Shown piece by piece: positions 1-64,000 of a stretch of 64,000 bases of DNA. The stretch is from positions 1 to 64,000 of the forward strand of contig CAMJDT010000002.1 of NCBI GenBank assembly GCA_946404495.1, in the 5' to 3' direction. The DNA comes from an uncultured Bacteroidales bacterium. GTDB lineage: Bacteria > Bacteroidota > Bacteroidia > Bacteroidales > Paludibacteraceae. The first letter of the stretch is position 1, and every line of letters begins with the position of its first letter. The notes beneath the pieces are model-generated. The model saw nothing but the letters and a program-made list of their open reading frames with translations, was not told the origin of the DNA and made no database searches. Both the position numbers and the translations under genes were made by a program.

Positions 1-130
1 CAATAGGTTCCGACCATTGCACGCTCGTTTGGGAAAAGGGTGGTCATTTCGTCACTCCACATCTCCGTCTCGCTCGTGCTTTTGCTTGGTGTATCAATTC
101 GCTAACGAAATGAAAAAGATATTATCGTCA

Positions 131-3100
131 TTAGTCTAACATGATGAATCCGGCCCAGTAGGTAGGTTCTTCGAAGAGGGTACGGACCTTGTTTTGGGCA
201 TTGCGGAAGGCTTCGCGTTTGGACTGATGCAGCGTGATCCAGTTGCGGTAGAACTCGGTCATAAGCAGTTGCGTAGCTGCGTCGCTGACCTTCCATAGGC
301 TCATGATAAGTGTCTGTACTCCGGCTTTCTTAAAGGCACGTTGCAGTCCGAAGACGCCATCTCCGGTGATCTCTCCGACGCCGGTCTCGCAGGCTGAGAG
401 GATCGCGACGCGGGTGTTACTGAGATCGAGCAGGGCAATTTCTTGGCCGGTCAGTACTCCGTCCTGAACGCCTTGCGGCAGGTCGGCGGCATGACCTCTC
501 AGGGCGGTATTGGCACCGGCCATCAGCAGTCCGCAGCGACGAAGCGGATCCATGCGGCGCAGCACCTGTTCATCGGATACGCCTCCGGAGGTGTAGGTCT
601 GCAGTAAGGCCGACTCTTTCTTCCAGAAGAATCCGTGCGTAGCGATATGCAGCAGGACGGTGTTGGTTCCGCTCAGCGCCTTGAAGGACTCCTCATTGGC
701 TTGCAGATCGCTAAGCAATGTGTGTGCCTGGCGCGAAGCGGAGAGCATCGTATCGATAGCGTTCACCTCAAGGAGCGTACCCTGTAGGAAGGAGACGCTG
801 CCGCGGTCCATGTCCGTATCGCTGATGTCTCGGTAGGCGGTTCGCTGCTCGGGGTAGCGGTTGCTCTGCTGGAGCAGTTCTTCCTCGCCGGCTTCGTAGC
901 GGATACCGCCGTAGAGGACGACGGAATCCGCGGGCGTGAGTGCTTGCTCCATGTGCGACAGAACCAGTTGGCGTGTAGAGGAGAGTCGCCGCATTCGATA
1001 GACATCCGACACGAGCAGCGTGTCATCCAGCTCCATGTTTTCCAGCGCGATCTGGTGCAGCACGCCCGTAGCGGCAAAATACACCGTTTCGCCCGGACGG
1101 ATATAGGACTGCAGCGGATGGATGATCATATGTGATACCGCTTGGTTTACCTCGGGGATATTGTAGATCTGCATCTCGCGCTTATTGCGGATATAGGGTC
1201 GGATGCTGTCCTCGTGGAATAGTCGAATGAGCTGAGGTTGCTCGCTGTCGTGCCGCACGAGCAGCGCAAAATAGGTCGGGATAGTGTCGCGGTCCATCGT
1301 CCCGCTGACGAACTCGATAGCGACCTCGTCGGGTCGGAGTGCCTGCCGGATGTCCGGCCAATGCGTGAGGTTCAGCCCGTCGAAGCCGTGGAAGTCGATA
1401 TAGGACTGCAAGGCCTGCTGGAGGTTGTTCTGCGCGATGTCGCGGTCCACCTGCAGCACTTGTGCCTCCACCGAGTGGATATTAGCCTGCTCGGAGAGCT
1501 GTTTCTGAATCGACTGCAGCTGACCGTACAGTTGCCTTATATACGGACTGGGGTGATTGGCCAGTATGGTCTCTTTCTCCTTATTGAGCGCCAACAGCAA
1601 TCCCTTGGATAGCAGCTGCCAATCGTAGAACGACTTACTGAACTCCCGTTGCAGCTCATCGGGCAGGGTATCGGTGAGCAACTGCACGAAGCGATTATTG
1701 ACATTGGCGTAGGACTCGATGATCTGTGCTGACTGGTCGTCGGACGAGGCGAGCAACTTGACATTCAAGTCGTGGCGCAGATGCTGCTCCAGGAGCCTGA
1801 GTTGAGTAAGTGCATCTTGTGCGCGCCCGAGGTGTGCATACATCTGCGTAGCCGCCAGGCCGTCGTAGGTAAAGGCTTCGATCAGAATCTCCGGATAGCG
1901 CTCCACCAACCAATCGGCGTACGGAACGGCTTTCTCATATTCGTGGGTCTCGTCCACGTAATAGCCGATGAAGACGAGGTAGGCGTAGACGGTGTCTTGC
2001 GTCAGCTCCATGTATTCGCGGAAGAAATCGACGGTCTTGGGCGAATGGAGTTGGTAGTAATACTCGCCTATATACGGCATCAGCAGCGCGTTGTTGCAGT
2101 CGCTCTTACGGATATGCTTCTGGAGCTTGTCGTTGACCTGTTCGGCCAGTTCGGCGTAGCGGTTGTCCTCAAAGAGGGTGAGATACGGCAGCATCTTGGC
2201 GCATATCTCCGTGTCGAAACAGTCCATCTCCTTGCTGACGGGTTTATGCGTGGGATATATCTCCAAGGCCGGTACACCGTAGTTCTCGAGGATGCTCTTG
2301 GCAAAGTCTTTGTTGCCCGTCGATTCGAATAGGGGTAGCATATCGGCCAGGGCATAGATGATGTAGGCGTTATTCCATTCGTCAAAGAGTTGCGTCATCG
2401 CACCGGCACTCTCCATGCACGCTCCCATTAGCCAGGATTGATTGGTCAGATAGTAAACATCTTTGGCCATTAGACCCAGGTCAATCACAAAATACACCAA
2501 CTGATTGTCCCACGAAATCTCATCCGTTTCGTAGCCGAAGAAGCGAATGATTTCCTTGATACCCGCTATGTTGGCGGGGTTGTGCACATAGGCCTTGAGG
2601 CCTCCGGCGCTGAGGTTGATCTCCTTGATGAATGCAAATCCAGAGCGGAGGTACAAATCGCGATATCGTTCATAGAGCGTGTCTTGCCGGAGTTCCATCG
2701 GGCAATAGAGGGGATGATATTGTACGAACTCGCGTCCCTCTTGCTCCAACTGCTGCTTGAGTTCGATAAAACGCATAATGGTCTCCAATTGATCGTTGTT
2801 GGCCTGCATCGCGGTGAAGCGCGAACTATTGGTCATGAAGGCGGTAGGAACTAACTTCTGTACGGCGCTGAATGCCATCTCCTCCAAAGTGTGACCCTGA
2901 TTAGTGCTGTTGGCGTAAGCCCGCATGCGTGCCGTGATCTCACTCAAATCCTGCTGCGAGAGATGGCAGTAGGCGTAGGTGAAGAGGTCGGGAAAGATGT
3001 TCCAGAGCAGCGCATTCTGCTCCTCGCCCAGCGAACGGATATAGGGCACCAGGAGCCGCGGGTCGTCTATGAAAGCCGAATAGGAGAGCGAAGCCGCAAC

Positions 3101-3715
3101 TCTTCGGGCGGCATCCGACTGAATCGAGTTGGGATAATGCGATGCGGCATAGTCGGTGGTGCCGTAGAAGATTGATTCCAGAAACACCGTACGCAGCGCC
3201 AGCAGTTCGGTCTTGATGGTACGGAGGTAGTCGTCGTCTTCTTCCCCCGTATCTAAGTCCAAAAAGGTCTGCACCTCATTCAGTACGGACATCGCCTGCT
3301 GCAGCGTCTCCTCTGTGCTACGTCCCGGGTAGAAACCGTAGAGCAGATGATCACTCATGGCTTTCTCGCGCTCCGCATAACTGCGACCGTTAGCTATCTC
3401 GGTGAAATAGTACGAACCGATGCACTGGTATTTGATGAGCATCTTAATCCAACTGAGGTATTGAATCTGACTCTCATAGCTCAGCCGATGAATGTCCAAC
3501 TCCAGCAGCCGCGTCGCGAGCCATTTGCGTTGCCCCTTGTCGCCGTTCCAGACGATATCCCAGACGGGTTTGTCGATTTTCTTGAATTGATCCGGATTAT
3601 TGGCGAGCACGGTACTGATAGCCGTAGCATCCTTGAGCATCTTCTTCTCGCTCAATTCGGCATTCGTGGTAATGCCCAATAGCAGGCATATACCGATAAA
3701 CATGAGACGTTTCAT
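131..3715 (-). CDS. Secreted CHAT-domain (caspase-like) protein with long helical/TPR-like N-terminal region
   Basis: ORF 131..3733, likely start at MKRLMFIG (3715) with signal peptide; C-terminal LLHIATHGFFW ... AILSACETGVGEITGDGVFGLQRAFKKAGVQTLIMSLWKV is a typical CHAT His/Cys signature. Confidence 0.9.
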   Translation of the reverse strand: MKRLMFIGICLLLGITTNAELSEKKMLKDATAISTVLANNPDQFKKIDKPVWDIVWNGDKGQRKWLATRLLELDIHRLSYESQIQYLSWIKMLIKYQCIGSYYFTEIANGRSYAEREKAMSDHLLYGFYPGRSTEETLQQAMSVLNEVQTFLDLDTGEEDDDYLRTIKTELLALRTVFLESIFYGTTDYAASHYPNSIQSDAARRVAASLSYSAFIDDPRLLVPYIRSLGEEQNALLWNIFPDLFTYAYCHLSQQDLSEITARMRAYANSTNQGHTLEEMAFSAVQKLVPTAFMTNSSRFTAMQANNDQLETIMRFIELKQQLEQEGREFVQYHPLYCPMELRQDTLYERYRDLYLRSGFAFIKEINLSAGGLKAYVHNPANIAGIKEIIRFFGYETDEISWDNQLVYFVIDLGLMAKDVYYLTNQSWLMGACMESAGAMTQLFDEWNNAYIIYALADMLPLFESTGNKDFAKSILENYGVPALEIYPTHKPVSKEMDCFDTEICAKMLPYLTLFEDNRYAELAEQVNDKLQKHIRKSDCNNALLMPYIGEYYYQLHSPKTVDFFREYMELTQDTVYAYLVFIGYYVDETHEYEKAVPYADWLVERYPEILIEAFTYDGLAATQMYAHLGRAQDALTQLRLLEQHLRHDLNVKLLASSDDQSAQIIESYANVNNRFVQLLTDTLPDELQREFSKSFYDWQLLSKGLLLALNKEKETILANHPSPYIRQLYGQLQSIQKQLSEQANIHSVEAQVLQVDRDIAQNNLQQALQSYIDFHGFDGLNLTHWPDIRQALRPDEVAIEFVSGTMDRDTIPTYFALLVRHDSEQPQLIRLFHEDSIRPYIRNKREMQIYNIPEVNQAVSHMIIHPLQSYIRPGETVYFAATGVLHQIALENMELDDTLLVSDVYRMRRLSSTRQLVLSHMEQALTPADSVVLYGGIRYEAGEEELLQQSNRYPEQRTAYRDISDTDMDRGSVSFLQGTLLEVNAIDTMLSASRQAHTLLSDLQANEESFKALSGTNTVLLHIATHGFFWKKESALLQTYTSGGVSDEQVLRRMDPLRRCGLLMAGANTALRGHAADLPQGVQDGVLTGQEIALLDLSNTRVAILSACETGVGEITGDGVFGLQRAFKKAGVQTLIMSLWKVSDAATQLLMTEFYRNWITLHQSKREAFRNAQNKVRTLFEEPTYWAGFIMLD

Positions 3716-3900
3716 TGGTGTAAATCCCTCCATTTTTGTTGCAAAGATACAAAAAATAATTGATAATTGCTAATAGCTAATTGATAAATTTTGATTTTTT
3801 CATGATAAAAGTGCATTATTTACCGAAATATTTGCATATGTCAGAAAAAAACAGTACCTTTGCAGGCTAAATTGTAAATGATTAAATTGTAAATATATTT

Positions 3901-5451
3901 ATGGCTACACAAGAAGAAACCTTCAAGAAAATCGTCGCTCACTGCAAGGAGTACGGATTCGTGTTTCCCTCGTCGGAGATCTACGACGGATTAGGTGCCG
4001 TATATGACTACGGACAAAACGGTGTGGAGTTGAAGAACAACATCAAGCGCTATTGGTGGGACGCCATGACGCTGCTGCATGAGAACATTGTCGGCATTGA
4101 CGCCGCCATCTTTATGCACCCTACGACCTGGAAAGCCTCCGGTCACGTAGATGCCTTCAATGACCCTCTCATCGACAACCGCGACAGTAAGAAACGCTAT
4201 CGTGCCGACGTGCTCATCGAGGAGCAGTTGGCCAAGATCGAGGATAAGATGCAGAAAGAGGTGGATAAGGCTCGCAAACGTTTCGGCGAGAGTTTCGACG
4301 AGGCGATGTTCCGCCAGACCAACCCCCGCGTACTGGAGCATCAGGCCAAATGGGATGCCCTGCACGAGCGCTACAGCAAGGCGATGAACGCAATGGACCT
4401 GGACGAACTGAAGCAGATCATCCTGGACGAGGAGATCGTTTGCCCGATTTCGGGAACGAGGAACTGGACGGATGTGCGTCAGTTTAACCTGATGTTCTCC
4501 ACCGAGATGGGTTCGACCGCAGACGGCGCGATGAAGATCTATCTGCGTCCCGAGACGGCCCAAGGTATCTTCGTCAACTTCCTCAACGTGCAAAAGACCG
4601 GCCGCATGAAGGTGCCCTTCGGTATTGCACAGATCGGTAAGGCCTTCCGCAACGAGATCGTAGCCCGTCAGTTCGTATTCCGCATGCGTGAGTTCGAGCA
4701 AATGGAGATGCAGTTCTTCGTTCGTCCGGGCGAGGAGTTGAAGTGGTTTGAGCACTGGAAACAGTTCCGTCTGCGTTGGCACAAAGCCCTCGGTCTCGGC
4801 GACGAGAAATACCGCTTCCACGACCACGAGAAACTGGCGCACTACGCCAATGCCGCGACCGACATCGAGTTCCTGATGCCGTTCGGATTCAAGGAGGTGG
4901 AGGGTATTCACAGCCGTACCAACTTCGATCTGAGTCAGCACGCCAAGTACAGCGGTAAGAAGATCGAGTACTTCGATCCCGAACTCAACGAGAGTTATAC
5001 GCCGTTCGTGATAGAGACCTCTATCGGTGTGGATCGAATGTTCCTCAGCGTGATGTGCTCGTCGTATAAGGAGGAGCAACTCGAGGGCGGTGACACGCGC
5101 GTCGTACTGAACCTGCCGCCGGTATTGGCTCCCGTTAAGTGCTGCGTCATGCCGCTGGTGAAGAAAGACGGACTGCCTGAGAAGGCACGCGAGATCATGG
5201 ATATGCTCAAGTTTGACTTCCACACGCAGTACGACGAGAAAGACTCTATCGGTAAGCGCTATCGCCGTCAGGATGCCATTGGTACGCCGTTCTGCATCAC
5301 CGTGGATCACGACACGCTCAACGATAACTGCGTCACCGTACGTTACCGCGATACGATGACCCAGGACCGCGTAGCCATCAGCGAACTCCACAGCCTGATT
5401 CAGAAGGCCGTGGATCCGAAGGTGCTCTATAAGAAGATTGTAGAGGGCTAA
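3901..5451 (+). CDS. glyS: Glycyl-tRNA synthetase
   Basis: Class II motifs (GAVYDYGQNGVELKNNIKRYWW, LRPETAQGIFVNF, RNEIVARQFVFRMREFEQMEMQFF). Confidence 0.97.
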   Translation: MATQEETFKKIVAHCKEYGFVFPSSEIYDGLGAVYDYGQNGVELKNNIKRYWWDAMTLLHENIVGIDAAIFMHPTTWKASGHVDAFNDPLIDNRDSKKRYRADVLIEEQLAKIEDKMQKEVDKARKRFGESFDEAMFRQTNPRVLEHQAKWDALHERYSKAMNAMDLDELKQIILDEEIVCPISGTRNWTDVRQFNLMFSTEMGSTADGAMKIYLRPETAQGIFVNFLNVQKTGRMKVPFGIAQIGKAFRNEIVARQFVFRMREFEQMEMQFFVRPGEELKWFEHWKQFRLRWHKALGLGDEKYRFHDHEKLAHYANAATDIEFLMPFGFKEVEGIHSRTNFDLSQHAKYSGKKIEYFDPELNESYTPFVIETSIGVDRMFLSVMCSSYKEEQLEGGDTRVVLNLPPVLAPVKCCVMPLVKKDGLPEKAREIMDMLKFDFHTQYDEKDSIGKRYRRQDAIGTPFCITVDHDTLNDNCVTVRYRDTMTQDRVAISELHSLIQKAVDPKVLYKKIVEG

Positions 5452-5460
5452 TCGCTCAGG

Positions 5461-6096
5461 TCATAACGACTTGTAAAAGCGACAATAGCTTGTTAGCCCG
5501 CAGGCCTCGCAATGAGGTTTGCGGGCTTGGCATATATAGCGGCCGTGGAGCAGGAGCCAATGATGCGCCTTGGGGATAAGTTCGGCGGGGATGTATTTGA
5601 CGAGTTGCTTTTCGGTCTGCAGCGGATTCTTGCTATTGGTGGTGAGCCCAACGCGTTCGCTCACGCGGAAGATATGCGTATCCACCGCCATCGTCGCTTG
5701 CCCCCACTGCACGGCGCAGACGACATTGGCCGTCTTGCGGCCGACACCCGGCAGGGTCTGCAGATCGTCGATGTTATCCGGCACACGGCCTCCATAGACC
5801 TCGGTGAGCCGCTTGGCGGTCGCGAGCAGGTGTTCGGCCTTGGCGTTGGGATAACTGACGGAACGGATATAATGGTAGATGTCCTCCACCGATGCTTGGC
5901 TCATGGCCTCGGGCGTAGGGTAGGCCGCCATCAGCGCGGGGGTGACGAGATTGACGCGCCGGTCGGTGCACTGCGCACTCAGCATCACGGCGACGAGCAG
6001 CGAGAAGGGGTTGTCAAATACCAACTCCGACTCTGCCGAGGGGGCGTTCTTCTCGAACCAGTCGAGGACGAGGTTAAAGCGCTGCCTGGTTGTCAT
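5461..6096 (-). CDS. nth: Endonuclease III
   Basis: HhH-GPD TLPGVGRKTANVV, VDTHIFRVSERVGL and C-terminal 4Fe-4S Cys cluster; likely start MTTRQRF at 6096. Confidence 0.95.
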   Translation of the reverse strand: MTTRQRFNLVLDWFEKNAPSAESELVFDNPFSLLVAVMLSAQCTDRRVNLVTPALMAAYPTPEAMSQASVEDIYHYIRSVSYPNAKAEHLLATAKRLTEVYGGRVPDNIDDLQTLPGVGRKTANVVCAVQWGQATMAVDTHIFRVSERVGLTTNSKNPLQTEKQLVKYIPAELIPKAHHWLLLHGRYICQARKPHCEACGLTSYCRFYKSL

Positions 6097-6532
6097 AATA
6101 GGTCTTGCTAAGGAATCGAAGCAGTTGGGTAGCATCCTTGACGACGACATTGGTCTCGTCGCTGATCGGTTGCTGCTTCAGACGCAGCATCATCACCTGA
6201 TACAGCAGCGTCAGGCAGGCCTCTACATCGGACATGGTCGGACGGTCGGTCTTCGACTTGAGGATATTGAGCGCCGGCTCGATATGCAGAATGACCGCGC
6301 GGTAGGGTGCCTCGCTCTCGAGCAGTTCCTCGTGCAGGTCTTCTAACTCGCTCAGGGCGTTCTTGGCCAACTGCAGATGCCCGCCGGCGATGATGCCTTC
6401 CTGGTGCATCATATCCAGCAGTTCCATCAACTCGGTATTCTCCTGCGCTTTCTCGGGGAAGGCACGCAGGTAGTCCTCCAATTGCCAGAGGTACAAGATG
6501 TACTCGGCTATGTTTTCGCGTTTACTCTTCAT
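6074..6532 (-). CDS. DUF4924-like protein
   Basis: 152-aa ORF between nth and the S4 gene; resembles the Bacteroidales DUF4924 family (MKSKRENIAEYILYLWQLEDYLRAF). Confidence 0.7.
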   Translation of the reverse strand: MKSKRENIAEYILYLWQLEDYLRAFPEKAQENTELMELLDMMHQEGIIAGGHLQLAKNALSELEDLHEELLESEAPYRAVILHIEPALNILKSKTDRPTMSDVEACLTLLYQVMMLRLKQQPISDETNVVVKDATQLLRFLSKTYYDNQAAL

Positions 6533-6944
6533 GGTCGTCTATATCATCTAAATCATCATAGTCTTCGTTGTAGTCATCCGACATGAATGTCAGGATATCG
6601 CGTCGGTCTTTCTTGGTGGGACGTCCGGTGCCGCGGTCGCGACCGGAGGCGGAGGCAAGGCGTGCCAGTTCCAGTAGTTCCAACTGATCCGGCGCCGTGA
6701 TATCGCGCATATATTCGGGCACCAACTTGGCGCCGAGACGGTTCTCGCTCAGGCGCAGCACCTCGTAACTATAAGTGATCGGACCCTTGCGAACGGAGAA
6801 ACGGTCGCCAATTTTCAGCGTTCGCGAACTCTTGAGCGGTGTGCCGTTCATGGTGATGCGTCCGTTCTTACAGGCGTCCGCTGCGATGGAGCGCGTCTTA
6901 TAGATGCGCATGGCAAAGAGGTATTTATCTACTCGTACTTCCAT
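6522..6944 (-). CDS. S4-domain RNA-binding protein (Hsp15-like)
   Basis: VRVDKYLFAMRIYKTRSIAADACKNGRITMNG S4 motif. Confidence 0.88.
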   Translation of the reverse strand: MEVRVDKYLFAMRIYKTRSIAADACKNGRITMNGTPLKSSRTLKIGDRFSVRKGPITYSYEVLRLSENRLGAKLVPEYMRDITAPDQLELLELARLASASGRDRGTGRPTKKDRRDILTFMSDDYNEDYDDLDDIDDHEE

Positions 6945-6966
6945 TGTAATGGTGATAGGTTATTGG

Positions 6967-8937
6967 TTATTGGTTATTGGTTAGGCGGTTCTCGCGCATG
7001 CGGGTGATGTATTGTTGGATATAAGCCTTGAGGTAGGTGAGTGCATCGTCGGGCGCGAGTTCGACGGGCAGCGGCTGCTGCAGGGTAGGGTCGGTACGGT
7101 AGTTATAGAGGGCCGTGACCTGTTCGCCATCGAACTGCAGAATGAGACTATCCGTAAAGAGCTGGTAGAGCGGCGCATTGTAGCACACGGCATAAGGGTG
7201 CGTCTTTGCCGCAGTCAGACCGTTCTCACCAAAGGCGAAGTAGTCCTCCCCGTAGCCGAGATAGCCTAAGACGGAGGGCATAATATCGGTCTGCGAGAAA
7301 ACGGTAGTGGTATCGATGTGTGCGTGAGTCATCCCTTCTTGGAAGAAGATGACCGGCACCTCGTACAGTCCCTTGGCGTTGCGATACTCGGCATGCGTGA
7401 GCTGGTTCGTGTGGTCGGCGGTCAGGACAAAGAGGGTGTTCCGATACCACGGTTGCTCTTTGGCATAGTCGAAGAAGCGCCGCAAGGCATAGTCGGTATA
7501 GCCTATGCACGGATGAATAGGCTGCGTACCCGCAGGAAAGAGTCCCTCGTAGCGCGCAGGGATGCGGAAGGGGTGATGGCTCGAGGCCGTGAAGACGGAG
7601 GCGAGGAAGGGTTGGTGCATCTCATTCAGCTCCGCGAGCATATACTGCAAGAACTCCTCGTCCCAGATCGCCCAAGTTCCGTCGTAGTCCGCCTTGACAT
7701 CGCGTCCCGTAGTGCGGCAGTAGGCTTCGTATTCGTCCTTGCCGTAGTAGTGAGTGAATCCTGCCGAACGTGCATAGGCCTGAAAACCCATGCTTCCGTT
7801 GGGCGCTCCGTGGAAGAAAGCGGTCGTGTAGCCCTTCGGCGCAAGGCAGTCGGCCAGGGACGAGACCGCGTTGGTGGAGTAGGCTGTCACGACATAAGGG
7901 GCAATTAACATCGGCAGCGACGAGAGCACAGACGGCATCGCATCGATGGACTTACGTCCCGAAGCAAACGAGAGGCGGTAGGATATGCTGTGACGGATGA
8001 GCGAATCGAGAAAAGGCGTGTAGCCCGTGTAGGTGCCGCCGTCGAGCGAACGGTTGTAGCTACCGATATATTCCTTGGAGAAGGACTCGAGGATGAGGAC
8101 TACGACATTGAGTGAGTCCATCGATTCGGCGGTACGCTCTTCGCCGGCGTGACAGGGCGACATGACTTGTTCCAAGGTCTCGCGGTCGTAGTATCCGGGA
8201 TCGACGTAGGTCTGTCCCTCCGACGAACGCATCAGCGAGAAGGGCGTATTGAGCACCAGCATCGTCTCCTCCGGGCGGTTGGTGTACTGCAGGGCATTGC
8301 TCATCGTAATAGGTCGGGTGTAGGCACCAAAGCCGCCGCGGATACCAATGACGATGAAGTAAGCCGATGCGAGGAGCAGGAGCGTGTTGGAGGCGTAATA
8401 GAGAAGAGGTTGCCTTACTATCGGCTCTGCTTTCGCGCACGTGCGCGTACATAATATAAGGAGTACGACGATGAGGAGAGCAAAGAGCGTGACGTACCAG
8501 TATTGCAGCATGCCGGTGAAGAAGATGCGCAGCAAGTTATCGTCGTGCTGAAACTCCGTAAAGAAGGTCATAGTCGTGCGCCGGTCGGTGAAACGCATAT
8601 AGACCATGTCGGCCGCGTTGACGAGGAGTCCGAGGATGTTAGGGATAAGAAAGCACCACTTGGCGATCGTCTGATAGACGCTGTTGGTGCGCCAATGCCA
8701 CGGCAGCGGCAAGAGCATCAGGACGAGGTACAGCGAACTGAGATACAGAATTGCCGTCAGGTCGAATCGTAGACCGCCCGCGAGCATCTCACGAAGGTGC
8801 GCCCCGCTGACGTTCGGAAACAGATCTCCGCTCGTCCAATAGAAGAACAGACGCGAGAGGGTATACAGAATCATCAGTAACAGCAGATTTCCTGCCGCTA
8901 CCACCCACGGATGCCCTATCACCCTTTCACCTTTCAC
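6967..8937 (-). CDS. LTA synthase family membrane sulfatase
   Basis: N-terminal TMs then sulfatase fold (LNVVVLILESFSKEYIGSYN, FLASVFTASSHHPF, LFVLTADHTNQ); GTG start and stop both lie in tandem repeats. Confidence 0.88.
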   Translation of the reverse strand: MKGERVIGHPWVVAAGNLLLLMILYTLSRLFFYWTSGDLFPNVSGAHLREMLAGGLRFDLTAILYLSSLYLVLMLLPLPWHWRTNSVYQTIAKWCFLIPNILGLLVNAADMVYMRFTDRRTTMTFFTEFQHDDNLLRIFFTGMLQYWYVTLFALLIVVLLILCTRTCAKAEPIVRQPLLYYASNTLLLLASAYFIVIGIRGGFGAYTRPITMSNALQYTNRPEETMLVLNTPFSLMRSSEGQTYVDPGYYDRETLEQVMSPCHAGEERTAESMDSLNVVVLILESFSKEYIGSYNRSLDGGTYTGYTPFLDSLIRHSISYRLSFASGRKSIDAMPSVLSSLPMLIAPYVVTAYSTNAVSSLADCLAPKGYTTAFFHGAPNGSMGFQAYARSAGFTHYYGKDEYEAYCRTTGRDVKADYDGTWAIWDEEFLQYMLAELNEMHQPFLASVFTASSHHPFRIPARYEGLFPAGTQPIHPCIGYTDYALRRFFDYAKEQPWYRNTLFVLTADHTNQLTHAEYRNAKGLYEVPVIFFQEGMTHAHIDTTTVFSQTDIMPSVLGYLGYGEDYFAFGENGLTAAKTHPYAVCYNAPLYQLFTDSLILQFDGEQVTALYNYRTDPTLQQPLPVELAPDDALTYLKAYIQQYITRMRENRLTNNQ

Positions 8938-8961
8938 CTTTCACTTTTCACCTTTCACTTT

Positions 8962-9528
8962 TCACTTTTTATTATAGATGTTCATCGTGCGGTCGATGCC
9001 TTGCAGGCAGAAGGAGGCGATGATCTCCTTAACGATATCGATGCGTTCGGGCAGGAGTTTCTCTTCCTCGTCGCTCCATTGACCGAGTACGAAGTTGATC
9101 TGGTTGCCGCGGATGTACTCGTTGCCGATACCAAAACGCAGGCGCGCGTAGTTCTCGGTGCAGAGCACCTGTTGGATATGTCCCAGTCCATTGTGTCCTC
9201 CGTTGGAACCCTGCTTCCGTAGGCGCAGCGTGCCGAAGGGGAGGTTGAGGTCATCGACCAGTACCAGGAGGTTCTCCAGCGGGATATTCTCCTCGTTCAT
9301 CCAATAGCGCACGGCATTACCGCTGAGATTCATATAGGTGGAGGGTTTGAGCAGAATGACTTCGGCATTCTTGATGCGTCCTTTGCCTACAAACCCGTAT
9401 CGGCGATCCGCAAATACAATGTTGGACGCTTCAGCAAAAGCGTCCAACATGCGGAATCCTATGTTATGTCGGGTGTTGCGGTACTCGTCGCCGATATTAC
9501 CAAGTCCGACAATCAGGAATTTGGCCAT
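8962..9528 (-). CDS. pth: Peptidyl-tRNA hydrolase
   Basis: [66 protein letters not shown]. Confidence 0.97.
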
Positions 9529-9530
9529 CG

Positions 9531-10100
9531 TTACTCAGCGGCTTCAGCGGCAGCACTTGCGCGGGTAGCCTTCACTTGGGCTACGCAAGCGTCCTTGACG
9601 TTCATCATCTTCAGACCCTCTACCTTCACGTCGTTAACGGCAATCTTCTTGCCGAGACCGAGCTCGGTGATGTCAATTACGATACGCTCAGGAATCTGTG
9701 TGTAGATGCCGTTCACTTTGAGTTTGCGCATCTCCAGCGACAGTTTACCACCGGCTTTCACACCGGCTGCGTGACCTTCCAATTGAACCGGGATCTCTAC
9801 CGTAACGGGCTTCTTCTCGTTCACCTCGAGGAAATCGATGTGCAGGCAATTCTCCGAAATGGGGTGGAATTGCAACTCCTTCACAACAGCCATGTGTTGC
9901 TCTTTGCCAATCGTCAGAGCTACCACCATCGTATCAGGCGTGTAGATCAACTTGCGCACGTCAGCACTCTTTACCGTAAAGGTGATGTTCTTGTCCAAGC
10001 CATAGAGGTTGCAGGGGATCAGATCCTGTTTGCGCAGAGCCTTAGCGGCTTTCTTACCGAACTCGCTGCGGAGTTCACCGGTCAGTTCAAATGTTTTCAT
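9531..10100 (-). CDS. rplY: 50S ribosomal protein L25/general stress protein Ctc
   Basis: [34 protein letters not shown]-type C-terminal extension. Confidence 0.94.
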
Positions 10101-10217
10101 TCTTTGTTAAAATTTTGTGTTACTCAATATGGGGCAAAATTTTCAATCGTCCAATTGTCCAATTGCAGTGTGGTTGCCCGTATCCCATCACACGACTCGT
10201 CGGTTGCCCTCCGAGCT

Positions 10218-10240
10218 TAAAAAAAAGCCTTGCGGCTTGT
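10218..10240 (-). terminator. Rho-independent terminator downstream of tRNA-Gln
   Basis: Minus strand AAGCCGCAAGGCTTTTTTTT: short GC hairpin plus T-tract just 3' of the tRNA. Confidence 0.75.
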
Positions 10241-10245
10241 TGGGT

Positions 10246-10315
10246 TGCCTAACGAGGAATCGAACCTCGCCCCTCAGAACCAAAATCTGATGTACTACCG
10301 ATATACGATTAGGCA
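10246..10315 (-). tRNA. tRNA-Gln (anticodon TTG)
   Basis: Minus strand TGCCTAATCGTATATCGGTAGTACATCAGATTTTGGTTCTGAGGGGCGAGGTTCGATTCCTCGTTAGGCA; 7-bp acceptor stem, TCAGA/TCTGA anticodon stem, TTCGATT T-loop. Confidence 0.93.
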
Positions 10316-10484
10316 ATGCTTCTCACGAAAGCGGCTAAGGAGCCGATTTTTCTCGAGTTATGCAACTCTCGATCAAAAGCGGCTGCAAAGGTACTGCTTT
10401 TTTTTGAATTGACCAAACTTTTTAGGACTTTTTTTCAAAAAAAAAGCATTTTCTGCTCTTTTTGTGCATCCGAGTGCACATTTT

Positions 10485-11234
10485 TCACCGAATAACGAGT
10501 GCGCTGAGCTCATAGAGCAGCCAAATCGGCACGGCCACGAGGCAGAGCGTGAAGGCATCTCCGGTCGGCGTAATGACGGCTGCCAGGATAAAGATCGCCA
10601 CGATGGCATGCCTTCTGTAGCGGTGCATCCCGGCGCGCGATATGAGTCCTAAACGCCAGAGTAAGCGGCACACGATCGGCAGTTCCGCGACCAGACCTAT
10701 CATCAGTATCATGATGCCCAAGGTCGCGATATACGACGAGAGACTGATCCAGTTGTGCACCGTGAGCGCGACCTGGTAGTCGCTTAGAAAGAGGTACGTG
10801 AACGGAAACAGTACAAAATAGGCGAGTGCGGCGCCGAGCATAAAGAGCACGTAGGCGGCAATGACGACCGGCATCAACCGGCGACGCTCGTTTTCGTACA
10901 GAGCGGGACGTACAAAACGCACGATCTCAAACTCGATATACGGCAGCGCGATCATCGCTCCCGCAACCAAGGCCGTCTGAATATGCACGATGAACTGCCG
11001 CGCCAACTCGGTGTTGATGAGTTCGGCCTCAGGCAGCGCCTGCATCAGTCCTAAATCTGTCAACCACTTCCACGTGGGAAAATCCGCCTCCATCGGCCAC
11101 AATACGAACCGAAAGAGCGGTTCCCTCAGGCAGAACACCGCGACGGCCGCTACCATAACGACCACCGCACAGCGGATCAGTCCGCCGCGCATTACGTCCA
11201 AGTGCTCCCAGAATGTGGAGGGCGTATCGCTCAT
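10485..11234 (-). CDS. tatC: Sec-independent protein translocase TatC
   Basis: FWEHLDVMRGGLIRCAVVVM, six TMs, LPIVCRLLWRLGLISR. Confidence 0.95.
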   Translation of the reverse strand: MSDTPSTFWEHLDVMRGGLIRCAVVVMVAAVAVFCLREPLFRFVLWPMEADFPTWKWLTDLGLMQALPEAELINTELARQFIVHIQTALVAGAMIALPYIEFEIVRFVRPALYENERRRLMPVVIAAYVLFMLGAALAYFVLFPFTYLFLSDYQVALTVHNWISLSSYIATLGIMILMIGLVAELPIVCRLLWRLGLISRAGMHRYRRHAIVAIFILAAVITPTGDAFTLCLVAVPIWLLYELSALVIR

Positions 11235-11431
11235 TTGTCGTCCTTAGGGTCGGAGGTCTCCTGTTTGTCGTCTGAAGAGACGCCCGCTACTTCGTCCTTG
11301 AAGTCCTTGACGCCTTTGCCCAAGCCCTTCATCAGCGAAGGCAACTTCGCGCCGCCGAACAGCAGCAGAATAATCAGCGCAATAACAATAATCTCCGTCG
11401 TTCCGATAAATAATAAGGTCATAAATATCAA
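11231..11431 (-). CDS. tatA: Sec-independent protein translocase TatA/E
   Basis: IGTTEIIVIALIILLLFGGAKLPSLMKGLGKGVKDFKDEV. Confidence 0.95.
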   Translation of the reverse strand: MIFMTLLFIGTTEIIVIALIILLLFGGAKLPSLMKGLGKGVKDFKDEVAGVSSDDKQETSDPKDDK

Positions 11432-11452
11432 TTATCAATTGTCAATTATCAA

Positions 11453-12838
11453 TTATAAAATGTTCTCGCGTAGGCTCTCCACGTAGTGGTCTATGTGTCG
11501 CAGCTCCGTAGGGATATCGATGCGTTGCGGACAGCGGTCGAGGCAGATACCGCAACCGATGCAGTGGTCAGCTTGGCGTTCGCGCTCCAGCTTGCTATCG
11601 AGCGTTCTGAGGTACTCGTGACGCAACTTACGATAATCCGCCGCTTGTTCGTTGGGCGCGATGAGGCCATCGTTGACGCAACTATTGTAATGCATGAAAT
11701 TCCCCGGTATATCGATGCCGTAAGGGCAGGGCATGCAATACTGGCAGGCGGTGCAGGGCACGAGTTTGAAGTTGGCATATTCGGCGGCGATGCGCTCCAG
11801 CAAGGCCAGTTCCTCGTCGTTGAGCGGCTTGAAGTCGATGAAGGTGCGCAAGTTGTCCTGCAGGTGCTCCATATAGGTCATACCGCTTAGGATCGTCAGG
11901 ACCATCGGTTGGGTGCCGGCAAAGCGGAACGCCCACGAGGCGACGCTGCGTTGCGGTTCGCGTTCCTTTAATAGACGCGTCGCGTGCGTAGGCAGTTTGG
12001 CCAACTGACCGCCCAGTAGCGGTTCCATCACAAAGCATTGAATACCCCGTTTGGCCAGTTCGCCGTAGAGGTACTCGGCGTTGGTGTTGCGCGGATTCAT
12101 CTCTTTGGCGTAATGCCAATCGACGTAACTGAGCTGGATGAGCACAAAGTCCCACTGATACTCGTCGTGGTGCGCGAGTGCCCAATCGAAGATGCGGACG
12201 TCGCCGTGGTAGGAGAATCCCAAATGACGAATCCTTCCTGCCTTGCGTTCCTCCAGGAGGAAATCCAGCACGCCGTTTTCAATATAACGCTTGCGGAACA
12301 TATCCATCGCATCCTTACCGCCTCCGATGGAGTGGAGCAGATAGTAGTCGATATGATCGGTGCGCAGTTTTTCAAACGAGCGATGATACATCTCGATGCT
12401 CTTCTCGCGACTCCAGAGCGAGGAGTCGAAGTTAGAGAGTTTGGTACTGATATAGTAACTGTCGCGAGGATGCCGGCTGAGGGCTATACCCGTTGCTTCC
12501 TCCGAGAAACCCTTGCAGTAGACGGGCGAGGTGTCAAACAGGTTTACACCGTGCTCCAGCGCGTAGTCCACCAAGCGGTTGACCTGCTCCTGGTCGATCT
12601 CGTTCTCGTTGGGTTTGAATCGTCCGGGACGGCTCGGCCAACGCATACACCCGTAGCCGAGCAGCGATACATGGTCGCCGTGTTTGGAGATACGGTGTTC
12701 CATCCCTTGGGTAGGTATCTCACCCTTAGCGGCAGCGCCTGAGTCCTTGGGCTGCTGATGATTCTTGCAGCCGCTGAGTGCCAATCCGGTCACGGCTGCC
12801 GCGCCTGCCATCGTGCCTATAAATTGTCGCCTGTTCAT
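11453..12838 (-). CDS. Aldo/keto reductase with C-terminal 4Fe-4S domain and Tat-like lipoprotein signal
   Basis: MNRRQFIGTMAGAAAVTGLALSGC start at 12838; AKR barrel; CTACQYCMPCPYGIDIP and CIGCGICLDRCPQ clusters. Confidence 0.92.
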   Translation of the reverse strand: MNRRQFIGTMAGAAAVTGLALSGCKNHQQPKDSGAAAKGEIPTQGMEHRISKHGDHVSLLGYGCMRWPSRPGRFKPNENEIDQEQVNRLVDYALEHGVNLFDTSPVYCKGFSEEATGIALSRHPRDSYYISTKLSNFDSSLWSREKSIEMYHRSFEKLRTDHIDYYLLHSIGGGKDAMDMFRKRYIENGVLDFLLEERKAGRIRHLGFSYHGDVRIFDWALAHHDEYQWDFVLIQLSYVDWHYAKEMNPRNTNAEYLYGELAKRGIQCFVMEPLLGGQLAKLPTHATRLLKEREPQRSVASWAFRFAGTQPMVLTILSGMTYMEHLQDNLRTFIDFKPLNDEELALLERIAAEYANFKLVPCTACQYCMPCPYGIDIPGNFMHYNSCVNDGLIAPNEQAADYRKLRHEYLRTLDSKLERERQADHCIGCGICLDRCPQRIDIPTELRHIDHYVESLRENIL

Positions 12839-12879
12839 GTCGTCAAATGGTAAATGGTAAATGACAAAATGGTAAATGG

Positions 12880-14340
12880 TTAGAGGGTCAATTGTGTATC
12901 GTGGCCTTCTACATAGATGGCCGAGAAGGGTCTTGCGGGACAGAGGTACTCGCACTTACCGCAGCCGATACATTTCTCTTCGTCCACGGCGGGAATCAGT
13001 CCGTTGATGCCGACTGACTGACCGCTGACCATTGTGATGGCGCCTGTCGGACAGTGCTCGGCACAGCTGCCGCAGGCTACCTGATCCGTACCGACTACAC
13101 AGTTGTCTTTGATCCACACGGCGTGCCCCGTGCGGATGCTGCTCTTGTCGGAGAGTTGTATCGGCGTGATGGCTTCCGTCGGACAAACCTCGCTGCAGCG
13201 ATTGCAGGTGATCATGCAATAGCCTTCCTCAAACTGCAGTTCGGGTTGCATCCAGCGGCTGAGCTCCTGGCTCGGTCTGAGAACCTTGTTCGGGCACGCA
13301 CCTACGCACAACTGACAAGCTGTGCAGTGACTCTCGAAATGGCGCTGACTGACGCTGCCGGCGGGACGCACGGGGATAGCGCGCGCGGGCACTTTCTTCT
13401 TCTCGATATGAGCCAATCCGCCGTCCATCTTGACCTCCTGCGCCTTCACCGTAGCCGCTATCGCTACGCCGCCTAAGATGCCTAAGAAACGCCGGCGGCT
13501 CTCGTCGGTGCCGGGTGCTTTGCTCTCGTCGGGTACGATTTTTCCTCGGTTATAGGGTGTACCTATTTGAATCGCCTCCACAGGACAATTGCCGATGCAG
13601 TCGTAGCACGCGACGCATTTGGTCATATCCACAGTAGGATACTTCTCGCCCCGTTTCGCCGGCGTGATGGCCTCGGCCTTGCACTGCTTCTCGCAGGCTC
13701 CGCACTGCGTACATTGACTCTGGTTGACCAGCGGTCTTAGCCACGCTACGCGGCTGATGAGACTCAAGATCGTTCCTACGGGACACAGCGTGTTGCAGTA
13801 CTCCCGGCCGCGCAGTTGGGACCATATACCCAAGCCCGCAAACCACACGACTCCCGTCCAGAAGGCTGCATCCAAGGCATGCCGTGAGGCCGCCGTGACG
13901 ATACGCCCAAAGGCAGAGTAGGGATCCATGAAACGGGCAATGAATGCCAAAGAGGGGATGCATAGTAGGATCACAAACACCACGAGGATACTCCATCGCA
14001 GCGTTTTGTTCTCCGCGCGGTAGCGGTATTGCACACGTCTGCCGATCTTCAGCCGGCGAAAGACGTCCTGCATCACGCCCAAGGGGCAGATCGCCGAACA
14101 ATACACGCGACCGAAGATCCAGGTCAGTATGATCAGCAACACCAGCACCGCAGAGGCGGCCAAACCGCCGTATTTACCGATACTCAGTACGGCCGGCAGC
14201 AGTTGGATCTCGGCTGCCCACCCAAAATAGTGCGCTGCCCAACCGGCCGGCACGACGAACAACAGGATCAGTGACACCGTCACGACTGTTGCTACCATGA
14301 TGCGGATCGCCCGCATCCAATTCATCCGCCTCTTTTTCAT
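12880..14340 (-). CDS. Membrane polyferredoxin (NapH-like) 4Fe-4S protein with internal twin-arginine TM segment
   Basis: GRVYCSAICPLGVMQD, CTQCGACEKQCK, CVACYDCIGNCPV, CTACQLCVGACPN, CGSCAEHCPTG, CIGCGKCEYLCPA; internal DESRRRFLGILGGVAIAATVKA. Confidence 0.9.
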   Translation of the reverse strand: MKKRRMNWMRAIRIMVATVVTVSLILLFVVPAGWAAHYFGWAAEIQLLPAVLSIGKYGGLAASAVLVLLIILTWIFGRVYCSAICPLGVMQDVFRRLKIGRRVQYRYRAENKTLRWSILVVFVILLCIPSLAFIARFMDPYSAFGRIVTAASRHALDAAFWTGVVWFAGLGIWSQLRGREYCNTLCPVGTILSLISRVAWLRPLVNQSQCTQCGACEKQCKAEAITPAKRGEKYPTVDMTKCVACYDCIGNCPVEAIQIGTPYNRGKIVPDESKAPGTDESRRRFLGILGGVAIAATVKAQEVKMDGGLAHIEKKKVPARAIPVRPAGSVSQRHFESHCTACQLCVGACPNKVLRPSQELSRWMQPELQFEEGYCMITCNRCSEVCPTEAITPIQLSDKSSIRTGHAVWIKDNCVVGTDQVACGSCAEHCPTGAITMVSGQSVGINGLIPAVDEEKCIGCGKCEYLCPARPFSAIYVEGHDTQLTL

Positions 14341-14365
14341 ATCGTGTTATTGTCTGTTAGAATGC

Positions 14366-15673
14366 TTAGTTCACGACGATCAGGTAGTAGTTCTTCTTAC
14401 CTCTCTGGATGAGGATATACTTGTCGTTGAGCAGCGCAGCCGTTGTAATAGGTGTCTGCGGGTCGGTCAGTTTTTCCTTGTTGATACTGACACCGTTGCC
14501 CTGTATCATCTTTCTGGCTTCGCCCTTGGAGGGGAAGATCTGCGTCTTCTCGGCCATCAGATCCAGCGGCGGAATACCGGCTTCCAGCTCACTGCGCGAG
14601 ATGGTGAATTGCGGAACGCCGTCCATCACCTGTAGCAGCGTCTCTTCGTCCAAGCGGTGCAGGGCATCAGCTGTCGCGTTGCCAAACAGGATCTGACTGG
14701 CCTCCACGGCTGCCTCGTAGTCCTCGCGGCTATGTACCATCACGGTCACTTCCTCCGCCAGACGCTTCTGCAGCAAGCGAAGATGCGGAGCCTGGTCGTG
14801 CTCTGCGATGAGGCTTTCGATCTCCTCACGCTCCAAGGTCGTGAAGATCTTGATATAACGCTTGGCATCATCGTCGGCTACGTTCATCCAGAACTGGTAG
14901 AAGCGGTACGGCGAGGTGTAGTTCCTGTCGAGCCAGATATTTCCCTTCTCCGTCTTACCGAACTTGGTACCGTCGGCTTTGGTTACCAACGGGCACGTCA
15001 GGGCAAAGGCCTCGTTGCCGCTGATCTTCTTGATGAGCTCCGTACCGGTCGTGATATTGCCCCACTGATCGCTACCGCCCATTTGCAGTTTGCAGTTCTT
15101 GTGCTCGTTCAGGTACACGAAGTCATAGCCTTGCAGCAGCTGGTAGGTGAACTCGGTGAACGACATACCGCAGTTGAACTCACCGTTGAAACGCTTCTTC
15201 ACGCTGTCCTTGGCCATCATATAATTGACGGTGATGAGTTTGCCGATGTTACGTGCGAAATCCAAGAAGGTGTAGTCCTTCATCCAGTCGTAGTTATTGA
15301 CCAACTCTGCCGCGTTCTCTTCCTGAGAATTGAAGTCGATGAACTTCTCCAGCTGCTTGCGGATGGCCGCTACGTTGTGGCGCAGCGTCTCCTCGGTCAG
15401 CAGGTTGCGTTCGGCCGACTTACCGCTCGGGTCACCGATCATTCCTGTAGCACCGCCCAACAGCGCAATCGGCTTGTGACCGCAGTTCTGCAGGTGCTTG
15501 AGCATCATGATACCGCATAGGTGACCGATATGCAGACTATCCGCCGTGGGGTCGATACCTACATAGGCCGTCGTCTGCTCTTTCATCAATTGTTCTTCCG
15601 TTCCAGGCATGATATCCTGCAACATGCCTCTCCATCTCAGTTCTTCTACAAAGTTCTTTTTCATATCGCTCAA
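14366..15673 (-). CDS. tyrS: Tyrosyl-tRNA synthetase
   Basis: [47 protein letters not shown]. Confidence 0.97.
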
Positions 15674-15682
15674 AAATATTCT

Positions 15683-16405
15683 TTATTCTTTAATCTTTAA
15701 TCTTTCAAGGTATCGCGCAATCGTTTCTTCGATTCCGAGGTAGAGTGCATCGCTGATGATCGCGTGCCCAATGCTGACTTCGTCCGTCCAGGGGAAGGCC
15801 GTGATGAAGGCACGGAGGTTTCTGAGGTTCAGATCATGCCCGGCATTCAGGCCTAAGCCTAACTCCCGCGCTTTCTCGGCGGCAGGACGGTACATCGCGA
15901 TCGCTGCCTCGGGATCGCGGTCGTAGAGCTCCGAATACGGTCCTGTGTACAGCTCCACGCGGTCGGCGCCGGCTTTCTTGGCGTACTCCACCATTTCTGG
16001 ATCTGCGTCCACAAACACGCTCACGCGGATACCCTCTTTCTTAAAGCGCGGTATCAGCGCTGTCAGTTTTGCCAGATGCGTCTTGGTGTCCCAACCGTGA
16101 TTGGAGGTCAATTGATCCGCACTGTCCGGCACCAGTGTCACCTGTGCCGGGCGCACACTGCATACCAGGTCGATAAACGCCGGAGTAGGGTTGCCCTCGA
16201 TATTGAACTCCGTCGTTACGACGGGCTTCAGATCCAATACATCCTGACGACGTATATGCCGTTCGTCCGGACGAGGATGCACCGTGATACCTTGTGCGCC
16301 GAATCGTTCGCAGTCACGGGCAAATTGTATCACATCCGGCAAATTGCCGCCACGCGCATTGCGCAGCGTCGCTACCTTATTAATATTTACACTCAGCCGT
16401 GTCAT
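15683..16405 (-). CDS. pdxJ: Pyridoxine 5'-phosphate synthase
   Basis: [49 protein letters not shown]. Confidence 0.96.
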
Positions 16406-16430
16406 TCTATAATTCTATAATTTTTAATTT

Positions 16431-17411
16431 TTAATTTTTAATTCCCGTTACATCATAGGTTTCCCCGTTGTGGTAAATCACCAGCCGTCCGTTCTCGATG
16501 GTCTTGCCATCCGTTCGCTCGATTACTTCTGCGGGTTCGTCGCCGGTAGGATCCTCCGGTTGTTGCTGCTGCGAGCGATAGGCTTCCAATTCTGCCTTAG
16601 CGCCCACAACGAGATTGCGGAACTGAGGATAGTTCATCGCGATGGTAAACGCAATCGCACCCAAGTGTATACCGGCATCGATGTCTGTATTCCAGTGCGC
16701 ACCGAGCAGCATGCGGCAATTCACCCACTCATCCATCATCTTCTTGATGGCCAATGCGTTAGCGGGGTCGATATAGAGCATGCATGCGCCGAACAGACCG
16801 GCAAAATAACCGTGTCCCGAGGGATACGAACTGGCGTCGCTCAAGTCTTGCGAATACTTGCGACCCTTGTAATAGGTGCCGAAATACTTATACGGCCGCG
16901 GTCGGGTGCGCCATAGATGCGAGGTGTTCTCCGTCTTCATCTGTTCGCAGAGCTCCTGCAGGGCGTTCATTTGCGGAAAATCGGTGGTGTTGCGCGTATA
17001 GGTAACGCTGTAGTTACCTGCACGCGTTTGGGTCCAACTCACCGAGATAAACGGTGCGTTCATCACGCTGTCGGCCGACACACGGTACAGGGCAAAGTAA
17101 TACGGCTCGTTCATGCACGCCCAAGCCGAATCCCAACGCTCCTGACGAACGCTGTCCCAAAGAAGACCGTCCTGCTTGTATTGGAAATACTTCACGGAGT
17201 CGTCCTGCCATATGAGACTCCCTACTGCGGGAGGTGCGGGCAGAAAAAATTCTCCGCTCGGCAACGCTGCCATCAGATCGGCATCCAATGTCACACTTGC
17301 CTGCGCTCTCTTCACATCCGATCGCTTTACCGACGGGCGCTTTGCCGATACCGCGTCACTCATCAATGCCATTAGGATGGCTACGATTACTATGATACCT
17401 TTCTTCATCAA
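16431..17411 (-). CDS. Secreted PAP2-family acid phosphatase
   Basis: Signal peptide; KYFGTYYKGRKYSQDLSDASSYPSGHGYFAGLFG and AHWNTDIDAG. Confidence 0.88.
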   Translation of the reverse strand: MMKKGIIVIVAILMALMSDAVSAKRPSVKRSDVKRAQASVTLDADLMAALPSGEFFLPAPPAVGSLIWQDDSVKYFQYKQDGLLWDSVRQERWDSAWACMNEPYYFALYRVSADSVMNAPFISVSWTQTRAGNYSVTYTRNTTDFPQMNALQELCEQMKTENTSHLWRTRPRPYKYFGTYYKGRKYSQDLSDASSYPSGHGYFAGLFGACMLYIDPANALAIKKMMDEWVNCRMLLGAHWNTDIDAGIHLGAIAFTIAMNYPQFRNLVVGAKAELEAYRSQQQQPEDPTGDEPAEVIERTDGKTIENGRLVIYHNGETYDVTGIKN

Positions 17412-17521
17412 GTACTATTTTTTGTAATTAGCCTGCAAAGGTACAACTTTTTTTTCATATACACAAGAAAAATTGCAGATTTTTTATCCAAAACCTGCAA
17501 TTTAGTGGTATGTGTCGTCTC

Positions 17522-18316
17522 TTACAACCGGCTGACGAGGGTGGAGTAGTATTTCGACGACACGGGTACGGGTGTCACCTGGTCGATATCCAACTCGGCT
17601 ACGACGACTCCCTCTTTCTCTCTGCGCAGCACGCGTATATGCGCGGGGTTGACGAAGTAGGAGCGGTGACAGCGCAGAATGCCGTGCGACTCCAGCATCT
17701 CCTCCAGGGCCGACATCGAATTGCGCAGCGAGTAACTCTTGATCTTATTGCCCTCCAGGTATTGGATGTTGACGTAGTTCTCTTCGGCCTTGACGTTGAG
17801 TACGACATCGTCCGCGATGACGAGTTTGAGGCGGCGGGTGCTGTCGTAGAATCGCAGCAGATTAGCCGGAGTCTCGCCTGTCTCACGCAGCGTCGTGTAG
17901 GACAGCGCGAGGTTGATCACTACGTACGGATACGCTACTATCGAGGTCACTATCGCCATCGACCGTCCTACGTAACTGAAATAGCCGGCATCGCCGTTCA
18001 TCAGCGTCAGGTATAGCGCGATGAAGAAGACCGAGGCGATCCACTCCGCGAAGCACCACTGCATGTACTGCCACACGGACAGCCTGTGCTGCCGCTGCAG
18101 CCAGTACAGTCCGCCCCGTGAGAGCGACATCACTACCAGCAGTATTGATGACAGCATCAGTACGTTGAAGGTCCACCACCCGCCTGTCGGATCTATCCAC
18201 GCTCTCATCCATTCGCAGCGATAGGTGAGTGCAAAGCACAGGAAGAAAAAAGGCGTACCCAATGCGTGCGTCCACGCGGACGCCGCCTGAAGATAAGTCT
18301 GAGGAATCGTTTTCAT
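17522..18316 (-). CDS. Membrane-anchored LytTR-domain transcriptional regulator
   Basis: N-terminal TM helices; C-terminal LNVKAEENYVNIQYL...HGILRCHRSYFVNPAHI LytTR signature. Confidence 0.92.
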   Translation of the reverse strand: MKTIPQTYLQAASAWTHALGTPFFFLCFALTYRCEWMRAWIDPTGGWWTFNVLMLSSILLVVMSLSRGGLYWLQRQHRLSVWQYMQWCFAEWIASVFFIALYLTLMNGDAGYFSYVGRSMAIVTSIVAYPYVVINLALSYTTLRETGETPANLLRFYDSTRRLKLVIADDVVLNVKAEENYVNIQYLEGNKIKSYSLRNSMSALEEMLESHGILRCHRSYFVNPAHIRVLRREKEGVVVAELDIDQVTPVPVSSKYYSTLVSRL

Positions 18317-18508
18317 TGCTTTATTTGGTCACTTTTGACGATGTGACGAAATCCGATTTATCCGTTTTTCGTCCCAAATACGCCGTTTTGGTCACTATTC
18401 ACTATCTTTCATCAAAAATCGTGCCATATGCTCACAAAAGTTTGTTCAGACACAAAAAAGGCAGTAATTTTGCAGCGAATTTTGAAACTAAAAGAAAGGA
18501 AAAACGAT

Positions 18509-19192
18509 ATGAAACTCAAATCAATTGTGACGCTCGGTGATTCGATTACCAAGGGCGTAGTGTTGGAGAACGACCGCTATTGTGTACTGCGTGATAACTT
18601 CATAGAGCAGTGTCGCGATTATTTGCAGACCGATGTATCGAATCTGAGTCGGATGGGTTGTACCATCACGCGCGGTGCGGATATAGCAGAGCAGCACGCG
18701 GAGCAGATTACCAAAGCCGACCTGACGCTGATTGAGTTTGGCGGCAACGACTCGGATTTCGATTGGCAAGCTATTGCTCAGAGCCCGGAGGATCCTCATG
18801 GTCCCAAGACCCGTTTGGATCTCTTTCGCGATACCTATTCGCGCCTGATTCAGCGCGTACGTGATCTCGGTAGTCGTCCCGTGCTGCTGAGTCTGCCGCT
18901 GATTTCGGGTGAGGCGTTTATGGAGTTCGTTACGCGTCGCATGAGCGCGGATGCGCGCGAGAATATATACGGTTGGCTCGGTGGTCACACCGACCGTGTG
19001 CGCAATTATCACGATATGTACAACCTCGAGATCTTCCGCTTGGGCAGTGCCTGGCGCGTGCCGGTACTGGATATCACGACGCCGTTCCTCATCGATCAGG
19101 ACTACACCCGTTACCTCTGTCCCGATGGTATTCATCCCAATCAGGCGGGTCACTCGCTCATCGCTAAAACGCTCCAGCGTTACGCCTCGTGA
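18509..19192 (+). CDS. SGNH/GDSL hydrolase
   Basis: VTLGDSITKGVV, EFGGNDSDFD, CPDGIHPNQAGH; start MKLKSIVTL at 18509. Confidence 0.92.
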   Translation: MKLKSIVTLGDSITKGVVLENDRYCVLRDNFIEQCRDYLQTDVSNLSRMGCTITRGADIAEQHAEQITKADLTLIEFGGNDSDFDWQAIAQSPEDPHGPKTRLDLFRDTYSRLIQRVRDLGSRPVLLSLPLISGEAFMEFVTRRMSADARENIYGWLGGHTDRVRNYHDMYNLEIFRLGSAWRVPVLDITTPFLIDQDYTRYLCPDGIHPNQAGHSLIAKTLQRYAS

Positions 19193-19770
19193 ATGAGTCG
19201 CCAGGAGATCGAACCCGGCCGGGGATGCAGAGGCAGGTCATCCGTACTGAACCAACCCACCTCGGAAAGTTCGTCCTTCTGCAGACGTATCTCGCCGCCG
19301 GCGTATTGCGCCGTGTAGGCCAGCATCAGTTGGTCGGGGAAGGGCCATGACTGACTGCCGAAGTAACGAATGTCGCGTACCTCGAGTCCGGTCTCCTCGC
19401 GTATCTCGCGAATAACCGCGTGTTCGGCCGATTCACCCGCTTCGATGAAGCCTGCGATGCAGGCGTATATATTGGTGTTGCGCTGGATATGTTTGGCCAG
19501 CAGGATCTTACCCTCTTTCTCGATACGGATAATGACGCAAGGCTCGATGCGGGGAAAATGAACGGTACCGCACGCGGGACATTTGCGTTCCGCCGGCGTG
19601 ACGGTCGCATCGTCGGGTATAGCGATAGGCGGCAGTTGCGCCCCGCAGCGGCTGCAGTACCGCTCGCGTTCGTTCCAGCGGCGCAGCGCCTCACGCCTCG
19701 CCTCGCGGTAGTTATCCTCCTCGCCGTGCGTAGCAAAATATGCCCTGAGATCTTCAATCGGTTCTTTCAT
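19180..19770 (-). CDS. nudC: NAD+ diphosphatase-like Nudix hydrolase
   Basis: Zn ribbon CSRCGAQL...CPACGTVHFPRIEPCVI; Nudix GFIEAGESAEHAVIREIREETGL. Confidence 0.9.
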   Translation of the reverse strand: MKEPIEDLRAYFATHGEEDNYREARREALRRWNERERYCSRCGAQLPPIAIPDDATVTPAERKCPACGTVHFPRIEPCVIIRIEKEGKILLAKHIQRNTNIYACIAGFIEAGESAEHAVIREIREETGLEVRDIRYFGSQSWPFPDQLMLAYTAQYAGGEIRLQKDELSEVGWFSTDDLPLHPRPGSISWRLIHEA

Positions 19771-19810
19771 AATTGTCAATTGCCAATTATCAATTATCAA
19801 TTATCAATTG

Positions 19811-20560
19811 TCAATTATCAATTGTCAATTTCCCTGCGTGGTGTCCCGGGCAGAGAATATGATGGTTGGCAATCGGGTTCGTGAGCAGGTAGTCCGCTAC
19901 CTCTCTGTCTGCCTCGATCCACACCTGCGTACGGCAGAGATTGGGTTCGTACTGATTGCGGATGAGTCGCACATCGGCGGCAAAGATCCGATCCAGCGTA
20001 CCGCTCACTTTCATCAGCGTATAGTCGCCTACGGGCAGTTCGCCGTGAATGCCGACACCAATGCCGGACTCGAAGTGGGTGGTGTATTCGTACGTATCTA
20101 CCATATTGAGCGGTACGGTGCAGTGTGCGAAGAGGATCTCGCATCGGTTGTTCTCGCGTTGCTCTATGCGGGCGGCATTGACCTGAAAACCGCTGTAGCC
20201 GCTCACCTGTTTGGCCAGCATCATCGTCAGCAGTGCCGGCACGTCGCTCTCGCAGGCAGCGGGTATGCCCTCGGCATTGAGGCGTGCCAAGGCCAGACAA
20301 CCGGTGTTGTGCACCGTGGTCAGCAGATCAAAGCAGCGCAAGGTCAGCCCCGATAGTTTGTACTTCTGAATCAACTCTTTGAGTCGCTCGTAGATACGCA
20401 GCGCACCTTCCTCACCGTCGCCGACGCGACCGAGGGAGGTCACTTCGTCGATCGCGATATCCACGAGTTCGATATCCATGACTTGCCGAATGATGTCGGC
20501 GTCATAGACCGAGGCGATCAACCAATCGCTCGGTTTACCAATTACACCTAATCTGACCAT
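19811..20560 (-). CDS. Fucose-isomerase-like protein, C-terminal portion
   Basis: MVRLGVIGKPSDWLIASVYDAD..., CFDLLTTVHNTGCLALARLNAEGIPAACESDVPALLTMM; family assigned by resemblance. Confidence 0.75.
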   Translation of the reverse strand: MVRLGVIGKPSDWLIASVYDADIIRQVMDIELVDIAIDEVTSLGRVGDGEEGALRIYERLKELIQKYKLSGLTLRCFDLLTTVHNTGCLALARLNAEGIPAACESDVPALLTMMLAKQVSGYSGFQVNAARIEQRENNRCEILFAHCTVPLNMVDTYEYTTHFESGIGVGIHGELPVGDYTLMKVSGTLDRIFAADVRLIRNQYEPNLCRTQVWIEADREVADYLLTNPIANHHILCPGHHAGKLTIDN

Positions 20561-20810
20561 GACCGTCGTGTTGATGGATCCAACTTAGTATTTCCATAGC
20601 AGCTGCGAGTGAGTTGCTGCTGCCCGTAGCGAGCAGAATGATAGGGCGCTCCAGCGAGATATCACCCCTACGGACTGCGTCCAAAAAGAGCGCCTCCGTA
20701 CCTCCGGTGAGTACGGCAACGACCTGGTTCTCGCGAATCAGTTCGTCATCAGGCAGGTGGTCCAGGCTAACCTTCTCCTGATGCAGCGGTGATGCCAATT
20801 CCAGTATCAT
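20535..20810 (-). pseudogene. Fucose-isomerase-like protein, N-terminal portion (different frame from 19811..20560)
   Basis: 91-aa ORF VVAVLTGGTEALFL...LLATGSSNSLAAAMEILSWIHQHDG ends 26 nt inside the downstream ORF; the two look like halves of one protein. Confidence 0.6.
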
Positions 20811-20879
20811 AAAATGAAATATTCTTTATTCTTTAATCTTTATTCTTTGAAATATTCTTTATTCTTTAATCTTTATTCT

Positions 20880-21539
20880 TTAATTAAAGCGATAGTTAAG
20901 GAATCGATTAATCGGGTAGGCGGCTTGGGCGATGCGGATGAGCTGATCCATGAAATCGGGCGCACATACCTGCTTGTCGCTTAGCGGCGTGGAGATAGTG
21001 AAGGTCTTGCGCTTGAGCCAATCGGCGTGCACGAACTGTGCATCGTAGCCCAGCGGTACGCGCGAGAGCATATAGTCGGTGTCGAAGTCCGTGAAGTACT
21101 CCCGAAATGCCGGTGCGGACATGATCTCTTCCAGTTCGTCGTAGTTACCTACGATATCGTCTCTCAGCCCGCGCAACAGTTCCTTGTCCGGGCACCATAT
21201 GCCGGCGGCAAACATACAACATCCGGGCTGTATATGCACGTAATACCCGCCTCGCGGACTCTTCTTACCGCCGCCTGCAGCGGGGAAGGCACCGAACCAC
21301 TCCTTGTACGGCCGTTTGTCGTTGGAGAAACGGATATCGCGGTTGATGCGCCAGATGCAGTCCTTGGCTTTCAGCCCCGCGAGCGTCGGGTCCACCTCTT
21401 CCGTCAGGCGACGGATATACTCCTCCGTGAAGCGCTCGAAGCGCTCGCGGCAGGCCTTGTACCGCGTGCGATTTTGGTCAAACCACTCCTTGTTGTTATG
21501 AACCGCCAACTCTCGTAAAAATTGCAATGTCTCTTTCAT
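20880..21539 (-). CDS. DUF2461/TIGR02453 family protein
   Basis: FLRELAVHNNKEWFDQNRTRY, DIRFSNDKRPYKEWFGAFPAAGG. Confidence 0.9.
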   Translation of the reverse strand: MKETLQFLRELAVHNNKEWFDQNRTRYKACRERFERFTEEYIRRLTEEVDPTLAGLKAKDCIWRINRDIRFSNDKRPYKEWFGAFPAAGGGKKSPRGGYYVHIQPGCCMFAAGIWCPDKELLRGLRDDIVGNYDELEEIMSAPAFREYFTDFDTDYMLSRVPLGYDAQFVHADWLKRKTFTISTPLSDKQVCAPDFMDQLIRIAQAAYPINRFLNYRFN

Positions 21540-21580
21540 ATGTACGATGGACTTCGTTCGTCCTTAATATTTTTTAATTC

Positions 21581-22201
21581 TTAATTTTTAATTTTTAATT
21601 GAAATGTCATTCTGTGATAGGGAGAAGGGCCAAATTGCCGTAGCGCTTCGTAGTGCGCACGGGTAGGGTAGCCTTTGTTATGGTCCCAACCGTACATCGG
21701 ATACTCTTCATGCAGGCGGTTCATGTAGTCATCGCGGTAGGTCTTAGCCAGGATGCTGGCGGCCGCAATCGACATATACTTACCGTCCCCCTTGACCACG
21801 GTGCGAGCCGGCACCTCCAGCAACTCGCCCTCCGGCACGTAGGGTTTCCACTTGTTGCCGTCCACCAGGATATGTTGCGGCCGTACACGCAATTGATCCA
21901 GCGCCCGCTGCATTCCTACGATCGAGGCATTGAGGATATTGATGCGGTCAATCTCCGCTGCCGTCACTTCGCTCACGGCCCAATCTACAGCGTACTGCTC
22001 GATGAGCGGACGCAAGGTTTCCCGCTCGCGTTCCGTCAACTGCTTCGAGTCGTTGAGTCCCAACAGCGCCTCCGGTATCTCTTCCGGCAGGATGACCGCC
22101 GCCGCAAACACACTGCCCGCCAACGGACCGCGACCCGCCTCGTCGCATCCCGCCTCCGGAATACCCGCTATGTAATATGGTAACAGCCGATTTTGCTCCA
22201 T
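21581..22201 (-). CDS. rnhB: Ribonuclease HII
   Basis: AGCDEAGRGPLAGSVFAAAVILP, LNDSKQL, SIAAASILAKTYRD. Confidence 0.96.
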   Translation of the reverse strand: MEQNRLLPYYIAGIPEAGCDEAGRGPLAGSVFAAAVILPEEIPEALLGLNDSKQLTERERETLRPLIEQYAVDWAVSEVTAAEIDRINILNASIVGMQRALDQLRVRPQHILVDGNKWKPYVPEGELLEVPARTVVKGDGKYMSIAAASILAKTYRDDYMNRLHEEYPMYGWDHNKGYPTRAHYEALRQFGPSPYHRMTFQLKIKN

Positions 22202-22315
22202 TTATGCGGCAAAGGTACAAAAAAAATCGCAAATACACAAATATTTCTACGAATAATTTGCATATATGCAAAAAAAGTTGTACCTTTGCACCCAAATTGG
22301 TAAATTACGATACAT

Positions 22316-23431
22316 ATGTGGGTAGGAAAACGAATTGGCGCACTTTTTTTGATGTTGGTCGCATCTTTTACACTTAGTGCAAAGACATATACGGTTGTCA
22401 TCGATGCCGGTCACGGCGGTAAGGATGCCGGAGCGACCGGACGCAGTTTGCATGTGCTGGAGAAGAACCTCAACCTCGACGTCGCGCTGCGCCTGGCATC
22501 GAAGATACGTACGGCGTATCCGGATATCAATGTGGTGCTGACGCGCGATAAGGATGAGTACATCACACTGCAGGAGCGCGCCGACATCGCAAACCGCGAG
22601 AATGCCGACCTATTCATCAGTATTCATGCCAACGCGGTGGATAACAAGGTAGCCCGCGGTGCGGAGACCTTTATCCTGGGTACGGATCGGATGGAGCAGA
22701 ACCTCGACGTAGCGATGCGCGAGAACGCCGTGATGAAACTGGAGGCGGACTATCAGACCAAGTATCAGGGATTCGACCCCAACAGCATCGACTCGTATAT
22801 CATGTTTGAACTGATGCAGAACCAATACCAGGATCAGAGCCTGCAGTTCGCCTCGCTGGTGCAGACGCAGTTTGTAAAGGAACTGCAGCTCGACGACCGC
22901 GGGGTGCGTCAGGCCGCCTTCTGGGTGCTGCTGAAGACTGCGTGCCCGAGTGTGCTGGTGGAAATGGGTTTTGTATCCAACGTGGAGGAGGAGAAATACT
23001 TAGCCTCCGACAAGGGCAAACGCGAGATCACGGAGTCGCTCTTTGCGGCCTTCTGCCGTTACTACGACAAGACCAATGTGCAGGCCGCTCCGCCTGTGAC
23101 GGAACCGGTGCAACCCGAGCCGGAGAAACCCGCTTCCGTCAAGGAGACACGTGCCGAGAAGAAGAAAAAAGCCAATGCCGAAAAAATCGAGACGCCGCCG
23201 GTGACCCCCGACGCTTCCAAGACAACCTGGCGGGTGCAGATCTTCGTCTCGCGTACCGTCCTGCCGGAGACAGACCCCAACTTCAAGGGACTCACCGGAT
23301 GCACCTACCGCGAAGTAAACGGACTCTATAAATATATGTACGGCAATTGCGCTACCAAGGAGGAAGCCCAGGCACTGCAGAAGACCCTCAAGGATCGCTT
23401 CCCCGATTGCTTTGTCGTGAAAGTTGACTGA
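22316..23431 (+). CDS. N-acetylmuramoyl-L-alanine amidase
   Basis: VVIDAGHGGKDAGATG, DLFISIHANAV, SVLVEMGFVSN; C-terminal SPOR-like region. Confidence 0.94.
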   Translation: MWVGKRIGALFLMLVASFTLSAKTYTVVIDAGHGGKDAGATGRSLHVLEKNLNLDVALRLASKIRTAYPDINVVLTRDKDEYITLQERADIANRENADLFISIHANAVDNKVARGAETFILGTDRMEQNLDVAMRENAVMKLEADYQTKYQGFDPNSIDSYIMFELMQNQYQDQSLQFASLVQTQFVKELQLDDRGVRQAAFWVLLKTACPSVLVEMGFVSNVEEEKYLASDKGKREITESLFAAFCRYYDKTNVQAAPPVTEPVQPEPEKPASVKETRAEKKKKANAEKIETPPVTPDASKTTWRVQIFVSRTVLPETDPNFKGLTGCTYREVNGLYKYMYGNCATKEEAQALQKTLKDRFPDCFVVKVD

Positions 23432-23446
23432 TAATTATACAAACAT

Positions 23447-24352
23447 ATGAAACACTCTAGAGAGATAAAAGTAGGAATTGTAGCCGTCGTGTGCGGCTGC
23501 TTGTTGTATTTCGGATTTAACTTCCTGAAAGGCGTTAACATCTTCTCCTCCACGCGTCAGTACGTAGGTATGTACGACGATCTGCACGGCTTGGTGGAGC
23601 AGTCGCCCGTGTATATACGCGGATATAAGGTAGGTCAGGTGGACATCATCGACTATGACTTCACCTCCGAGACCGCCTTTCGCGTGCATATCTCGGTGGC
23701 CAAAGAGATCAACCTCCCCCAAGGAACGGAGATGGTGCTGTGCTCCGATGGTCTGCTGAGCGGCATGGCGATCAAACTCATTATGCCCGCTGATGGAGCG
23801 GCCGGCAGTTACTATGACCGCGATGCGGAACTGCCTACCCGCTACGAACCGGGACCGATGGAGAGCCTGCAGGAAGGTCTGTTGACCAAGGTGGACAACG
23901 CCCTGGATAACCTCGACTCGCTCATCTCCGACGCGCGCAATCAGCTCAACGAGGGTCACCTCAAGCAGACGCTCGCTAATGCGGAACATATATCCAACGA
24001 CTTAGCCGTCACTTCCGGTGACCTGCGCCGCTTCACCCACAACCGACTCCCCGGCATCGTGGATAAGGTGGATACCACCATTACCAATATCAACGGCGTA
24101 GCCGCTAACCTGCGCGAAGCCGACCTCAAGGCTACCGTAGCACGCGTCAACGATGTAGTCGATACGCTGCAAAACGTACTGACCTCCAAGGACGGCACAC
24201 TCGGACTGCTGCTCAACGACAAGGCACTCTATACCCACATCGACTCCGCAGTCGTTTCTGTGGACAGCCTCGTCACCGACCTCAAAGCACACCCGAAACG
24301 CTATGTTCACTTCTCACTTTTCGGCGGAAGAGAAAAAAAGCAAAAAAAATAA
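23447..24352 (+). CDS. MCE/MlaD family protein
   Basis: KHSREIKVGIVAVVCGCLLYFGFNFLKG, YDDLHGLVEQSPVYIRGYKVGQV. Confidence 0.92.
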   Translation: MKHSREIKVGIVAVVCGCLLYFGFNFLKGVNIFSSTRQYVGMYDDLHGLVEQSPVYIRGYKVGQVDIIDYDFTSETAFRVHISVAKEINLPQGTEMVLCSDGLLSGMAIKLIMPADGAAGSYYDRDAELPTRYEPGPMESLQEGLLTKVDNALDNLDSLISDARNQLNEGHLKQTLANAEHISNDLAVTSGDLRRFTHNRLPGIVDKVDTTITNINGVAANLREADLKATVARVNDVVDTLQNVLTSKDGTLGLLLNDKALYTHIDSAVVSVDSLVTDLKAHPKRYVHFSLFGGREKKQKK

Positions 24353-24683
24353 CGAAAAACGTCACTTTTCCGCCTAAGCCCTTATAGTACGGGGATTGCG
24401 GCCATTTGTTTCACAAAAACCAGGTGTGGAACAAAAGGCGCGTTTCCCCTTTAAAATCGGCATGTTTGCTGTTGAAAAAGTGCGTAACTCGTTGATTCTC
24501 AATTGTTTCAGCGTAAGTCGTTGAGAATGAGCACTCCCCAAATCTCCTAATGATTAGTGAAAAAAAAATAAATTTGCATATATCAAAAAAAAGTTGTACC
24601 TTTGCACTCGCTTTTTGATCGAGGGTATATTTACCCGAGAAAAAAACGACTTTGACGCTTTTGAAAAAACGACATAAAAGATA

Positions 24684-26057
24684 ATGGACCAACGCACCGC
24701 CATACAATGGAAACAATGCACGGAAATCATCCGTGACAACGTGACGCCAAGTGTGTACAACACTTGGTTCGCGCCGTTGGAGGTGGTGAATTACGAAGAC
24801 GGTCTGCTGGTGCTCCGCGTGAAGAGCCAGTTTGTGGCTCAATACATCGAGGAGAACTACATCGACCTGCTCTCCAAAGCGATCCTGCACGTCTTTGGTC
24901 CGGATACGCGCCTGGAGTATCGCGTGCTGATGGATTCCACATCCGGCGCTACGGCTACCTTCCGCGGGGAGGAGCTGCAGAATAATAAGGTACACGCGCC
25001 CGTCGCGCGTCCCGCGTACGCGAATATGCACTGGGAGACCTACCTCAACGAGGCCTATACCTTCGGCACCTTCGTACAGGGAGAGACCAATAAGTTGGCC
25101 CGCAAGGCCGGTCTGGCTATCGCCAAGGATCCGGGTAAGACCATCTTCAACCCGCTCTTCATCTACGGCGGCAGCGGAGTAGGTAAGACCCACCTGGCGA
25201 ACGCTATCGGCAACCAGATCGCTCATAATATGCCCGGATGCCGTGTGCTGTACGTGAGCGCCAATACCTTCAAGTTGCAATACCAGGAAGCCGCGCAGCA
25301 GAATAAGATACCCGAGTTCCTGCTCTTCTACCAGAACGTAGATGTGCTCATCGTGGACGATATCCAGTTCTTCTCCGGCCTGAAAGGTACGCAGGATACC
25401 TTCTTCCATATCTTCAACTACCTGCATCAGTCGCGCAAGCAGCTCATCCTGACCTCGGATAAGAGCCCCCTGCAGATTCACGATGTGGACGAGCGCCTTT
25501 TGACCCGCTTCAAGTGGGGACTGCCGGTTGAGATCCAGAAACCCGACTACCAGCTCCGCCTCGCGATCCTGCAAGACCGCGTCAAACGCGACGGCCTCGA
25601 GCTCAGCGACGAGATCATCCATTATATCGCAGCCAATGCTTGCAATAATATCCGCGACATTGAGGGTATCCTGGCTTCGCTGATGGCATATTCCACGCTG
25701 ATGGATTCGGACGTAGACCTGCAGCTGGTGAAGACGGTCGTAGAGCGTCTGGTAGAGGTGCAGCCCAAGTGCGTAATGATGGAGGATGTGGTTGGCCTCG
25801 TGTGCGAACACGAGAACGTCACGACCGCGGCGATCAGCGGCAAGTCGCGCAAGAAGGAGATCGTCCGTGCCCGTCAGATGATCATCTGGCTGGCTAAGGA
25901 ACTCACCGACCGCTCCTACGAGGACATTGGCAGACAGTTGGGCAAACGCACGCACGCTACGATTCTGCACGCGCATCATTCTATGAACGACCAGATGAGT
26001 TACGACCCTATCTTGCGTCACGACCTGATGTTGCTCAAGAACGAACTGACCAAATGA
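24684..26057 (+). CDS. dnaA: Chromosomal replication initiator DnaA
   Basis: FNPLFIYGGSGVGKTHLANAIGN, VLIVDDIQFF, ERLLTRFKWGL, GKRTHATILHAH. Confidence 0.98.
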   Translation: MDQRTAIQWKQCTEIIRDNVTPSVYNTWFAPLEVVNYEDGLLVLRVKSQFVAQYIEENYIDLLSKAILHVFGPDTRLEYRVLMDSTSGATATFRGEELQNNKVHAPVARPAYANMHWETYLNEAYTFGTFVQGETNKLARKAGLAIAKDPGKTIFNPLFIYGGSGVGKTHLANAIGNQIAHNMPGCRVLYVSANTFKLQYQEAAQQNKIPEFLLFYQNVDVLIVDDIQFFSGLKGTQDTFFHIFNYLHQSRKQLILTSDKSPLQIHDVDERLLTRFKWGLPVEIQKPDYQLRLAILQDRVKRDGLELSDEIIHYIAANACNNIRDIEGILASLMAYSTLMDSDVDLQLVKTVVERLVEVQPKCVMMEDVVGLVCEHENVTTAAISGKSRKKEIVRARQMIIWLAKELTDRSYEDIGRQLGKRTHATILHAHHSMNDQMSYDPILRHDLMLLKNELTK

Positions 26058-27052
26058 GTATGCAGCGGGATCGACTCATATTCACAGGATTAGCGCTACT
26101 GTTGGTGGTGCTTTTTTTGTTGGATGTATGCAGCGGCAGCCGTTTCATCGCAGCGTGGAAATACCTGTTCGGCGGCCTGAATGCGGATAGCGTAGACGCG
26201 CGTATCGTAATGAATATCCGTCTGCCGAAGGCTTTGACGGCCATCGTGGCGGGTGCCGCCCTGTCGGTCAGCGGTCTGATGATGCAGACGCTCTTTCGCA
26301 ACCCGCTTGCAGGCCCGTATATCCTCGGCGTATCGAGCGGTGCGGGTCTGGGCGTAGCCCTCGTTACCATGTGCGGCACGGCGCTCGGCGCCACCTTCCT
26401 CATCGGTAAGTTCGGCATCGCTGTTGCCGCTATCGTAGGCGCCGTGTTGGTGCTGATGACCGTTCTGGCTGCTGCACGCCGGGTCAAGAGTAACGTCAGC
26501 CTGCTCATCATTGGTATGATGTTCGGCTCGATCGCCGGCGCTTTCATCAACCTCATTCAGAACTTTGCCAACCCCGACAGCCTCAAGCTCTTCATCGTCT
26601 GGACCTTCGGTTCGCTGACCAGCGTCGGATGGCCGGAACTGGCGGTGCTGACGGCTGTCTGCCTCGCGGCCGGCGGACTCTGCCTCTATCTTATCAAGCC
26701 CCTGAACGGCCTGCTCTTGGGCGAGAACTACGCCCGCGGCTTGGGTATTAGGGTGGAGCAGACGCGTTTTCTGATCGTCCTGGCTACGGGTCTTTTGGCC
26801 GGCAGCGTATCCGCTTTCTGCGGACCGATCGCTTTCATCGGTGTAGCCGTACCGCATATCGCGCGCGGGGTCTATCAAACAAGCAACCACCGCAGGACTC
26901 TTCCTGCGGCGGCGCTTATCGGTGCGAATATCGTGCTCATCTGCGACCTTCTGACGTCGCTCGGCACCTATCCGCTGCCTATCTCCTCGGTGAGCGCGCT
27001 GTTCGGCGCTCCCCTCATCATCTGGATTATTCTGCGGCAAAAGGTATCTTAA
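26054..27052 (+). CDS. FecCD-type iron-siderophore ABC transporter permease
   Basis: IRLPKALTAIVAGAALSVSGLMMQTLFRNPLAGPYILGVSSGAGLG. Confidence 0.94.
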   Translation: MSMQRDRLIFTGLALLLVVLFLLDVCSGSRFIAAWKYLFGGLNADSVDARIVMNIRLPKALTAIVAGAALSVSGLMMQTLFRNPLAGPYILGVSSGAGLGVALVTMCGTALGATFLIGKFGIAVAAIVGAVLVLMTVLAAARRVKSNVSLLIIGMMFGSIAGAFINLIQNFANPDSLKLFIVWTFGSLTSVGWPELAVLTAVCLAAGGLCLYLIKPLNGLLLGENYARGLGIRVEQTRFLIVLATGLLAGSVSAFCGPIAFIGVAVPHIARGVYQTSNHRRTLPAAALIGANIVLICDLLTSLGTYPLPISSVSALFGAPLIIWIILRQKVS

Positions 27053-28520
27053 TGCCTCTCTCAAAGTTGACGGGACCGTTCTTGCGCATCCGTGCGGGCG
27101 AACTGGCTGCTCCGCCGTTTTGAATCGTTCCGCTCATGTGACATTTGACATTCTTGCCGCCACGCGTCGTGCCGGTCAGGGTCCATCCGTCGCTCTCGAT
27201 AATCAGCGTTCCGCTTACGATCAACCACTCGGCAGCAGGCACGAGATAACCTTGGTCAAAATAGGACTTTGAGGTGAAATACAGCTCCGTACCGCCAATC
27301 TCCATCTCGGCATCATCGCGGTAGCCGGCCATTACCGTTCCCGGTTCCATCGTTCCGTTGATGGCGTATCTGCCTTCAGGAATAGTCGTTTGGTCGGTCG
27401 TGGTGAACAGGTAGATGTACATGAACGGTACGCAGGTGGTGTTCTCGCAGTTGAAGGTGAGATTGGCGTTGTAGGTCATGATTGTCCAATAGTTGAAGCC
27501 ATAACTGCTGTAGGGCTTGTACTGGCTGATAGCGTAGTTGAACTCGATCTGATTGGCAGCGGTGTAGTAATCCATCGGGCCGTTACCGTTGTCGGGTTCG
27601 GGGTAGTACTCGCTCACGGGTACTGGCGTCACGCCGCCGTGCTGGATGTCACGACCGCCCTGAGTGCCGGCTACTACGGGCTTCTCCTCCACTTGCACGA
27701 TCGGCTTGAAGTCTTCGCTGACGAACGCTACTACGGCGCAGTTATCGGCTACCCAGCTGTCGCTGAGCGTCGTGGTGTACTCGGCGGTATAGAGCAGACG
27801 GCCTTCTGCATCTTGCGTCAGCTTCAGCGTATCGCCTAACGGTGCCGACAGGAACTCGCGTACGGCCGATACATGGCGGAACTCCTGCCAACCTGCGTAC
27901 GTGTTGTCGTAGTCAGCCTGGTAGTCGATCATGCCGCTCTCCTTGATGACAGCGGTCAGCATCAATTCAATACTATCCACGGCTTTACCGATCTGACCGG
28001 AGACGGTCACCTTGAGTTGGCGCGTGGTGGGATCGTATTCGTTTGCAATCACGCACGAAGCGTAGGTCTCGGTCGCGAATTTCGTCTTACTCATATCCGG
28101 CAGATAACCCGGGTGGAAGGGAATGGACGAACCGCGTGCTTTCTTACGGTCGATGGCGATGTTGGGAGCTCCGCCCACTCTCAGCTTCGAGCAGATCTTC
28201 TTACTGCCGGCTACGGTGAAGTGGTCATCCTTATAGCCGTCGTGGTGCATCAGCAGGATCCAGTTGGGATCACCGTCCATGAAGGCGCTCACACAGTCCA
28301 TGCCATAGGGGCAATAGCCGCAGTCCTGACCCGTGAACTCCTCGATGAGGTGTTTCATGGGGAAGGTGGCCTCTACTACCGGACCAAAACCGGTCTTACT
28401 CGTGTCGGTCTTCGTGGTGTCGGTTCCGTCCGGATCCGGCGTCGGTTCGTTTTGGGGTTTGCAACCCGCAATGCCTGCCATCAGTACGATGGAAAGCAGG
28501 TACAAAAAGGTCTTTTTCAT
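27027..28520 (-). CDS. Omp28-related outer membrane lipoprotein with CxxC
   Basis: Lipobox MAGIAGCKP; HLIEEFTGQDCGYCPYGMD. Confidence 0.85.
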   Translation of the reverse strand: MKKTFLYLLSIVLMAGIAGCKPQNEPTPDPDGTDTTKTDTSKTGFGPVVEATFPMKHLIEEFTGQDCGYCPYGMDCVSAFMDGDPNWILLMHHDGYKDDHFTVAGSKKICSKLRVGGAPNIAIDRKKARGSSIPFHPGYLPDMSKTKFATETYASCVIANEYDPTTRQLKVTVSGQIGKAVDSIELMLTAVIKESGMIDYQADYDNTYAGWQEFRHVSAVREFLSAPLGDTLKLTQDAEGRLLYTAEYTTTLSDSWVADNCAVVAFVSEDFKPIVQVEEKPVVAGTQGGRDIQHGGVTPVPVSEYYPEPDNGNGPMDYYTAANQIEFNYAISQYKPYSSYGFNYWTIMTYNANLTFNCENTTCVPFMYIYLFTTTDQTTIPEGRYAINGTMEPGTVMAGYRDDAEMEIGGTELYFTSKSYFDQGYLVPAAEWLIVSGTLIIESDGWTLTGTTRGGKNVKCHMSGTIQNGGAASSPARMRKNGPVNFERGIKIPFAAE

Positions 28521-28529
28521 AAGCGTATC

Positions 28530-29120
28530 TTATTTTACAATCATTTTCTTACCACCTACGATGTACATGCCTGCGGGCAGTCCCTCCGTCGTGTTGTCGG
28601 TGCGCAGCTGCTGTCCGAAGAGCGTATAGACACCTTGCGGAGCCTTGCTGTCGGCCTCTACATCCTCAATTCCGCTACCTTCATATACGAAGTGCACGAT
28701 GAGTTGCTTCTGCACCGTGCCGTCCGAGAAGAGATAGCGTACCGCTACGTTGGCGCCCGAAGCCTTGGGCGTGAAGTGTACGTACCAGTTCTGCGGACCG
28801 CTCCACGTGCTTGCGTCAAACGCTGCACGGTCGGCTGTCTCACCGTTGCCGGCGCGGCAGTCGCCTCCGCAGCAGAACTCATCCTCCATACCCTCCTCCG
28901 AGCGGAAGATGCTTACGGCCAATGCCTCCGTGGTCACCAGGATCGTACCCTCCACCTTCATCTGCATCTCATCGGTCAGGGGATTCACCGTAGCTTCGTT
29001 CACTACGATCTCCAGGCTGTCGCCCGATATCTCGCCGTAGCCCGTCACGTTAATAATCAATCCGGCCTGCGCACTCACTGCGAGCGCTGCGCCGAGAATA
29101 AGCGTAAATAGTTTCTTCAT
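28530..29120 (-). CDS. Secreted protein with T9SS-type-A-like C-terminal tail
   Basis: Signal peptide MKKLFTLILGAALAVSAQA; C-terminus GVYTLFGQQLRTDNTTEGLPAGMYIVGGKKMIVK. Confidence 0.75.
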   Translation of the reverse strand: MKKLFTLILGAALAVSAQAGLIINVTGYGEISGDSLEIVVNEATVNPLTDEMQMKVEGTILVTTEALAVSIFRSEEGMEDEFCCGGDCRAGNGETADRAAFDASTWSGPQNWYVHFTPKASGANVAVRYLFSDGTVQKQLIVHFVYEGSGIEDVEADSKAPQGVYTLFGQQLRTDNTTEGLPAGMYIVGGKKMIVK

Positions 29121-29161
29121 ATGCATATAAATCTTAAATCTTAAATCTTAAATCTTAAATG

Positions 29162-29992
29162 CTATAACTGTAGCGCTCCTTTCGCTGCAGTTATAGCCTT
29201 CCGTGTCTCCTCGTCGATGAGCACCGCCACGATTCGGCAGTTCTTCCGTACCCACTTGTCGCTCAGCGTATAGATGCCTTCTTTGGTCAGCATCTCGCCA
29301 TTCGGGAACGTGACCGCTTCGCCCCAGTCACCGTTGAGCGAGGCACGCAGCATGTGGTTGTGCACGTACTCGAGATTGGTCGATCCGTCCGGCATGTTTT
29401 GGGCGCCTACGATGCTGTCCTCCGTTACCCACAGCATCAGCCGGCAGGGCTTTATGTCGCTTGATTTGGGCGACAAGTACACCGTTACCTTGACTTCGTT
29501 CTCCCCCTCACCCGCTTCCACAGCGGTAGCGATCGCTACGGTAGCCGTGTCATTGCGGTGCGCAAGCAACTGGGCTGCCCAACTCGTCTGGTCGGTGAAG
29601 TAGGTGCCGTCCTCCGAGGCTGTGATATTGAGATTGCCCGTCGGGAAAGGCGTAGTCGGCTGGCCGTCCATAAAACGGTAATAGACATCCGCCTCGGCAC
29701 AGGTGTAGTCGTACTTGGCGCTCGCCTTGGTGAAAGGATTGCTCTTGGGGTGCATGGCGACGACGATGAGGTTGTCGTACAGCTGCTCCAACTCGTGGGC
29801 TGTCTGCGCCGCCTTGGGGCAGTTGACGCAGCCTACGCCCGTATACTCGATGAGCAGCTGCCCGCGGGCATTCGTGGCCATAGGTTGCGGATCCAAGGCA
29901 ATGAGGCGATCCTTCTCGCTTATCACCTCGCAGCCCGCGATCAGCACTATGGCGAGCAGCAACCATATACTATGTCGTATCGTCCTTACCAT
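29162..29992 (-). CDS. Omp28-related outer membrane lipoprotein with CxxC
   Basis: LLAIVLIAGCEV lipobox; LLIEYTGVGCVNCPKAAQTAHELEQLYDNLIVVAMHP. Confidence 0.83.
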   Translation of the reverse strand: MVRTIRHSIWLLLAIVLIAGCEVISEKDRLIALDPQPMATNARGQLLIEYTGVGCVNCPKAAQTAHELEQLYDNLIVVAMHPKSNPFTKASAKYDYTCAEADVYYRFMDGQPTTPFPTGNLNITASEDGTYFTDQTSWAAQLLAHRNDTATVAIATAVEAGEGENEVKVTVYLSPKSSDIKPCRLMLWVTEDSIVGAQNMPDGSTNLEYVHNHMLRASLNGDWGEAVTFPNGEMLTKEGIYTLSDKWVRKNCRIVAVLIDEETRKAITAAKGALQL

Positions 29993-31665
29993 GTATAGGT
30001 ATAACTTAGGTTCACTCCTTTCTGTGCCGGCACATAGCGGCAGACGCCTCCCGCGCAGTTGTATCCGGCTCTTGTGCGGGCAAATCCCGCCATCAGGCGG
30101 TGCGCACCTTTCTGGTAGGTCACGTTCACCTGATAGTAATTGAGTTTGCGTGCCGCGTCCGTACCGCCTATATTATAGGTGTCGGACAGGGTCAGCATCA
30201 GCTGCTTATAGAGCGACAACTCATATAGCGCGTGCAACCATTGGCCCTCGTCTTGCTTGGTAAAGAGGTACTGCAACTCGGCGCGCATCTGTACGTTGCT
30301 TGTGATGGCCCACTTCACATCCGCTACCGCTATGCCGGCGCGAATCAGGTCGCCGTGACCTTCCACCACCTGTTTGTTGTAGGTCTGATACATCAGCATC
30401 GCGTTCAGGCTCCACTGCTTGGTCAGTTTCTTATTCAGCTCCAGGTTGATATCCGTGTAGTAGGCCTCCTTGCTCATGCCGATCCAACTGCCCTCCTTGA
30501 GTCCGCGTACGAGGGCGGCACTGAGTTTCAGGGTCGTGCCGTACTTACCTCCCATCTTGGTCTTGCGTTTCCAGGTATAGCGTATCTCGCCTTGGAACGC
30601 CCACTCACCCTGCATCTGCGTAGCGTAGGGGTAGAGTGCCGCAAGCGCGTAGGTGTGCTGCGTCGTGAAGGCCGGCAGGTAATTGATCATGCCGGAGGTG
30701 CCCGTCAGGTTGTGGTCGCTGCGGAATGACATATTCTCGCTGCGCTTGGCTTGCACCAGCACGGCCATACCGCTCTGCGAATAACTCAGCGACAGCAGTA
30801 GGGCATCGCCCTTTTTATAACTGAAATGGTTGTCCTGACTGGGGTCGTTGGCCTTATAGGCATATTCGGCTAAGGCGCTCCAACCCTTCATCTGGAACTG
30901 CGCGCGGGCATCCCAGGCACCTACCCAGCGAGGCAGGTTGTACATCGTCGGATAGATCATCCCGCCGGCTACGTAAGCGTCGGCGATGACGGTGTCGCGC
31001 TGCTGGTACTTGCTGACCCACGAGGCGCCGATCATTAGGTTGGCGCCCGCCTCCTGCATCCGCTCGGACCACTCGTCGATATTCATCTCCACATTGGCGC
31101 CGAGTACGGCGTCCTGCTTATAGTTGAAGCCCCAGGCTTTGTCGTCGTACATATGCCAGTACCGCCGCTGCTTGCCGCCTATCATCTCGAGCCTTAGACC
31201 CCGATAGGGCGTCAGCTCTAATTTGCCGCCGCGGAGCGCATTATCCACGCCGAGGTTTCGGTCTTCGTATAATCGTAGTATCAGTCCCGAACCGAACTGA
31301 CTATATACATCGCCTACGGTCAGTTGCCCCCAAGCCCAGCGACCCTGCACCCAAATATTACCCACGCCCGCGCCCGCGAAGGCAGCCTCGTAGCCGGGTA
31401 GGGGTTTGAGTGTCAACTCACCCCTGAGGCCGGCCGATACATAGCGCGAATGGATGGCGAGGTCGAGGTAACTGTTGCTCAGGTACGGGAAGTCCGGCTC
31501 CGGTGCACCGATGGCCGAATCCGCCAAGGCAAACAGTCCCGTGTGCTGAATCGCACCCGTCACCGTTACCTTATCCTGCTGCTCTTTCTCCACAGCCTCC
31601 TCTGCCCGCAGCGGTAGCGCTACCAGCAGCATCACAATACCATATGTCAGCCCTCTCAGTCTCAC
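29986..31665 (-). CDS. Outer-membrane beta-barrel protein (DUF6029-like)
   Basis: Signal peptide and repeating beta-barrel strands; overlaps the Omp28-like gene by 7 nt. Confidence 0.7.
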   Translation of the reverse strand: MRLRGLTYGIVMLLVALPLRAEEAVEKEQQDKVTVTGAIQHTGLFALADSAIGAPEPDFPYLSNSYLDLAIHSRYVSAGLRGELTLKPLPGYEAAFAGAGVGNIWVQGRWAWGQLTVGDVYSQFGSGLILRLYEDRNLGVDNALRGGKLELTPYRGLRLEMIGGKQRRYWHMYDDKAWGFNYKQDAVLGANVEMNIDEWSERMQEAGANLMIGASWVSKYQQRDTVIADAYVAGGMIYPTMYNLPRWVGAWDARAQFQMKGWSALAEYAYKANDPSQDNHFSYKKGDALLLSLSYSQSGMAVLVQAKRSENMSFRSDHNLTGTSGMINYLPAFTTQHTYALAALYPYATQMQGEWAFQGEIRYTWKRKTKMGGKYGTTLKLSAALVRGLKEGSWIGMSKEAYYTDINLELNKKLTKQWSLNAMLMYQTYNKQVVEGHGDLIRAGIAVADVKWAITSNVQMRAELQYLFTKQDEGQWLHALYELSLYKQLMLTLSDTYNIGGTDAARKLNYYQVNVTYQKGAHRLMAGFARTRAGYNCAGGVCRYVPAQKGVNLSYTYTW

Positions 31666-32141
31666 ATCTTTTTCAATAACTCATAGAGCTCTTCTTCCTG
31701 CCCGTCTGTATACCCCTGGTGGTTCTCCACGATCTTACCCTTGCCGTCGATGACGAACACGTGAGGCACTTCCTGCACGTTCATCGCGCGCTTGAGCGTC
31801 CAGTCGGGGTCGAGCAGCACCTCGTACTCCCAACCGAAACCGTTCACCATCGGCCGAACCTTCTGGGCGTCCTGACCCTGGTCGATGCTCACCAGAATAA
31901 TGCGCACCCCCGTCTCGTCCTGCCAGTCGGCGTACTCCTCGTGGATCGCCTTCAGTTCGCGGATGCAGGGTTTGCAGTACGTGGCGAAGAAGGAGATGAC
32001 GATCGGCCGACCGTTGTTGCTCAGTTGACCTACGTCCACCGTCTTACCGTTAATATCCTTCAGTTGCACAGCCGGCAACTGGGCGTAACTCGCGCCCGCG
32101 ATCCCTGCTATCAGGAGCATTGTCATCAGAATTCGTTTCAT
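31662..32141 (-). CDS. TlpA-like thiol-disulfide oxidoreductase
   Basis: RPIVISFFATYCKPCIRELKAIHEEYADW; start MKRILMTML at 32141. Confidence 0.92.
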   Translation of the reverse strand: MKRILMTMLLIAGIAGASYAQLPAVQLKDINGKTVDVGQLSNNGRPIVISFFATYCKPCIRELKAIHEEYADWQDETGVRIILVSIDQGQDAQKVRPMVNGFGWEYEVLLDPDWTLKRAMNVQEVPHVFVIDGKGKIVENHQGYTDGQEEELYELLKKM

Positions 32142-32240
32142 TGTTTTGGCCTGTTTTTCGTTTGACGCCGCAAAAGTACAAAAAAAAAACGAAATACGCA
32201 AATTTTTTTTACGTATTTCGTCTTTTCTATGTGATTTTTT

Positions 32241-33863
32241 TTACATCATACCGCCTGCGGGCATTGCCGGAGCTGCGGGATGCTCTTCTTTGATGTCGGT
32301 GATGACGCATTCGGTGGTGAGGAACATACCGGCGATACTTGCGGCGTTCTCCAGTGCCACGCGGGCTACCTTGGCGGGATCTACCACGCCGGCCTTCTTC
32401 AGGTCTTCGTATTCGTCCTTGCGGGCGTTGTAACCGAAGTCACCCTTGCCTTGGCGCACCTTATCCACTACTACGGCTCCTTCCTTACCGGCGTTCATGA
32501 CGATCTGACGCAGCGGTTCCTCGATGGCGCGACGCACGATCTCAATACCGGTCTGTTCGTCCTCGTTGTCACCCTTGAGGTTCACGAGCACTTCCTGTGC
32601 ACGGATGTATGCTACGCCGCCGCCGGGCACGATACCCTCTTCGATCGCGGCACGTGTGGCGCTCAACGCGTCATCTACGCGGTCTTTCTTCTCCTTCATC
32701 TCCACCTCCGATGCAGCGCCTACATTCAGTTGGGCTACGCCGCCGGCGAGTTTGGCCAGACGCTCCTGCAGTTTCTCCTTGTCGTAAGACGACTTGGTAG
32801 CTGCGATCTGCGCCTTGATCTGATTGATGCGGGCAGCGATAGCTTCCTTGTCGCCGGCGCCGTTCACAATCGTCGTGTTGTCCTTGGCTACGGTGATCGT
32901 CTCGGCCGTTCCGAGCATATCGATCGTAGCGTTCTCCAGTTGGATACCCTTCTCCTCGCTGATGACCGTTCCGCCGGTCAGGATCGCGATGTCCTCAAGC
33001 ATCTCTTTTCTTCTGTCACCGAATCCCGGAGCCTTCACGGCGCAGATCTTCAACTGTGCACGGAGACGATTCACTACCAACGTCGTCAGTGCCTCGCTAT
33101 CCACGTCCTCGGCGATGATGAGCAACGGACGACCGCTCTGTACGGCAGGTTCCAATACGGGCAACAGCTCCTTGAGGTTGCTGATCTTCTTGTCGTAGAT
33201 CAGGATATACGGTTTATCCATCTCTGCCTCCATGGTTTCGGTATTGGTCACGAAGTAGGGGCTGATATAGCCGCGGTCGAACTGCATACCTTGTACCACG
33301 TCGATGGTCGTGTCCATTCCTTTGGCTTCGCCAATGGTGATGACGCCGTCCTTCGATACCTTACGCATCGCGTCGGCGATGAGTTTACCGATCTCTGCAT
33401 CGTTGTTGGCCGAAACGGTAGCTACCTGCTCGATCTTATCGAAGTCATTGCCTACCTCTTCGCTCTGCTCTTTGATATGCGTTACCACAGCCTTCACGGC
33501 CTTGTCGATACCGCGTTTCAGATCCATCGGATTGGCTCCGGCGGTCACGTTCTTCAGACCTACGCCTACGATGGCTTGTGCCAGTACGGTCGCCGTCGTC
33601 GTGCCGTCGCCGGCCTGATCACCCGTCTTCGAGGCTACCTCCTTCACGAGCTGTGCACCTAAGTTCTCCCGTGCATCGGGCAACTCAATCTCTTTGGCTA
33701 CCGTCACACCGTCCTTGGTGATATGCGGAGCTCCGTATTTGCGGTCTATGATTACATTGCGACCCTTAGGGCCTAACGTTACTTTCACGGCGTCTGCCAA
33801 TTGGTCCACACCGCGTTTCAAGGCATCACGCGCCTCAATATTGTACATCAATTCTTTTGCCAT
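32241..33863 (-). CDS. groL: Chaperonin GroEL
   Basis: [36 protein letters not shown] ... [12 protein letters not shown]. Confidence 0.98.
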
Positions 33864-33917
33864 AGTTCTTGATTTTTTTATCTAGTGCACTAGTGTTCTA
33901 GTGCTCTAGTGTTCTAA

Positions 33918-34205
33918 TTATCCGATTACTGCCAAGACGTCCGCCTGTCTCATGATAAGGTATTTCTCGCCGTCGAGTTCCAGCTCCGTGCCGGCATATT
34001 TGCCGTACAGCACCTGGTCACCCGTCTTGAGTACCATTTGTTCGTCTTTCGTTCCCTGACCTACAGCCAGTACTTCGCCGCGCAGGGGTTTCTCTTTGGC
34101 GTTGTCGGGAATGATTATACCCGCCTTCGTCGTCGTCTCAGCCGCTACCGGTTTCACCAGCACGCGGTCTGCCAATGGTTTGATGTTTGTCATATTAAAT
34201 ATCAA
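33918..34205 (-). CDS. groS: Co-chaperonin GroES
   Basis: [42 protein letters not shown]. Confidence 0.97.
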
Positions 34206-34215
34206 TTATCAATTA

Positions 34216-35436
34216 TCAATTTTCAATTTTCAATTCGTTACCAAGCACGTCAAATTCCGTGCCATCCTTTACGATAACGAGTCGTCCGTTTCGGAAATAT
34301 TTCGTTACCGTCGGCGTCTCTGTGCTCTCCTCAATGCCTTGCGGCAGGCCGGGAACGCTGATATTTACGGCTCCGGACACATTGGTGATGGTCAGACGGC
34401 CTAAGGTGGAATCGTACAGGTAGCCTGCACCTGTCACTGACAAATTGGCAGGGTGACTGCCATCCGGGGCTGACACATAGCACACGAATCCGGCAGGTGT
34501 CGTATAGTCGTAGTGCGGTTGGACGATGGCCGAGGTGGAGTAGTTGACGGGGTAGGAGGTCACATTAGCATTGTTCTTCAGAATCAGCATCGCAATCTCC
34601 GGGAAGTCGATAAAGGGATTGCGGTTGCCCTGATAGTTCTGTGCGCCGTCGTTGCGCACCATCTCCGTCAGCGACGGAGGATCCTGCATATGCCATTTGA
34701 GCATCACCATCAGCGACTCAAATACGCCGTTTGCTCCGAGTTTATCCAGCAGCTGCGCATTGCCGTTGTAGAGCGCATTCTGGTAGCCGCCGTATTGGCC
34801 GTATACAAGATAGTCATATAGGATCACGCGCGCGGCGTCCCCGCGATAGGTACCGTTGTTGGACGCACGGTACAGCGGATTATTGATGGCCACATCATTG
34901 GGGTCGTAGTAACTGCCGCTCTCGCCGTACGCTACGTTGCCGCGGTCGGAGTTGATGGCCGTGGAGGCGGGACGTACGGACTGCATGTCGTATCCCATTG
35001 CTATATTCTTGTCCGCGCCCTTCGATTGCGGCCACGTGTGCTCGCGGTTATAGGTCGCTCCATAATCCCAGGTGCCGTTCATCGATTGCCCGTCGTAGTA
35101 ACCGATGATATTCCCTTGTGTATTGAGGTCTCTGTCTACGTTCACATAGTCCCACCGCAAGCTGTTATAGCTGAATCCTCCTCCGCCCAAGCGGCAGGTC
35201 GTTCCCATCAGTGCGTTCAGCCGTCCGAAGAGCGTAGCGTCATCGAGGGTCATCAGGCTGTCATAGATGAGGTTGCCGGTGTAGTACGCGGCCTGTTTCT
35301 GCAGGTAAGCTGTGTACGCGGTCTTGCCCTCGTCGGAGGCTACGTGCGCCTGCATGTCTATACCTTGGGCCAATCCCTTCAGGGCGATCCAACCCACTGC
35401 CATCAGCACCATTGTGCGAAAAAATGTGTTATTCAT
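34216..35436 (-). CDS. Secreted endonuclease I family nuclease
   Basis: YNREHTWPQSKG motif, signal peptide; C-terminal FRNGRLVIVKDGTEFDVLGNELKIEN tail. Confidence 0.88.
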   Translation of the reverse strand: MNNTFFRTMVLMAVGWIALKGLAQGIDMQAHVASDEGKTAYTAYLQKQAAYYTGNLIYDSLMTLDDATLFGRLNALMGTTCRLGGGGFSYNSLRWDYVNVDRDLNTQGNIIGYYDGQSMNGTWDYGATYNREHTWPQSKGADKNIAMGYDMQSVRPASTAINSDRGNVAYGESGSYYDPNDVAINNPLYRASNNGTYRGDAARVILYDYLVYGQYGGYQNALYNGNAQLLDKLGANGVFESLMVMLKWHMQDPPSLTEMVRNDGAQNYQGNRNPFIDFPEIAMLILKNNANVTSYPVNYSTSAIVQPHYDYTTPAGFVCYVSAPDGSHPANLSVTGAGYLYDSTLGRLTITNVSGAVNISVPGLPQGIEESTETPTVTKYFRNGRLVIVKDGTEFDVLGNELKIEN

Positions 35437-35573
35437 ATGCGGTATGTTTTCGTTTTCAGTTCAGCCTGCAAAGATACGACAATTTTTCGAATTATACAAG
35501 TATTTGCCCCAAAAAATGCAGAAATATTTGCATATCTCAGATTATTTTTGTAATTTTGCACGCTGGTAGCGTA

Positions 35574-36986
35574 GTGAGTTATTCGTTTCGTACATATTAT
35601 CCCTATTACCGGCGCAACCTCAAGTTGGCCTTTCCGGTGATGCTGACGCAGTTCGGAGCTGCGTTGGTCGGTCTTGCCGACTCCATTATGGTAGGTCACT
35701 ACAGCACGGCGGACTTGGCGGCGGTCAGTTTCTCCAATGCCTTGTTCTTTACCGTCATGGTCTTTTCGATGGGGGCGCTTATGGGTATAACGCCGCTGGT
35801 CGGTAACGTCCACGGACGTCTGGAACAGCTGCTCGCCGACGGCACTACGGACTCCGAGATTGCCCACAAGCATGAGCAGATTACCTCCTATTTCATCAAC
35901 GGTCTGGTCTTCACGGTCCTCATGTGCATCTTCTCCTTGCTCATTCTCGCTCCTTGCATCGGCTGCCTCGATGCCTTCGGTCAGGAACCAGCCGTGGTTC
36001 GTTGCGCGCGACCCTACTACATCCTCATCGTCCTATCCATCGTGCCCTTTCTGCTTTTTACTTTCAGTAAACAGTTCCTCGAGGGGCTCGGCAACACCAC
36101 CGTTGCGATGCTGATCACCATTGGTTGCAACCTGCTCAATATCTTCCTCAACTGGCTCTTCATCTTCGGTCACTGGGGCTTTCCCGCGCTGGGAGCGGAG
36201 GGAGCAGGCTGGGCGTCGCTCATCGCCCGCTGCCTGATGCCGGTGTGTTTCTTCGTCGCAATGCTTTGCAAGGCCGATTGGCGCCGCTACCTCACGTCGA
36301 TTCGCAGCTATCTCATCACCCGTCGCCAAGTGCAATACCTCATCACCCTTGGCGTCCCGATCGGTTTGCAGTCTTTCGCCGAAGCCTTCCTCTTCACGGC
36401 TTCGTTTGTTATCATCGGTTGGATCAGCAAGGAGTCGCTTGCGGCGCACCATATCGCCAACCAAATGGCCGATCTGACCTTCATGCTGGCGCTTGGCATC
36501 GGTTCGGCTACCACGATCCGCGTCTCCCACCAGCTCGGCAAGGGCGACCTCCAAGCCGTGCGCCTGGCGAGTCACGCGTCGGTGCATCTCTGCCTTCTGA
36601 TGAATACCATCGGCGCGGCCATTATGATCTTCGGACGCAACCTGATTCCCTATATCTTCACCGATGATCCCGAAGTTATTCCGATCGCTTCGACGCTGCT
36701 CATCATTGCCGGCACGTTCCAGTACGCCGACGGACTCCAATGCATCGGAGCCGCGATGCTGCGTGGCATTCAGGATGTGCGCGTGCCGATGCAGATAGCT
36801 TTGTTCGCGTATATCGGCGTTGCGCTCCCGTTAGGTCTCGTGCTCACCTTCCCCTTGGGTCTCGGCGCCAAAGGTATGTGGATATCCTTCGTCATCGCCC
36901 TCGCCATCCCCGCCGTCCTCTTCCACATCCGCTTCCATCGCCAACTCACCCGCCTCCATCGCCAACTCCCCCGCTTCCATCGCTAA
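35574..36986 (+). CDS. MATE family efflux transporter
   Basis: AFPVMLTQFGAALVGLADSIMVGHYSTADLAAVSFSNALFF; GTG start at 35574 just after a TAATTTTG element. Confidence 0.92.
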   Translation: MSYSFRTYYPYYRRNLKLAFPVMLTQFGAALVGLADSIMVGHYSTADLAAVSFSNALFFTVMVFSMGALMGITPLVGNVHGRLEQLLADGTTDSEIAHKHEQITSYFINGLVFTVLMCIFSLLILAPCIGCLDAFGQEPAVVRCARPYYILIVLSIVPFLLFTFSKQFLEGLGNTTVAMLITIGCNLLNIFLNWLFIFGHWGFPALGAEGAGWASLIARCLMPVCFFVAMLCKADWRRYLTSIRSYLITRRQVQYLITLGVPIGLQSFAEAFLFTASFVIIGWISKESLAAHHIANQMADLTFMLALGIGSATTIRVSHQLGKGDLQAVRLASHASVHLCLLMNTIGAAIMIFGRNLIPYIFTDDPEVIPIASTLLIIAGTFQYADGLQCIGAAMLRGIQDVRVPMQIALFAYIGVALPLGLVLTFPLGLGAKGMWISFVIALAIPAVLFHIRFHRQLTRLHRQLPRFHR

Positions 36987-37020
36987 CTCACCCGCCTCCA
37001 TCGCCAACTCCCCCGCCTCT
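36929..37020 (+). repeat. 21-nt minisatellite (about 4.4 copies) spanning the MATE gene 3' end
   Basis: CCGCYTCCATCGCYAACTCMC at 36929, 36950, 36971, 36992, partial at 37013. Confidence 0.95.
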
Positions 37021-37050
37021 CGTAACATTTTTTGTGCGATTGTTGCAAAA

Positions 37051-37088
37051 ATATTTGCATATATCAAAAAAATGTTGTATCTTTGCAG
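37051..37088 (+). promoter_or_regulatory. Bacteroidota-type promoter of the RAYT-like gene
   Basis: ATATTTGCATATATCAAAAAAATGTTGTATCTTTG; -7-like element 37078-37085, 4 nt before the ATG at 37090. Confidence 0.75.
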
Positions 37089-37089
37089 C

Positions 37090-38457
37090 ATGAATACGAG
37101 CGATGATATTTTCGCGGGACGTTTGTCCCGCGCAGTAAACGAAGAGAATTCGCTTTCGTCCCCTTCTTCGGACAATCGTCCGAAGCCCTCTTCGTCCCCT
37201 TCTTCGGACAAACGTCCGAAGCCCGTTTCGTCCCCTTCTCGGAATAACCATTCCGAGCCCGTTTCGTCCCCTTCTCGGAATAATCATTCCGAGCCTTCTT
37301 CGTCCCCTTCTTCGGACAAACGTCCGAAGCCCTCTTACTATGCTCCCATCAAGCGCAATACCCTTCGCCGTAAGGAAGGCCATGATTACTACTCACCCTC
37401 TATCTATCTTATTACCGTCTCTACTTTCGATCATCAGCGCCTCTTAGGTACCTTAGTGGGCGATACTGCGGATGTGGCTAAGATTGTGCCTACAACGCTC
37501 GGAAATAGTGTTATTAATCTCTTTAAAGGCATCGAAGCTTATGTGCAGGATAAGACAGGCTGCCATGTGCAGATATTACAGTACCAACTCATGCCCGATC
37601 ATTTTCATGGTATCATTCATATTAAAGATCGGCTCCCTTCCTCTCTCCCCTTAGGACGTATCATCGGTCGTTGGAAAGGAGCTTGCTCGCGTGTATTTTG
37701 GGCTTCCTCCTCTCCTTCTTCGTCCCCTTCGTCGCCCTCTGCTTTGTCTTCGTCCCCTTCTTCGGACAAACGTCCGAAGCCCGTTTCGTCCCCTTCTTCG
37801 TCCCCTGCTTTGTCTTCGTCCCCTTCTCGGAATAATCATTCCGAGCCTTCTTCGTCCCCTTCTTCGGACAAACGTCCGAAGCTCCCTCCTCTCTTCTCGG
37901 ATGGCTTCAATGATCGCGTCCTTAATCGTCAGGGACAATTGCAGCATTGGATTACCTATCTTCGTAATAATCCCCGCCGCCTTTGGATTAAGTACCATTT
38001 CCCGGATAGATATCGTAAGAAACACGAGTTCGCGGCAGGTAAGAACCGCTATCCCTACACAGCGATGGGCGAGTCATTTCTGGTAACTTACCCGGAGAGG
38101 GTACAGGTGCGTTGCCATCGTAATTTAAGCGATGCCGAGATACAAGCCGAGGTGGCCCGTTACCTGGACTTGGCACGCAGTGGGGTAGTGCTCGTTTCAC
38201 CTTTTATCTCGCCTGGCGAGAAAGCCGTCTATGAAGCTTGTTACGCGGAGCATTTAAAGATGATTCGTATCATCAATAGAGGCATCGACGGACAATTCAA
38301 GTTCCCCTCAGGACGTGATCTGGAGGGCTGTTATGCGGGCTTTCTGCTTGTCTTAGCACCTTATATGGAAGGCGCTCCGGAGACTGCTGACGTGCGTATC
38401 TCCCGCGCCCAATGTCTCAATTTGAATGCCTTTGCCGAGGACCTCGCTACAATCTAA
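37090..38457 (+). CDS. REP-associated (Y1/IS200-like) tyrosine transposase with in-frame repeat arrays and C-terminal conserved domain
   Basis: HUH motif LMPDHFHGIIHI, GRIIGRWKGACSRVFW, GFNDRVLNRQGQLQHWITYLRNNPRRLWIK; C-terminal LVSPFISPGEKAVYEA...GRDLEGCYAGFLLVLAPYM. Confidence 0.82.
   Translation: MNTSDDIFAGRLSRAVNEENSLSSPSSDNRPKPSSSPSSDKRPKPVSSPSRNNHSEPVSSPSRNNHSEPSSSPSSDKRPKPSYYAPIKRNTLRRKEGHDYYSPSIYLITVSTFDHQRLLGTLVGDTADVAKIVPTTLGNSVINLFKGIEAYVQDKTGCHVQILQYQLMPDHFHGIIHIKDRLPSSLPLGRIIGRWKGACSRVFWASSSPSSSPSSPSALSSSPSSDKRPKPVSSPSSSPALSSSPSRNNHSEPSSSPSSDKRPKLPPLFSDGFNDRVLNRQGQLQHWITYLRNNPRRLWIKYHFPDRYRKKHEFAAGKNRYPYTAMGESFLVTYPERVQVRCHRNLSDAEIQAEVARYLDLARSGVVLVSPFISPGEKAVYEACYAEHLKMIRIINRGIDGQFKFPSGRDLEGCYAGFLLVLAPYMEGAPETADVRISRAQCLNLNAFAEDLATI
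37156..37335 (+). repeat. In-ORF array 1: five 36-nt units each with a REP-like palindrome
   Basis: Units at 37156, 37192, 37228, 37264, 37300; palindromes CTTCGGACAAACGTCCGAAG or CTCGGAATAATCATTCCGAG. Confidence 0.97.
37706..37890 (+). repeat. In-ORF array 2: degenerate units with three intact palindromes
   Basis: Palindromes at 37760-37779, 37826-37845, 37862-37881, same consensus as array 1. Confidence 0.95.
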
Positions 38458-38634
38458 TCTCCTTCGTCCCCTTCTCCTTCTAATCATTCCGAAGCCCTCT
38501 TCGTCCCCTTCTTCCTTCGTCCCCTTCTCGTTCTAATCATTCCGAGCCCTCTTCGTCCTCTTCTTCGGACAAACGTCCGAAGCCCTCTTCGTCCCCTTCT
38601 TTCTTCGTCCCCTTCTCGTTCTAATCATTCCGAG
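38456..38634 (+). repeat. Downstream intergenic array 3, mostly half-palindromes
   Basis: TTCGTCCCCTTCTCGTTCTAATCATTCCGAG variants; one intact type-A palindrome at 38563-38582. Confidence 0.93.
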
Positions 38635-38710
38635 TTTGATTTCGCCTGTTTTTTGACAAAAAGTCCCGCTAATACAGATTATTCTTACCAAATCTACCAT
38701 TTTTCTCCCC

Positions 38711-38750
38711 AAATATTTGCATATCTCAAAAAAAAGCAGTACTTTTGCAC
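38711..38750 (+). promoter_or_regulatory. Promoter upstream of 38909 ORF, about 155-nt leader
   Basis: AAATATTTGCATATCTCAAAAAAAAGCAGTACTTTTG. Confidence 0.7.
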
Positions 38751-38908
38751 CGTCATTTAGCGGAAGCCCCCGACAATCAACCGACGGTCACCCGACGGTC
38801 AAGACCAATGACGGCACTCTGGCAGCCCAAAAATGACCCGATTTTTTAGTATTAAAATTACTATATTATATATTATATATATATAATATACTTTAAACCC
38901 TCAATTTT

Positions 38909-39259
38909 ATGGCAGAAATAGAATTAGCATCAGGTATCAACCAAATGCATGGCAAAGCCAACGGTTCCGACCCCGGGTACTTCTACGTTCGTAAAGGCAA
39001 GCAGTTCTTCCGCACCCGCGAGGAAACGTACCAGAAAAACCAATCACCTAGGCAGAAATACAACTCTGCCGCCTTTGCTTATGCGAATTCGTATATGGCC
39101 CAAAATTACGGCTCTCCCGAAGGAAAAGCCCAACTGCAGGCCGAATACGAAGCCGCTCATTATATTGGCTCCAATGGCAATAAATACACTACTGCGTGGT
39201 CCTGGAAATTCAACTCCCTCCAATTTGAGTATAAACAAACACATCCCTTTGAGGGCTGA
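38909..39259 (+). CDS. Conserved hypothetical protein (116 aa)
   Basis: MAEIELASGINQMHGKANGSDPGYFYVRKGKQFFRTREETYQKNQSPRQKYNSAAFAYAN; good start context and promoter. Confidence 0.75.
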   Translation: MAEIELASGINQMHGKANGSDPGYFYVRKGKQFFRTREETYQKNQSPRQKYNSAAFAYANSYMAQNYGSPEGKAQLQAEYEAAHYIGSNGNKYTTAWSWKFNSLQFEYKQTHPFEG

Positions 39260-39273
39260 TAACTGAATCGCAT

Positions 39274-40191
39274 ATGAAACGAATCCTCTTTTGTTTGGCA
39301 TTGGCCGCGATGCTTGCGGCATGTCAGAAACCACAGACGCTCGCTGAACGGGCTGCTGAACTCTGTGCTTATATCCCAGATCATGAGTTGCTGGAGAAGT
39401 CGCGCGACTACATGACGCCGGACTTCTATGCCGTGCTCGATACGATGTTCTACCGCCTGCCGGCACACGAAGCGTTGGACCACGAATGGCTCTACTATTT
39501 CGTCACCGGCAACGGAGGCACGATTGCTGACTATGAGGTCATTGAGGTGGAGCAGACCGACCCGACGCACGCCGTAGCAACGATCTCGGTGCGCCAAAAA
39601 TGGGAGGACGGTTCGTTTGATCAGGAGAGCGATATCGAGGAGCACACGATGTTGATGGAACGTGTGGAGGGCAAATGGTTGATGGCTGATTTTGATGACC
39701 ACAAGGCCGACTGCATCCGTTATATTGCCATCAATCGCAAGGAGCAAGCCATCCGTCAGGCCATTAGTGACTACCTGCTTCGTGAGGTGGCGCCCTATTA
39801 CCTGCAAGGCGACCTCTGCGTTCCCGCGCTGCTGATCGCCCGCGAGGAGGACGATTGCGTGTGGGGCGACTTTTGGGTATTCTGGTACAATCAGGTCGGC
39901 GACACGCTCAAGACCGTTTCCGGCGGCAGCCATCCGGGACGGATGACGCTTCGCTACGAAGACGGACGGCCGCAAGTCGTTGACTTCGAGCGCGTGGAAG
40001 ACGGTTCGCGATTCATGCCTACTGCCCAACGGATCTTCGGCGACTACCTCGATATCTTCATGAACATGCACGCCAACGAATCCGTCCGTGAGGCCGTACG
40101 GCGCGAGCAGTTAAGCGAGTACGTGCAGCAACACTCCTTGCCCGTACACTACTATCAGGACTACGGTTGGGAGGCAAAGGAATTGGAATAA
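39274..40191 (+). CDS. Hypothetical lipoprotein
   Basis: MKRILFCLALAAMLAACQKPQ lipobox. Confidence 0.75.
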   Translation: MKRILFCLALAAMLAACQKPQTLAERAAELCAYIPDHELLEKSRDYMTPDFYAVLDTMFYRLPAHEALDHEWLYYFVTGNGGTIADYEVIEVEQTDPTHAVATISVRQKWEDGSFDQESDIEEHTMLMERVEGKWLMADFDDHKADCIRYIAINRKEQAIRQAISDYLLREVAPYYLQGDLCVPALLIAREEDDCVWGDFWVFWYNQVGDTLKTVSGGSHPGRMTLRYEDGRPQVVDFERVEDGSRFMPTAQRIFGDYLDIFMNMHANESVREAVRREQLSEYVQQHSLPVHYYQDYGWEAKELE

Positions 40192-40193
40192 AA

Positions 40194-40227
40194 CATCATC
40201 TGCCTCGTTTAGGCGGGGCAGATGATG
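40194..40227. terminator. Bidirectional terminator-like hairpin between convergent genes
   Basis: CATCATCTGCC TCGTTTAGGCGG GGCAGATGATG, perfect 11-bp inverted repeat; no long T-tract. Confidence 0.55.
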
Positions 40228-40243
40228 CGAAGTGTAGTCATGC

Positions 40244-42790
40244 TTAGTTGCGGCGGGAGATGACCTGAGTCATGCAGTGGGCAGCGCCGTAGCCCTTGAT
40301 GAGGTTCTCGGCGGGCAGCCAATCTACGATGACACCGTTGTCGCGGAGTGCCTCAGCAAACTGCATCGACTGACCTCCGATGGCGCAGATATGACGCGGA
40401 GCAATCGTGAGGTAGTTGTTGGCATAGTGCTGTGCATCTTCTTCCGAGATGACGATGATTTTGATATCACGGCTCTCGAGCCATTGGCGGAAGGGTATAT
40501 CCTCGTGCATGAGGGTGTACATCCTGCTCTCCTTATCGCCAAGGAAGGCGGTGTTGGGATCGCGTACGTACACATCGCAGGTCACGTAGTCGGGTTCGCC
40601 GGGTTCGGCGAAGAAGCGGTTGTGGCACATGGTAGCGAGGTGCGAGTCGATGATATTGAACCAGGTATCGAGGTGCATCTGGTCCTGCGAGTGGAGTTGA
40701 TCCTTAACGACGACAACGGTATCGTGGCCGAATACATCGTGCTCGAAGAGTTGGTCGATAGCTACCTGCGTGGTACGCATGCCGCAGCCGATGAGCGAGA
40801 CGGTCTCGCAGGGGAAGTAATCGCCGCCCTCGAGGTAGGCACCCTCGCCGTGAACCTGATAGACAGGACGGATGCCGATGTGGGAATAGCAATAGCGCAC
40901 CACATCTACCTCCGAGGCACGCTGCAGCGAGTTCATTCGTCCCATAACTACACCGCAGGGCGTCGTGATACTCTGATCGCGCGTGAAGAAGAGGTTGGTA
41001 AGCGGATCCATTCGATAGGTCGCCTCCACACCGGTGTTCTTGTCCACCTCCGTGAGCGATACGATCGGTCGATAGAGGATGCAGCGGATGAGGTCCTCGC
41101 GGCTCATCTCGTTGATGACTTTGTGCTTGTAGGCATAGTCCTCGGGTTCGTAGGTGAGCGATTGGAAGGCCAAGATCTCGAGCGAGTCTTTGGACATCTC
41201 GTTGAGGATGCCGTTGATGGTGAAGACCTGGCAACCGTTCTTCTCGAGCACATTGATATAGAACTTATGTTCGTCGGCGGCTTTCTTGACGTCGATGTAG
41301 TCCTCAAATAGACCTGCTGCGGGGTGCACAACGGCCTGGAAGAGTTCCTCACCCGGGGTGTGCATTAGGATGGCATCGGCCTTATGGTACTCTGCACCCG
41401 AATAGACGCGACTGATATTTTCCGGAGCCTGCGGGCGGTGGATCGTGCCGAGACCGTTGATGAACATGAAGAAGATAATGATCGGGCAGACATAGCGAGC
41501 CAGCCACATGAAGAAGCCGGACACCTTGGCATTGAACATACCGTCGGAGGTGAGTTCGTTGAATACCACCTTACGATCCATCAATTGTCCTACCAGAATA
41601 CATGCGGCGATACCACCGAGCGGCAGGATGAAGTTGGAGGTGAACATGTCGGTGAAGTCAAAGACGGAGAATCCGAGTATCTTAAGGGTCGATCCCTCGA
41701 TCTGCGAGAGTGCGCAGATGACGGAGAGTGCACCTACCATTACAAACAGAATCGCGAGCGCGGGCACACGGCCAACGGGTTTCTTCTTGAACTTCCACTC
41801 CTCGCCGATATAGGCAGCACCGGCCTCCAAGAGTGAGAAGGACGAGGTGATAGCTGCGAAGAAGAGCAGGATAAAGAAGAGCACGCTGACGATACGTCCG
41901 CCGGGCAGGGTAGCAAAGAGCGGGGGCAGGGTCTTAAACACGAGGTTAGGACCGCTGGTCACCTCTACGCCGTAGGTGAATACGCTGGGGAAGATAGCCA
42001 AACCGGCAAGCACGGCCATCAGCACGGTAGCCAGCGTCACGATCATCGAGACGGATACGAGGCTCTGATCCTTCTGGATATACGAACCGTAGGTGGTCAT
42101 AGCTGCCATTCCCAGCGAGAGCGAGAAGAAGCTCTGACCCAAGGCCATGATAATGGTCTGTCCCGTAACGGCCGACCAATCGGGCTTGAGCAGGAAAGCG
42201 GCTCCGCGAGCCCAACCGTCCTGCCAAATAGATACGATAGCGAGCAAGAGCAGGATACCGAACAGGGCCGGAATCATGAACTTGGAGCAACGCTCGATAC
42301 CCTTCGACACACCGAAGGCGAGGATGATGCAGTTCATGCCCAAGAAGATCAGCGTCCACATCACGGGTCGGTTGCTATTGACGAAGCTGTCGAACATATC
42401 CGACATCTCGTTGTAGGTCATACCGCCGAATCCGTGGCCGATACTCTGGATGATATACTCCAGCGACCAACCTGCTACTACGCAGTAGAACGCGAGGATG
42501 ATGAGACCGGCGAAGATCTCAATCGCTCCGACGGCACCCCAACCGCGTTTGCCGCTGGAGTTGATAAAGGAGCGATAGGTGTTACTCTGTCCGCGACGAC
42601 CGATCACAAACTCGGAGAGCATCACCGGAACGGAGATAAGCAGGGAGATAACGATGTAGATGATCAGGAAGGCTGCACCGCCGTTCTGACCGGCTACATA
42701 GGGGAACTTCCAGATATTACCAAGACCCACAGCGGAGCCGGCAATAGCTGCCATCGTTCCGAATTTACTGGCAAATTGATTACGTGCCAT
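40244..42790 (-). CDS. Fusion: neurotransmitter:sodium symporter family transporter + arginine deiminase-like domain
   Basis: Residues ~1-447 NSS (AGSAVGLGNIWKFPYVAGQNGGAAF); residues ~460-848 ADI-like with NLFFTRD, LEGGD, HLDT, GYGAAHCMTQ. Confidence 0.92.
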   Translation of the reverse strand: MARNQFASKFGTMAAIAGSAVGLGNIWKFPYVAGQNGGAAFLIIYIVISLLISVPVMLSEFVIGRRGQSNTYRSFINSSGKRGWGAVGAIEIFAGLIILAFYCVVAGWSLEYIIQSIGHGFGGMTYNEMSDMFDSFVNSNRPVMWTLIFLGMNCIILAFGVSKGIERCSKFMIPALFGILLLLAIVSIWQDGWARGAAFLLKPDWSAVTGQTIIMALGQSFFSLSLGMAAMTTYGSYIQKDQSLVSVSMIVTLATVLMAVLAGLAIFPSVFTYGVEVTSGPNLVFKTLPPLFATLPGGRIVSVLFFILLFFAAITSSFSLLEAGAAYIGEEWKFKKKPVGRVPALAILFVMVGALSVICALSQIEGSTLKILGFSVFDFTDMFTSNFILPLGGIAACILVGQLMDRKVVFNELTSDGMFNAKVSGFFMWLARYVCPIIIFFMFINGLGTIHRPQAPENISRVYSGAEYHKADAILMHTPGEELFQAVVHPAAGLFEDYIDVKKAADEHKFYINVLEKNGCQVFTINGILNEMSKDSLEILAFQSLTYEPEDYAYKHKVINEMSREDLIRCILYRPIVSLTEVDKNTGVEATYRMDPLTNLFFTRDQSITTPCGVVMGRMNSLQRASEVDVVRYCYSHIGIRPVYQVHGEGAYLEGGDYFPCETVSLIGCGMRTTQVAIDQLFEHDVFGHDTVVVVKDQLHSQDQMHLDTWFNIIDSHLATMCHNRFFAEPGEPDYVTCDVYVRDPNTAFLGDKESRMYTLMHEDIPFRQWLESRDIKIIVISEEDAQHYANNYLTIAPRHICAIGGQSMQFAEALRDNGVIVDWLPAENLIKGYGAAHCMTQVISRRN

Positions 42791-42872
42791 GATAATAGAT
42801 GTTTTGGGTTAATTTATATTGTTATTTTCGTCTTTCGTCGTTAGTCGTTGGTCGTTAGCTTTGCTAAAACTC

Positions 42873-42910
42873 GGCAAAGATACAACTTTTTTTTGATATA
42901 CGCAAATATT
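42873..42910 (-). promoter_or_regulatory. Promoter of NSS-ADI gene
   Basis: Minus strand ATATTTGCGTATATCAAAAAAAAGTTGTATCTTTG. Confidence 0.72.
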
Positions 42911-42945
42911 TTTTCATTTTTTTCGCTGTTTCCCGCTCTTTCGTC

Positions 42946-45900
42946 TCACCGCAGGAGTCGGTACAGAATCTCGATCGGGTGGTGCGCCGTATATCCGGTG
43001 CCGTCCTTGATCTGCGTGCGGCAGGAGATGCCGGGGGCAGCGATGACGGTTAGCGGTGATCGGTTAAGGGGACCCCAAAAATCAGCAGATTTTTCGGGGA
43101 AGCCCCGGTTAGCGGTGAGCGGTTCCGAGCTGTCGGCGGATGACATTGCCTTGCGGACGGCGGGGAAGAGCACCTGTTCGCCGATGGCAAGGGAGGTGCG
43201 GTAATGGTCCTTCTCGTAGCCGAACGAACCGGCCATCCCGCAGCAGCCGGAGGGGATGACATGCACCCGGGCATTGCGGGGCAACGAGAGTAGGGCAGCC
43301 GTCTTCTCCACACCGATGAGTGCCTTTTGATGGCAATGACCGTGCAGCCAAATCTCGATCGGCAGTTCCTGGAACTGCTCCGCGGTGATGCGTCCCGCCG
43401 CTACCTCCTGCATCAGGAACTCGTCAAAGAGGAAAGCATTGCTCGCCAACTGCTCGGCAGCGGGCCGTAATGCAGCGGACACGAGTTCGGGATATTCGTC
43501 GCGGAAAGTCAGGATGCAGGAGGGCTCGAGACCAATGAGCGGGGTGTCCGGTGTAATCAGTTCGCTCAGCAACCGCACATTCTTCTCGGCGTGCCGTCGT
43601 GCCAGATCCAGGCAACCCTTGGATATCGCGGCGCGACCGCTCTCTCCGTGACGGAGAATCACCACCTCGTAGCCCAAGCGGTTCATCAGACAGATAAAGG
43701 TATCGATGAGTTCGGGCTCCTGGTAGCGTGTAAACTCGTCGCGGAAGAGGTAGATTTTTTTAGTTGATAATTGACAATTTCCAATTTTGAGTCGGCTGCG
43801 TTGAATGCGCGGAATGTTCCGTTCGGGTGCAAAGCCGACTATTTTCTTGAGGATAGACGATGTCAGACGGTTGGTAGCGAAGAAGTTATAGACCCCCGGC
43901 ATCAGGGCGCCAAGGCGCTGGATATCGTTGTTGTGCGCCACCATCCATATCTTCAGCGGTGTACCCTTCTTATGGTAGATATCCTGCAGCACCTCCGCGC
44001 GAAGTCTTGTCATGTCTACACCCGACGGGCATTCACGCCGACAGGCTTTGCAAGCAAGACACGAGGAGAGGACTTCTTTAACATCGTCCTCTGTGACCAA
44101 TCCTTCGCCATGATCCGTCAGATACTCGCGCAGGATATTAGCGCGCGCACGGGTGGCATGAAGTTCGTTGTGGCTGACTTTGAAGGCGGGACACATTGTA
44201 CCTCCGATCAACTCCGACTTACGGCAATCGCCGGCTCCGTTGCATTTCTCCACGCGGCAGAGCAGGTCATCGCCTATTCGGGAACGATCCGCGCGCAGCG
44301 ATTCGTCCATCCGCGGGGTATCGATGATCTTATGCGGATTGAAGACATTACGGCTGTCCCAGCAGTATTTGACCTGTCGCATGAGTTCGTAGGCCTCCTC
44401 GCCGTATTGCAGGGGGATGAACTCGCCACGCAGTCGTCCGTCGCCGTGTTCACCGCTGATGGTGCCGCGATGCTTGCGTACCAAGAGGGTCGTCTCCCGT
44501 GCGATACGCCGGAAGAGCGCTTTTCCCTCCTCGGTCTTGAGATTCAGAATAGGCCTCAGGTGCAGTTCGCCGGTACTGATATGGCCGTAGAAGACGCAGG
44601 AGGTGCCGAGTCGAAGGAGCATCGCGCGGAAGTCCTTCATATAGGCGGGCAGACGCGCGGGTGCGACTGCCGTGTCCTCGATGACGCCGGTCGGTTTGGC
44701 CTCACCCGGCATGCCGTTCAGGATCCCCAAACCCGCCTTGCGCAGATTCCACACTTTGGCCACCTCGGCTCCATAGACCCGCGTACAGAGGGTCACCAAA
44801 CCGCTATCGATGAGGTCTTGCTCCAATCGTTCGGCTTGACGATCCAGTTCTTCGCGCGTATCGGCACGCAGTTCGGAGATAAGCAATGCCGCCGGGTCGC
44901 CTGTAACGAAGAAGCGTTCCACCGCCGGACTGCTCTTACTCAATTCCAGTATGTCGCCGTCCATCAACTCGACTGCTGTAGGCTGATGACGAAGGGCGAT
45001 GAGGTTGGCTTCGAACGAGGCGTCCAGGTCGGTGCAATGCGCACAGACGACCATTACTTCCTTCTTGGGCAGTGGGTCGAGCGAGACCTTGATGCGATAG
45101 AGGAAAGCAAGTGTTCCCTCGCTGCCGGCAATGAGACGGCAGAGATTGATGGTGCGCGCTTGTAGCGGTTGGGTCTCGTCCGTAAGATCGGCAATCACCT
45201 CATCAATGGCATAGCCGCAACTGCGTCGGGCGAGATGTTTATCCGGATAACTCGTCTCGATTAACTCGCGCGTCGCTTTATCCAGCGCAAAACGAATCAA
45301 TTGGGCATAGATCCGCCCGATAAGGGGTAGATCTTCGGTATTCTCTAACCAGAACTCCTGCCCGAACCGTTGCTCCAATTCGGCTACGGAATAGGTAGAG
45401 AAGTGTTCCGTTGTGCCGTCCGCGAGTACGGCATCCGCCTCCAATACATGTGCGCGCGTACTGCCGTATACGAGCGAGTGCGTGCCGCAGGAGTTATTAC
45501 CCGTCATACCGCCGATACAGCAGCGGTTGGAGGTGGAAGTCTCGGGTGAGAAGAAGAGCCCGTAGGGTTTGCAGGCGAGGTTCAGCTCGTCGCGCACGAC
45601 GCCGGGTTCGACGATGGCATAGCGCTCCTCGGCATTGATCTCCAGGATACGGTTCATGTAGCGACTGATGTCGGCTACGATACCGTTACCCACAACCTGA
45701 CCGGCTATGGATGTGCCGCCCGCTCGCGCAATGAGCGAGGTTTTGAGTTCGTAAGCCTGATGCAGCAGCGAGATGATGTCATCCTTATTCTGCGGGTACG
45801 CCACGCCATAAGGCAGCTCGCGATACACGCTGGCGTCGGTGGCGTAGGCGAGTCGATGGAGGCGGTCGGTCAGAATCATAGGGTAGGAGAGATTAGGATT

Positions 45901-45969
45901 GGCTATAGTCGCGTTCGCCAAAGATGGTGGTACCGATTCGAACCATCGTACTGCCTTCCTCGATGGCAA
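42946..45969 (-). CDS. FAD-binding (GlcD-like) and Fe-S/CCG (GlpC-like) fused oxidoreductase
   Basis: ARAGGTSIAGQVVGNGIVADISRYMNRI; GTISGEHGDGRLRGEF; CLACKACRRECPSGVDM; PSGCCGMAGSFGYE; IAAPGISCRTQI. Confidence 0.92.
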   Translation of the reverse strand: MPSRKAVRWFESVPPSLANATIANPNLSYPMILTDRLHRLAYATDASVYRELPYGVAYPQNKDDIISLLHQAYELKTSLIARAGGTSIAGQVVGNGIVADISRYMNRILEINAEERYAIVEPGVVRDELNLACKPYGLFFSPETSTSNRCCIGGMTGNNSCGTHSLVYGSTRAHVLEADAVLADGTTEHFSTYSVAELEQRFGQEFWLENTEDLPLIGRIYAQLIRFALDKATRELIETSYPDKHLARRSCGYAIDEVIADLTDETQPLQARTINLCRLIAGSEGTLAFLYRIKVSLDPLPKKEVMVVCAHCTDLDASFEANLIALRHQPTAVELMDGDILELSKSSPAVERFFVTGDPAALLISELRADTREELDRQAERLEQDLIDSGLVTLCTRVYGAEVAKVWNLRKAGLGILNGMPGEAKPTGVIEDTAVAPARLPAYMKDFRAMLLRLGTSCVFYGHISTGELHLRPILNLKTEEGKALFRRIARETTLLVRKHRGTISGEHGDGRLRGEFIPLQYGEEAYELMRQVKYCWDSRNVFNPHKIIDTPRMDESLRADRSRIGDDLLCRVEKCNGAGDCRKSELIGGTMCPAFKVSHNELHATRARANILREYLTDHGEGLVTEDDVKEVLSSCLACKACRRECPSGVDMTRLRAEVLQDIYHKKGTPLKIWMVAHNNDIQRLGALMPGVYNFFATNRLTSSILKKIVGFAPERNIPRIQRSRLKIGNCQLSTKKIYLFRDEFTRYQEPELIDTFICLMNRLGYEVVILRHGESGRAAISKGCLDLARRHAEKNVRLLSELITPDTPLIGLEPSCILTFRDEYPELVSAALRPAAEQLASNAFLFDEFLMQEVAAGRITAEQFQELPIEIWLHGHCHQKALIGVEKTAALLSLPRNARVHVIPSGCCGMAGSFGYEKDHYRTSLAIGEQVLFPAVRKAMSSADSSEPLTANRGFPEKSADFWGPLNRSPLTVIAAPGISCRTQIKDGTGYTAHHPIEILYRLLR

Positions 45970-46564
45970 TGCGGTAGTCGTCGCTCATACCCAGCGAGAT
46001 AACGGTGATCGGTGATCGGTGATCGGTTATCGGTAAGAGGTTCTCGGCAATTGTTTTGGCGGTGCGGAAGCAGCGGCGGATCTCTTGTTCGTCGTCGGTT
46101 AGGGTAGCCATCGCCATAAGTCCGAGCACACGGATATTGGGCGTGTGGCGAAGCAGTTCCAGCGCCTCGGGCAGTTCGTCGGGCAGAAAACCGGATTTGG
46201 TCTCATCTTTGGCTACATGAACCTCTAATAGGATATTGACCGTGCGGTCGATGCGTGCCGCCTCCTTCTGGATCGTCTCAATCAGTCGCAGGCTGTCCAC
46301 CGACTGAATCAGGTGGATAAAGGGCACTATGGCGCGCACCTTGTTGGTCTGCAGGTGTCCGATCATATGCCAGCGGATATCCTTGGGCAGGGCTTCGTAC
46401 TTACGCATTAGTTCCTGCACATGGCTCTCGCCGAAGTCCCTTTCGCCTACGGCATATGCCTCCTCAATCGCCTCCACGGGGTGAAACTTACTCACGGATA
46501 CGAGCGTCACACCCTTGGGAAGGGTAGCGCGGATGGCGGCAATATGTTGTTGGATAGGAGTCAT
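45893..46564 (-). CDS. YggS-family PLP homeostasis protein
   Basis: LVSVSKFHPVEAIEEAYAVGERDFGESHVQEL, WHMIGHLQTNKVRAI, GSTMVRIGTTIFGER. Confidence 0.95.
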   Translation of the reverse strand: MTPIQQHIAAIRATLPKGVTLVSVSKFHPVEAIEEAYAVGERDFGESHVQELMRKYEALPKDIRWHMIGHLQTNKVRAIVPFIHLIQSVDSLRLIETIQKEAARIDRTVNILLEVHVAKDETKSGFLPDELPEALELLRHTPNIRVLGLMAMATLTDDEQEIRRCFRTAKTIAENLLPITDHRSPITVISLGMSDDYRIAIEEGSTMVRIGTTIFGERDYSQS

Positions 46565-46980
46565 GTTGTAGCACGCAAGACGTCGAGGATCGGCGAACGG
46601 GTGATGCTGACGATCTCACAGTCGAGACTGGAGAGGTGTTCCGTCAGGTTCTTCATGGCATGCTGGATCGTGGAGGCGCAAACGAGAATCGTCACCGCCT
46701 TGCGGGTCTCCTTGCCGTTATCCTCCACGGTAATGAGTTCCACGCGTGCCTTGAACCAACGGTCGCCTTCGGCGGAAGGAATGATGTCGAAGAGTTGCAC
46801 CTTCTTGCAGGAAGGCACCTCTACGTCGCCGCCGAAGATATAGGGTTTGATATCCTCGATGAGGCGACCTTCTACGTCGCTACAGTTGAGACCCTCTACG
46901 AGGTAGGTCTCCTTGACTACGCCCGGGTTATCTTCGCCCGTCTGGCGTGTGTAATGGATTTTTAGTTCGTAAAATAACAT
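46561..46980 (-). CDS. DUF4494 domain protein
   Basis: Small Bacteroidales ORF overlapping yggS start (EVKYTRQTGEDNPGVVKETYLVEG-like). Confidence 0.75.
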   Translation of the reverse strand: MLFYELKIHYTRQTGEDNPGVVKETYLVEGLNCSDVEGRLIEDIKPYIFGGDVEVPSCKKVQLFDIIPSAEGDRWFKARVELITVEDNGKETRKAVTILVCASTIQHAMKNLTEHLSSLDCEIVSITRSPILDVLRATT

Positions 46981-46995
46981 AAAGACATTTACTAT

Positions 46996-48483
46996 TTATT
47001 CATTTAGCATATCTGCTATTTGGGTGGCATCGATATTTCCTTCGGGGAAGGAGATACGGCTGCCGGACCAGAAGAAGAGCGGACTTTCCGGTTTGGCTTC
47101 GATGACGCCGTCGATAGGCACCTCGCCGTCTTTAGAGGTGTGCGTCAGGATCGTTCCCCGTCTAAGGAAGAAGACGACATCACCCGTGAAGCGTTTCTCG
47201 AAGGAGGTGGCGTAGCGGCTGAGATAGACATCGGAGGCCGGCATCGCGAGGCTGACGCCTTCGAACTCGAGCATGAAGTCGGCTACCTGGCGTTGGATCG
47301 TAGGCAGCGACAGATGTTTCTGCTCGATGAGGGTACGATTGAGGAAGATAGCCTGACCGAAGCCTCCGTCGATCCATCGTTCGTGCCCGTAGAGGGCCAT
47401 GAGATAGGTGGACGTGAGGGCAGCGGCGCGGTCGGCATTGAAGGTAGAGACGGGTAGGTTAGCCGCCTCGATGCATTCATTATCAATACCCAGTACGGGT
47501 CGTCCTACTACGAGCACGCGGAAATTCGCCTTGCCGATACGGTGGTCGAGTTGCTCGATGAGGTAACCTAAGTCCTGGTTGAGGCAGAGGTACATATCTT
47601 CCTGCTCAGCCGTGAGGATACGATCCGCTTTGGCGTGCGGCGAGACGACGGTCATCTGCAGGAGCAGCAGGTCGGGGGTGTTATCTTCGCCGAGGTGCCG
47701 ACGTTTCTGGATCGCGAGTGCCAGTTCGGTAACGAGGGTATTGGCAGCGGGTGTATGGCGTAGGTCGTCGCCCTGACGGAAGGAGAAGGAACGCTTCTTC
47801 TCTTCCTCGGTCGGACGGTTGTACATCGTGATATCCATCCGGGGCGTCCAGATGTGTGCATTGACCTGGTCGAATCGTCCGCTTATGTTCATCTCATCGG
47901 CCTCGGAGGGCAGTCCTTCGGGGTAGTAGGAGGTGCTGACCCAGCGCAGGGGTTCGTAGTCAGAGGGCGCTCCGAGCCAGCAGCAGGCGTTGGCTGCATG
48001 ACCGGCGAGGGTGACGGTCGTGGTGGCATTGATGCCAACGGCATAGATGCCGGCGGAGTGTCCGTAACGCATCCGCAGTTGGTCACCGATGGTAGCACCT
48101 AAGATATTGCGTGCCGAATAGGCCTTTGGCGTAGCGATACCCGACTCGTTGGGGTCGAGTAGCAGTTCCTGCACCTGGCGCGTAGCGCGATCGAAGTAAC
48201 GATTCATGCACACGCCGTGCTCGGAGGGCGTTGTACCGGTCATAAGCGTCGCGGTAGTCTCGTCCCCGCCATAGACAGGGTGAGGGTAAGAGATGGTAGT
48301 CTGGTAGGCCTCTTCGCTAAGCGTGCGCAGACCGCCTTGCGGCCAGTAGGGACGCATCAGACGGAGGTCTTCGTCGTTCATACCGTCTACGACTACGACT
48401 ACGGTCAGTCGGTCGGAAGCCAGGAGCGGAAATGCCACAAAGAGGCTCAGTATCAGCGAATATAATAGACGAGTCTTATGCAT
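46996..48483 (-). CDS. Alkaline phosphatase superfamily protein (type I phosphodiesterase-like)
   Basis: LTVVVVVDGMNDEDLRLMRPYWPQGGL..., TATLMTGTTPSEHGV, AGHAANACCWL. Confidence 0.85.
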   Translation of the reverse strand: MHKTRLLYSLILSLFVAFPLLASDRLTVVVVVDGMNDEDLRLMRPYWPQGGLRTLSEEAYQTTISYPHPVYGGDETTATLMTGTTPSEHGVCMNRYFDRATRQVQELLLDPNESGIATPKAYSARNILGATIGDQLRMRYGHSAGIYAVGINATTTVTLAGHAANACCWLGAPSDYEPLRWVSTSYYPEGLPSEADEMNISGRFDQVNAHIWTPRMDITMYNRPTEEEKKRSFSFRQGDDLRHTPAANTLVTELALAIQKRRHLGEDNTPDLLLLQMTVVSPHAKADRILTAEQEDMYLCLNQDLGYLIEQLDHRIGKANFRVLVVGRPVLGIDNECIEAANLPVSTFNADRAAALTSTYLMALYGHERWIDGGFGQAIFLNRTLIEQKHLSLPTIQRQVADFMLEFEGVSLAMPASDVYLSRYATSFEKRFTGDVVFFLRRGTILTHTSKDGEVPIDGVIEAKPESPLFFWSGSRISFPEGNIDATQIADMLNE

Positions 48484-49433
48484 AGGTATACAAGGGGTAA
48501 AATAAATAATCTCCAGCCGAATCCGACAAGCGGATGAATCGAGAAGAAGGTTAGAAAGATAACGATTGCTATGAGTAGGGCATAGACGATGCCAAAGGCG
48601 ATGTCGATGCCGTAGAAGCGACGATGGATGTGACGCCCGATAAGCGTCAGTGCCAGCAGGGCAAGGCCGATCAGCGCGATACCGAAATACCAGGTCTTGT
48701 ACCAGGGCAGCGGCGCTATGTCAAAGGGCGCGATACGCTCTTTGAGTACGACGGGAGTGCCGTCGGCGAAGGTGGCTTCGCTGAGGTAGAACATCAGCTC
48801 CTCGGGGATAAATAGCGCCTCGTCGCCTTGCATCCGGTGTTGGGAACGCCGGCCGAAGAGGAGGTTAATGCCGAAGTCGGCCCAGGAACCACGTCCGGTA
48901 TAGTGCTGCAGGTAACGGCGGTAGGTCTGACCCTGCGCTCCCGTATAGGTAGAACGAATCGAGTCACCCAAGGCGGAGAGGATCATATGATAGGGCCGTG
49001 TGGCGCAGTTGTCGAAGACGAAGTTATAGAGGTAGGTGCGGTTCTCAGGCTCATAGTTGATGAGCAGGGCATTGATAAGCCGGTCGCGCTGCAGGTCAGT
49101 AAGGCGCAGGCGTTGTTCGTAGACGGGACGTTGCTCCAGCCGGTATTGGTAGAGAAACGACTCGAGGGAGGAGGCGCCTAATTGGTACCAAGTCTCGCCG
49201 CGAACGAATTTCCAATAGAAGTGGTCGGTGTTGAAATCAAAGATACCGTAGTTGAACACCCAATCCGTGCCGTCCTGCGGGTCGCAGATGCGGATGGCGG
49301 TGTGGCCGTAGTGTGCGTACAGTTCCTCGCCCGGACCGCAGGTAAGGAGCGACACGAAGGTCTCGTCGCTCCACTCGTGCGCAGCGAGCGAACAGGATAC
49401 AGAGAGCACTATCAAGAGCAGGAGTTTACGCAT
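48453..49433 (-). CDS. DUF4105 membrane protein
   Basis: SLLTCGPGEELYAHYGHTAIRICDP, YNFVFDNCATRPYHMI. Confidence 0.85.
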   Translation of the reverse strand: MRKLLLLIVLSVSCSLAAHEWSDETFVSLLTCGPGEELYAHYGHTAIRICDPQDGTDWVFNYGIFDFNTDHFYWKFVRGETWYQLGASSLESFLYQYRLEQRPVYEQRLRLTDLQRDRLINALLINYEPENRTYLYNFVFDNCATRPYHMILSALGDSIRSTYTGAQGQTYRRYLQHYTGRGSWADFGINLLFGRRSQHRMQGDEALFIPEELMFYLSEATFADGTPVVLKERIAPFDIAPLPWYKTWYFGIALIGLALLALTLIGRHIHRRFYGIDIAFGIVYALLIAIVIFLTFFSIHPLVGFGWRLFILPLVYLCIRLVYYIR

Positions 49434-50061
49434 AGAGTGAGGTCAGAAACGCAGGGATGAATGTGCCGATGATTCCCAAGAGATAGCCTGCCACGACTTG
49501 GTGCGAAGAGTGCGCGTTGACATACAGGCGCGCGTACATCAATAGCAGCGAGAGGCCGAACATAGTCAGTATCAGTGCGGTCGGCATCACGCTGTAGTAG
49601 AGGCTGTAGGCGCACACTCCGCCCGTCAGACCGCCAATGCCGGCACTGTGCGCCGAGATCTTCCAGAATCCGTTGATGAGCGCTACGATGGCAAGGACGA
49701 CGGTGGCACCAATCGAGGTGGCGATCATCCATGAGGGTCCCTCCAATACGGCGATCACGAAATAGGCCCAGAAAACGTAGCCTCCAAGGGTATACAGGTA
49801 GGGCATCTTACGCTCCTTGGGGTCCGTCATATCAAGGGAACGGATCTGCCGCTTGCGGAGCATATAGAGGATGAGGGTGAGCGGGATGAAACAGGTGAAG
49901 ATGAAAGTGCCGCCGATAGCTACCCACCAATAGATGGCCGGCAGTATCCCGGTCTGCATTTTGAGGCCGATACAGAAGAGCAGGATTCCGTAGGTAGGAA
50001 CGAAGAGCGGGTAGAAAACGACGCTCAGTGCTTTCGACAGTATGTCTAATAGATGTTTCAA
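49426..50061 (-). CDS. PAP2-like membrane phosphatase
   Basis: KISAHSAGIGGLTGG ... NAHSSHQVVAGYLLG. Confidence 0.75.
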   Translation of the reverse strand: MKHLLDILSKALSVVFYPLFVPTYGILLFCIGLKMQTGILPAIYWWVAIGGTFIFTCFIPLTLILYMLRKRQIRSLDMTDPKERKMPYLYTLGGYVFWAYFVIAVLEGPSWMIATSIGATVVLAIVALINGFWKISAHSAGIGGLTGGVCAYSLYYSVMPTALILTMFGLSLLLMYARLYVNAHSSHQVVAGYLLGIIGTFIPAFLTSLYA

Positions 50062-50067
50062 GGTACG

Positions 50068-51558
50068 TTATACTTGTTTGCGCAGACGTGCGACGGGGTA
50101 TCCTAACAGTTCGCGGTACTTGGCAATCGTGCGCCGTGCGATGTTGTAGCCCTTGAGTTTCATGACGGCGACGATTTGTTGGTCCGTAAGCGGATTGCGT
50201 TTATCCTCGTTGTCAAGTACCTCGTTGAGGGCTTTCTTGATCTCGCGGGTGGTGATCTCCTCTCCCTCGGTGTTCTGCAGACTCTCCGAGAAGAAGAACT
50301 TGAGGGGGAAGATGCCGTATTCGGTCTGCACGTATTTGGAGTTGCTCACGCGTGAGATGGTGCTGACGTCGTATCCGGTGCGATCGGCTATGTCTTGCAG
50401 TACCAGGGGTTTGAGGTAGCCTACATCGCCTTCGAGGAAGAAGTCCTTTTGGGCCTCTATGATAGCCTGCATCGTGCGTATGAGCGTCTCGTTGCGCTGC
50501 CGGATGGCATCGATGAACCAGCGTGCGGCATCGATCTTCGACTTGACGAAACGCAGCGCCTCGCGTTCTTTCTTGCTCTTATCGGGAGTGTCCTTGAAGT
50601 TCTTGAGCATCTCGTTATACTCATGATTGACCCGCAGATCGGGTATGTCTCCGGTATTGAGGGTGACGATGAACTCACCGTCGCGGTTCTCGACAAAGAA
50701 ATCGGGAATGACGGTGGTCTGATGCCTATCGTAGACCGTTCCGGCCCAAGCGCTGCCGGGTTTGGGATTGAGGCGCGTGATCTCTGAGATGACAGCCTTG
50801 AATTCCTCGTCGCTGAGGTGCATCTTCTGCTGAATGCGATCCAGGTGGCGGAGCGAGAAGTCCTTGTAGTGGTCCTCCAGTAGCCGCATAGCCCGTTGGA
50901 TGTTGGGCGAGGGCGGTTTCTGGTTGAGTTGCAACCACAGGCACTCCTGCAGATCCTTGGCACCTACTCCGGGCGGATCAAAGGTCTTGATCTCATCGAT
51001 GATATGGCGCATCTCATCCTCGCTGACGGTCAGTCCCTCGCGGAAGGCGAGGTCGTCCACCAACTCCTCGGGGGTACGACGCAGATAGCCGTCTTCGTCG
51101 ATATTACCTACCACAAACTTAGCAATATGCCTTTGCGGCTTATCCATCTTAGTGAGATAGATCTGACTCTTGAGGTACTCGCCGAAGCTGGTACCGACGG
51201 AGAAGGGGATATCGCGTGTATTGTCCTCATCCTCCTGATAGGAGCCGGGTTGGTAGAGCTTGTAGTCGGGCGTCTCGTCGTCCTGAATATAATCGTCGTA
51301 GTTGAAGTCCTCGTTCTGCAGGGGATTCTTGTAGTCGTCCTCCTGTCCGTAGTCGTCGAGGATTTTGTCTTCGCTCTGTGCTTCGGACACCAGCTCCGGA
51401 TCCGTACCTTCTTCCAAGGCCGGATTCTCCTGTAGCTCCTCGTTGATACGCTGCTGCAGGTCGCAGGAGGGTACCTCCAACAGGCGCACGACCAGAATCT
51501 GGCTGGGCGACAGTTTCTGCTGGAGACTCTGTTGTAATGTGAGCGATAGTGAACCCAT
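50068..51558 (-). CDS. rpoN: RNA polymerase sigma-54 factor
   Basis: LTLQQSLQQKLSPSQILVVRLLEVP; RPN box ARRTIAKYRELLGYPVARLRK. Confidence 0.97.
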   Translation of the reverse strand: MGSLSLTLQQSLQQKLSPSQILVVRLLEVPSCDLQQRINEELQENPALEEGTDPELVSEAQSEDKILDDYGQEDDYKNPLQNEDFNYDDYIQDDETPDYKLYQPGSYQEDEDNTRDIPFSVGTSFGEYLKSQIYLTKMDKPQRHIAKFVVGNIDEDGYLRRTPEELVDDLAFREGLTVSEDEMRHIIDEIKTFDPPGVGAKDLQECLWLQLNQKPPSPNIQRAMRLLEDHYKDFSLRHLDRIQQKMHLSDEEFKAVISEITRLNPKPGSAWAGTVYDRHQTTVIPDFFVENRDGEFIVTLNTGDIPDLRVNHEYNEMLKNFKDTPDKSKKEREALRFVKSKIDAARWFIDAIRQRNETLIRTMQAIIEAQKDFFLEGDVGYLKPLVLQDIADRTGYDVSTISRVSNSKYVQTEYGIFPLKFFFSESLQNTEGEEITTREIKKALNEVLDNEDKRNPLTDQQIVAVMKLKGYNIARRTIAKYRELLGYPVARLRKQV

Positions 51559-51594
51559 TTTAATTGACGATTGGACGATTTACGATTGGACGAT

Positions 51595-52713
51595 TCATGC
51601 TTTCAGCTCCGTGACGATATAGTTCAATTGCTCTTCGGTCAGTTCGGTATGCATCGGCAACGATAGCACGCACTCGGTCAACCGTTCGGCTACCGGGAAA
51701 TCTCCTTCGCGATAGCGCGGATCCTGATAGGCTTTCTGCATATGCAGCGGAACGGGGTAGTATACCATCGAAGGGATACCCTTCTCCTTGAGATGCTGCT
51801 GGATACGGTCGCGGTCTGCGCCTACGACGCGGAGCGTATACTGGTGGAATACATGCGAAGACTGCGGCAGACGTCCGGGCACGAGGAATCGCGGGTCATC
51901 ACGGAGTGCCTCGTCGTAGTAAGCTGCAGCCCGATTGCGGGCAGCGGTGTACTCATCGAGGTGAGATAGTTTGACATCCAGAATTGCTGCCTGAATACTG
52001 TCGAGACGTGAGTTGACACCCACGAAATCGTGGTGGTAGCGCACCTTGCAACCGTGGTTGGCGATCGCCGTGATCTGTTCGGCGAGGGCATCGTCGTCGG
52101 TAAAGAGGGCGCCTCCGTCACCGTAGCAACCGAGGTTCTTAGAGGGGAAGAAACTGGTACAACCGATATGTCCGATGGTGCCGGCTTGACGGGTGGTACC
52201 GTCGCTGAAGCGGTAGGTGGCACCGATAGCCTGGCAGGCATCTTCCACGATGTAGAGTCCGTGCTCGTGAGCAAGATTCATCAGCGGCTCCATGTCGGCG
52301 CACTGACCAAACAGATGCACCGGCACGATGGCTTTGGTACGCGGGGTAATGGCTTTGCGCACGGCCTCGACGCTCATATTCATCGTGTCCCAATCCACAT
52401 CGACTACGACGGGTGTTAGTCCCAACAGAGCGACCACTTCGGCCGTTGCGATGAAGGTGAACGTGGGCGTGATGACTTCGTCACCGGGCTTGAGTCCCAA
52501 GGCCATCAGTGCGATCTGCAGTGCATCGGTACCATTGCCTACGGCGATGACGTGTTTGGCACCCGTATATGCCTCCAGGTGCTCCTGAAAACGTTTTACC
52601 TGCGGACCTTTGACAAAGGCGGTGGAGTCAATCACCTCCTGAATGGCGTGGTCGATATCCGGCTGTATGTGTTCGTACTGGGTCTTAAGATCGACCATTT
52701 GAATCGTTTTCAT
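51595..52713 (-). CDS. DegT/DnrJ/EryC1/StrS aminotransferase
   Basis: HVIAVGNGTDALQIALMALGLKPGDEVITP, EDACQAIGA, TSFFPSKNLGCYGDGGA. Confidence 0.94.
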   Translation of the reverse strand: MKTIQMVDLKTQYEHIQPDIDHAIQEVIDSTAFVKGPQVKRFQEHLEAYTGAKHVIAVGNGTDALQIALMALGLKPGDEVITPTFTFIATAEVVALLGLTPVVVDVDWDTMNMSVEAVRKAITPRTKAIVPVHLFGQCADMEPLMNLAHEHGLYIVEDACQAIGATYRFSDGTTRQAGTIGHIGCTSFFPSKNLGCYGDGGALFTDDDALAEQITAIANHGCKVRYHHDFVGVNSRLDSIQAAILDVKLSHLDEYTAARNRAAAYYDEALRDDPRFLVPGRLPQSSHVFHQYTLRVVGADRDRIQQHLKEKGIPSMVYYPVPLHMQKAYQDPRYREGDFPVAERLTECVLSLPMHTELTEEQLNYIVTELKA

Positions 52714-53357
52714 ATCTCAACAATATACTCTACTTTCTCGGGTTTGACATTGGTGCAGCGGGCTTTCTTGTTTTTGACCTCCACTTGCACTTTGATAGCA
52801 TCAGCAGGATTCTTGGGGTAGTCGCAATAGACATCGATATCGTTTTCCGTTACGTCGCGATACTGATCCAGGCGCACCTGGAGTGTCACCTCCACGGTGT
52901 TGGGGAACAGATGCATGCGTTTGCCCTTCGGCACATTGCGTACACGCACGGGTACGGATAGTATCTTCTCGGTACGCGGGTGCGAATAGGCAATACGGAT
53001 GTACTCGGGTTCGATGCTTTCCAGACGGCTGGACGGCGGCAGTATATCCTCCACGGCGCCTCGAAGCCTTTCGCCGGTGAGATTGAACTCCCCTTGGTCT
53101 TCCCGGAAGGCATTCTTCAAATCAAAAGTCAGCGAAGGCTTGGAGTTGCGAAAATGGCGTACGTGGTTGCCGTCGTCGAGGATATGAATGCGGATAGAAG
53201 GAGGTAAAGGACTCGACATCTTCACATCGCTCGGGCGGCCGGTGTAGATCATGCGCACCTCCACCGTGTTATCGCGCACGGTATTGAAAGCATGACCCCA
53301 CCAGATAAGCGCTGCCAAGGCCACAAAACCCAAATATGTCAGAATCTTCTTCAGCAT
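52710..53357 (-). CDS. YbbR-like/CdaR-like protein
   Basis: Single N-terminal TM, YbbR-type repeats, next to yajC. Confidence 0.7.
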   Translation of the reverse strand: MLKKILTYLGFVALAALIWWGHAFNTVRDNTVEVRMIYTGRPSDVKMSSPLPPSIRIHILDDGNHVRHFRNSKPSLTFDLKNAFREDQGEFNLTGERLRGAVEDILPPSSRLESIEPEYIRIAYSHPRTEKILSVPVRVRNVPKGKRMHLFPNTVEVTLQVRLDQYRDVTENDIDVYCDYPKNPADAIKVQVEVKNKKARCTNVKPEKVEYIVEI

Positions 53358-53363
53358 CAGCCA

Positions 53364-53702
53364 TTAGTCCTTAGCGGGAGCGGCTTGCGCATCTTCGGCT
53401 ACGGTATAGATACTACCCTTATCCACCTTGATGCACACGTCTTTGGCAATCTCGATGAGGAAAGTGGTCTCCTGAACTTCTTTGATATAGCCGTAGATAC
53501 CGCCGGCGGTCACGACCTTATCGCCTTTTTTCATGCTCTCGCGTTGCTTCTGCAACTCCTTCTGTTTCTTGGTCTGCGGACGAATCATGAAGAAATAGAA
53601 CACGACGAAGATGAGGATCATCATGATCCAGAAACTCCAGGAACTACCTTGTTGCGCACCGGCTGCGGTTGCGTCTTGCAAAAAAATCAAATCAAAAATC
53701 AT
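53364..53702 (-). CDS. yajC: Preprotein translocase subunit YajC
   Basis: FFMIRPQTKKQKELQKQRESMKKGDKVVTAGGIYGYI. Confidence 0.95.
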   Translation of the reverse strand: MIFDLIFLQDATAAGAQQGSSWSFWIMMILIFVVFYFFMIRPQTKKQKELQKQRESMKKGDKVVTAGGIYGYIKEVQETTFLIEIAKDVCIKVDKGSIYTVAEDAQAAPAKD

Positions 53703-53735
53703 ATTAATCTTAAATATTAAATGTTAAATCTTAAA

Positions 53736-54689
53736 TTATTTTATTATCATCGCCTTTGGCAGGGCATCGTTGCGTTTCATCTCGCGTAGTATCTCATCCA
53801 ATATACCGTTGATGAAGAGGTGACTCTTGTCGCCGGAGTACTCTTTGGCAATCTCGAGGTACTCGTTGATGCTCACTTCGAGGGCAATGTTGGGGAAGTT
53901 GATGATCTCGGCCAAGGCAGCCTGGAGGATGATTTTGTCCATGAATGCTACGCGGTCGGGGTCCCAATTCTTGAGGTGTGAGAACACCATTTGTTCGTAC
54001 TCATCCTTGTGCGAGATAGCCTGATGCAGCAGTTCGGTACCGAAGTCCAGTTCGTCCTCTTTCTCAAACATAGGCAACAGTTCCTGGTCGGCTCCGTTCT
54101 CGGGTTGGAAACGCTTGATGGTCTTGATGATATAACTGATGACGAGGTCAGCGTCGGTGGTCCAATTCTGGCGGTCGAGCACGAGTTCCAGCTCGTCTAA
54201 GGCGGATTGCATCGTCTCGCTCTCGCTCATGAGTTCGGTGTAGATACGGCGCCACACTTTCTTGTCGTCCTCGTAGGTGCACTCTTTCAGGGCCAGATAG
54301 TCTTTGTAGAACGCGCTGTCCAGCATTTGCTTGTAGATACCGGCTACGGCGCTAAGTCCTGCGTCCCACTCCAGGTGTTCGTTCTCCATAATATGCCGCA
54401 ACGCTTTGTTCTCAAACATCTGTGCGGCAAACTTATTATCTTGGAATCGCGTGTTGGGTCGGAAGGTGCTGTGCGTCACCTTGGCGCGAGCTGCGGCCTC
54501 CTCGTTTTGCTCCCGTGCATAGCGCGTCAGTTCGTTGACAAAATCCAACAGCATAGCATATAGGCTATAGGTGTCGGAATAGCTTTTCAGCAACTCATGT
54601 CTTGCCTTTAAGGGCGTCTTCTCACCGTCTTTGTAGTACGCGTAGAGGGTCTGTACCACCTTCGTGCGCACCATGTTTCTGTTTATCAT
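53736..54689 (-). CDS. nusB: Transcription antitermination factor NusB
   Basis: RNMVRTKVVQTLYAYYKD; C-terminal NusB fold DKIILQAALAEIINFPNIALEVSINEYLEIAKEYSGDKSHLFINGILD. Confidence 0.92.
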   Translation of the reverse strand: MINRNMVRTKVVQTLYAYYKDGEKTPLKARHELLKSYSDTYSLYAMLLDFVNELTRYAREQNEEAAARAKVTHSTFRPNTRFQDNKFAAQMFENKALRHIMENEHLEWDAGLSAVAGIYKQMLDSAFYKDYLALKECTYEDDKKVWRRIYTELMSESETMQSALDELELVLDRQNWTTDADLVISYIIKTIKRFQPENGADQELLPMFEKEDELDFGTELLHQAISHKDEYEQMVFSHLKNWDPDRVAFMDKIILQAALAEIINFPNIALEVSINEYLEIAKEYSGDKSHLFINGILDEILREMKRNDALPKAMIIK

Positions 54690-54815
54690 AGGTCAATTGT
54701 ACAAAAATAACGTGCAAAATTACAAAAAATTTTTCAATTATGCAAAAAAATTTTGATATCTCAAAAAAAAAATGTAATTTTGCAGCCTAAAACGAACAAT
54801 AAACTATATCGTTAA

Positions 54816-55229
54816 ATGGAAAATCGTAGATTTGAAGACAAAAAGGAACCCGAAATCGTGTATTCGCGTTCTTTGAAGGCCGGCAAACGAATTTACTATC
54901 TGGATGTGAAGAAGGCTCGCAACGAGGATCTGTATCTTTGCATCACCGAGAGTAAGAAGAAGGCTGCCGGAGAGGAGGAAAACCCGCAGTTTGAGAAGCA
55001 CAAACTCTTCCTGTATAAGGAGGATTTTGCACGCTTCACCGAGGAGCTGAATGACGTGATCAGTTTCGTTAAGAATCAGTTTGGCGAGATTGAGGAGCGC
55101 AAGGAGTGGAGTCCCGCAGCTGAAGCGGAACAACCCGCAGAAGAAACCGAAACCCCGGCTGAGGCCGAGGCTGAGAATGAAGGTGAGGAAAAGAAAAAAA
55201 GTGGATTCTTTGGACGCTTTATGAAATAA
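54816..55229 (+). CDS. DUF3276/PUR-alpha-like DNA/RNA-binding protein
   Basis: VYSRSLKAGKRIYYLDVKKARNEDLYLCITESKK. Confidence 0.88.
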   Translation: MENRRFEDKKEPEIVYSRSLKAGKRIYYLDVKKARNEDLYLCITESKKKAAGEEENPQFEKHKLFLYKEDFARFTEELNDVISFVKNQFGEIEERKEWSPAAEAEQPAEETETPAEAEAENEGEEKKKSGFFGRFMK

Positions 55230-56436
55230 GCATCTGCTCGATAATCTCTTCCGCTACTGCCTCTTTCGAAAGAAGGGGGCAGTCTTTTTTCGTGCCGTCC
55301 TTATGGAAGATAGTCACCTTGTTGGTGTCGGTACCGAATCCGGCTCCGGTGTCGCGGAGCGAGTTGAGGACGATCAGATCGAGGTTCTTCTTGCTGAGTT
55401 TGGCTTGGGCGTTGGCTTGCTCATGTTGGGTCTCGAGGGCAAATCCGACGAGGCGTTGCTCTGCACGTTTAGACCTGCCTAATGAAGCAGCGATGTCGCG
55501 CGTTGGACGAAGCTTGAGCGTGAGGGTGTCGCCCTCTCGCTTGATTTTCTCGTCGGCAACCTCTTCGGGCATGAAATCCGCCACAGCCGCACAAAGTATA
55601 CCTATGTCAGCGCTCTGCCATTCCTGTTCGGCTGCAGCCGCCATCTCGAGGGCTGTCCGGACAGGGATAGTCTCAATCGTTCCCGTCTTACTGAGCGCAG
55701 GGAATGCCTGCGGAACGGGTACGGTGACCGGACCGCACACCAACCGTACGTCAGCACCTTTTCTATAACACGTGCGCGCGAGCGCGAACGCCATCTTGCC
55801 GGTAGAGTAGTTGGAGATAAAGCGTACCGGATCGATCTTCTCCTGCGTAGGTCCTGCCGTGATAAGCACGCGCTTACCGCTCAGCGGTTTGGGCGAAAGA
55901 GCGTACTTAAGGGCTTCGATGATCCTATCCGCTTCGGGCATCCTTCCTTTCCCCTCGCTGCCGCAGGCCAGAAAACCGGAGACGCAGTCCATCATCATGA
56001 TATTTTCGGTCTCGCTCAGTAAATTCATCGCACGCTGCGTAGCGGGGTTGAGGTACATCTTATCGTTCATGGCCGGCGCGATGACAACAGGTTTGCGCAT
56101 AGCGGCAAAGGTGGTTGTCAGCGCATCGTCGGCAATGCCGGAAGCTATCTTGCCGAGCACATTGGCGGTAGCCGGCGCGATGATCATCGCATCTGCCCAC
56201 TCAGGCAACGAGATATGCTCGGTGGCGTGTTCGTTGATCGCCGCAAACACATCGCTATAGACTCGCGCTCCGCTCAGGGTCTGCAGCGTCAGTTCGGTAA
56301 CAAACTCCAAAGCATGCTTGGTTGTGGTCACACGAACGGCTGCTCCCTGTCGGATCAGTTCGCGAATCATCTCGGGAATCTTATAGGCAGCAATGCCGCC
56401 CGAAATGCCAACTACGATATGTTTGCCCTGTAGCAT
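55219..56436 (-). CDS. coaBC: Phosphopantothenoylcysteine decarboxylase/synthetase
   Basis: LQGKHIVVGISGGIAAYK, ITAGPTQEKIDPVRFISNYSTGKMAFALA. Confidence 0.97.
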   Translation of the reverse strand: MLQGKHIVVGISGGIAAYKIPEMIRELIRQGAAVRVTTTKHALEFVTELTLQTLSGARVYSDVFAAINEHATEHISLPEWADAMIIAPATANVLGKIASGIADDALTTTFAAMRKPVVIAPAMNDKMYLNPATQRAMNLLSETENIMMMDCVSGFLACGSEGKGRMPEADRIIEALKYALSPKPLSGKRVLITAGPTQEKIDPVRFISNYSTGKMAFALARTCYRKGADVRLVCGPVTVPVPQAFPALSKTGTIETIPVRTALEMAAAAEQEWQSADIGILCAAVADFMPEEVADEKIKREGDTLTLKLRPTRDIAASLGRSKRAEQRLVGFALETQHEQANAQAKLSKKNLDLIVLNSLRDTGAGFGTDTNKVTIFHKDGTKKDCPLLSKEAVAEEIIEQMLIS

Positions 56437-56774
56437 CAGAGACTCTTCAACTGTTCGTCCTTCGAGCCTATACGGTAGAGTAGGGCACCGTCGATAAACT
56501 CCTGCGTAGCAATCAGGGTCGGCTTGGGCATACGCTCGTAACTGCGCGAGATCTCAATTTGCTCCTTGTTCTCGTAGGCGTCATCCAATGCGTCTTGGGG
56601 TTGCGAGAAGTCCTGCAACTTAGCATCCAACTCTTTCTTCAGGGCGTTGGCAATTTGGTTGGCACGTTTGCCGATGATAGCAACGGTCTCATATACGTTT
56701 CCGACTTTCTCGGTTAGGCTGTTCATGTCCCGTGTAATCGTATTCTTCGGGGCTTTGGTCTTTTTGTAATCCAT
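56436..56774 (-). CDS. rpoZ: RNA polymerase omega subunit (Bacteroidota type)
   Basis: TITRDMNSLTEKVGNVYETVAIIGKRANQIA. Confidence 0.82.
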   Translation of the reverse strand: MDYKKTKAPKNTITRDMNSLTEKVGNVYETVAIIGKRANQIANALKKELDAKLQDFSQPQDALDDAYENKEQIEISRSYERMPKPTLIATQEFIDGALLYRIGSKDEQLKSL

Positions 56775-56803
56775 TTTTTTATGTAGTAATTTATGTTAAT
56801 TCC

Positions 56804-57604
56804 TTATTTATCCAATATCTTCTTGATTTCTTTCTCCATCCGATCGGCTTCCTTGAGGTGCTTGCTCTCAGGATAGTCGGTCTTGAAGTTATAGTATTCG
56901 TCTTCTGTATCGCGAGCGCGATCACGCTGCTTGCTATCGACAGAGTTCATCATTTGCTGGTATTTGGAGGCCAGAATGTACCAACTCAGTTCCTCGCGGT
57001 AACTGTTGTTAGGGTAGTTCTTGAGCGCATTCTTCGCCGTGATCTCGCAACTGAGGTAGTTGTTACCGAGGTAGGTGCCGAGGTTGTAATACAGCTTCGC
57101 ATTCTGCAGCTCCTTATAGGCCAACCGATCGTACAGTTCGAACATCTCCTGATATGCCTGCTCGGCGTAGGGACTCTCGGGGAACAGTTCCACAAACTGC
57201 TCAAAGGCTTGGATGGCTTTCTTGGTATCCGTCTGATCCAGCCGTGCGTCGGGAGCATCCATGTAATAGCAGTGTCCCATGTGGAAACGTGCCTCGATGG
57301 CGTAGCGACCCTTTGGATAGTTGCGCAGATAAGCCTCGTAATAACCGGCTGCAGAGGTGTATTGCTTTTGGCCCAGATAACTGCGAGCCAGATAGGTAAG
57401 CACTTCCTGTGCACGCTCCGTGCCGCGATAGTAAGGCGATACGTCCTCCAATAGTGTGAGCGAACGACTGTACTTTCCCTCGTTGAAATACTCCAGTGCT
57501 TTGTCGTATTTCAGATCCGGGTCGTGGGATTTAAGCAACTTCTGATAGTCGCTGCAACCCGCCAACACCGCCGTCATCAATACTATGTATATAATCCTCT
57601 TCAA
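56804..57604 (-). CDS. bamD: Outer membrane assembly lipoprotein BamD
   Basis: Lipobox VLAGCSDYQKLLKS; TPR-like YNEGKYSRSL, YPKGRYAIEARFHMGHCYY. Confidence 0.93.
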   Translation of the reverse strand: MKRIIYIVLMTAVLAGCSDYQKLLKSHDPDLKYDKALEYFNEGKYSRSLTLLEDVSPYYRGTERAQEVLTYLARSYLGQKQYTSAAGYYEAYLRNYPKGRYAIEARFHMGHCYYMDAPDARLDQTDTKKAIQAFEQFVELFPESPYAEQAYQEMFELYDRLAYKELQNAKLYYNLGTYLGNNYLSCEITAKNALKNYPNNSYREELSWYILASKYQQMMNSVDSKQRDRARDTEDEYYNFKTDYPESKHLKEADRMEKEIKKILDK

Positions 57605-57630
57605 GGTGTAATTTGTAATTATAATTTTTT

Positions 57631-58647
57631 TTAATTATCCCAGTTTTCGCTGGTTATAACTTGCATTCCATCGGGTGTGCCAATGATGAGGTATGCCTTC
57701 GCTCCTGCGCGTTGGATGAGTTCCAGCGCTCCTTGCGGTCCTAATACCATGCAGGCTGTGGCCAAGGCATCTGCCTTCATGCAACTCTCTGCTACGACGG
57801 TCGCGCTGAGTAGATTGTGCTGCACGGGATAGCCGTTGCGCGGGTCGATGGTGTGACTGCGTTTCTCCGTACCCTCGTAATAGAAGCGGCGGTAGTTACC
57901 GCTTGTTGCCATCGAGATATGCGTGGTGCGAATCGTATCCTGCAGTTCCTGCGACAGATTATCGGCATCATCGACGGGTTTGGTCACTCCTACCGTCCAC
58001 GGTTTGCCCCACTGATTCACACCTTCGGCCACAATTTCGCCGCCTATGTCAACCAGGTAGTTGCCGCAGTGCTGCTTGAGGTAGTCGGCTACGCGGTCAC
58101 AAGCAAAGCCTTTGGCTATCGCGCTTAGGTCCAACTGCACCCGCTCGTCGAAGCGGTACAGATGTCCCTCGTGCAGGTCGGTGAGTTGGTATCCCACAAA
58201 CTGCCGGATACTATCCACCTCGCGGCTATCCGTCAAGTGCTCACCGTTGGGCGTGATACCGAATCCCCAGTAGTTGACCAGCGGTGCTACGGTGATGTCG
58301 AAGGCACCGTAACTCATCTCGCTGACGGCGATAGCCTCACGATAGACGGTCTCAAAGAGCGGTGTCACCGTAACCTCTTCACCCCGATTGATGCGGCTCA
58401 CGACGGAGAAGGGATTGAACATACTCAGCGTCGTATCCACTTCTCGTAGCCGTGCCATGATCCCCGCCTCGAGGTCTTCGGATGCTTCGTAGCGGATGTT
58501 GTAGTAGGTGCCGAATACGGTACCCTGGTTGCGGTAATAGCGCATTGCCTGCACTTCGTCTTGAGGCCACAGTAACAAAAGCGATGCCGCAAAGAGCAGA
58601 GGTATCCCTGCTAACAACATCCTCTTATTGCGCGTACTTGCATCCAT
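57631..58647 (-). CDS. apbE: FAD:protein FMN transferase (ApbE)
   Basis: LSAIAKGFACDRVADYL, YLVDIGGEIVAEG, RSHTIDPRNGYPV, DALATACMVLG. Confidence 0.94.
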   Translation of the reverse strand: MDASTRNKRMLLAGIPLLFAASLLLLWPQDEVQAMRYYRNQGTVFGTYYNIRYEASEDLEAGIMARLREVDTTLSMFNPFSVVSRINRGEEVTVTPLFETVYREAIAVSEMSYGAFDITVAPLVNYWGFGITPNGEHLTDSREVDSIRQFVGYQLTDLHEGHLYRFDERVQLDLSAIAKGFACDRVADYLKQHCGNYLVDIGGEIVAEGVNQWGKPWTVGVTKPVDDADNLSQELQDTIRTTHISMATSGNYRRFYYEGTEKRSHTIDPRNGYPVQHNLLSATVVAESCMKADALATACMVLGPQGALELIQRAGAKAYLIIGTPDGMQVITSENWDN

Positions 58648-58664
58648 GGGTCAACGATCGACTC

Positions 58665-59513
58665 TTAGAACCAGATTCCAAGTCCGATTGTTCCGTTGAG
58701 TGTTTGATCGGTTTTTACCCAGTTCGGATCTCCGGCCTTGACAAAGATATTCCCTTTTTGCATAGCGCTCGGCTTCATCATACCCTGTGCAAACAGGGTC
58801 AGCGAGCAGGCATCCCAGGCCCACTCTTTCTCCACTCTGAGTGACAGGCATTGTACGGCAAAACCTTCGTTACCGTAGATGTATTCACTCGTCCAAGGCG
58901 AGAAACCGATATTGCCATTCAAGGTCAGACCGATGTTTTCGAAGGTGTACTTATAGCCCAACTCCAGATACGACGAGTAGGCGCGGTGCAAGGTGCTGTC
59001 CTCATCCGTGCGTTCGTCGCGACCGGCTACCGTGGTATACCAGTTAATATACACTCCGGCTTTTTCGTGCAGTTCGCTGAAATCATATCCACCAAACACT
59101 TCCGTACACGATGTGGCATCCTCTGCAACCACGGTGTTGATGTTCTTCCATGAGAAGAAGTTACTGCCGTCGCAGTAGTAGTAATGCGTGAATCCCACCG
59201 TAAAACCGTGTACACCAAAGGTGGCCGTCAGATCCAGTTCCGGCACGAAGGTGGTCTCTTTGTTGAAGAACCAATCCGAGGCACCGATATTACCCCAGGC
59301 GTTGAAGTCAAACCATGTGTGTTCGCCTTCGTATCCCACACTCACGGAGGGCTGCAGGTTCAATCCGCCGCAGTAGTTACCGCGCCAGATATACGTACTC
59401 TGTAACTCGGCTCCCGCCTCATAGGTGAAGGCCACTTCGCTCTTCACCGTCATCGCTCCTAAGAGCGCAATCAAAACAAGTAATCCTTTTTTCAATGTCG
59501 TAAAAAATATCAA
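58665..59513 (-). CDS. Outer-membrane porin-like protein, paralogue A
   Basis: Signal peptide; GAELQSTYIWRGNYCGGLNLQPSVSVGYEG...WGNIGASDWFF. Confidence 0.7.
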   Translation of the reverse strand: MIFFTTLKKGLLVLIALLGAMTVKSEVAFTYEAGAELQSTYIWRGNYCGGLNLQPSVSVGYEGEHTWFDFNAWGNIGASDWFFNKETTFVPELDLTATFGVHGFTVGFTHYYYCDGSNFFSWKNINTVVAEDATSCTEVFGGYDFSELHEKAGVYINWYTTVAGRDERTDEDSTLHRAYSSYLELGYKYTFENIGLTLNGNIGFSPWTSEYIYGNEGFAVQCLSLRVEKEWAWDACSLTLFAQGMMKPSAMQKGNIFVKAGDPNWVKTDQTLNGTIGLGIWF

Positions 59514-59527
59514 TTATCAATTATCAA

Positions 59528-60460
59528 TTATTTCAGGTAAAATCCGCATCCTACATTCCACAGGATCTGTCGTCCTCCGTTGACACTACCGAGCCCTTTG
59601 GCGTTGGTGGCGATGTCATAGGGGTTCAGCATCATGTTAGCAAATGCAGTCATATAGACATGATTGCTCAGATCCCAAGCGCGGATCAGTTTGACGCTTG
59701 CGTTGTTGACGGCAAAGTCGCCTTTGAATCCCGTGTACAGACTCTTAGCCGGCGTGAAACCGAGACGAGCCTCGAGGGTCAACTCCCAGGGCAACTTAAA
59801 GTCGTAGCCTAATTCAATATACGTACTGTATGCACGCTTCAATTCGCCAGTCAAGGCATCGTAGTAGCCGTCACGTCCCCAAGTACGGGTGCAGACTAAG
59901 ATGCTCAATGGTAACTTGCTGGATACCTTATACTTAACGCGCCACTCCGTGGTGATACCGCCTCCGCCGGGTTCGTGGTTGGCAAAGTCAAAGAAACGGC
60001 TGTTCTCACCCCGTTGCGAACTCAAAATCGGGTCGGGAATACGGTCGAAGTAATACATGTGCATAAACAGCACTGTCAGTCCCCAACGACTGAATCCGAT
60101 TGTCATATCCACCTCGGGATTGAAGGCGATGTCGTGAGCCAAGGTGCGGCTCTTGAACGTCCAATCCGTAGCGCCTATGTTCCACCACATATCCAGGAAC
60201 AATCCCTCATAGCCGACCATAAAATCAGCCTGAATGCCCAAGCCGCCTACATACAGTCCGCGCCAGATATAGTTGCTAACCACGTCGGCTCCTACATTCC
60301 ACATCAGTCCCATCCGTTTGGGGTAGGGGTCGAGCCATTGACTCTTAGGCTGAATCATATTATCGTCAGCCTCTTGTGCGTGCGCGCTTATGCACGCGAA
60401 ATTGCATACAAGGAGCGCCCCGATTAATAGGACGTTCCACTTACAGGGTGTGTTTTTCAT
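59528..60460 (-). CDS. Outer-membrane porin-like protein, paralogue B
   Basis: GADVVSNYIWRGLYVGGLGIQADFMVGYEG...WWNIGATDWTF, parallel to paralogue A. Confidence 0.7.
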   Translation of the reverse strand: MKNTPCKWNVLLIGALLVCNFACISAHAQEADDNMIQPKSQWLDPYPKRMGLMWNVGADVVSNYIWRGLYVGGLGIQADFMVGYEGLFLDMWWNIGATDWTFKSRTLAHDIAFNPEVDMTIGFSRWGLTVLFMHMYYFDRIPDPILSSQRGENSRFFDFANHEPGGGGITTEWRVKYKVSSKLPLSILVCTRTWGRDGYYDALTGELKRAYSTYIELGYDFKLPWELTLEARLGFTPAKSLYTGFKGDFAVNNASVKLIRAWDLSNHVYMTAFANMMLNPYDIATNAKGLGSVNGGRQILWNVGCGFYLK

Positions 60461-60466
60461 ATCTGC

Positions 60467-60715
60467 TTATAATCCATTTTTTGCTTCCCAAGCAATACGC
60501 AGGGCTACTTCCAGTATCCGCGTGTTGTCCAACGTCACTATGCCTCCGTCAGGACCCGGCTCCAGGTGATAGCCTGTATCACCGCTGGCGCTACCGCGGA
60601 AAAAATCACGTACATCGTCGGCTGCAATTCCTAATTCTGCGGCAATCACAGCCGAACTTCCGTGCGGGAGACTGTCTTTCACCTCGCGCAACTTGTTAAA
60701 TGTCGTTCTTGTCAT
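60467..60715 (-). CDS. Small conserved hypothetical protein
   Basis: 82-aa ORF with promoter-like CAAAATTA (minus-strand TAATTTTG) at 60755. Confidence 0.6.
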   Translation of the reverse strand: MTRTTFNKLREVKDSLPHGSSAVIAAELGIAADDVRDFFRGSASGDTGYHLEPGPDGGIVTLDNTRILEVALRIAWEAKNGL

Positions 60716-60875
60716 ATCTTATTGTTCTTATGTTCACTTTCTCAATTTGGGCCGCAAAATTACAATTTTTTTTCGATATATGCAAATATTTCGCATTTTT
60801 TTTTGCATATGTCAGAAAAAAGTAGTACTTTTGTAGCCGATTTTGGAAAAATAATGATGAATAGCAAGAAATAAT

Positions 60876-62381
60876 ATGTTCAAAAACTTTACAGGATTCA
60901 ACTTAGTTGAACAAATGTACAAACTGCGGCACAACAGAATCTTCGACCCCGCACGGTGGAAAAAGAAGACGGTAGGTTATCTGTGTGTGATAGCGGTGTT
61001 TCTTGCCCTGTGGCTCTTGCCTACCGAGTATTTCGGATTAGATGGTCTTACCTTGGTACAACAGCGTATCATTGCCATCTTTGTCTATGCTACAATGATG
61101 TGGGTGATGGAGTTAATCCCGGCGTGGGCTACCTCTGTCACTATCATGGCTTTCCTATTGCTTTTCGCTTCGGATTCCGGTGTCAAATGGCTGTGTAATC
61201 CCGACGAAGTAGGCAAACTATTGAGTTATAAGCAAATCATGGCATCCTTTGCAGACCCTGTGATTATACTTTTTATCGGCGGATTTATTTTGGCTATCGC
61301 AACCACAAAAGCCGGTCTGGATGTACACCTTGCGCGCGTACTGCTGACACCCTTCGGCAAGAAAAGCGAGAATATCCTGCTTGGCTTTATGTTGGTGACA
61401 GCGCTCTTCTCGATGTTCATCAGTAATACGGCTACGACCGCGATGATGCTTACCTTCCTTGCTCCGGTCTTCAAACAGATGAGCGATGCCGGCAAAGGAC
61501 GGGTAGCGATGGCACTCAGTATCCCGATTGCGGCTAATATCGGAGGAATGGGAACGCCTATCGGTACGCCGCCGAATACGATTGCCCTTAAGTATCTCAA
61601 TGACCCCGAAGGCTTGAATCTTGGTATCGGATTTGGACAATGGATGCTCTTTATGATTCCGTTGGTCGTGGTGCTGATATTGATAGCGTGGTGGCTATTG
61701 CGCAAGCTCTTCCCCTTCTCGCAGAAGACTATTGAACTGAAGATAGAGGGCGAGATGAACCGCGGACGCGATACAACGATTATAATCATCACGCTCGCGG
61801 TTACGATCCTACTCTGGATGATGGATGCACTCACCGGTATCAATACCTACACAGTAGCGTTCATTCCCTTTGCAGTCTTTGCTATGTTCGGTATCATCAC
61901 GCGCTATGATTTGGAGGAAATCAACTGGTCGGTCATTTGGATGGTAGCCGGCGGTTTTGCGTTGGGCTATGCGATGAACGGTTCGGGTTTGGCTGCCCTC
62001 GTGGTACGTGCTATCCCGTTCGGTAACTTCTCTCCGCTACTCATCGTTATCCTGTCCGGACTGTTGTGTTATATGCTCTCGAACCTGATCTCGCACTCGG
62101 CTACCGCTGCATTGCTGATGCCGATTCTTGTGGTCGTATGTACAGCAATGGGAGATAAATTGACCGCCATAGGAGGCACTTCTACCGTCCTGATTGGCGT
62201 GGCTATCGCATCCAGCAGCGCGATGATACTGCCTATCTCAACGCCCCCGAATGCATTGGCATATGCTACAGGACTCATCGAGCAAAAAGATATGATAAAA
62301 ATGGGAGTTATCGTTGGTATCATTGCGATCATCTTAGGCTATCTTGTGCTCTTTGGAGCAAGCACCTTGCATATCATTTAA
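60876..62381 (+). CDS. SLC13/DASS family anion symporter
   Basis: MFISNTATTAMMLTFLAPV, IPIAANIGGMGTPIGTPPN, SNLISHSATAALLMPI, ILPISTPPNALAYATG. Confidence 0.93.
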   Translation: MFKNFTGFNLVEQMYKLRHNRIFDPARWKKKTVGYLCVIAVFLALWLLPTEYFGLDGLTLVQQRIIAIFVYATMMWVMELIPAWATSVTIMAFLLLFASDSGVKWLCNPDEVGKLLSYKQIMASFADPVIILFIGGFILAIATTKAGLDVHLARVLLTPFGKKSENILLGFMLVTALFSMFISNTATTAMMLTFLAPVFKQMSDAGKGRVAMALSIPIAANIGGMGTPIGTPPNTIALKYLNDPEGLNLGIGFGQWMLFMIPLVVVLILIAWWLLRKLFPFSQKTIELKIEGEMNRGRDTTIIIITLAVTILLWMMDALTGINTYTVAFIPFAVFAMFGIITRYDLEEINWSVIWMVAGGFALGYAMNGSGLAALVVRAIPFGNFSPLLIVILSGLLCYMLSNLISHSATAALLMPILVVVCTAMGDKLTAIGGTSTVLIGVAIASSSAMILPISTPPNALAYATGLIEQKDMIKMGVIVGIIAIILGYLVLFGASTLHII

Positions 62382-62406
62382 TAATAACAACTAAAATCTG
62401 AATAAT

Positions 62407-64000
62407 ATGAAAACCAAATACCTCACTCTATTTCTCGTCTCTCTGTTGCTAATAGCTTGTTCACCGGAGAAACCCGATGTGGAAAGATATGTATCCAAAT
62501 ATGCTCTTGTCACAATCCCTGCACCCGATTTGAGCGGCATTACCGACAATGGAAAGGAAGTGCTCCAACTCTACCAGAAAGCGGCTGACGAAGTGGACGC
62601 TATCTATTGGCAGCAGTATTTCGGCGACAAACAAGCGTTGCTTGATTCGCTTGAGGATCCTAATGAACGTCTCTTTGCAACGATCAACTATGGTCCTTGG
62701 AACCGCATTGATGGTCGTTCTTTCCTGCTTAATTATGGTTCGAAACCTCTGGGCGCACGTTTTTATCCGGCCGATATGACCAAGGAAGAATTCGCGGCTT
62801 GGAATAATCCCGATAAGAACAGTCCCTACACACTCATCCAACGTGCAGCAGACGGAGGACTCGAGGCCGTTTGGTATCACGATGCTTATGCCTCACAGAT
62901 TGATATGATAGAGTGCTATCTCAGGCGTGCGGCGGAGGTCACCATCAAGCCGAGTGTACGTAATTACCTGCTCCGTATGATCGATGCGCTTAAGACGGAC
63001 GACTACTACGAGAGTTACAAGGCGTGGCTTGAGATGAACGATAGTAAGATGGATCTTGTCATCGGTCCGATCGAACCCTTAGACGATGCACTTTACGGCA
63101 TCAAGGCTTCTTACGGAGCCTATGTGTTGCTCAAGAACATGCAGCGTACCGAAGAGTTGAACGAACTCACCACTCGCATGAACGAGTTGCAGACGATGCT
63201 TCCCGGTGACCCGGCTCACCACGCTTTTGTGCCGGGTAAAGAGACGGATATATTCTCCTGCAACGTGCTCTACTGCAGCGGCTATACAAACGCCGGATAT
63301 AAGGTCATCGGTATTAACTTCCCGTACGATGCAAAAGCACAGCGTGAAGTGGGTACGCGTACCATTATCTTTGATAACATTATACGCGAGAAATTCAACC
63401 GCACGGTATTCCCTGTGGGCATGAAATTGCTGGAGGATGAATTCCAACCCCACGTAGATGCCAGCGCCTTCTATTGGCTCATCGTCTTCCGTGAGGTCGC
63501 AAAGAGCCTTGGCGTGAAGGAGACAATCAATGGTAAGGGGACTGTTGCGGAAGCATTAGGCAATGAGGCACTCGCCTTTGAAAAGGCCAAATCTAATGTT
63601 CTCGGCACGATCCTGTGTGTAAAAGAGACAGAGGCCTATCGCATCTCTGCTCTCTTCCAGAAAGAGGACGTCCTTGCCACCTTTGTTGCCAATACCCTTC
63701 GATCCACTCGCTTCGGTGCAGCTGATCCTACCGGTATAGCCAATATCTTGGTCTATAACTACCTGCTGGATCACAAAGCCATCATCTGGAATGCCTCGGA
63801 GTGCTATAGTATTGACTATGACCGTACCTGGGAAGTGCTTGAGACTCTCGGAGCTGAGATTCTTCGCATTCAGGCCGAAGGTGATATAGAGGCTGCTCAC
63901 GAGGCTATCGCCCGCTACGGTGTGGCAGGACTCGAGAGTCTGTCCGACAAACGTGTTTTAGAGAACGCCGGTATACCTGTAGATATCCGACTTGAATACA
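62407..64000 (+). CDS. Lipoprotein resembling M49 (dipeptidyl-peptidase III-like) peptidases, zinc motif degenerate; runs off window
   Basis: MKTKYLTLFLVSLLLIACSPEKPDVERYVSKYALVTI lipobox; open frame to the window end; FREVAKSLG and FEKAKSNVLG at the expected HExxHGxG and EExxAD positions. Confidence 0.7.
   Translation, partial: MKTKYLTLFLVSLLLIACSPEKPDVERYVSKYALVTIPAPDLSGITDNGKEVLQLYQKAADEVDAIYWQQYFGDKQALLDSLEDPNERLFATINYGPWNRIDGRSFLLNYGSKPLGARFYPADMTKEEFAAWNNPDKNSPYTLIQRAADGGLEAVWYHDAYASQIDMIECYLRRAAEVTIKPSVRNYLLRMIDALKTDDYYESYKAWLEMNDSKMDLVIGPIEPLDDALYGIKASYGAYVLLKNMQRTEELNELTTRMNELQTMLPGDPAHHAFVPGKETDIFSCNVLYCSGYTNAGYKVIGINFPYDAKAQREVGTRTIIFDNIIREKFNRTVFPVGMKLLEDEFQPHVDASAFYWLIVFREVAKSLGVKETINGKGTVAEALGNEALAFEKAKSNVLGTILCVKETEAYRISALFQKEDVLATFVANTLRSTRFGAADPTGIANILVYNYLLDHKAIIWNASECYSIDYDRTWEVLETLGAEILRIQAEGDIEAAHEAIARYGVAGLESLSDKRVLENAGIPVDIRLEY

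Follow-up and report, generated by a model that had tools for sequence, protein, structure and literature searches.

REP-like hairpins in frame within a RAYT-type gene with a predicted DprA-like domain in a rumen Bacteroidales genome

Introduction

Among tnpAREP genes, those of subclass 2.4 have REPs inserted in frame at the periphery of the encoded protein, between its HuH and Y motifs (Quentin et al. 2018, PMC6006769). CGTC-tagged REPs are said to have no association with transposase genes, and intragenic REPs are described in many genes (Di Nocera et al. 2013, PMC3733652). As both in-frame REPs in RAYT genes (PMC6006769) and intragenic REPs (PMC3733652) have been reported, the phenomenon itself is known, and what is described below is a new variant of it. 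Rickettsia palindromic elements (RPE) resemble the hairpins considered here in being in-frame protein-coding palindromes located in unrelated genes. RPE are not known to occur inside a matching tyrosine transposase gene.

The locus analysed here belongs to an uncultured Bacteroidales bacterium of the family Paludibacteraceae (assembly GCA_946404495.1) and lies in the first 64,000 nucleotides of contig CAMJDT010000002.1, the whole of which is called the window. One gene of this rumen bacterium is related to enzymes presumed to mobilise short DNA hairpins, and a sequence-only reading of the window had proposed that such hairpins invaded and expanded inside the gene itself.

Results

A divergent RAYT-type protein

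The gene occupies positions 37090–38457 of the forward strand, stop codon included, and encodes a RAYT-type HUH/Y1 protein of 455 aa, as judged from the open reading frame, profile searches and the predicted structure. Just 5' of the start codon lies a promoter-like sequence of Bacteroidetes type (TTTG ... TATCTTTG; 37053–37085, forward strand), read from the sequence and presumably akin to the Bacteroidetes promoter consensus; since an alternative ATG at 37072 falls within it, 37090 is the likely start. Motif comparison among relatives places the HUH motif MPDHFHG at 37591–37611 and the tyrosine motif YLRNNPRR at 37957–37980, both on the forward strand, with H171, H173, Y290, N294 and P295 invariant in the 25 sequences compared. 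The protein thus has the RAYT/TnpAREP arrangement, a Y1 fold in which an HUH motif precedes a Y-x-x-x-N-P tyrosine motif.

The window protein shows weak matches, under the respective cut-offs, to Pfam Y1_Tnp and NCBIfam REP_Tyr_transpos; the curated NCBIfam model (NF047646), the sole family match, scores 26.2 bits against a cut-off of 80. As no other family matches and REP_Tyr_transpos is found in all 25 relatives scanned, the protein is filed as a divergent RAYT-type protein despite this score. Its AlphaFold model retrieves IS608, ISDra2 and the E. coli RAYT 4ER8 in Foldseek, and the RAYT-type identity proposed from sequence is upheld by these structural matches together with the profile matches of the relatives. 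Low dN/dS values in the core (0.07–0.25 in close pairs) indicate that the protein is under purifying selection. A PHROGs search gave no match, and blastn against plasmids gave two weak Bacillus matches only, covering 16–17% of the query. A comparison of flanks among relatives showed no neighbouring sequence in common apart from matches of promoter length. Upstream, at 36929–37033, a tandem repeat with a 21-nt unit (CCGCTTCCATCGCCAACTCAC) makes up the C-terminal end of a MATE gene and extends beyond its stop; as far as seen, it has no relation to the hairpins.

The C-terminal part of the protein (37990–38454, forward strand) is predicted to form a DprA-like domain, modelled alone by AF2 with a pLDDT of 86.7. 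DprA and the DprA-like ShosA account for every one of its Foldseek matches 1–14 (best E 9e-7), with no other significant match, and Pfam and PDB profile searches gave no match at the sequence level. DprA and ShosA share the predicted single-strand-DNA-binding fold of this domain, which is here fused to an HUH transposase; no paper joining DprA with RAYT terms was found in the literature collection searched. DprA-like domains fused to RAYTs also occur in other families of the order, in five full-length relatives (L149, L150, L151, L152 and L153). In a phylogeny with differing core trimming for the tailed and the short set, a clade (support 100/99) unites the tailed proteins; of 12 short Bacteroidales RAYTs, 11 fall outside this clade and one inside.

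Hairpin units inside and beside the gene

Nine REP-like hairpin units lie in frame within 37090–38457, eight forward and one reversed. Array 1 (37154–37329, forward strand) comprises five units in the order A, A, B, B, A with a 36-nt period, in the N-terminal disordered segment, and array 2 (37718–37881, forward strand), which follows helix C and ends before the strand that comes next, has three full units (A, B, A) besides truncated ones. Every full unit of both arrays has an 8-bp stem and a 4-nt loop. The sequence-only reading had called five consecutive 36-nt units in the first array, three more in the second and a palindrome within each; all of this was borne out at the positions given above. 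Its inventory of eight forward units was real and also incomplete, as it missed two features. One is a reversed unit on the minus strand (37113–37144; E=2e-7) with the stem CGCGGGAC/GTCCCGCG, coding for FAGRLSRAVNEE. The other is a downstream non-coding cluster (38462–38634, forward strand) with one perfect unit (38551–38582) and three with broken stems.

Spacings within the gene are all multiples of 3 (36, 36, 36, 36 and 30, 36, 12, 18, 36), whereas the downstream non-coding copies are spaced by 37, 16, 36, 36 and 16. All nine in-gene units keep perfect stems; of the four downstream copies, three have decayed. Chance palindromes were rejected as an explanation, given counts far above expectation: the window contains the flank CTTCGTCCCCTTCT 17 times where 0.04 matches are expected, and the palindromes occur 6 and 8 times against 0.00. 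In the AlphaFold model both arrays fall into disordered segments with pLDDT <50, residues 24–93 and 210–261, the second following helix C (residues 188–207) and preceding a strand at residue 274.

Hairpins across homologues

Perfect hairpins (stem of at least 7) were counted in 40 homologues from related genomes, with expectations obtained by synonymous codon shuffling. The excess is concentrated in the linker between the HUH and Tyr motifs (42 hairpins against 2.1 expected) and at the N-terminus (13 against 0.67); the first part of the core holds 2 against 2.05 expected and the C-terminal part 9 against 4.4. Sixteen of the 40 homologues have no perfect linker hairpin. Relatives bear differing hairpins at the same two places, linker and N-terminus: they keep the palindrome habit and not the peptide, so that a linker peptide retained without its palindrome, named beforehand as counter-evidence, was not what we observed.

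Five of seven stem pairs have changed on both sides among 25 units; these were selected for intact stems, so the 100% pairing is by construction and the both-side changes alone count as evidence. Copy number also changes rapidly. Two near-identical genes (L041 and L042), whose DNA beside and between the arrays is 97–99.5% identical, carry six and two mid-linker units, respectively, and three genes of about 95% identity (L045, L049 and L056) carry four, one and one. In a further homologue (L043) the mid-linker holds the element of L041 on the opposite strand, encoding REAGDGLKK instead of SSPASRDSVEV. Stem covariation, copy-number change and an opposite-strand copy with an unrelated peptide argue that it is the DNA that spreads, and not the peptide.

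Linker hairpin type tracks RAYT relatedness (Mantel p=0.0005), a signal absent among pairs below 50% identity. Such agreement with the RAYT phylogeny could also reflect plain inheritance within the gene.

The linker hairpins carry a CGTC-like tag on one side, about 5–7 nt from the stem and not adjacent to it. In 17 of 25 genes a [CT]GT[CT] tag starts 9–11 nt ahead of the stem, compared with a mean of 5.4 and a maximum of 14 after shuffling, and the canonical GT[AG]G foot is present at the adjacent position in none of the 25 genes with linker hairpins.

Dispersed copies and paralogues

The bacterium's own genome was scanned for hairpins in stretches totalling 536 kb. The exact type A palindrome TTCGGACAAACGTCCGAA occurs at this locus only, but relaxed patterns and a covariance model reveal variants of the stem at 11 other places, where the tag is that of the locus and the loop in most cases also its AAAC, so the absence of palindromes elsewhere in the genome, which the sequence-only reading had set against itself, did not materialise. 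The model yields 22 own-genome matches, 11 at the locus and 11 elsewhere, as expected of dispersed REP hairpins; several dispersed sites had been used in building it, the new ones being C1, C21 (twice) and C26:34143. Across the genus, 29 of 61 genomes contain a match (E<=0.01). Linker excess over shuffles, copy-number change and dispersal together support the earlier proposal that REP-like hairpins invaded and expanded as codon-phased linkers.

Four dispersed copies lie in frame within two DUF3987/BT4734-like ORFs. These primase-type ORFs (L091, 1862–4363, and L090, 446–2866, on contigs C26 and C22) contain in-frame arrays that mix several hairpin families, e.g., FSERLFRAGNEAMIALPAYNAGEMDGENSGLTPGAQ. 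Seven dispersed hairpins (C1:122, C7:24, C11:135, C21:302, C29:494, C32:408 and C60:750) lie within ~800 nt of contig ends. With many copies so placed, the metagenome-assembled genome probably undercounts them, and their positions suggest that REP clusters break the assembly.

All four RAYT genes of the genome bear hairpins, and the type differs among them. The hairpin of one paralogue (L008) is of another type, TGGCGGCA-ATAA-TGCCGCCA, and its flank tag GCCAAATGGAACG has 12 exact and 7 one-mismatch occurrences (control 0). In the other two (L007 and L009), linker and flanks contain hairpins particular to each gene.

Discussion

Origin of the in-gene hairpins

The observations are probably best explained by a REPtron-like locus, in which a RAYT, an HUH/Y1 enzyme acting on single-stranded DNA and here fused to a DprA-like domain, is accompanied by its REP-like hairpin in multiple copies, a large share of which are in-gene, that arose by RAYT-driven arrival, tandem growth and dispersal. 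The hairpins would most likely have arrived via RAYT-driven single-strand transposition and may have been tolerated solely where they lengthen, in phase with the codons, the two disordered stretches that lie beyond the catalytic core. In-gene tandem multiplication could then have proceeded through unequal recombination or slippage, and other copies would have been scattered across the chromosome. We infer that the window RAYT is the enzyme moving the window hairpin. Counting against this reading are the 16 homologues that have no perfect linker hairpin and the lack of the canonical GT[AG]G foot, and the agreement of hairpin type with relatedness may be inheritance within the gene.

A considerably less probable alternative is insertion by another agent, either another RAYT or general recombination; the RAYT linker would then be just one among a number of disordered sites that permit insertion, as in the case of RPE. 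The in-frame copies in the two DUF3987/BT4734-like ORFs fit this, as they imply that a permissive linker may suffice without any special link to the RAYT, and so do the clusters combining several hairpin families. Against it, half of the own-genome model matches are at one RAYT locus, hairpins of differing type are present in all four own RAYT genes, and hairpin type tracks RAYT subclade.

The hairpins might alternatively constitute a feedback device, in which the RAYT would bind its in-gene hairpins at the DNA or mRNA level and the length of the arrays would determine expression. Their position within the gene, the contrast between perfect in-gene stems and decayed downstream ones, and the fast copy-number change are compatible with this, but many homologues have no hairpins and both orientation and site vary. 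Self-regulation and self-targeting, which the sequence-only reading had raised, are conceivable but unsupported, and feedback is improbable as an explanation of the arrays. That the repeats were selected as low-complexity protein linkers, with palindromes as a by-product of codon choice, is hardly credible: the units do encode disordered Ser/Pro-rich peptides and the reading frame is always kept, but the twenty-fold palindrome excess persists against synonymous shuffles, for which peptide selection was rejected, and compensatory stem changes, opposite-strand copies encoding unrelated peptides and non-coding copies downstream and elsewhere all speak against it.

Returning to RAYT-driven spread, it is tempting to speculate, although on balance we doubt it, that a distinct clade of RAYTs bearing a DprA-like fusion acts on CGTC-tagged hairpins and maintains seed copies of this substrate within its own coding sequence. 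If true, CGTC-type REPs, described as lacking a transposase, would be provided with one, and gene and substrate would always travel together. The hairpin types that differ among the paralogues of one genome form a natural set of cases in which to trace each hairpin to the enzyme that moves it, and the same set could show whether CGTC-tagged REPs, reported without a transposase, belong to RAYTs of the window type.

Comparison with known systems

The hairpins described here share with CGTC REPs (PMC3733652) an 8-bp stem, a 4-nt loop and intragenic copies, and their one-sided CGTC-like tag recalls the CGTC/TGTC tag of those REPs. As the tag lies about 5–7 nt off the stem, they are candidate members at most of the CGTC super-family; the first-pair AT and the CCA tail of CGTC REPs were not seen. 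With subclass 2.4 (PMC6006769) the locus has in common the HUH/Y1 core, REP-type sequences flanking the gene and in frame between HuH and Y, and presence in Bacteroidetes, one of several groups in which the subclass is found. Some short Bacteroidales RAYTs (L156, L157, L159 and L161) have repeats or hairpins directly after the HUH motif, fitting subclass 2.4.

The window gene departs from that subclass in several respects. Insertion in subclass 2.4 lies, by the published description, between beta3 and alphaC (PMC6006769), whereas here the N-terminus carries one array and the second, in the predicted structure, lies after alphaC, outside the beta3-alphaC interval. The foot is GT[AG]G in subclass 2.4 and a CGTC-like tag here, and the motif NH[IFV]H is replaced by DHFH; no conserved C-terminal extension is listed for subclass 2.4 (PMC6006769), in contrast to the DprA-like domain of the window protein. 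These comparisons show that RAYT genes capture REPs at a second position within the fold as well, and that this happens in a clade whose members carry a DprA-like fusion. What is new relative to the described systems is the second insertion site, the different tag, the DprA-like fusion and the presence of differing hairpins among the paralogues of a single genome.
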